Virus record (IMG/VR): IMGVR_UViG_3300031510_000036
Coordinates: 1-24,518 of that record
Length of the DNA: 24,518 bases
Direction: 5' to 3' (one strand)
From: a virus
The position numbers and the translations under genes were made by a program. Shown here one piece after another: positions 1-24,518 of the stretch. The notes under the pieces are model-generated. The model made no database searches, was not told the origin of the DNA, and worked only from the letters and a program-made list of their open reading frames with translations. Positions within the stretch are counted from its first letter, which is position 1; the number at the start of each line of letters is the position of its first letter.

Positions 1-162
1 TTTGTATCTTCCACGTTTAGTTCTAGCACGTTTAGGTTTATGCTCTTCATTCATTACCAATGGTGGTAATATTTTTTCTGCAAGCCAATTCCACATAGGA
101 ATAATGCCTGTTGTTTTTGGTGTTACTTGATGTTTAATTCTTAATTTTCTCTTTTTTGTCAT
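1..162 (-). CDS. Hypothetical basic protein, C-terminus beyond window
   Basis: The reading frame starts at ATG 162 and stays open to base 1, giving at least 54 residues; its end lies outside the window. A clear ribosome binding site (GAGGAGAAC) sits just before the ATG. The visible part is rich in Lys and Arg (begins MTKKRKLRIKHQ), with a short Trp-containing stretch (residues 23-33), then another basic run (KPKRARTKRGRYK). No family was recognised. The basic character would suit nucleic-acid binding, but that is only a guess. It overlaps the 3' end of the 39-codon ORF upstream by 29 nt. Confidence 0.6.
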   Translation of the reverse strand, partial: MTKKRKLRIKHQVTPKTTGIIPMWNWLAEKILPPLVMNEEHKPKRARTKRGRYK

Positions 163-253
163 TGTTCTCCTCTAACTCGTTATCGGACAATTCACTTAAA
201 ATTAGTCCTTCTATTAATATTTTCTTTTCTTCGTTAGTATATTCTCTAATCAT
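134..253 (-). CDS. Small hypothetical protein (39 aa)
   Basis: A 39-codon frame starts 2 nt after the stop of the 99-aa gene upstream and overlaps the next gene by 29 nt. This tight packing matches the rest of the window. The product (begins MIREYTNEEKK) is charged, probably helical and very acidic in its second half (SELSDNELEENND). There is no good Shine-Dalgarno sequence, so translation would rely on coupling. No function is recognised. It could be spurious, since the frame is short and the purine-rich end also serves as the next gene's ribosome binding site. Confidence 0.45.
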   Translation of the reverse strand: MIREYTNEEKKILIEGLILSELSDNELEENNDKKEKIKN

Positions 254-255
254 AT

Positions 256-555
256 TTATGTCCATATCCAATCGTCTTTCCTGTTATCTTCATTAGCCTT
301 GTTCGTCTTTTTAACCTTGTCAAGTTTTTTTTGTTCCTCTGGAGATAAGCAAGACTTAAAAAATGAAGCTATGGACGCCTCATTTTCTTTCTTTAACTCA
401 TTATCTAGTCTCTCTTTTTTATTCTGTTTAGATTGTTTAAATGATTCTGCAAGTTCTTTATCTTGTTTCTCACCAAATATTTCTGACCATCTTTTAGCAT
501 AAACGTCATTAATAGGACGAGTTCTACCATCATGTCTAAAGTTGTTTTTTGTCAT
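256..555 (-). CDS. Hypothetical charged protein (99 aa)
   Basis: The protein has 99 residues, is highly charged and is largely helical by composition, with long Lys/Glu runs between residues 28 and 95. It begins MTKNNFRHDGRTRPINDVYAKRW and ends with the aromatic tail DDWIWT. It has no signal peptide, membrane segment or catalytic motif. Its first 20 nt overlap the end of the gene upstream (stop at 536), as expected in a co-translated phage operon. No family is recognised. Confidence 0.7.
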   Translation of the reverse strand: MTKNNFRHDGRTRPINDVYAKRWSEIFGEKQDKELAESFKQSKQNKKERLDNELKKENEASIASFFKSCLSPEEQKKLDKVKKTNKANEDNRKDDWIWT

Positions 556-1120
556 CTTTTATTCCTTTTTCGTACCACTCTGGTATCACTGCTGGTGATT
601 TCCATGTAGCAAATAATCTTTTTTTAGTTATATAATACAGTCTATAAGAACCAATCACATCACCAGGTATTTTACATTCATCTGGCATAGCAGGTGTTGG
701 GTCTGTAGCAATCTTATTTATAGGTATATTTTTAGGTGTATGGGATAATACATCTTTTAATTTCTGAATAGTCATGTGGTCTTTCGTATGATTATATCTT
801 AATTTAAATTCATCACCAAGAGCAATCATATGTTTATACAACCATACATAGTGAATTACATTTGCCATAACCCACACTGTACTAGGGTGTCCTGTATGAC
901 ATGCTTTGTATAGAGTAGTTTCAAATAAGTTATCTTTCATCAACCATCTTTTAATATTTCTATTACCGTTTTTATTTCTTTGTAGATATTCTTCACCGTC
1001 TAGCATTCTATGAGCAGTAGATAACATTTGAGCAGACTCAATAATCATCTTACACACATGTTTATCACATGACATCTTAGCAGCTATAATGGGATCTTTA
1101 TCTAGATAAAATATATTCAT
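536..1120 (-). CDS. Conserved T4-like-phage protein of unknown function
   Basis: The 194-residue protein starts MNIFYLDKDPIIAAKMSCDKH, a beginning I recognise from many marine T4-like phages, where it is annotated as hypothetical. Conserved-looking blocks are CDKHVCKMIIESAQ (18-31), STAHRMLDG (34-42), the GHPSTVWV block near residue 77, and a C-terminal PEWYEKG near 181. Conserved Cys, His and Asp residues suggest metal binding or an enzyme, but no activity can be assigned. The start is 1 nt after the stop of the small membrane peptide gene, and a GAGG motif in that gene's last codons serves as ribosome binding site. Confidence 0.75.
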   Translation of the reverse strand: MNIFYLDKDPIIAAKMSCDKHVCKMIIESAQMLSTAHRMLDGEEYLQRNKNGNRNIKRWLMKDNLFETTLYKACHTGHPSTVWVMANVIHYVWLYKHMIALGDEFKLRYNHTKDHMTIQKLKDVLSHTPKNIPINKIATDPTPAMPDECKIPGDVIGSYRLYYITKKRLFATWKSPAVIPEWYEKGIKDDKKQL

Positions 1121-1121
1121 A

Positions 1122-1235
1122 CTACCTCATTATATACGGACCAAACAAAATGGCAAGCAACATTGCTGGTACCACTATGGTCATCGGCCAAAAGTGTAGT
1201 AATTCTAGTATTAGTTTTTTAGTTTTTCTTTTCAT
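1122..1235 (-). CDS. Small single-pass membrane protein (37 aa)
   Basis: A 37-codon frame has a good ribosome binding site (AAAAAGGATATATT before ATG 1235). A basic start (MKRKTKK) is followed by a hydrophobic span at residues 15-35 (FWPMTIVVPAMLLAILFGPYI). The predicted form is a one-TM peptide with the N-terminus in the cytoplasm by the positive-inside rule. It ends 1 nt before the 194-aa gene. The leader resembles those of the genes starting at 4218 and 10002, which supports real translation. Function is unknown; T4-like phages carry many such small membrane proteins, and a holin-type role is possible but unsupported. Confidence 0.55.
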   Translation of the reverse strand: MKRKTKKLILELLHFWPMTIVVPAMLLAILFGPYIMR

Positions 1236-1250
1236 AATATATCCTTTTTG

Positions 1251-1460
1251 TTAACTGCCTACAGTCATTTTACTATAATAAGACATGACATTATATTCTT
1301 TACATAACTTCTTAAAAGTTTCATGCCAATACTCTTTAGACCAATTAGTACTTGCATTTCTACAAGACCTTTCAGCATTTGATATTCTTATTACTTGTTC
1401 ATTTGTAAGTGTCTGGAGATCAACTCCGATACTTGTTAGATCATTTTCTTTCATATTCAT
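1251..1460 (-). CDS. Hypothetical protein (69 aa)
   Basis: A 69-codon frame begins ATG-AAT-ATG, so residue 3 is an alternative start. The product is soluble and mixed helical, with a Trp/Tyr-rich middle (NWSKEYWHETF) and no recognised motif. It lies directly downstream of a strong sigma-70-type promoter (-10 at 1466-1471). The expected transcription start falls at or within a few bases of the start codon, and no Shine-Dalgarno is seen, so the message may be leaderless. No family is recognised. Confidence 0.6.
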   Translation of the reverse strand: MNMKENDLTSIGVDLQTLTNEQVIRISNAERSCRNASTNWSKEYWHETFKKLCKEYNVMSYYSKMTVGS

Positions 1461-1465
1461 AGTCT

Positions 1466-1494
1466 AATATAACACATTTATTCGCCTTTGTCAA
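1466..1494 (-). promoter_or_regulatory. Sigma-70-type promoter with extended -35
   Basis: On the minus strand the -35 is TTGACA (1489-1494) and the -10 is TATATT (1466-1471), separated by exactly 17 bp. The -35 is preceded by GCGC, giving the extended form GCGCTTGACA shared with other promoters in this window. The -35 lies in the last codons of the small lipoprotein gene. The predicted start of transcription is close to 1459, at the start codon of the 69-aa gene. Confidence 0.7.
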
Positions 1495-1645
1495 GCGCTT
1501 TTTCTTTTAATTTCTTACCAATTCCAAGTGATTTAGTTGCAATATCGCCTGGTTTTACTGTAAAAGGACCAATAGTAAACAGTTCAGCGCCAAAACAACC
1601 ACTCAAAAAGAGTAACATTGTTAATAATAGACTAACCTTTATCAT
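1478..1645 (-). CDS. Small lipoprotein (55 aa), possible outer-membrane spanin
   Basis: A 55-codon frame starts inside the last codons of the 306-aa membrane protein gene (14 nt overlap). Its N-terminus MIKVSLLLTMLLFLSGCFG is a textbook lipoprotein signal with lipobox L-S-G-C at residues 14-17, so Cys17 should be lipidated by Lgt and processed by LspA. The mature part is about 39 residues with no trans-membrane segment. Position after a murein hydrolase and a coiled-coil membrane protein makes a small outer-membrane spanin (Rz1-like) possible. It lacks the proline richness common in that group, so the role is an inference. The lipoprotein call itself is strong. Confidence 0.65.
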   Translation of the reverse strand: MIKVSLLLTMLLFLSGCFGAELFTIGPFTVKPGDIATKSLGIGKKLKEKALDKGE

Positions 1646-2552
1646 CTAAATTCACTATCTGATTAAGTTTAAGTTTAATCTCATCTGGATTGTCACCAAG
1701 GTCTTTTACCAATCCTTTATATTTTTTTAAATTTCTATTTGATTTCTGTAGCCTGTTTAATTTTCTCTGTAAGTCTACCTTTTTACCGGAAGTAATCAAT
1801 TGTCTTTTCAATCTCCACTGTCTCAATGATATGTTGGCAGCTATCAATAACAATACTGCTAATGGGTCAAATACGAATATTAGTATCAGTATAACAATCC
1901 TAACAGACTTGTCAAGATTATCTTTTGCATTTTCACCATATATTAACTCTGCAACGTACTTGATAGGACCAACCTCTGCCTCTATCTTATCTTGTGCTAG
2001 TGATAGTGTTGCTTTCTTATCTGACAACTCTTGTATCTTATCACTTGCATTTTCAATCGCATTGTTTAAGGCAGTTCTTTCTTCTTCTTGTTTTGCTCTT
2101 TCTTTTAAACCTCTAGTCACATACTCTTTGTCAATATAGACTTCTAATGCTTTATCTAATAGAGTTAAAGTCTTTTGTGATCTATCTATAACTACTTGTT
2201 GTCTTTCAATCTGATTGGTAATTTGTTCTAGTTTGATATTATTACCAGATGTAGGTTTAACTTGATCTAGGTGTGCCTTTGATAAGAAACCAAAGATACC
2301 CATAGATGTAATAAAGACTAATACTATAACTGCTATGAATAGATACGCCTTTAATAGTCTAGGTATATCACTCTGCCAATTATTGTACAACCATGAGGCT
2401 GCTACTAACTTACCTACTTCTAATGCCGTACCCATTGCGATAATAGGTGTTACTGCACCAGCAAATAGTGTTGCAAGACCTATGATAGAATAACCAGCGG
2501 CTATTACAGATATAGATATCGCACTCAAAAATGTTAGTAAAATTAGGAACAT
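1632..2552 (-). CDS. Four-TM coiled-coil membrane protein, conserved in marine T4-like phages
   Basis: The protein has 306 residues. Hydrophobic spans lie at about 2-19, 22-40, 67-91 and 217-244. Between spans three and four is a long charged coiled coil (about 105-200), and the tail after 244 is very basic and again coiled. The N-terminal block (AGYSIIGLATLFAGAVTPII, 19-38) resembles a hypothetical protein found in many marine T4-like phages. Topology suggests either a periplasmic or a cytoplasmic coiled coil tethered at both ends. It is 1 nt after the murein hydrolase gene and overlaps a small lipoprotein gene, so a part in lysis or envelope disruption is possible but not shown. Confidence 0.7.
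   Translation of the reverse strand: MFLILLTFLSAISISVIAAGYSIIGLATLFAGAVTPIIAMGTALEVGKLVAASWLYNNWQSDIPRLLKAYLFIAVIVLVFITSMGIFGFLSKAHLDQVKPTSGNNIKLEQITNQIERQQVVIDRSQKTLTLLDKALEVYIDKEYVTRGLKERAKQEEERTALNNAIENASDKIQELSDKKATLSLAQDKIEAEVGPIKYVAELIYGENAKDNLDKSVRIVILILIFVFDPLAVLLLIAANISLRQWRLKRQLITSGKKVDLQRKLNRLQKSNRNLKKYKGLVKDLGDNPDEIKLKLNQIVNLDDKG
1888..1915 (-). promoter_or_regulatory. Possible intragenic promoter
   Basis: TTGACA (1910-1915) and TATACT (1888-1893) are 16 bp apart on the minus strand, inside the 306-aa membrane protein gene. The boxes match well, but the codons around them encode a normal membrane segment. In AT-rich DNA a chance match is possible, and the extended GC before the -35 seen elsewhere is missing here. 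It could add transcripts for the small lipoprotein gene. Confidence 0.3.
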
Positions 2553-2553
2553 A

Positions 2554-3159
2554 TTAGTGTCTAAAAGTCTCTCTTATTTTTTTGATTATTGATTTAACTT
2601 TCCATGAATAATCTTTATCACTGGCATATGCGTCTAGTGTGTCAACTAGTTCTAAACTATCTGCACCTAAAGCTAACTGAGCTCTGTACTTTTCATATGA
2701 GTGGTGATTACTTAATGTATTTATATACCATACCACACCATCACATTCATGTTGAAATACCTTAACTCCCCATTTTTTAGGATTATTTGATGGTAACATA
2801 TGAGGTTCTCTTAAATCATATGTTCTAATACCAAATAGGTTCTTACCTTCTTTGGCAAATCTACTATCTCCCCAACCAGACTCTAAAGCTGCCTGTGCCA
2901 ATAGTAAATCTTTATCTACTCTATTCGTTGTAAGATTATAGAAATAGATATAGGTTAAACATTGATTAACGTTGTCTATAAACTGTTGATTGTTTATATG
3001 TTCAAAGTTAGGTTTCTTTGGTAGATTACTATTTGCCTGTGCTTTATAAAAATGAAAAGTAACTGCACAAAATACAATAATAAATCCAACCATTAAGGTT
3101 TTAGATACTATTTTAAATGTTTTCAAATCTTCCTCGCTGTGTAATCGTAACCAGACCAC
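2554..3159 (-). CDS. Bax/GH73-like N-acetylglucosaminidase, probable endolysin
   Basis: A 201-residue murein hydrolase. Residues 18-36 form a hydrophobic signal or signal-anchor segment, followed by an AQA sequence (40-42) that could be a cleavage site. The catalytic domain has the family block LLLAQAALESGWGDSRFAKEG (86-105), with Glu93 as likely catalytic acid, then NLFGIRTY (108-115) and a C-terminal ASDKDYSWKVKSII region typical of Bax-like glucosaminidases. It should cut peptidoglycan glycan strands after export by Sec, without needing a holin for transport. The start is GTG 3159, chosen because AAGGA lies 6 nt upstream; ATG 3093 is an alternative. It overlaps the upstream gene by 37 nt. 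Confidence 0.8.
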   Translation of the reverse strand: MVWLRLHSEEDLKTFKIVSKTLMVGFIIVFCAVTFHFYKAQANSNLPKKPNFEHINNQQFIDNVNQCLTYIYFYNLTTNRVDKDLLLAQAALESGWGDSRFAKEGKNLFGIRTYDLREPHMLPSNNPKKWGVKVFQHECDGVVWYINTLSNHHSYEKYRAQLALGADSLELVDTLDAYASDKDYSWKVKSIIKKIRETFRH

Positions 3160-3431
3160 TCTTGTCCTTCTTCATCTGTAAATTTAGGAAGTTTAACTTG
3201 ATATAAAGATAGACCAGTTTTAAGTTTGGTAACTTTATCAAATATAACTTGTGCCTGTTTATCAGTGAAGTTATCGTATACGTCTTTTGCCCAATTACCA
3301 GTGTAGTATACTCTACTTGTTCCTGATAAATTTGAAGGTTTTCCTATTTCTTGTAGTTGTATTAATGCTTCACCAATTCTACCTTTAAGGTAAGGGTCAA
3401 GTTCTTTTACTTTTCTTCTCACTTTGTCCAT
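3123..3431 (-). CDS. Hypothetical protein (102 aa)
   Basis: A 102-residue soluble protein with a basic start (MDKVRRKVKELDPYLKGRIGEALIQLQ) and mixed alpha/beta composition. It lacks membrane segments and Cys residues. It sits 1 nt downstream of the SprT-like gene and its 3' end overlaps the murein hydrolase start by 37 nt. No family is recognised; its position between the two enzymes suggests co-expression only. Confidence 0.65.
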   Translation of the reverse strand: MDKVRRKVKELDPYLKGRIGEALIQLQEIGKPSNLSGTSRVYYTGNWAKDVYDNFTDKQAQVIFDKVTKLKTGLSLYQVKLPKFTDEEGQEWSGYDYTARKI

Positions 3432-3432
3432 G

Positions 3433-3864
3433 TTATAAGTCCAATCCTATTTTGTTTAATTTAGAACGATAACTATAAAATAATTGATTATGGTTACCGG
3501 TGTCTCCTTCGTTGGCCATCTGATATAGATGAACCATTTCGTGTGCTAACGTACAAGCGAAATCTTTTTTGTTTTTATAATACGGTATCATATGAAGTTG
3601 GTACTCTCTAGCACCAGTTCTATCCCAATCGTAGGTTAATACTTGGCCGTATATTTTCTCTGTTTTGTGTCTAAGCTGTTTAATAAGAACTTTGTTAAAA
3701 GGGGAAAGTTTGTTATCAAAGACTAGTTCATTTATCATAGTAAAATACATTTTTATATCTTTGTAAGTTGTTTTGTATTTCTTGTCAACTTTAGATATAT
3801 CTTCTTTAATGATAGATTTAACTTTCTTTATTTTGTGTAGTTTTGTTGATTTTCTTAATGCCAT
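3433..3864 (-). CDS. SprT-like zinc metalloprotease
   Basis: The 143-residue protein carries the zincin motif H-E-M-V-H at 108-112 with the preceding LA pair, and a third metal-ligand candidate in GNH (His125), followed by FYSYRSKLNKIGL. This is the arrangement of SprT-like domains, with Glu109 as catalytic base. The first 35 residues are strongly basic, which would suit DNA association. SprT/Spartan proteins cut DNA-protein crosslinks in cells; phage copies are usually uncharacterised. It lacks the C-terminal zinc ribbon of full-length SprT. A good ribosome binding site (TAAGGAAAT) precedes ATG 3864. Confidence 0.75.
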   Translation of the reverse strand: MALRKSTKLHKIKKVKSIIKEDISKVDKKYKTTYKDIKMYFTMINELVFDNKLSPFNKVLIKQLRHKTEKIYGQVLTYDWDRTGAREYQLHMIPYYKNKKDFACTLAHEMVHLYQMANEGDTGNHNQLFYSYRSKLNKIGLDL

Positions 3865-3884
3865 ATTTCCTTATTAAGTTAATC

Positions 3885-3905
3885 ATTATATACAATCCTT
3901 GTCAA
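3885..3905 (-). promoter_or_regulatory. Weak promoter candidate before SprT-like gene
   Basis: A perfect TATAAT lies at 3885-3890 and a perfect TTGACA at 3900-3905, but only 9 bp separate them, too short for a normal sigma-70 promoter. The TATAAT could work with another -35, or the TTGACA with a poor -10 (TTAACT, 3877-3882). It lies 20-40 nt before the SprT-like start. Confidence 0.3.
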
Positions 3906-4218
3906 CCGCTTTTGTGTCTTTTAATAGTTCACATTTATACTTCTTGTCTGCTTGTAATCTTAAATCTGTCATAACAGAATCTAAAATTGATGGTAAATAC
4001 TTTTGAAGTACACTTACCATTTCTAAAGCGTAAAGGTGACCAAGTTTCTGTAGTTCAGATTCCATTATAGCTTGATTGTCTATAGATGTACCCTTAATCG
4101 TCTCCGATATAACGTGACCAATAACTGCCGTGTTATAATCGTCTGCCTTAGCAAGTGATGATAGAGCATTCCATAATACAATGTTTACTATCGCAATCGT
4201 CATTAACAACTTTTTCAT
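3886..4218 (-). CDS. Exported small protein with Sec signal peptide (110 aa)
   Basis: I take ATG 4218 as start, because AAAAGGATATATT stands directly before it and the promoter at 4250-4278 would overlap a longer version of the frame (to 4278). From here the protein begins MKKLLMTIAIVNIVLWNALSSLAKADD: a classical signal peptide with a likely cut after AKA (residues 22-24). The mature part is about 85 residues, helical, with two Cys near the C-terminus (about 95 and 109) that could form a disulfide. No family is recognised. The product should be periplasmic. It is first in its transcript, followed by the SprT-like gene. Confidence 0.7.
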   Translation of the reverse strand: MKKLLMTIAIVNIVLWNALSSLAKADDYNTAVIGHVISETIKGTSIDNQAIMESELQKLGHLYALEMVSVLQKYLPSILDSVMTDLRLQADKKYKCELLKDTKAVDKDCI

Positions 4219-4249
4219 AATATATCCTTTTGTTCTTATTAATATATTT

Positions 4250-4278
4250 AGGATACCACTGTTTGGTATAGAAGTCAA
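4250..4278 (-). promoter_or_regulatory. Sigma-70-type promoter with extended -35
   Basis: Minus-strand TTGACT (4273-4278) and TATCCT (4250-4255) are separated by 17 bp. The -35 carries the upstream extension CG-C (CGCTTGACT). The -10 is imperfect. Predicted start near 4243 gives a 25-nt leader with a good ribosome binding site for the exported protein at 4218. It lies just beyond the hairpin at 4316-4349, as expected at an operon boundary. Confidence 0.6.
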
Positions 4279-4315
4279 GCGAAAAGTTTTTTAGAAAAGC
4301 GAGTAAAATGAGGGT

Positions 4316-4349
4316 TTTTAGAGGGTACTTTGTGTCGCACCCTCTAAAA
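4316..4349 (-). terminator. Strong hairpin, probable transcription terminator
   Basis: A perfect 11-bp inverted repeat: TTTTAGAGGGT on one arm, ACCCTCTAAAA on the other, with a 12-nt loop. It starts 11 nt after the stop of the gene at 4360-4860 and is followed by the promoter at 4250-4278. On the minus strand the stem is followed by AACCCTCATTTTAC rather than a clean U tract. Termination is therefore likely from position and stem strength, but not certain; it could be an mRNA 3'-end stabiliser. Confidence 0.6.
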
Positions 4350-4359
4350 CGTGAGGTTT

Positions 4360-4860
4360 TTAGTTGTTTTTAACGAAATTATCTGACCAGTTAAATGCTT
4401 CTTTAACTAGGTTTTCAGTTAAACCTTTGTATGTTTTGTTTAGGTCTTTGTTCTTAATGCCTAATAATACATCTGCGTCTTTGTTGTGTAATGATTCTAG
4501 TAGTCCAAGAAACATTTTCTCTTTTTGCAAAGAATTAGTTACCGGATCTGCACCTTTAACAAAGTGCCATAGTTTTTTACTTGCATAGAATAGACTAGTA
4601 TGTTCAGTCCCTTCAGGTGCTTCGTTTCTCATAAACGGTGGATTACCAGGTGGCATATCAAATGCGATTGCCGGATCAAATGCAGCTTTGAGTAATTGTC
4701 TCATGGCAGCTGTATCGTTCTTTTTTAATATTTTTAATTTGTCTTCTTTGTTTTTAGCGTTGTTGATCAGCGTAAAAATTTCATGTACAGTTTGTTCTCC
4801 TGAACCTGACGTTCTCTGAGCCGCCATTAAAGCTTTGTTTACTGGTGGTAATTGTGGCAT
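4360..4860 (-). CDS. Conserved T4-like-phage protein (possibly DUF6433 family)
   Basis: The 166-residue soluble protein resembles a family found across T4-like and marine myoviruses. Blocks that match my memory of it are AKNKEDKLKILKKND (35-49), LLKAAFDPAIAFDMPPGNPPF (56-76), the NEAPEGTEHTSLFYASKKLWHFVKGAD block (about 79-105), KEKMFLGLLESLH (113-125) and YKGLTENLVKEAF (143-155). The DUF number is from memory and unverified. Function is unknown. GGAGAAT stands before ATG 4860. It is the last gene before the hairpin at 4316-4349 and follows RNase H. Confidence 0.7.
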   Translation of the reverse strand: MPQLPPVNKALMAAQRTSGSGEQTVHEIFTLINNAKNKEDKLKILKKNDTAAMRQLLKAAFDPAIAFDMPPGNPPFMRNEAPEGTEHTSLFYASKKLWHFVKGADPVTNSLQKEKMFLGLLESLHNKDADVLLGIKNKDLNKTYKGLTENLVKEAFNWSDNFVKNN

Positions 4861-4884
4861 AATTTATTCTCCATATATATGTTG

Positions 4885-5733
4885 TTAAAAATCACTTGTA
4901 TTTTCAATTAATGATTTCAATTTATTATCAATAAAGTAGTTTAATAGGAGCGACCTATCTTTTACTTTATAATTTCTGTAAGTATTTATAATCGTTTTTT
5001 CTACGTCTTCCGGTATCTGTGATAGATCAATCAAAGTCTTGTTTCTATCATAGTTCTTTTTTACTTGTGGGTCTATTTCTAATGAAGTCTCTATATTTTT
5101 AAACTCTTCCAATCTTTTCTTATTGATAGGCTTTTGTCTCTCGTCTCTTAAAAATATATCGTCATCACTTAATACATTTGGTACACCATCTGATCTATCA
5201 CCTTTGATAATTTGTTCGTGTAAGAATTGTATAGGGTCTACTTGCTCACCAATAAAACTTTTAAGAATTGGACTAAATTGGTAAACATCTCCGTAATGGT
5301 GTAACTGTATAAAGTCTTTGTCACCTGATACGATTAAGTATTTGTCTTCTTCTCTCAATTTTATAAGACTAGCGATAATATCGTCAGCCTCTGTATTATC
5401 TACATGCATAACTACGTATGGAAAGTTATCAATCAATTCTTGTTTGATCTCCATCATAATTTTGAATATGTTATCCCAATCAGTATCCGAATCTACTCTT
5501 CCTTTTCTTCTACCATGTTTGTAGTTAGGAAATATAGTTCTTCTCCATGGATTGGCAGCGTCTGAACATAGTACCATTGTACCATATTCTTCTCTAAACT
5601 TTAGATTAAAACCACGTAATGAATTTAATACCATTTGTCTTACCATTTCTAAATTAGGTTTAACATCTGCTTTGCCTCTGGTCTGCACCATCAGGTTTGA
5701 AATTAGTACTTGATTTAAATCTACGAGTATCAT
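4885..5733 (-). CDS. rnh: T4-type RNase H, 5'-3' FEN-family nuclease
   Basis: A 282-residue member of the flap endonuclease/5'-exonuclease family, close in size to T4 RNase H. Metal-binding acidic residues appear in order: Asp5 (MILVDLN), Asp58 (LCSDAANPWR), the TEADDII block (Glu115, Asp117, Asp118), SGDKDFIQL (Asp138, Asp140) and KGDRSDGVPNV (Asp179, Asp182). It should remove RNA primers from lagging-strand fragments, working with the primase encoded at 20810-21814 and a host or phage polymerase. The helical arch region is represented by the basic RRTIFPNYKHGRRKGR segment (64-79). Neighbours are a 70-aa coiled-coil protein upstream (directly abutting) and a conserved phage protein downstream. 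Confidence 0.88.
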   Translation of the reverse strand: MILVDLNQVLISNLMVQTRGKADVKPNLEMVRQMVLNSLRGFNLKFREEYGTMVLCSDAANPWRRTIFPNYKHGRRKGRVDSDTDWDNIFKIMMEIKQELIDNFPYVVMHVDNTEADDIIASLIKLREEDKYLIVSGDKDFIQLHHYGDVYQFSPILKSFIGEQVDPIQFLHEQIIKGDRSDGVPNVLSDDDIFLRDERQKPINKKRLEEFKNIETSLEIDPQVKKNYDRNKTLIDLSQIPEDVEKTIINTYRNYKVKDRSLLLNYFIDNKLKSLIENTSDF

Positions 5734-5946
5734 TTAATTATATTCACTCCAATGCTTGTCTTTAGGTGTTACTTTACCTTTAATCTTTGCTCTTATTCTA
5801 CTTCGTAATACTGAAATTCTATACTTGATACCATCAATGGTTGTCCACATCCAACCACAATCATGTGGTTCTATTTGTTTTTTAAACCATTTATTGGTCT
5901 CTTGTAATGTCTTGATTTGAGTTTGTAATTGTTTTACTGTTGACAT
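5734..5946 (-). CDS. Small basic coiled-coil protein (70 aa)
   Basis: The 70-residue protein has an N-terminal heptad-like stretch (MSTVKQLQTQIKTLQETNKWFKKQ in overlapping pieces, residues 1-24) and a basic C-terminal half with a Trp-rich turn (CGWMWTTIDG). AGGA precedes ATG 5946. It directly abuts the RNase H gene and lies downstream of the GNRA-capped hairpin. No function is recognised; the basic tail could bind nucleic acid. Confidence 0.65.
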   Translation of the reverse strand: MSTVKQLQTQIKTLQETNKWFKKQIEPHDCGWMWTTIDGIKYRISVLRSRIRAKIKGKVTPKDKHWSEYN

Positions 5947-5970
5947 CTGGTTTCCTGGTTGAGTTAGGTA

Positions 5971-5990
5971 GGTGGCGATTGCTCGCCACC
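5971..5990 (-). terminator. GC-rich hairpin with GNRA loop between genes
   Basis: An 8-bp perfect stem GGTGGCGA/TCGCCACC is capped, in the minus-strand RNA, by the loop GCAA, a GNRA tetraloop. It lies 12 nt after the stop of the winged-helix-like gene and 24 nt before the next start. No U tract follows, so it may be an RNA 3'-end stabiliser, a pause or attenuation site, or a Rho-assisted terminator rather than an intrinsic one. It stands out sharply in AT-rich DNA. Confidence 0.55.
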
Positions 5991-6002
5991 ATACACAATG
6001 TT

Positions 6003-6299
6003 CTAGTTTTTGTAAGCGAATGGTGTTCCGTACAGTTTAGTAATACCAGCAGCTATGATAGCTTTAGTTGGTGAACCAATTCTGTATGAAGTTCCTTTTG
6101 CTGACTTGTTGATATAGATCATATTACCTTGTGATCTTAATTTATCAACCATCGCTCTTGGCGATATAAGGTCAAACTTGTTTCTTAATACTGTCCAAGA
6201 TACAGCTTCACCTTTGTTCAAAAGATTTAATACCTTTTGAGTTTTGCTCATAGCAGGTCTTCCGACTCTACCAAAAGCGTTTTTAATTGATTTAAACAT
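6003..6299 (-). CDS. Winged-helix/HTH-like DNA-binding protein (98 aa)
   Basis: The 98-residue basic protein has a segment at 18-70 with the pattern of a winged helix: SKTQKVLNLLNKGEAVSW, then LRNKFDLISPRAMVDKLRSQG as a likely recognition-helix region, then a beta wing (NMIYINKSAKGTSYRIGSP). Similar small proteins in marine T4-like phages are annotated as hypothetical or HTH. It may regulate transcription or bind replicating DNA; no target is visible. An excellent ribosome binding site (AAAAGGAGAG) precedes ATG 6299. The gene is bounded by an 83-nt gap upstream and the GNRA hairpin downstream, so it may be strongly and separately expressed. Confidence 0.6.
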   Translation of the reverse strand: MFKSIKNAFGRVGRPAMSKTQKVLNLLNKGEAVSWTVLRNKFDLISPRAMVDKLRSQGNMIYINKSAKGTSYRIGSPTKAIIAAGITKLYGTPFAYKN

Positions 6300-6382
6300 T
6301 TTGTTTAACTCTCCTTTTGTTGTTATTAAATGCTATTTTACAACCTGCTGAGGCGATTACCGGAGTAATTTTGTTAGAAAGA

Positions 6383-6895
6383 CTATTTGTCATCATCGTT
6401 ACCAAGGTCCTCATCACTTTCAAAGAAAGTGCCGGCACCATTTGTTAGATCATCTAGTTCTTCTTTAATTTCTTTATTAAATGGTCTTGTAGGTTTAAGT
6501 GTTTCCATAACTCTACTGTAATCAATTGTTGCTGATCTGTGGCCATTTTTCATTTGTTTTACTTGTACTATTTTATCTATAAGAGAGTGTGATGTATGTT
6601 TCATACCAAAGTCTCTGTATATTAAACCTCTTAATGAGTCAACCACCATTGCTAAGTCTTTTGTAAAGTTAATCTTATCTGTTTTGATTGCAATGTCTAA
6701 AAAACTGTTTATTAAATTCATAACTATATTATCTACAGACGATTCAACAAATGCTTTCGTCTGAGCATGTTTAATTTTATCATTAGCTTCAGATTGTTTC
6801 TTTACAAAGTCTGGAGTAGGTTCACTTGTACCACCTTTATATCTTACAATCTTATTAGTAGGAAACTGTATAATATTATCTTTTTCATCTACCAC
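6383..6895 (-). CDS. Conserved hypothetical phage protein (170 aa)
   Basis: The start is GTG 6895, which overlaps the TAG stop of glutaredoxin by one base (TAGTG), pointing to translational coupling. The protein has an N-terminal stretch DNIIQFPTNKIVRY, a central helical domain (about 50-125; DNIVMNLINSFLDIAIKTDK and LAMVVDSLRGLIYRDFGM) and a very acidic C-terminal tail (EDLGNDDDK). It resembles hypothetical proteins of marine T4-like phages. No catalytic motif is visible. The acidic tail is like those of single-strand-DNA-binding accessory proteins, but this is only an analogy. Confidence 0.65.
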   Translation of the reverse strand: MVDEKDNIIQFPTNKIVRYKGGTSEPTPDFVKKQSEANDKIKHAQTKAFVESSVDNIVMNLINSFLDIAIKTDKINFTKDLAMVVDSLRGLIYRDFGMKHTSHSLIDKIVQVKQMKNGHRSATIDYSRVMETLKPTRPFNKEIKEELDDLTNGAGTFFESDEDLGNDDDK

Positions 6896-7155
6896 TATAA
6901 AACCTTACCCTCAAAATTAATCTTGCCTTCTTCTACAAAAAACTCTAGTAGTTGATTATATCCACCGACTAGTTCATCATCTATTTTAACTTGTGGCATT
7001 GATTTAACTTTTTTACCAATGTCCTCTAACATAACATCTAAAGACGCAAAGTCTTCCATCTTACGTTCTTCGTATTCAAGGCCAAGATTCTTTACAAGTT
7101 CTTTGGCCTTGGTACAGAATTGACAGTTATTTTTACTGTATATTACTATTTTCAT
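6895..7155 (-). CDS. Glutaredoxin
   Basis: An 86-residue single-domain glutaredoxin. The redox pair is C11-Q-F-C14, preceded by IYSKNN, with the cis-proline at Pro54 (SMPQV) and the Gly-Gly turn at 64-65 (LVGGYNQL). It should supply electrons to the phage class Ia ribonucleotide reductase encoded at 17379-20813; T4-like phages commonly carry such a protein for that purpose. The active site is CQFC rather than the classical CPYC, a variation seen in phage glutaredoxins. It starts inside the last codons of the LPP20-like lipoprotein gene (23 nt overlap), so it shares that transcript. Confidence 0.88.
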   Translation of the reverse strand: MKIVIYSKNNCQFCTKAKELVKNLGLEYEERKMEDFASLDVMLEDIGKKVKSMPQVKIDDELVGGYNQLLEFFVEEGKINFEGKVL

Positions 7156-7756
7156 TTTCTGTTTTCATTAAGTTATCATAAGCAATGTTTGCTTTTTTCT
7201 TAACATTATATGAATCCACAGCTTCTTCAATTGTGAAGTTATACATTTTATTGTATTCGCCCATTGGTAATCTTAAACCAATCCAAGCTCTGTAGTATCC
7301 ATTTTTAGTTATAGTTACATCTTTAGCAAAGATTTCATAACCTCTAACAGGTGTCTCTTTGATTAAGTTTACTATTGTAGACTCAACCTCTGATACAGTT
7401 GTTTTGTTATTATTCTTTCCTAGTTCAGTAATAAACTGCTTACTAGACTTATTCATTTCGCCTTTGATAATGTCGGCTAATTCTGCTTTCGCAATCATCA
7501 TACCTTTTTCTATTGCTAGATTAAGGTCTGGTGATACGGCAGTACCAACACCAAAGATACACATTTTATCTTTGTCTTTACCAAATTTAGGTGTATCACA
7601 TGCTTTACTTTCTTTAAAGTCAGCCATGTACCACTTTGGCACTTCATTAAGGACTTTGCCTTTCTCGGACTTCATATTGTAAGTTGCCGAACAGTTAGCC
7701 ATTAATAGGCCTGCTACTGCAATTCCAATAAGTTTACTTACTTTGTTTTTCATCAT
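7133..7756 (-). CDS. LPP20-like outer-membrane lipoprotein
   Basis: The 207-residue protein starts with a lipoprotein signal (KNKVSKLIGIAVAGLLMANC), Cys22 being the lipidation site; position -1 is Asn, unusual but matched by the lipoprotein at 8715-9197. After a short linker comes VPKWYMADF, then IFGVGTAVSPDLNLAIEKGMMIAKAELADII (about 68-98), the pattern of LPP20/FlgP-type lipoproteins where a 'GxG.....L..A...A...AR/K..LA' block is typical. Members are surface or periplasmic lipoproteins in host bacteria. Two in-frame ATGs (7756, 7753) are possible starts after GTGAGG. A strong promoter precedes it (7780-7808), so it can be made apart from the rest of the operon. Confidence 0.7.
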   Translation of the reverse strand: MMKNKVSKLIGIAVAGLLMANCSATYNMKSEKGKVLNEVPKWYMADFKESKACDTPKFGKDKDKMCIFGVGTAVSPDLNLAIEKGMMIAKAELADIIKGEMNKSSKQFITELGKNNNKTTVSEVESTIVNLIKETPVRGYEIFAKDVTITKNGYYRAWIGLRLPMGEYNKMYNFTIEEAVDSYNVKKKANIAYDNLMKTENENSNIQ

Positions 7757-7899
7757 ATATTATTTACCTCACTTTTTATATAATACACTAATTGACCTGC
7801 TTTGTCAAGTCCTATTTGAATATAGTCCAGGAACTCACTTCCAGACAATCCAGTGATTATTACAAATAAAAGTGATAGTATGATTAGATTTTTAATCAT
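7753..7899 (-). CDS. Small membrane or exported protein (48 aa)
   Basis: I take ATG 7899, which follows the upstream stop by 1 nt and has GGAAGG about 9 nt before it; the longer open frame to 8028 runs antisense-like through the upstream gene and is rejected. The protein (MIKNLIILSLLFVIITGLSGSE) has a hydrophobic N-terminal segment (residues 2-18), either a membrane anchor or a weak signal peptide, then a 30-residue polar tail. The -35 of the next promoter lies in its 3' end. No family is recognised. Confidence 0.55.
   Translation of the reverse strand: MIKNLIILSLLFVIITGLSGSEFLDYIQIGLDKAGQLVYYIKSEVNNI
7780..7808 (-). promoter_or_regulatory. Sigma-70-type promoter before LPP20-like gene
   Basis: TTGACA (7803-7808) and TATTAT (7780-7785) are 17 bp apart on the minus strand. 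The -35 extension is GGACTTGACA, close to the GCTTGAC form of the other promoters. The predicted start near 7773 leaves a 17-nt leader containing GTGAGG for the lipoprotein start at 7756. It lies within the coding region of the 48-aa gene. Confidence 0.7.
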
Positions 7900-7900
7900 A

Positions 7901-8380
7901 TTATTGTACCTTCCATTCACCGTCCTTGTTAAGACACGTCTTTCCGAACGACTTAAACACGTGTTTTGGTCTACTATAGACTCTACAGTACTCTGGAGCA
8001 GATATATCTCTATAGTAAAACTGAGCAAACAGTTCCCAATAACTTGGGCCGTCTACTTTTTTTCTACCATCAGCACACTCCAACGTCTCTTGTTTTTCAA
8101 CTGTATTGTCGGTTGTTTTGATAGTAATTTTGACATAACAATATTGATCAGCTGCATTTTTTGGTTCTATTGTAGTGATCTTGTTATAATAAACTTTGTC
8201 TTTTTCTTTCTCAACTCTTTCAATTTTGTCTAATACTTCAATAGTCTTATTAACGGTATCTGATACCTCAACATTTTTTACAGGCACAACTAGACCAGAT
8301 AGATCACCATTCTCACCATGATCATGGTCTGCTTTGGCACTTACTGTAAGTATCATTAATATTACTAAAAATTTATTCAT
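7901..8380 (-). CDS. Exported protein with Sec signal peptide (159 aa)
   Basis: The protein begins MNKFLVILMILTVSAKADHDHG: a signal peptide with a likely cut after AKA (about residue 17), leaving a mature N-terminus rich in His and Asp (DHDHGENGD) that could bind metal. A coiled segment (about 40-65, charged) follows, then a beta-like region with paired Cys residues (near 82 and 100, 133 and 149). The C-terminus (CLNKDGEWKV) recalls the 'C..PDG.W' ending of the surface-antigen-like lipoprotein two genes upstream. No family is assigned. Its start overlaps the previous stop by 4 nt (ATGA). Confidence 0.65.
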   Translation of the reverse strand: MNKFLVILMILTVSAKADHDHGENGDLSGLVVPVKNVEVSDTVNKTIEVLDKIERVEKEKDKVYYNKITTIEPKNAADQYCYVKITIKTTDNTVEKQETLECADGRKKVDGPSYWELFAQFYYRDISAPEYCRVYSRPKHVFKSFGKTCLNKDGEWKVQ

Positions 8381-8535
8381 TGTACCTTTAATTTCTTTAA
8401 CGTATCATTAACTTCAAAAAGTTCATCTTCAAGTTGGTGTACTTTTGTTTCGTCTCTACCTTGATAATGATCCATTTGTTCTATAATTTGTTTCTTTTCT
8501 TCTCTTAATCTATTCACTGTAGGATTATCGCTCAT
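8377..8535 (-). CDS. Small coiled-coil protein (52 aa)
   Basis: A 52-codon frame starts at ATG 8535, overlaps the upstream gene by 11 nt and ends with an ATGA overlap into the exported protein gene. The product (begins MSDNPTVNRLREEKK) is charged and helical throughout, with heptad-like spacing of Leu, Ile and Val from residue 9 to 50. It is cytoplasmic by sequence. No family is recognised. The chained overlaps support it as real despite its length. Confidence 0.6.
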   Translation of the reverse strand: MSDNPTVNRLREEKKQIIEQMDHYQGRDETKVHQLEDELFEVNDTLKKLKVQ

Positions 8536-8713
8536 ATTTACCCTTATCATTAGAAACTAATTTACACTGTAGTTGTACATCTTCTATCATTGCATTCACT
8601 TCAGCGTCTCTTTCAGGAGTTTTAGGTTGATTGTATTTTGTATCATATAATCTATCACTCACTTTTTTTATTCCATCAATCTTTTTACAAAGATCACTTA
8701 TTCTATGTATCAT
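8525..8713 (-). CDS. Hypothetical protein (62 aa)
   Basis: A 62-residue charged helical protein (begins MIHRISDLCKKIDGIKKV) with two Cys (9 and 50) and no signal or membrane segment. It starts 1 nt after the stop of the surface-antigen-like lipoprotein gene and overlaps the next small gene by 11 nt. No function is recognised. Confidence 0.6.
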   Translation of the reverse strand: MIHRISDLCKKIDGIKKVSDRLYDTKYNQPKTPERDAEVNAMIEDVQLQCKLVSNDKGKYER

Positions 8714-8714
8714 A

Positions 8715-9197
8715 TTATTTACTCACCATTTCTACCCAACGACCATCTGGTAACTGACAAGTAGTACCAAAGACAACCGAACGGTTAACACCACCAACAC
8801 CAATTAGTGGCCATTGACTTGTTATATCTACAGTGGCGTCATAATCTTTACACTTAAAAGGACCCTCTAGGTATGATTTAGTAACTTTTATAATACCTGA
8901 ATTGCCTGTTTTTTTATTGTACCAATTTGTGTAAGATGAACCACTAGGACCATTATTTAAATGATCTACGAATACAGCATTGTGTACATCGTAATCTGAA
9001 TTATACATAATTTCTGCACCAGCAAAGGCACCAACAACAGCACAACCGGCTATCATATATGGGTCTTGCACACCAAGGTTTATACATGCACCAGTGGTTG
9101 TGGTTGAACCTAACACAGCACCAACTTGCGATCTATTCGTGTTGGCACAATTTGTTAGGGTTAACCCGACTAAAATTATAAGTATAAGTCTCATCAT
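8715..9197 (-). CDS. 17-kDa surface-antigen-like lipoprotein
   Basis: The 160-residue protein has a lipoprotein signal MMRLILIILVGLTLTNC with Cys17 as lipidation site (Asn at -1). A Gly/Ala-rich hydrophobic stretch follows (about 26-63; VGAVLGS and AGCAVVGAFAGAEIM), similar to the glycine-zipper of Rickettsia 17-kDa antigen-type proteins. The C-terminal half carries the ending seen in that surface-antigen family: NWYNKKTGNSGIIKVT (about 91-106), a Cys-centred CKDYDATVDI, and GTTCQLPDGRWVEM. The protein is likely placed in the outer membrane. In alphaproteobacteria such proteins affect envelope architecture; the role in a phage is unknown. It abuts the small exported protein gene upstream. Confidence 0.72.
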   Translation of the reverse strand: MMRLILIILVGLTLTNCANTNRSQVGAVLGSTTTTGACINLGVQDPYMIAGCAVVGAFAGAEIMYNSDYDVHNAVFVDHLNNGPSGSSYTNWYNKKTGNSGIIKVTKSYLEGPFKCKDYDATVDITSQWPLIGVGGVNRSVVFGTTCQLPDGRWVEMVSK

Positions 9198-9404
9198 TTA
9201 TTGTTTCTTAGCAAATAACAATTTAATTTTGTTAATAGTATTACTTAACTGCTCTTTGCCCTCTGCCCAACTCTTAGCTTGGTATTCTTTTGTCTTTACA
9301 ATTTCGTTAGACAAATGATTTGTAACTTTAGTTGCAACATCTTCACTTTTAGCCATTGTCATTGTCATTAAGACAGCAATGGTTAACATCATCATAGTTT
9401 TCAT
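9198..9404 (-). CDS. Small exported protein (68 aa)
   Basis: The N-terminus MKTMMMLTIAVLMTMTMAKSEDVA is a Met-rich signal peptide with a likely cut after TMA (residue 18). The mature 50 residues are amphipathic and helical (VATKVTNHLSNEIVKTKEYQ) and end in a basic tail (LLFAKKQ). It could associate with a membrane face in the periplasm. ATG 9404 overlaps the preceding stop as ATGA. No family is recognised. Confidence 0.6.
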   Translation of the reverse strand: MKTMMMLTIAVLMTMTMAKSEDVATKVTNHLSNEIVKTKEYQAKSWAEGKEQLSNTINKIKLLFAKKQ

Positions 9405-9664
9405 ATTTTACGTCCCATAGTTTTGAAATCGGAAGAATCTACAACCTGATATGTTCCCTTATTGTAACCGATCCCTATTGTTTTACCAGCAGGCAATGTA
9501 ACTTTTGGTAAACTACGTTTACGAGTACTGCCTGAAATATTATCACTTGTTGGTAGAGAGTTCATTTTCTGACCATTGATATCTAAAGTATAATCAGGCA
9601 TAGTCTTTACACCGTTGATTAACTTTAGATTCACAGGTCTGTATCTCTCTCTAATTTTTTTCAC
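9401..9664 (-). CDS. Hypothetical basic protein (87 aa)
   Basis: The start is GTG 9664, overlapping the upstream TAG stop by one base (TAGTG). The product is basic and beta-rich, with a repeated turn-like composition (NLKLINGVKTMPDYTLDING, then LPKVTLPAGKTIGIGYNKG). It has no signal peptide or Cys. It resembles small beta-barrel or baseplate-type phage proteins in composition only; no family is recognised. Confidence 0.55.
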   Translation of the reverse strand: MKKIRERYRPVNLKLINGVKTMPDYTLDINGQKMNSLPTSDNISGSTRKRSLPKVTLPAGKTIGIGYNKGTYQVVDSSDFKTMGRKI

Positions 9665-10002
9665 TATTCTTCTTTGTTAATGTTAATTTCAAGTTCTTGT
9701 GACTCTAGTGATTTCTTCATTGCATAAGTCATACCGAAACCGATTTGATAAAAAGTATCTCTCGGATTGACAGTTCTATATGCATTTTCTAAAGCGTCAA
9801 AGTTAACACTAACGTTCTCATAATAATGAGGGTTAGACTTCTTCAACTCTTTATGTTCTACACAGAATTTAAGTCTGTTAGTAAAGTAGTCATTTTCTTG
9901 TTCATCTAGTGTTTCAAGTTTAGACAGTTTAACGTCTTTTACTTTTGCGTCTGCAAACTCTTTGTATAAGTTTTCTTTGTCGTATCTGAAAGTTGCACTC
10001 AT
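9664..10002 (-). CDS. Hypothetical protein (112 aa), first gene of the envelope operon
   Basis: The 112-residue soluble, acidic and helical protein (begins MSATFRYDKENLYKEFADAK) ends with a short Glu-rich tail. It has no recognised motif. It has its own well-formed promoter (10036-10064) and a strong ribosome binding site (AAAAGGATATACTAT before ATG 10002), so it heads the operon that continues through the exported proteins to glutaredoxin. Confidence 0.65.
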   Translation of the reverse strand: MSATFRYDKENLYKEFADAKVKDVKLSKLETLDEQENDYFTNRLKFCVEHKELKKSNPHYYENVSVNFDALENAYRTVNPRDTFYQIGFGMTYAMKKSLESQELEININKEE

Positions 10003-10035
10003 ATAGTATATCCTTTTGTTATGTTAATAGTCTTT

Positions 10036-10064
10036 ATCCTACCACAGTTCTTCTTAAAAGTCAA
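10036..10064 (-). promoter_or_regulatory. Sigma-70-type promoter with extended -35
   Basis: TTGACT (10059-10064) and TAGGAT (10036-10041) are 17 bp apart on the minus strand, and the -35 is part of GGCTTGACT. The predicted start near 10029 gives a 27-nt leader to ATG 10002. The whole promoter is in a 141-nt gap otherwise free of convincing genes. Confidence 0.65.
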
Positions 10065-10098
10065 GCCATTAAAAAGCGTGATAAACATTGACTTTCCT

Positions 10099-10121
10099 GC
10101 GTCTAGGACAGTCCCGGACGC
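10099..10121 (-). other. GC-rich nested hairpin in intergenic gap
   Basis: The outer arms GCGTC/GACGC (10099-10103, 10117-10121) enclose a second short stem (GGA/TCC) across a 2x2 internal loop. It lies 22 nt after the stop of the 71-aa gene and 35 nt before the promoter at 10036-10064. No U tract follows. It could mark the 3' end of the upstream transcript or be a protein-binding site on DNA; which one cannot be told from sequence. Confidence 0.4.
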
Positions 10122-10143
10122 CTTAAAATCAATGATTCGTACT

Positions 10144-10359
10144 CTATTCACCATGAAAATTGAACGATCCCATTGGTAAACCATTGTCTTTTTTGTATTC
10201 TTCACTATTCAAGTATTTGTCAACTGCTTCTATATCAGTTTCATACTCTTTGATCTTTTCATCAATCAAATCCATAGTGGTTGAATCAGTTCCTTCACCT
10301 AACGATACCTTAATCTCTTTTAGGTCGTTAAGTGGTCTGAATAAGTCGTGTATTGCCAT
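10144..10359 (-). CDS. Hypothetical acidic protein (71 aa)
   Basis: The 71-residue acidic helical protein (begins MAIHDLFRPLNDLKEIKV) ends NGLPMGSFNFHGE. AGAGG stands before ATG 10359. It starts 1 nt after the stop of the 130-aa gene and is the last gene before the intergenic hairpin. No family is recognised. Confidence 0.6.
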   Translation of the reverse strand: MAIHDLFRPLNDLKEIKVSLGEGTDSTTMDLIDEKIKEYETDIEAVDKYLNSEEYKKDNGLPMGSFNFHGE

Positions 10360-10360
10360 A

Positions 10361-10753
10361 TTATTTACCTCTCATTTCTTCAGCGTTAATATTAATCATT
10401 GTGTCAACCTCATCTGGTATGTACACTTCGTCTGCCATTGAGTTAACCTCAACGTCTCCGTTTTCTTCAGCATACTCATCATCTGTATATGATACTTTAC
10501 CAACATACTCAATATCTCCTGATTCACTATAGTTAGCGTCAACCATATATGTTTCAACGCCGTCTTTTTGTTCAGTGATCTCATGGTTTATTTGAGAGTG
10601 GTCTATACCATTGTCGCCAAGTTTATTTTCAGCAGCTTCTTTATTATCTGCCAACACATCTTGCTCTATGCAAAGTGTGTAATAGGTCTTTTTTCTATAA
10701 AGATTTTTACCTAAATCTTCTTTCATTACCATTACATTTGTATCTATTGTCAT
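10361..10753 (-). CDS. Hypothetical very acidic protein (130 aa)
   Basis: The 130-residue protein is dominated by Asp and Glu, especially after residue 68 (YSESGDIEYVGKVSYTDDEY and what follows). The N-terminal half has a beta-strand pattern (RKKTYYTLCIEQDVLADNKE). AAAAGGAGAAC before ATG 10753 is an excellent ribosome binding site, so the protein may be abundant. The composition is like that of phage DNA-mimic inhibitors, but low complexity alone does not show it. No family is recognised. Confidence 0.6.
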   Translation of the reverse strand: MTIDTNVMVMKEDLGKNLYRKKTYYTLCIEQDVLADNKEAAENKLGDNGIDHSQINHEITEQKDGVETYMVDANYSESGDIEYVGKVSYTDDEYAEENGDVEVNSMADEVYIPDEVDTMININAEEMRGK

Positions 10754-10770
10754 TAGTGTTCTCCTTTTAA

Positions 10771-11118
10771 TTATACTGGCGTTATTGGGTCTTTAAGTTT
10801 AGCCATTTGTTCAACTCTAGTATCTGATTCTAAAAAACCATCTACTGACCATTCTTCATCTTTAGCGTCCTCACTACTCATTAATAAAACTATGTAGTGT
10901 ATTGCCTTTAATAAATCTTTTCTATTCTTACCATCTTTCTTACCATATCTACAAAGATATTTAATTGCATTAGCCTGGCAGAAATCTTTATCAATCTTTA
11001 ATTGTCTTAACATATCTTGTACTTGAAAACCATCTTTAGTTGTACTATAGTGTTGGCCATAAGTTGAACTAATATAATCTCCTATTTCTTTTACTATCTT
11101 ATCTTCACCGTATTTCAT
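10771..11118 (-). CDS. DUF3310-like phage protein
   Basis: The 115-residue protein carries the block DFCQANAIKYLCRYGKKDGKNRKDLLKAIHYIVLLM (about 46-81), the characteristic core of DUF3310, a small helical family common in phages and sometimes labelled nucleotide-kinase-like. Its biochemical activity is not established, so I give no gene name. Start ATG 11118 shares its first base with the last base of the upstream stop codon. It lies among small cytoplasmic proteins of the block driven by the tandem promoters at 11986-12096. Confidence 0.72.
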   Translation of the reverse strand: MKYGEDKIVKEIGDYISSTYGQHYSTTKDGFQVQDMLRQLKIDKDFCQANAIKYLCRYGKKDGKNRKDLLKAIHYIVLLMSSEDAKDEEWSVDGFLESDTRVEQMAKLKDPITPV

Positions 11119-11522
11119 TAACTTGCTCTCCTATTTAAATTTTTATGATTAAATGATTCTGTAATCTCTGGTGCATAATCTTTTTTAAAGAATTGTCTGC
11201 CATTATATAATTGACCATAATCATTAAACAATGAATTATCACCTGTAGCAATCTCACCAAACGCTTCTTCATAAGTTGTATAGTAATCATTACCATGCAT
11301 TATCTTAACTTTGGTACCACCAACAAAGTTGGTTGCTGATTCATCGTAATTTTTATCACAATATTTTTTAATCTTATCTTTAAACTTCATTAGTGTATTA
11401 ACATGTTTCATAGATACGTTTCTAAAGATAGTTGAATATGAGAAGAAGAAATCTCCACCGTCATCACTATCTTGGTATTCTCTACCATAAACTAAATGAA
11501 TTGTATTATTCTTGTTTAACAT
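11118..11522 (-). CDS. Hypothetical protein (134 aa)
   Basis: The 134-residue protein is rich in aromatic and Asn/Asp residues (LVYGREYQDSDDGGDFFFSY, then GNDYYTTYEEAFGEI), with a basic end (NHKNLNRRAS). No signal, membrane segment or catalytic motif is seen. Its neighbours overlap by one base on both sides, so it is co-translated with them. No family is recognised. Confidence 0.6.
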   Translation of the reverse strand: MLNKNNTIHLVYGREYQDSDDGGDFFFSYSTIFRNVSMKHVNTLMKFKDKIKKYCDKNYDESATNFVGGTKVKIMHGNDYYTTYEEAFGEIATGDNSLFNDYGQLYNGRQFFKKDYAPEITESFNHKNLNRRAS

Positions 11523-11764
11523 TAAGCTGCCTCCAACATACTCATTGATACTCTATAAATTCTACCGTTTAGGTCAACTAAACATTTTGTAGACATTATC
11601 TTTGTAACAACACCAAGAGTTTTTTTAGTCTTTTGTACTACGTTAACTTGCATACCAATTTTAAATTCTCTTTTGATCTTGTTTTGTACAATTGTATCAA
11701 TCAACACTTTTGTATCTTGCAATTGAGTGATTGATAAATTATTTAAATCGTTTATTGTAATCAT
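11522..11764 (-). CDS. Small protein with SH3/KOW-like beta domain (80 aa)
   Basis: Residues 1-32 are helical (ITINDLNNLSITQLQDTKVLI), and 33-80 look like a small beta barrel: REFKIGMQVNVVQ, TLGVVTKIMSTKCLVDLNG, RIYRVSMSMLEAA. The 'G-x-V ... G-x-V-x-K-I ... V-x-V-P/S-x-x-x-L' pattern recalls small SH3- or KOW-like nucleic-acid-binding domains found in marine phage proteins. It may bind RNA or DNA; this is inferred from pattern only. Confidence 0.6.
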   Translation of the reverse strand: MITINDLNNLSITQLQDTKVLIDTIVQNKIKREFKIGMQVNVVQKTKKTLGVVTKIMSTKCLVDLNGRIYRVSMSMLEAA

Positions 11765-11952
11765 TATTGGATCTCCTGTGTTATCACTTCTTCAACATTA
11801 TCTGAATCAATACCAACCATTGATAAGTTGTCTAATTTTAATATTTTCATTTTACAAGTATCAAAGTCTATTAAGTCTTCTTTTAGATTTTTGATAATTT
11901 GATCAACAGCATTTTCTACTGAAGTTTCAATGTATTGTTTTATTTTTGACAT
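11764..11952 (-). CDS. Hypothetical small helical protein (62 aa)
   Basis: The 62-residue acidic helical protein (begins MSKIKQYIETSVENAVDQI) heads the block of small cytoplasmic genes. AAAGGAAAAACACT precedes ATG 11952, and the nearer of two tandem promoters (11986-12014) gives a leader of about 27 nt. No family is recognised. Confidence 0.6.
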   Translation of the reverse strand: MSKIKQYIETSVENAVDQIIKNLKEDLIDFDTCKMKILKLDNLSMVGIDSDNVEEVITQEIQ

Positions 11953-11985
11953 AGTGTTTTTCCTTTGTTAGTGTTTATATTATTA

Positions 11986-12014
11986 ATCCTATCATAAAAA
12001 GATACGTTTGGCAA
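11986..12014 (-). promoter_or_regulatory. Downstream member of a tandem promoter pair
   Basis: TTGCCA (12009-12014) and TAGGAT (11986-11991) are 17 bp apart on the minus strand. The -10 context TATGATAGGATTAATAATAT closely repeats that of the promoter about 83 bp upstream (TATGATAGGATAATGATAT). It serves the gene starting at 11952. Confidence 0.55.
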
Positions 12015-12068
12015 CAAGTCTTTTGTAGTGTTTGTTTTTATTACCATCTTTTTTGTTTTCATATCATT

Positions 12069-12096
12069 ATCCTATCATACTGACCAAGGAAGTCAA
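12069..12096 (-). promoter_or_regulatory. Upstream member of a tandem promoter pair
   Basis: TTGACT (12091-12096) and TAGGAT (12069-12074) are 16 bp apart on the minus strand, with the extended -35 form CGCTTGACT. It lies in a 201-nt gap (11953-12153) between the glycan cassette and the small-protein block. The rest of that gap holds the second promoter and a 40-codon frame (11940-12062) that I do not trust. Confidence 0.6.
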
Positions 12097-12153
12097 GCGT
12101 TATTTTTTTGTTGTGGGATAAGGGTTATTGGCGTAGAGTGTTCTGGTATTGTT

Positions 12154-12855
12154 CTATTTCCAGTTGGAAAGCACCCATTCTTGCGATGATTCGTGTGGAT
12201 TAGGTTGGCCATGGAATACACATACCTTGGTATTAGGTCTTTTATCAAAGGTCATCTGCGATTTATCAATTCTTGGATTAACTCTATCGTACCATTTATA
12301 TGAGAAAGACCACTCATCTGGCATTACCTTGATATATGATGTTTTCTTCATAAAATAACTTATTACATTTTGATCACCATGGTTTCTTAACATATTGTTT
12401 TCATCTTCTTTAAATGACTTCCATACGTAATCTGCTGTTTTGTTGTTGAATTTCATTATACTTGAATTGTATACAGTGCTATTAGGATTGAAATCATTAA
12501 TAACACCAAAGGTATCATCATCACCAAATGTTGCTAGTTCATCTATGTTATCTAGTATCACTACATCTAAATCAAAGTATAAACAATTACCTTTTAAGTC
12601 AGCCTCTGGACTGAATAGTGTTAGTTTGTTCCACCACCCATCGTAATTCGTAAAAGGCAGTCTTCTAGTCTGGTAATTTGGTATCTGGTTATTCCTAAAA
12701 TCAAATGTTTCGTGAGCAAAGTTCTGTGAAGGGTGATCGGTGTAAACTATAAAGTTAAATGGTATAGAAAGGTTTCTTTTTACCATATTATATAGTTTAC
12801 TTACATAGTCAGGACTATACTTGTTTCCCCAATATACACAAACTACATTAACCAC
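12154..12855 (-). CDS. GT-A glycosyltransferase (GT8-like)
   Basis: The 233-residue protein has a nucleotide-sugar transferase pattern: an N-terminal strand MVNVVCVYWGNKYSPDYV, a conserved WWNKLTLF (74-81), and the DxD-type metal motif in CLYFDLDVVILDNIDEL (Asp95, Asp97). Acceptor-side blocks follow: VYNSSIMKFN, NHGDQNVISYF and VFHGQPNPHE near the C-terminus, the last with the His typical of GT8-like enzymes. It should move a sugar from a nucleotide donor to an unknown acceptor. The start is GTG 12855, overlapping the SGNH hydrolase stop by one base (TAGTG). It is the last gene of the cassette. Confidence 0.78.
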   Translation of the reverse strand: MVNVVCVYWGNKYSPDYVSKLYNMVKRNLSIPFNFIVYTDHPSQNFAHETFDFRNNQIPNYQTRRLPFTNYDGWWNKLTLFSPEADLKGNCLYFDLDVVILDNIDELATFGDDDTFGVINDFNPNSTVYNSSIMKFNNKTADYVWKSFKEDENNMLRNHGDQNVISYFMKKTSYIKVMPDEWSFSYKWYDRVNPRIDKSQMTFDKRPNTKVCVFHGQPNPHESSQEWVLSNWK

Positions 12856-13622
12856 TATAATATCTTATTTTCATGTAAATGTTTTAAAAATTCAGTTGCT
12901 AATTTTTCGTGACCTTGTTTGTTAGGGTGTACATCTTCATCTGATATTTTATCTTGTTTTTCTAAACAATCCTTTAATGTCCATGATTTTTGATTCCAAT
13001 ATGTGTTACTTATTACATCACCTGGCCAACCTAAAAAATTACTATTCATCAACTCATTGTAACCTGTAGAAACCAGGCATTCTTTCATTTCAGATTCCCA
13101 ATGTTTTTTAATTTCTCTATCATCACTTATTTTATTAAATACATATCCTCTCCATAAAGATATCATTTGAAATTGTACATATGGTAATTTAAGTTGTTTG
13201 CATAAATTTTGATATGCATATTGATATCTTACAGATTTTAAAAGCCAATAGTAAAGATCACCTTTATCATCAAAATTCATATTTGTCCAGCTGTCTTGTT
13301 TTTGTGTACGAGTTACTAATTTTCTTTCTGACCAATCACGTCTATTACCTTGTGACCAGGCAGCTACTACTAAACCTATATCTGGTTTATGATAAGTCAT
13401 TCCTTTTCTAACTGCATATGGTTGAGTTAGGTAATCTGATATATTACTATAAATTTTTTCATTACCTGCACCACTACTTGCTAAGTTTACACAATCCATA
13501 TCTAGTTCTTTTGCAACTAGTTCAGGCCATTTAGGCCATGATGTATCCAAGTCTGGGTGTTGTACTGAAACCATATTAGTATCAGTAAAACTACAACCAC
13601 TAACTAATAGTATCTTTTTCAT
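12855..13622 (-). CDS. SGNH/GDSL-type hydrolase
   Basis: The 255-residue protein shows the SGNH blocks: VSGCSFTD (8-14) with nucleophile Ser11, NLASSGAGNEK (46-56) with the Gly and Asn of blocks II and III, and DEDVHPNKQGHEKL (228-241), where Asp230 and His232 complete the triad. No signal peptide is present (MKKILLVSGCSF is the first strand of the fold), so it acts in the cytoplasm. Lying within a glycosyltransferase cassette, it probably edits acyl groups, such as O-acetyl, on a glycan or precursor. The substrate is inferred only. It overlaps neighbours by 4 and 1 nt. Confidence 0.75.
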   Translation of the reverse strand: MKKILLVSGCSFTDTNMVSVQHPDLDTSWPKWPELVAKELDMDCVNLASSGAGNEKIYSNISDYLTQPYAVRKGMTYHKPDIGLVVAAWSQGNRRDWSERKLVTRTQKQDSWTNMNFDDKGDLYYWLLKSVRYQYAYQNLCKQLKLPYVQFQMISLWRGYVFNKISDDREIKKHWESEMKECLVSTGYNELMNSNFLGWPGDVISNTYWNQKSWTLKDCLEKQDKISDEDVHPNKQGHEKLATEFLKHLHENKIL

Positions 13623-14452
13623 ATTACAAATATTTTATCTGATTGTTTACTCATTACTTTGTATGCTGTACCATCTGCCATTTCTTTTATAGTAAACTGA
13701 TTGTTTGCTAATAGTTTTAACCACTCATTTACATTATCATCTGTAGGTCTTAATGGGTCATTTATAAACTGTATAAATCTTGTTGAAACTGGCCATGCAA
13801 CATTTCTACCATCTGTAACTACAGGTACACCGTTCATTACTGCGTCTACAGCCGATAAACTCATATTGGTTACTAGACAGTGACAATCATCTAGATCGTC
13901 TTTTATGTCTCTGTTCCACCATTCATTTCTAGGTCTAGGTTTAAGTCTAACTCTTATCTCTCTTGTAGTATATTTTTCTATCTCTTTTGTTATAGATTCT
14001 ATCCACTCTCCTTGAGTTGTGCCATTGTGTTTGTATGTTACTGTTTCGGAAGAAGGACATACAAGTATATGATCTCCTTCTCCTTGTTTCCAACCATCAA
14101 AGGTTGCATTGATACCTTTACTGTCTAAATCTTTTAATCTCTCTGCACCACCTCTTTTTGATCCTGTTAACGTGTGTATATTTCCTTTTACAATTCTAAA
14201 GTAAGTCTTATCTACATCATGTATTTTAGGTATAGGATACCTTGTAATTTGTTCAGTTAAATAACCAACATCAACATAATACCAATCTATGTTATTCTTT
14301 TCTAGTTCTATGATCTTTTGTACATTTGATTCTCCTAATCCCCAGAAAAAATGTGTATCGTATATACTTTCTTGTTTCCAACCTTTTTCAATAGCAGGCC
14401 AAATCTCATGGGATAGACAATCTACCTTTTGCATTTTGTGTGTATAAATCAT
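13619..14452 (-). CDS. GT-B/capsule-synthesis-like glycosyltransferase
   Basis: The 277-residue protein has a C-terminal half with the pattern of GT-B or capsule polysaccharide proteins: a strand HILVCPSSETVTY, REIRVRLKPRPRNEWW, then LDDCHCLVTNMSLSAVDAVMNGVPVVTDGRNVAWPVS (about 187-223), in which Ser-Ala-Val and Gly-Val-Pro-Val form the nucleotide-sugar-binding turn. The order of motifs is shared with the neighbouring 301-aa protein, which looks like a diverged duplicate. Donor and acceptor are unknown. The start overlaps the upstream stop by ATGA. Confidence 0.6.
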   Translation of the reverse strand: MIYTHKMQKVDCLSHEIWPAIEKGWKQESIYDTHFFWGLGESNVQKIIELEKNNIDWYYVDVGYLTEQITRYPIPKIHDVDKTYFRIVKGNIHTLTGSKRGGAERLKDLDSKGINATFDGWKQGEGDHILVCPSSETVTYKHNGTTQGEWIESITKEIEKYTTREIRVRLKPRPRNEWWNRDIKDDLDDCHCLVTNMSLSAVDAVMNGVPVVTDGRNVAWPVSTRFIQFINDPLRPTDDNVNEWLKLLANNQFTIKEMADGTAYKVMSKQSDKIFVI

Positions 14453-15354
14453 AATAATCTTTTGTGTACCTCACCTGTATTTATCTCACCCATTTTCCAT
14501 TGTGTATATGCCGTATCGTATAACCATTGAGTTCTATCGTGTGTAGGCATTGTTGTTTCTTCTAAAACATTTAGTTTATGAGAAGATACTGGCCAAGCAT
14601 GTGATGTTTTTGATAATGTAATAGTAGGAACACCCTCACATACTGTTTCTACCAAACTATTACTTGAATATGAAATGGCTACTCTAGCATGATCTAGGTC
14701 CTTATATAAGTCTTTACTACTAGATTTATTAAATGTTTGACCAACATTTTTACTAAAAAGAATTGTGTTTCTTACAGGTAGTTTTAATAGTGTTCTTAAA
14801 TACTTTAAAGGAAATCTAGGGTGTACTCTAATCATAATATCTTCAGCACTATACTTTGATATTTCCATAATAGTATGTCTTATCCATTTTTCATAGTCAT
14901 TATCATATTTACAAAGGTCATTTAAACTAGTATCTTTCGGATTTTGTAATAGTAATAAAATATAATCACCATTTTTCTTCCAAGGTTTTATTTCTATATT
15001 TTGTTCTCTTTGTATTTGTAACCATCTATCTGAAGGACAGTTCTTATTATTAAAATAACCTTTATTGTAAGTATAACATTCTTTACCAACTCTATAGTAA
15101 TAATCTGGTTTTTGTATATCTAAATTTTGTCTAAAGGTTGCTTGTTCTACAACTAGTATAGGTTTTGATTGAGCCGATATCCATTTGTATTTGTCGGCAT
15201 TAACAGTTTTTATATTACCTTTAATGTTTGTTTGAATATATGCGTCTGCTTTATGATTATCTTTATCTGACCATTCTATTAATTTAAAATCTTCATGTGT
15301 AGGAAAAACATAATGATTGTTTTTGTTAAAAGGTCCTTTGATACCTATGATCAT
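14449..15354 (-). CDS. GT-B/capsule-synthesis-like glycosyltransferase, paralogue of its neighbour
   Basis: The 301-residue protein has motifs in the same order as the 277-aa neighbour: YILLLLQNPKD, DIMIRVHPRFPLKYL, and LDHARVAISYSSNSLVETVCEGVPTITLSKTSHAWPVSSHKLN in the last third. The central Ser-x-x-Val-Glu ... Gly-Val-Pro ... Ala-Trp-Pro-Val-Ser is nearly the same in both. The N-terminal part is less alike, consistent with a different acceptor. No membrane segment or signal is visible. It overlaps both neighbours by 4 nt. Confidence 0.6.
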   Translation of the reverse strand: MIIGIKGPFNKNNHYVFPTHEDFKLIEWSDKDNHKADAYIQTNIKGNIKTVNADKYKWISAQSKPILVVEQATFRQNLDIQKPDYYYRVGKECYTYNKGYFNNKNCPSDRWLQIQREQNIEIKPWKKNGDYILLLLQNPKDTSLNDLCKYDNDYEKWIRHTIMEISKYSAEDIMIRVHPRFPLKYLRTLLKLPVRNTILFSKNVGQTFNKSSSKDLYKDLDHARVAISYSSNSLVETVCEGVPTITLSKTSHAWPVSSHKLNVLEETTMPTHDRTQWLYDTAYTQWKMGEINTGEVHKRLL

Positions 15355-16019
15355 AAGTTTACCTCTGTTGTTTCTTTATATAACTTATGCCATTCGTCTG
15401 CATAATCTTGATCTTTAAACTCTTTATACCAAGGACCACCTAATGTCCAATGTACGTTCTTTGCTGTTTCATTATAACCATACTCACCTACTAACCAATT
15501 CCACTCTAATGGTAGTTGACCTATCATATAGTCTCTTTCTAACCATTTAAACTGATGGAGATCAAGACCACTTGCTGTGTTAACATATTCGGGTGTTAGT
15601 TTTGTACATTGTGAGTTGTTGAAAAGCATTACACTAGACCAATTCTTTTTAGGAAATTGCTGGTTTTTTGCACCTCTAAATTTTATATCTTGTTTAGGTT
15701 TATAATTATGTTGACTACACATAACAGAATATTTAAACGTAGCCTGATTATATAACTCTGCAATATCTGATCGTAACATCATATCACAATCCATAAAGAT
15801 AGACCACCCTCTATAGTTTGATAGATAAGGTACTAGAAATCTACTAAATGCAAAGTCTGTTGATTGATTAGATTGTTTTTCTCTTGTGAATTGTGGTAAA
15901 TTATTTAAACTTAATGGTGTTATGGTTACAGGTACACTAGAGTGTTTTCTAATACTTTCAGATAGTGTGTGATAAGCAATTTTCTCTCCCTCATCGTACC
16001 CTATAAAGATATTAATCAT
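15351..16019 (-). CDS. GT-A glycosyltransferase
   Basis: The 222-residue protein begins MINIFIGYDEGEKIAYHTLSE, a typical start for GT8-like enzymes, and has DFAFSRFLVPYL (55-66) followed by the DxD motif in WSIFMDCDMMLRSDI (Asp77, Asp79). Later blocks are KKNWSSVMLFNNSQC and VHWTLGGPWYKEF, the last containing the His-Trp-x-x-x-Gly acceptor or diphosphate-binding motif. It is predicted to use a nucleotide sugar with a divalent metal. It overlaps its neighbours by 4 nt on both sides. Confidence 0.78.
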   Translation of the reverse strand: MINIFIGYDEGEKIAYHTLSESIRKHSSVPVTITPLSLNNLPQFTREKQSNQSTDFAFSRFLVPYLSNYRGWSIFMDCDMMLRSDIAELYNQATFKYSVMCSQHNYKPKQDIKFRGAKNQQFPKKNWSSVMLFNNSQCTKLTPEYVNTASGLDLHQFKWLERDYMIGQLPLEWNWLVGEYGYNETAKNVHWTLGGPWYKEFKDQDYADEWHKLYKETTEVNL

Positions 16020-16684
16020 AGACTACTTTCTTTACTTTTACCTGTTTTTTTTCTGGCACCTTTTGTGTGATCGTAAACTCTACCTAATATAGACCTGGCT
16101 TGTACATGACCTACTCTGCCATCACCTATACTATGATTTAAAACACCATACTTTTCTTCTAAATTTTTCCTAACTACATCAAATATCCATGAGTCGTGTT
16201 GTTGTTCTTCTTTAAATAGTAATTCTTCATCATACATCTTTCTCATATCATAAGCAAATTGTTTTATAAATGGGTGTTTCATATTAAAGAAAATGAAACC
16301 ACATTCGCTGTATTCAGTTGGTCTACCAAGATAGGATATCATGTGGCCTTCTTTGTATATGTTCTTTTCAATCCATTTAGCATCAATCTTTTTATAGAAT
16401 ACACTGTCTGCGTCTATAAAGATAATACCGTCATAACCTTTAGTTGTTAAGATTGATTGTGTGTATGCATATACTTTGTAAGAAAAACGTACTGCGTCTT
16501 TTCTATAGTCTAATGGAATATCTACTTTGTTTCTATCTACAAATTTTTTAAAAGAAGGTATATCATATAGGTCTTCATCATCAAATATTTCTAGATCAAA
16601 TGGCCAATTATATGTCTTTTGAAATCTATGAGCATACTCTTTAAATAACTTATCGTTCCATGTACTAATTACTTTGATTTTCAT
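16016..16684 (-). CDS. GT-A-like glycosyltransferase
   Basis: I take ATG 16684 as start because AAAGG lies 7 nt upstream; the frame could open at TTG 16690. The product is 222 residues. YDGIIFIDADSVFYKKID holds the DxD motif (Asp-Ala-Asp at about 91-93), SECGFIFFNMKHPFI and QQHDSWIFDVV follow as in GT-A enzymes. The extreme C-terminus is basic (GARKKTGKSKESSL). It is the first of the six glycan genes and begins within the end of the RuvC-like gene, so the glycan cassette is read through from the replication operon. Confidence 0.7.
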   Translation of the reverse strand: MKIKVISTWNDKLFKEYAHRFQKTYNWPFDLEIFDDEDLYDIPSFKKFVDRNKVDIPLDYRKDAVRFSYKVYAYTQSILTTKGYDGIIFIDADSVFYKKIDAKWIEKNIYKEGHMISYLGRPTEYSECGFIFFNMKHPFIKQFAYDMRKMYDEELLFKEEQQHDSWIFDVVRKNLEEKYGVLNHSIGDGRVGHVQARSILGRVYDHTKGARKKTGKSKESSL

Positions 16685-17240
16685 AACCAACCTTTGCTAT
16701 ATAATATGCGTCCACAATATCTGTTACAGGATTATTTAATTTTTGTTGATCAAAGTCTTTCATTAAATCTACTTTCGTTTCTTTTTTGAGAGTTTGATAC
16801 ATAAGTTCTTTGTCTGCATTACCTTTGCCTGAAGCATACTTCTTAACGACACTAGGCACAACTGTATCATATTCAATGTTGTGTAACAAAGATAATCTAT
16901 ATTTAAGAATACCACAATTCTCGGCAATCTGAAAGACAGCCTGGCCTTTAGACCCGTAAGAGTATCCTTCAATGAAAATTTTATGATTGATTGTTTTAGA
17001 AAGTATATTGCAAACCCAATCTGAAATGTTAGCAAATCTATGGATTGGACTAGTGTATTCTTGTATTTCATCACCTATTATATTATGCCTCATCTTGCCA
17101 ATGTATTTCTTCTTATTTGTTAAGAAGTAAAATTGACATTTGTTAAAATCAAAAGTATTTTCTTTGTCTACCACACATATGGCAGGACTATTTAAACTGT
17201 AATCAATCCCAATTATCGAATCTGCTTTCTGTATCTTCAT
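16665..17240 (-). CDS. RuvC-like Holliday-junction resolvase / RNase H-fold nuclease
   Basis: The 191-residue protein carries RNase H-fold acidic residues in order: Asp13 in SIIGIDYSLNSPA, Glu91 in KIFIEGYSYGSKG, and Asp174/Asp177 in VTDIVDAYYIAK. A basic KYASGKGNADKELM loop (about 135-147) matches RuvC-type resolvases. It should cut branched DNA such as Holliday junctions during replication, recombination or packaging; T4 uses the unrelated gp49 for this, while marine relatives often encode a RuvC-like enzyme. It overlaps the zinc-ribbon gene by 38 nt and the first glycosyltransferase gene by 20 nt. Confidence 0.8.
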   Translation of the reverse strand: MKIQKADSIIGIDYSLNSPAICVVDKENTFDFNKCQFYFLTNKKKYIGKMRHNIIGDEIQEYTSPIHRFANISDWVCNILSKTINHKIFIEGYSYGSKGQAVFQIAENCGILKYRLSLLHNIEYDTVVPSVVKKYASGKGNADKELMYQTLKKETKVDLMKDFDQQKLNNPVTDIVDAYYIAKVGYENQSN

Positions 17241-17379
17241 AATCTGTCAAGTCTTCCGTTTCATGTCCACAAAATGGACAGGTGATTGGTTTAAGGTCCT
17301 GTATATGTAGGTCCCATTCAACGATATATTTAGTATCACAGTTAGCACACTGATTTTTTTGTTTTATTAATTGAGCCAT
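17203..17379 (-). CDS. Small zinc-ribbon protein (58 aa)
   Basis: A 58-codon frame uses ATG 17379, which overlaps the nrdB stop codon (TAATG). It encodes two zinc-binding pairs: C11-A-N-C14 and C34-P-F-C37, separated by a short beta segment (KYIVEWDLHIQDLKPIT), then an acidic tail (HETEDLTDYEDTESRFDNWD). This is a classic zinc ribbon, suited to binding DNA, RNA or a protein partner. Its place between nrdB and the RuvC-like gene is suggestive of a replication or transcription accessory; no family name is assigned. It is below the usual length cutoff for gene finding and easily missed. Confidence 0.72.
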   Translation of the reverse strand: MAQLIKQKNQCANCDTKYIVEWDLHIQDLKPITCPFCGHETEDLTDYEDTESRFDNWD

Positions 17380-18482
17380 TATAGTTTGAATTTCTTAAAT
17401 TGATTTTTGGTAACGTCTTGTTTTATTCCACCCACTACATAAGATTCAATTTCAGTTTCTTGTGGTGCATTTTGAGCCGATCTACTATTCAACCAGTGTT
17501 CAACCCATGGTAATGGATTATTCTTTGTTTCATACATAGGTTTTAAACCAATTGCTTTCATTCTTCTATTAGCTGTGTACTCTACAAACATATGTAATAA
17601 CTTTTCAGATAATCCGATCATAGAACCTTTACTAAACAGATAAGTTGCCCAACGTTTCTCCTCTTGTACTGCTTCATCATACATCTTATAAACTTCTTTT
17701 TCATTTTCTTTGATTACTTTTAACATATCTTTATCGTTTTCGTAATCTTTCCAATTATTAATAATTCTTTGAGACATCGCCAAGTGTTGACTCTCGTCTC
17801 TTGCTATAAAGGATATAATCTTAGCAGAACCTTCTAGTTTTTTCAATTCACCAAAAGCAAATGAACAAGCAAACGATACATAGAATCTTAAACCCTCTAG
17901 TATGTTAACTGATATCATTGCAAGATATAGTTTTTTCTTTAAGTCCATCATATCAACTTTATCTGGTGTTAGTGTCCATTGATAACCTGATTTGATTAAC
18001 TCATCGTAAGTTTTAGTGACCGAGGCTGCTCGTTTTTCAATCTTCTCGTCTTCTAAAATCATGTCAAATACTTCACTTGGATTGTGATATAAATTTTTGA
18101 TTATGTATGTGTAACTTCTACTGTGAATTGTTTCCATAAAGTCCCATACTATTATGGCACCCTCTAATTCTGGAAGTGATACGAAAGGTAAAAATGCCAA
18201 ACATGGACCTCTACCTTGTACACTATCTAATAGTGTTTGGTATTTTAGATTACTAGTGAAGATAAACTTTTGGCCTTCGGATAAATCCAAATAGTCGTTT
18301 CTATCTTTCTGTAAAGATATTTCTTCAGGTCTCCAAAAATAACCAAGTTGTTGTTGAGTAAGTTTATCAAAGATAGGATATTTAAAAGTATCATACCTTT
18401 GTACAGATAGGTCAGGTCCAAAAAACATTAACTGTTTAGTCGTGTCTATACCTTTTGTTTTGTTAAATACTGATTTACTCAT
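17379..18482 (-). CDS. nrdB: Class Ia ribonucleotide reductase, beta subunit
   Basis: The 367-residue protein is a full-length R2 subunit. Di-iron ligands are visible: Asp86 (LLDSVQGR), Glu117 and His120 (METIHSRSY), Glu196 (NILEGLRFY), Glu230 and His233 (ARDESQHL). The radical Tyr is Tyr124 in SRSY, so this is a normal tyrosyl-radical enzyme. With NrdA it reduces ribonucleoside diphosphates to deoxy forms in the cytoplasm, for phage DNA synthesis; the glutaredoxin at 6895-7155 is a plausible electron donor. It lies 18 nt after nrdA and overlaps the zinc-ribbon start. Confidence 0.95.
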   Translation of the reverse strand: MSKSVFNKTKGIDTTKQLMFFGPDLSVQRYDTFKYPIFDKLTQQQLGYFWRPEEISLQKDRNDYLDLSEGQKFIFTSNLKYQTLLDSVQGRGPCLAFLPFVSLPELEGAIIVWDFMETIHSRSYTYIIKNLYHNPSEVFDMILEDEKIEKRAASVTKTYDELIKSGYQWTLTPDKVDMMDLKKKLYLAMISVNILEGLRFYVSFACSFAFGELKKLEGSAKIISFIARDESQHLAMSQRIINNWKDYENDKDMLKVIKENEKEVYKMYDEAVQEEKRWATYLFSKGSMIGLSEKLLHMFVEYTANRRMKAIGLKPMYETKNNPLPWVEHWLNSRSAQNAPQETEIESYVVGGIKQDVTKNQFKKFKL

Positions 18483-18500
18483 ATGTTCTTATTTATTGTT

Positions 18501-20813
18501 TTATATTGTGCAACTATCACAATCCTCTTCAATTTGTTCTTTAGGAGGATCTTCAGGTGTTATTGGTGTATCGTAATCTATAGAGTGTTTAGGCTCTTCA
18601 ATGTCTTTCTTACTGTCATAAGTGTTTTGATAGTAAGATGTTTTCCAACCTAATCTATAAGTTGTTAGTAAGTCTTGTGCCATAACCGATATAGGTACTT
18701 GATTATCTTCATAGTTATCTGGATTATAAGACCAGTTACCTGATATAGCTTGATCAAAGTACTTTTGCATTACGGCTACTACATTTATATATCCCTCATT
18801 ACTAGGCATATCCCATAATAAAGTATAATAATTTTTTAATTTGTTATATTCTGGTACTATCTGTTTTAATGTGCCTTTCTTACTTTTCTTAACTGATAAG
18901 TGGTCTCTAGGTGGTTCAATGCCATTTGTAGCATTTGATACCACACTAGAAGACTCGGAAGGCATTTGGGCCGATAGAGTACTATGTCTTAGCCCAAATT
19001 CTTTAATATCTTTTCTTAATTGTTCCCATTTCATAGATAACTTACGAGTTACGATCTCATCTACTTCTTTTTTGTAAGTATCTATTGGTAATATACCATC
19101 TGCATATTTTGTTCTATGAAATAGATCACACTGACCTTTTTCTTTTGCAAGTGTATTTGATGACTTTAACAGATAGTATTGAAACGCTTCTGATAATTTA
19201 TCTACTTCTTTCCAGGCACCTTTTTCATTGTATTTAAACCCTGCTTTTGCTAAAAAGTGTGCGAGACCAATATAACCAATACCTAATGATCTTCTTCCTT
19301 TAGTTGATACTTCGGCGGCCTTAACAGGATATTGTTGATGGTCTATAATTTCTTCTAATGATCTTACTGCAAGGTCGCATAGTTCTTCCAGTTCATCCAG
19401 TTGATTGAGTTTACCAACATTAATTGCTGATAGAATACATAGAGCAATCTCTCCTTGACCATCTATATGCTGTATAGGAGTGGTAGGGAGTGTGATCTCT
19501 TGACATAGGTTACTCATAGTGATAGTATCTTTAAAACTGGAGTGTGTATTACAATGATCAATATTCATTATGTAAATACGACCTGTTTCTGCTCTTTCTT
19601 TTAATATGTCTGTAAATAGTGTTTGAGCGCTTACTTTTTGTTTCTTAATAGAAGTTTTTCTTTCTGCTCTTTCATATAGTTCATCAAATGCTGGTGTTCC
19701 CCAAGCTTCATATAATTCAGGTACATCATGTGGAGAGAATAGAGTTATTTCTTCTTCATTAATAAATCTTTCATAGAATAATTTAGAAAGTTGAATAGAG
19801 TAATCTAATTTTCTAACTCTGTTATCTTCACTACCTTTGTTGTTCTTTAAAACAATAATGTCTTCTATTTCTTGGTGCCAAATTGGGAAGTGTACAGTTG
19901 CTGAACCGCCTCTAACTCCGTTTTGAGTACAACACTTAACCGTTGCTTCAAATTTTTTGAGAAAAGGAATAACACCTGTGTGTTGGACTTCACCTCCTCT
20001 GATTCTTGCATTGATTCCACGTATTCTTCCTGCATTGATTCCAATGCCGGCTCTTTGTGCAACGTAAGAGCCAATAGCCATGTCGCTGCTGAAAATACTA
20101 CCAAGAGTGTCGTCACTATCAACAAGTACGCAACTAGCATACTGCTTAATAGGAGTACGGACACCAGCCATAACAGGTGTAGGTATATTAATTTTAAAAT
20201 TGGATATCGAATCATAATACTTCTTGACATAGGTCATTCTCCTTGATTTTGGATAATTTTGAAACAGTGTAGCAGAAATCATCATGTACATAAATTGTGG
20301 AGTTTCATAAATTTCTCCGTTTGATCTATCTTGTACTAGATACTTGTCTATAACTTGTCTTAAACCGGCATATGTAAAGTTGTTATCTCTTTCATGTGTT
20401 ATCCAGTTTTGCATTCTACTAAAATCTTTTCTCTCATATTTTTTCATTATATCAGGATCATAAACACCTCTTTTAACACACTTCTCTACGTGGTCAATCA
20501 TACTAGGGTGATCCCATAATCTGCCAATAACTTGTTTTCTTAAACTAAACAATAACAATCTAGCAGCTACATATTGATAATTTGGATTGTCTAGTGATAT
20601 TAAATCTGAAGCAGACTTAATTAAAATTTGTTGTATGTCATCTGTTGACATGCCATCATAAAATTGTAAACCACTATTCATTTCAACTTGTGACGCTGAT
20701 ACACCTTTTATATCTTCGCAAGCAAACTCAACCATTTCATGTATTTTTTCAATGCTAAGTAGTTCTAATCCACGACCACCTCTTTTTTTAACGTTTAATA
20801 TTTCTGATGTCAT
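18501..20813 (-). CDS. nrdA: Class Ia ribonucleotide reductase, alpha subunit
   Basis: The 770-residue protein is a full-length R1 subunit. An ATP-cone regulatory domain is at about 5-95 (RGGRGLELLSIEKIHEMVEF; ISLDNPNYQYVAARLLLFSL). Catalytic residues: Cys228 (QYASCVLVD), Asn435-x-Cys437-x-Glu439 (SNLCQEITLP) and Cys459 (ALCILSAIN). The radical-transfer tyrosines are 727-728 (SYYQNTYD), and the C-terminal shuttle pair is Cys765/Cys768 (DCDSCTI). All essential residues are intact. Its first 4 nt overlap the primase stop (ATGA), and a consensus promoter inside primase stands about 64 nt upstream of the start, so nrdAB can be expressed apart from primase. Confidence 0.96.
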   Translation of the reverse strand: MTSEILNVKKRGGRGLELLSIEKIHEMVEFACEDIKGVSASQVEMNSGLQFYDGMSTDDIQQILIKSASDLISLDNPNYQYVAARLLLFSLRKQVIGRLWDHPSMIDHVEKCVKRGVYDPDIMKKYERKDFSRMQNWITHERDNNFTYAGLRQVIDKYLVQDRSNGEIYETPQFMYMMISATLFQNYPKSRRMTYVKKYYDSISNFKINIPTPVMAGVRTPIKQYASCVLVDSDDTLGSIFSSDMAIGSYVAQRAGIGINAGRIRGINARIRGGEVQHTGVIPFLKKFEATVKCCTQNGVRGGSATVHFPIWHQEIEDIIVLKNNKGSEDNRVRKLDYSIQLSKLFYERFINEEEITLFSPHDVPELYEAWGTPAFDELYERAERKTSIKKQKVSAQTLFTDILKERAETGRIYIMNIDHCNTHSSFKDTITMSNLCQEITLPTTPIQHIDGQGEIALCILSAINVGKLNQLDELEELCDLAVRSLEEIIDHQQYPVKAAEVSTKGRRSLGIGYIGLAHFLAKAGFKYNEKGAWKEVDKLSEAFQYYLLKSSNTLAKEKGQCDLFHRTKYADGILPIDTYKKEVDEIVTRKLSMKWEQLRKDIKEFGLRHSTLSAQMPSESSSVVSNATNGIEPPRDHLSVKKSKKGTLKQIVPEYNKLKNYYTLLWDMPSNEGYINVVAVMQKYFDQAISGNWSYNPDNYEDNQVPISVMAQDLLTTYRLGWKTSYYQNTYDSKKDIEEPKHSIDYDTPITPEDPPKEQIEEDCDSCTI

Positions 20814-21814
20814 TTAATTTTTTTCCAATGGTTTAGTTTAGTAAGAGCACTTAACTGTGAGTAACTGTTATCTGTTATTATATCTTTTATTTGTAGTTTT
20901 GTCAAGCCACTAATTATCATATCATTAATATCTTTTAGTGTTTGATCTTCAGGCCATATAACAATATTGAATCCGTTATCAATCATTTTATACATACGGT
21001 TTATAATTTCTTTGTTTCTTGGTTCGTTGTCAAATATATAGGTAATTTTATTATTAGGTACCTTGTTATTTAACATTAAATCTGCACCAGCAGCTGCGAT
21101 ACAGTTGTCTATAAACAAAGCGTCTATAGGTCCTTCCACTATATATACATGATCTTGAAAATTTATACGTTCTAAACCAAATACTTTTTGTTTATTTTCA
21201 TCTAGTTTAATTGTTAAGTATTTAGGATTTTCTTTACCTAATGCACGACCTTGAAACGCAAATAAATCACCAGTTGTATTATAAAAAGGTATTACTAATC
21301 TTTCGTGATCATTTTGAATTTTGTATGTGTTTGGTTTAATTTTGTTTACTAACTCCTCAAATTTATCAGTATAATATAGTTTATCATAAAACTTTTCAGG
21401 TATCTTTCTTTTCTTTATGTAAATTTTTGCTGTATGTTCATCATCTAATTGTTCTATAGTTTTTAATGATTCTAATATACCAATGTTTTTAAATACAGGT
21501 TTCTCAAACTCCCAATCTGGTTTCTTTGTAGATGGTGCCGACCCTTTATATCTTTCTAATAGATATTCTTCGTACATTTTAGGATCAACATACTTTAAGA
21601 AGTTAGAGAAGTTTTGGCCTTGACCACAGTTATGACATTTAAAAAACATGTCGTTCTTTACTCTGTAGAAATATGCCCTTGCTTTTGTTTTGGATTTTTC
21701 TGAATCTCCACAATGTGGACATCTGAAATTAAATAGATAGTCAGTTTTCTTCTTAAACTGTCCTAATCTACCTGAAAGGTTGTTAATAAATTTTAGATCA
21801 ATATAACTAGACAT
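20810..21814 (-). CDS. DNA primase, T4 gp61-like
   Basis: The 334-residue protein has an N-terminal zinc ribbon (Cys32/Cys35 in RCPHCG, Cys60/Cys63 in KCHNCG) and a TOPRIM domain with HVYIVEGPIDALF (Glu227) and IFDNEPRNKE (Asp262, Glu264). The size matches T4 gp61. Such proteins lay down RNA primers on the lagging strand together with the phage replicative helicase (T4 gp41-like), which is not in this window. The gene is preceded by a strong promoter (21824-21852), and its 3' part carries a second promoter. The transcript continues through nrdA, nrdB, the RuvC-like gene and the glycan cassette. Confidence 0.88.
   Translation of the reverse strand: MSSYIDLKFINNLSGRLGQFKKKTDYLFNFRCPHCGDSEKSKTKARAYFYRVKNDMFFKCHNCGQGQNFSNFLKYVDPKMYEEYLLERYKGSAPSTKKPDWEFEKPVFKNIGILESLKTIEQLDDEHTAKIYIKKRKIPEKFYDKLYYTDKFEELVNKIKPNTYKIQNDHERLVIPFYNTTGDLFAFQGRALGKENPKYLTIKLDENKQKVFGLERINFQDHVYIVEGPIDALFIDNCIAAAGADLMLNNKVPNNKITYIFDNEPRNKEIINRMYKMIDNGFNIVIWPEDQTLKDINDMIISGLTKLQIKDIITDNSYSQLSALTKLNHWKKIK
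20877..20905 (-). promoter_or_regulatory. Perfect-consensus sigma-70-type promoter inside primase gene
   Basis: On the minus strand TTGACA (20900-20905) and TATAAT (20877-20882) are exactly 17 bp apart: a 12 of 12 match. The -35 has the extension GGCTTGACA found at other promoters here. It lies within codons for the C-terminal region of primase (GLTKLQIKDIITDN). The predicted start near 20870 leaves a leader of about 57 nt for nrdA. Confidence 0.75.
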
Positions 21815-21823
21815 AGTAAGTAC

Positions 21824-21852
21824 ACTATACTAGATTATACTCTAAATGTCAA
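21824..21852 (-). promoter_or_regulatory. Strong sigma-70-type promoter before primase
   Basis: TTGACA (21847-21852) and TATAGT (21824-21829) are 17 bp apart on the minus strand, with the extended GGCTTGACA -35. The expected start near 21817 is just before ATG 21814, so the primase message would be leaderless or have only a 3-nt leader. It lies in the 46-nt gap between primase and the coiled-coil gene. Confidence 0.75.
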
Positions 21853-21860
21853 GCCTGATT

Positions 21861-22358
21861 TTAATTTAAAAATGAGAACCAGGAGATCAATCCGTTCCTA
21901 GATAGTGACATTGCTGTTACAGCTTCCATTGCCAGAAAGGCACCGATGATTATCCATTTGTATTTTTCTAATAAACTTACCCGATTACCTATACTTTTCT
22001 TTAAATCTTTTATCTCGTTCATTATTCTGGTCTCGGAATCAATACTCTCTGTCTTTCGTTCTTTTATCTCACTTAATAGTCTATGCTCTGATTCTTCTAT
22101 TAGTTGTCTAGTCTCGTTTTCTAACGTTGATGTCTCACTAGCTCTAATTTTAAGTTTTGAGAATATGACATCATCTATTTTTTCCTGGTGTTCTATCTTT
22201 TCTTCATGTACTGCCAGCATAGATTTAATATGAGTTGATACATCTGTTAACTTATCAATAGCAATATCCAATCTACTTTGAATATTATTAACCTGTTGTA
22301 CGTCTTTGGTTAACTCTGCTAATTGTACGTGAATTGATGTTTGATCGTTATTTACCAT
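21861..22358 (-). CDS. Coiled-coil protein with C-terminal membrane anchor (165 aa)
   Basis: Residues 8-135 form a charged coiled coil with heptad-like hydrophobics (QLAELTKDVQQVNNIQSRLD, then RQLIEESEHRLLSEIKERKT). A hydrophobic segment WIIIGAFLAMEAVTAMSL lies near 136-153, followed by a short tail (SRNGLISWFSFLN). A tail-anchored topology, coil in the cytoplasm, is likely. Similar tail-anchored coil proteins occur in marine T4-like phages without known function. It is between the cyclase and primase genes, separated from the cyclase by a hairpin and a promoter candidate. It has no Shine-Dalgarno. Confidence 0.65.
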   Translation of the reverse strand: MVNNDQTSIHVQLAELTKDVQQVNNIQSRLDIAIDKLTDVSTHIKSMLAVHEEKIEHQEKIDDVIFSKLKIRASETSTLENETRQLIEESEHRLLSEIKERKTESIDSETRIMNEIKDLKKSIGNRVSLLEKYKWIIIGAFLAMEAVTAMSLSRNGLISWFSFLN

Positions 22359-22366
22359 ATTACTAC

Positions 22367-22374
22367 TATTTATA
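22367..22374 (-). promoter_or_regulatory. Candidate T4-type late promoter
   Basis: Minus-strand TATAAATA, the exact T4 late-promoter core recognised by a gp55-type sigma factor, stands 9 nt before the start at 22358. The predicted start would leave almost no leader. A TTGACA at 22387-22392 is nearby but is poorly spaced for a sigma-70 -10. A single 8-bp AT match is weak evidence in AT-rich DNA: the same string also occurs inside other genes (for example near 2719 and 4983). Confidence 0.35.
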
Positions 22375-22429
22375 ACAGTCTGTTGTTGTCAATTAATTAT
22401 TGTCCATAGTATCACCCAACAAACGAAGA

Positions 22430-22456
22430 AAAAGATAAGTTTTTTAGTTATCTTTT
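22430..22456 (-). terminator. AT-rich hairpin at end of cyclase gene
   Basis: AAAAGATAA and TTATCTTTT form a perfect 9-bp stem with a 9-nt loop that includes the cyclase stop codon (22444-22446). On the minus strand the 3' arm runs into a TTTTTCTTC tract, so this resembles an intrinsic terminator. The stem is AT-rich and weak. It would separate the cyclase transcript from the coiled-coil gene. Confidence 0.45.
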
Positions 22457-24102
22457 TTATCATTAACCTCCACTGTGAAAATTGATACTTCATTTGACTT
22501 GCCTTTTACTTTAACCTGATCTAATTTCTTAAAATTAAATTTATTACGGATTTCTCCGTAGGTATCGTAACCGACTATTAGAGTAGCGTCATAATTTTTA
22601 GATATGCCTTCTAATCTACTTGCCAAATTTACTGCGTCACCTAAAACTGAATAATCAAACCTTTGCTTTGATCCCATATTGCCTACTACGGCAGAACCAG
22701 AGTTTATTCCAATGCCTATATTTATGTTATTGTCTTTCCCAAAGTGTGCATTATCATTTAATTCTTTTAAACAATCAATCATTTCTAGTGCTGAAGATAC
22801 AGCTAGTGACCTATGGTTAGGTTGATCTATCGGAGCGTTCCAAAACGCCATGATACAATCTCCCATATACTTATCAATAGTACCACCGTTCTTCATTATT
22901 ATGTCTGTCATAGGTGTTAGAAATTTGTTTATGATTACAGTAAGTCCTTGTGGATTACTTTGAAACTTTTCTGAAATAGGAGTAAAACCTCTTATGTCAC
23001 AAAACAAAAAGGTCATATCTCTTGTTTCGCCACCTAATTTTAATAAATTAGGATTTTCTTGTAACTTCTTAACCATCTTTGGTTCTAGGTAATGTTCAAA
23101 CTGTTTTTTAATTTGTAGTTTTAATCTGTTTTCTCTTGCAAAGTTATTGTATATTAAATGTGTCCATACTATACTACCTATTATTGCGATTGACGACCAA
23201 TCTGTAATTATCATTTTACTTTGCCATAGATAGCCACTTGCAACTGCTAACTCACAATAGAAACCTATTAAACATAATGATGACCATAGTAGACCAACTC
23301 TAGGCATAACAAGTATAAAGAAAGTTAATGCTAGTATTAATATAATCCACTCTGCAATAGGTGTCCAATCTGGTCTAGTTATAAACTTACCTGATAGTAA
23401 GGTCTCTGTTGATACTGCCATGATTTCATGTGTGTTCATTAAACCATTAGGTGTTTGTACAAAAGTAGAACCTGTAAACGTAGCACCTATGAATACTATC
23501 TTACCTTTCATAGACGACCAATCTTTATCTGCATAATCTACTCTAGGTACGTGGTGTCTGAAATCAATCCATATTTCATCCTGATTAGGTACTTTAAACT
23601 TAATAATATCTAAAATCTTTTTAGGCACGGAATTATCCAGAGGTAATTTTCGTATAACATTGTCAACACTTATTGCCACTTCCACGTTAGCGACTGCTAG
23701 TGCCCTCCTCCCTATGGCAATTAAGTTCTTTGCTTGATCTGTTTCAGTTAGTATAACTGGATATTTGGAGATCATCTTCAAAAACATTTCATCACCACCA
23801 AGTCTATCTTTGTGTACAAATACTACGTTCAGAAATACTAGAGCTGCACCGTTTCTATATGCATTAACTATGGCACGACCTAGTTTGTCTCTTTTCCATG
23901 GCCATTGTCCTTCTTTAACTAATGCCTCATCTGATATGTCTAACATTACCAAACTTTTAGATTTGTAATTATTACCAAACTGTTGGTATAAATCAAATGT
24001 TTTTAGTTGTAGTGTTTGTAGAGGTATTGGATTATAAAGTTTTATTCCTAATAGAATTACTACACTTACTATTACTGCCCATACGGAAGTAAATTTAATC
24101 AT
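22444..24102 (-). CDS. CHASE2-domain class III adenylate/guanylate cyclase
   Basis: The 552-residue protein is complete. Residues 1-22 are a membrane anchor; about 28-240 is a periplasmic CHASE2 sensor (KTFDLYQQFG, MLDISDEALVKEGQWPW, FIGATFTGS); three TM spans follow (about 251-267, 270-290, 300-317); a cyclase homology domain fills 360-545. Metal Asp369 (FCDIRGFTP) and Asp415 (IDKYMGDCIMAFW), base-recognising Lys411, and transition-state Asn492 and Arg496 (DAVNLASRLE) are all present. The position paired with Lys is Ser485, where bacterial adenylate cyclases usually have Thr or Asp. It should make cAMP from ATP at the inner membrane; cGMP is not excluded. The upstream gene ends 4 nt away. 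Phage-encoded cyclases of this type are unusual; it was probably acquired from a bacterium. Confidence 0.93.
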   Translation of the reverse strand: MIKFTSVWAVIVSVVILLGIKLYNPIPLQTLQLKTFDLYQQFGNNYKSKSLVMLDISDEALVKEGQWPWKRDKLGRAIVNAYRNGAALVFLNVVFVHKDRLGGDEMFLKMISKYPVILTETDQAKNLIAIGRRALAVANVEVAISVDNVIRKLPLDNSVPKKILDIIKFKVPNQDEIWIDFRHHVPRVDYADKDWSSMKGKIVFIGATFTGSTFVQTPNGLMNTHEIMAVSTETLLSGKFITRPDWTPIAEWIILILALTFFILVMPRVGLLWSSLCLIGFYCELAVASGYLWQSKMIITDWSSIAIIGSIVWTHLIYNNFARENRLKLQIKKQFEHYLEPKMVKKLQENPNLLKLGGETRDMTFLFCDIRGFTPISEKFQSNPQGLTVIINKFLTPMTDIIMKNGGTIDKYMGDCIMAFWNAPIDQPNHRSLAVSSALEMIDCLKELNDNAHFGKDNNINIGIGINSGSAVVGNMGSKQRFDYSVLGDAVNLASRLEGISKNYDATLIVGYDTYGEIRNKFNFKKLDQVKVKGKSNEVSIFTVEVNDKKDN

Positions 24103-24106
24103 ATAT

Positions 24107-24518
24107 CTATTTAGACTGGATTATTGTAACCTTAGCACCATTAGATCCAGCTACTAAAGCCTGAGTTTCTATTCCTTGTATTACCATAATATCAAAATTT
24201 TCAAGAGAGTTAGTAGTAAGATATACTCTATGATTGTCAAATATTCTATCCATTCTTTTATAACCGTTGTCGCCAGAGTGAACTGAAAAATTTGCTGTAT
24301 TATCAAAAGTTGAATATCTACCTGTATTTGTTACCGAAGATGAAACACCATTTGTAGTTGTTGTCACCGTTTGAGTTATATCACCTGTATAATAGTTAAT
24401 TATTTCACCAGTTGCTTTTACTTTAGTGGTAACACCTGTATTATCAACCCATTTTGTACCACAAATGCTATTACTTTTATCCCAATAGTAACCAGAGTAT
24501 ATACAATCAGATTCAGTT
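24107..24518 (-). CDS. C-terminal part of an unknown, probably exported protein (partial)
   Basis: The frame is open from base 24517 to the stop at 24107-24109, giving 136 residues; the N-terminus is outside the window. I treat GTG 24367 as an internal codon. The visible part has CIYSGYYWDKSNSICGTKW, with two Cys 13 residues apart, then a Thr/Ser/Asn-rich beta-like region (TQTVTTTTNGVSSSVTNTG), then a tail ending GIETQALVAGSNGAKVTIIQ. Low charge and Thr/Asn richness are typical of surface or fibre proteins. No family is recognised; a FecR-like partner of CHASE2 cyclases was considered but not supported. The cyclase begins 4 nt downstream, so the two are probably co-expressed. Confidence 0.55.
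   Translation of the reverse strand, partial: TESDCIYSGYYWDKSNSICGTKWVDNTGVTTKVKATGEIINYYTGDITQTVTTTTNGVSSSVTNTGRYSTFDNTANFSVHSGDNGYKRMDRIFDNHRVYLTTNSLENFDIMVIQGIETQALVAGSNGAKVTIIQSK

Follow-up and report, generated by a model that had tools for sequence, protein, structure and literature searches.

Why does a phage carry a complete CHASE2 sensor cyclase, and what might such an enzyme do during infection? The question is raised by a 24.5-kb IMG/VR virus record (24,518 nucleotides, analyzed at full length and hereafter called the window), whose minus strand encodes T4-like NrdA, NrdB, primase, RuvC-like resolvase and T4-type RNase H proteins. The features that bear on it are the following:

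18501-20813, minus strand: ribonucleotide reductase NrdA, 81% identical to that of Pelagibacter phage Mosig
20810-21814, minus strand: DNA primase (PHROG 47), a fixed neighbour that marks the contig as a T4-like phage
21861-22358, minus strand: DUF7201 coiled-coil protein (Pfam PF23831), the constant neighbour downstream of the module, in conserved order
22444-24102, minus strand: CHASE2 protein of 552 aa, a predicted class III adenylyl cyclase (PHROG 35576)
22486-23022, minus strand: class III nucleotide cyclase domain, residues 361-539, with D369, K411, D415, S485, N492 and R496
23320-24054, minus strand: CHASE2 sensor region, residues 17-261 (Pfam PF05226, E=1.8e-25), a shortened form as judged by alignment
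24107-24517, minus strand: C-terminus of a FecR-like periplasmic protein, the last gene before the cyclase, truncated by the contig end
24108-24114, minus strand: CTAAATA, a putative variant of the late promoter, located 12 bases before the cyclase ATG and overlapping the FecR stop codon

The initial annotation had called the contig a T4-like phage, and the NrdA match to Mosig agrees with this. The primase is 64% identical to that of the same phage, and the two matches together make SAR11 bacteria the likely host. In Mosig, the nearest named relative by these two proteins, neither a cyclase nor a CsgG match was found. A misassembly of bacterial and phage DNA at about 22400, which the annotation had raised as a possible objection, was ruled out, because more than 20 further viral contigs show the gene order cyclase, DUF7201, primase, NrdA. 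The window contained no RNA elements at gathering thresholds and no tRNAs were found in it.

ORF analysis of the window showed that the 552-aa frame is unbroken and starts with ATG. Both Pfam domains exceeded their curated cut-offs: Guanylate_cyc matched residues 361-539 with E=2.8e-22, and CHASE2 scored 90.4 bits against a cut-off of 26.3, covering positions 6-250 of the 257 in the profile. The AlphaFold2 model of the protein had a mean pLDDT of 86, with a confident cyclase fold, and contained TM-type helices at residues 4-23, 246-268, 271-296 and 302-335, one before and three after the predicted periplasmic domain. A structure search matched the catalytic half to CyaB (Z 26.6, 2.1 Å across 188 residues), CyaC (Z 26.0) and Cya2 (Z 25.9). 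It turned up no PDB relative for the CHASE2 part, from which absence is not to be inferred, as it probed mainly residues 319-548. The two metal-binding aspartates (D369 and D415), the purine-binding K411, N492 and R496 were all in place, and the catalytic residues are retained in nearly all phage homologues. At the second specificity position the protein has S485; the corresponding residue is Thr in CyaB, an adenylyl cyclase, and Gly in Cya2, a guanylyl cyclase. The pair K411/S485 predicts that the substrate is likely ATP and the product cAMP. Comparison with close relatives gave dN/dS values of ~0.15-0.26, with synonymous changes predominating, and purifying selection was stronger in the catalytic half for most close pairs.

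The cyclase is thus real, whole and under selection. The earlier claims of a full-length sensor enzyme in one frame, of four membrane spans, of a complete set of catalytic residues and of selection were all confirmed, and only the description of the CHASE2 domain as intact needs qualification: the domain is well above its cut-off and shows no decay, but about 330 residues precede the catalytic half, compared with 382-409 in other phage modules. Because the shortened sensor is shared by the entire lineage of the window, it is a trait of that lineage and not decay.

The gene that precedes the cyclase was identified from its relatives. The truncated ORF is 89.6% identical across 135 aa to the C-terminus of a 796-aa FecR-like ORF in locus L009, and 44-66% identical to the FecR-like ORFs (715-800 aa) of other loci. 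In this near clade the proteins fall short of the Pfam FecR model, and the name comes from BLAST similarity to the FecR proteins of phages Melnitz and HTVC008M. The window ends inside FecR and holds only the end of a module; its csgF, csgG and curlin content was taken from relatives such as L003 (csgG, PF03783, 1e-50; csgF, PF10614, 1.5e-8). Within the lineage the order is either csgF-csgG-curlin-like-FecR (~720 aa)-cyclase or one in which the cyclase diverges from csgF. The 12 co-directional and 15 divergent arrangements show that the link between cyclase and module survives rearrangement. The cyclase was present in 22 of 22 phage csgG loci having enough flank (9/9 in the near clade), and csgG in 30 of the 31 cyclase loci having enough upstream DNA.

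A cyclase in the pelagiphage curli module is already known. The annotations of HTVC008M and Melnitz include one, which ends the cluster csgF-csgG-curlin-FecR-curlin-cyclase, and Wittmers et al. 2022 (PMC9599517) placed FecR and adenylate cyclase in the viral curli (T8SS) module of pelagiphages; CHASE2, promoters and CRP go unmentioned in their main text. The first reports of phage curli genes (Zaragoza-Solas 2020, PMC7029224; Buchholz 2022, PMC9004378) do not mention the cyclase in the main text. The window lineage carries a compact variant of the published module. It shares with the module of Wittmers et al. the genes for CsgF, CsgG, curlin, FecR and adenylate cyclase, the phage group and an alphaproteobacterial kinship, but has one curlin-like gene, a FecR-like protein of ~720 aa, a shortened CHASE2 and a cyclase that is sometimes divergent. 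The HTVC008M (AGE60353) and Melnitz (QZI94833) cyclases hold the same module position and are 31-32% identical to the window protein over 98% of the query; however, they have a longer sensor and belong to another catalytic subtype (51% and 42% identity, respectively, in the catalytic half). The Melnitz protein (L082:12001-14052), unlike that of the window, has also lost the catalytic Asn, with VSTAAR instead of VNLASR, which suggests that cyclase activity may be dispensable in some phages; its branch is very long. A single contig, L018, carries two CHASE2 cyclase genes of differing subtype, arranged tail to tail (L018:1277-4381).

The upstream regions of these genes contained recognizable promoter-like motifs. 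The exact T4-type late motif TATAAATA occurred within 100 bases of csgF in 76 of 114 unique upstream regions, where dinucleotide shuffles gave an expectation of 3.4, and in no case upstream of csgG, csgB or FecR. The variant CTAAATA preceded the cyclase in 30/81 phage loci (~2.7 expected). In HTVC008M, the late motif lies at -13 of csgF and a variant of it at -12 of the cyclase, and these motifs are found 12 to 69 bases ahead of many structural genes and of hardly any replication genes. The frequency of the motif at csgF and its placement in HTVC008M suggest that module and cyclase are probably expressed late in infection. Buchholz 2022 (PMC9004378) predicted 15 late promoters in Melnitz; no passage assigning any of them to the curli genes was found in the accessible text of that article.

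The same type of cyclase is also associated with a different set of exporter genes:

L036:2519-11929 and L289-L301: type I secretion-like cyclase loci, with the csg genes replaced by FecR-cadherin, OEP, ABC-type and HlyD genes

A search with the L036 outer-membrane gene led to 13 other viral loci, and in all 13 the cyclase ends a cluster of FecR-cadherin, OEP/TolC-like, ABC-type membrane protein, HlyD and small protein genes, the FecR-cadherin gene lying past the contig end in several. CsgG was absent from the five largest of these records, and the OEP matched none of 50,697 named phage records; this variant with a cyclase was found in no named phage and in no paper. One record is 148 kb long and encodes a phage DNA polymerase, an RNase H-type exonuclease and tail fibres, and the polymerase and tail-fibre genes identify it as a phage. 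The Gp23 capsid model had no match in the type I secretion-bearing phage records, which therefore may not be ordinary T4-like phages.

The close bacterial relatives of the cyclase are mostly alphaproteobacterial. They (e.g., L205, L214 and L227) share with the phage proteins the domain order, FecR or secretion neighbours and up to ~59% identity in the catalytic half, but form a separate clade in the sensor tree, and some adjoin cNMP-binding effectors. A FecR-like gene lay within ~8 kb in 25 of 49 bacterial loci and within 300 bp in 16, against a chance proximity of ~1%, given about 3 FecR genes per 5 Mb; most of 20 genomes checked had only 1-7 such genes. In contrast to the phage modules, csgG or csgF was near none of the 49. 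Genes for cNMP-binding proteins were found in 11/49 bacterial loci and in no phage loci. In L227, the FecR neighbour is a large adhesin combining FecR, cadherin-like and RTX parts. An alphaproteobacterial single-cell genome (L214:6273-10793) has a cNMP-binding/HlyD fusion adjoining the CHASE2 cyclase, which lies between this fusion and a stand-alone cNMP-binding protein within a type I secretion cluster. This arrangement raises the possibility that cAMP controls the secretion system directly. An operon in Burkholderia, BiofilmReg, joins a FecR/LysM protein to a CHASE2 histidine kinase and is tied to biofilm (PMC5192318). It resembles the phage arrangement in its FecR periplasmic partner and in a CHASE2 sensor with one TM before and three after, but its output is a histidine kinase with a response regulator rather than a cyclase.

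Sensor and catalytic halves have had partly separate histories. In the sensor tree, the phage sequences group in a single clade that excludes the bacterial set (SH-aLRT 99), and the phage catalytic halves fall on one side of a branch (86). L025 and L026 combine a window-like sensor (62-64%) with an HTVC008M-like catalytic half (86%), and L029 and L030 show the reverse, an HTVC008M-like sensor with a window-like catalytic half. Sensor types nest within FecR types in all 59 of 59 complete phage modules, while catalytic types cross over, and across phage modules the partial rho with FecR was 0.80 for the sensor vs. 0.18 for the catalytic half. This pattern fits FecR as the partner of CHASE2. Coevolution was rejected as proof of contact: the match is strong across types, but within the near clade of the window it shows no such specificity for the sensor half. 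Physical linkage alone could yield it, as FecR usually adjoins the sensor-coding end.

Taken together, we consider it slightly on the probable side that the enzyme is a FecR-coupled CHASE2 adenylyl cyclase whose role, late in infection, is to report on the export of surface proteins. A CsgG/CsgF pore installed by the phage would then export the curlin-like protein, and CHASE2 would sense, in the periplasm, either the secreted FecR protein or how export stands; CHASE2 would switch the cytoplasmic homodimeric cyclase, making cAMP from ATP; and this cAMP would signal the progress of surface remodelling or serve to time it. Its basis in sequence is the intact enzyme, the constant linkage, the late-type motifs and the kinship to alphaproteobacterial FecR-linked CHASE2 cyclases.

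The initial annotation had instead suggested that the phage could reset host cAMP signalling through CRP-like regulators. By this account the cell would be flooded with cAMP and its carbon or energy regulation redirected. In its favour, cAMP-CRP is widespread in bacteria: 287 of 385 sampled Alphaproteobacteria had a cNMP-binding domain. We surveyed 99 genomes of the SAR11 family, which was sampled by way of two member genomes bearing all four SAR11 16S probe sites, using a search that detected the receptors of E. coli and Caulobacter as controls. Only five of the 99 had a cNMP-binding domain, and two had a class III cyclase above the cut-off, both like the phage copies; many of these genomes may be incomplete, which weakens single absences but not the overall pattern. 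A phage-encoded CRP or other cNMP receptor was rejected as well, with none in 18 phage records, including HTVC008M, Melnitz and Mosig, and none at the phage loci. The CRP route thus would lack a receptor in the likely host, where any cAMP target is probably not a CRP-type protein, and late-type promoter motifs do not suit an early takeover. Melnitz infects OM43, a host outside the SAR11-family survey. The proposal was not borne out, and we regard it as very unlikely. Neither did we find a link to cyclic-nucleotide defences, with which the annotation had suggested the phage might interfere; CBASS- or Pycsar-type immunity would be the target of such a counter-defence. PADLOC Pycsar cyclase models do match the catalytic domain (best E=4.9e-26), but the shared class III fold explains these matches, and Pycsar membership was rejected. 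The neighbours of the cyclase are FecR, csg genes or DUF7201 and primase, with no Pycsar effector; its residues are of the ATP cyclase type, and the module, with its late-type motifs, is linked to surface export. Such a role is scarcely plausible.

The lack of receptors in host family and phage would also be expected if the cyclase were a passenger that arrived together with an ancestral FecR-secretion cluster of bacteria and has been retained only because it belongs to the module, while its product finds no target in current hosts. The bacterial relatives located in FecR or secretion clusters, including one that adjoins cNMP-binding proteins, and the loss of the catalytic Asn in Melnitz point the same way. 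However, a passenger would hardly be under purifying selection that, in most close pairs, constrains the catalytic half more strongly, or keep its catalytic residues near-universally; catalytic halves have been swapped among phages, not lost, and the cyclase has its own late-type motif. We consider this unlikely. Buchholz 2022 (PMC9004378) proposed a pinholin/secretin-like role for the phage CsgG/F pore, and the cyclase might gate or time that pore as the working device, in keeping with the late-type motifs and with pore genes that nearly always accompany it. The curlin-like proteins and FecR are conserved too, though, as would be expected of an exporter more than of a pore alone, and in other phages the same cyclase occurs with type I secretion-like genes in place of CsgG. 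This use in lysis or pore timing appears decidedly unlikely.

Curli-like modules are widespread among ocean phages, and the cyclase is tied to the module in every testable case. A cAMP signal would need a new target in the presumed host family, which usually lacks a CRP-type receptor. That other phages couple this cyclase to type I secretion-like genes suggests a general export controller built from FecR and CHASE2. More tentatively, and less likely than not, FecR and the CHASE2 cyclase might form a portable controller that marine phages join to alternative exporters of surface proteins, either curli T8SS in pelagiphages or a FecR-cadherin/type I secretion-like module in other large phages, thereby installing an orphan cAMP channel with an undescribed receptor in hosts without a cAMP system of their own.

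Elsewhere in the window, a series of small genes at 3886-9404 encodes signal-peptide or lipoprotein-like products (e.g., 7133-7756 and 8715-9197), and 3433-3864 encodes a small HExxH-motif protein that by eye looks like an SprT-like metallopeptidase. At 2554-3159 and 1632-2552, an endolysin-like glucosaminidase with an N-terminal membrane segment adjoins a membrane/coiled-coil protein; the N-terminus of the latter looks, by eye, similar to L306:17731-19389 of the 148-kb phage.
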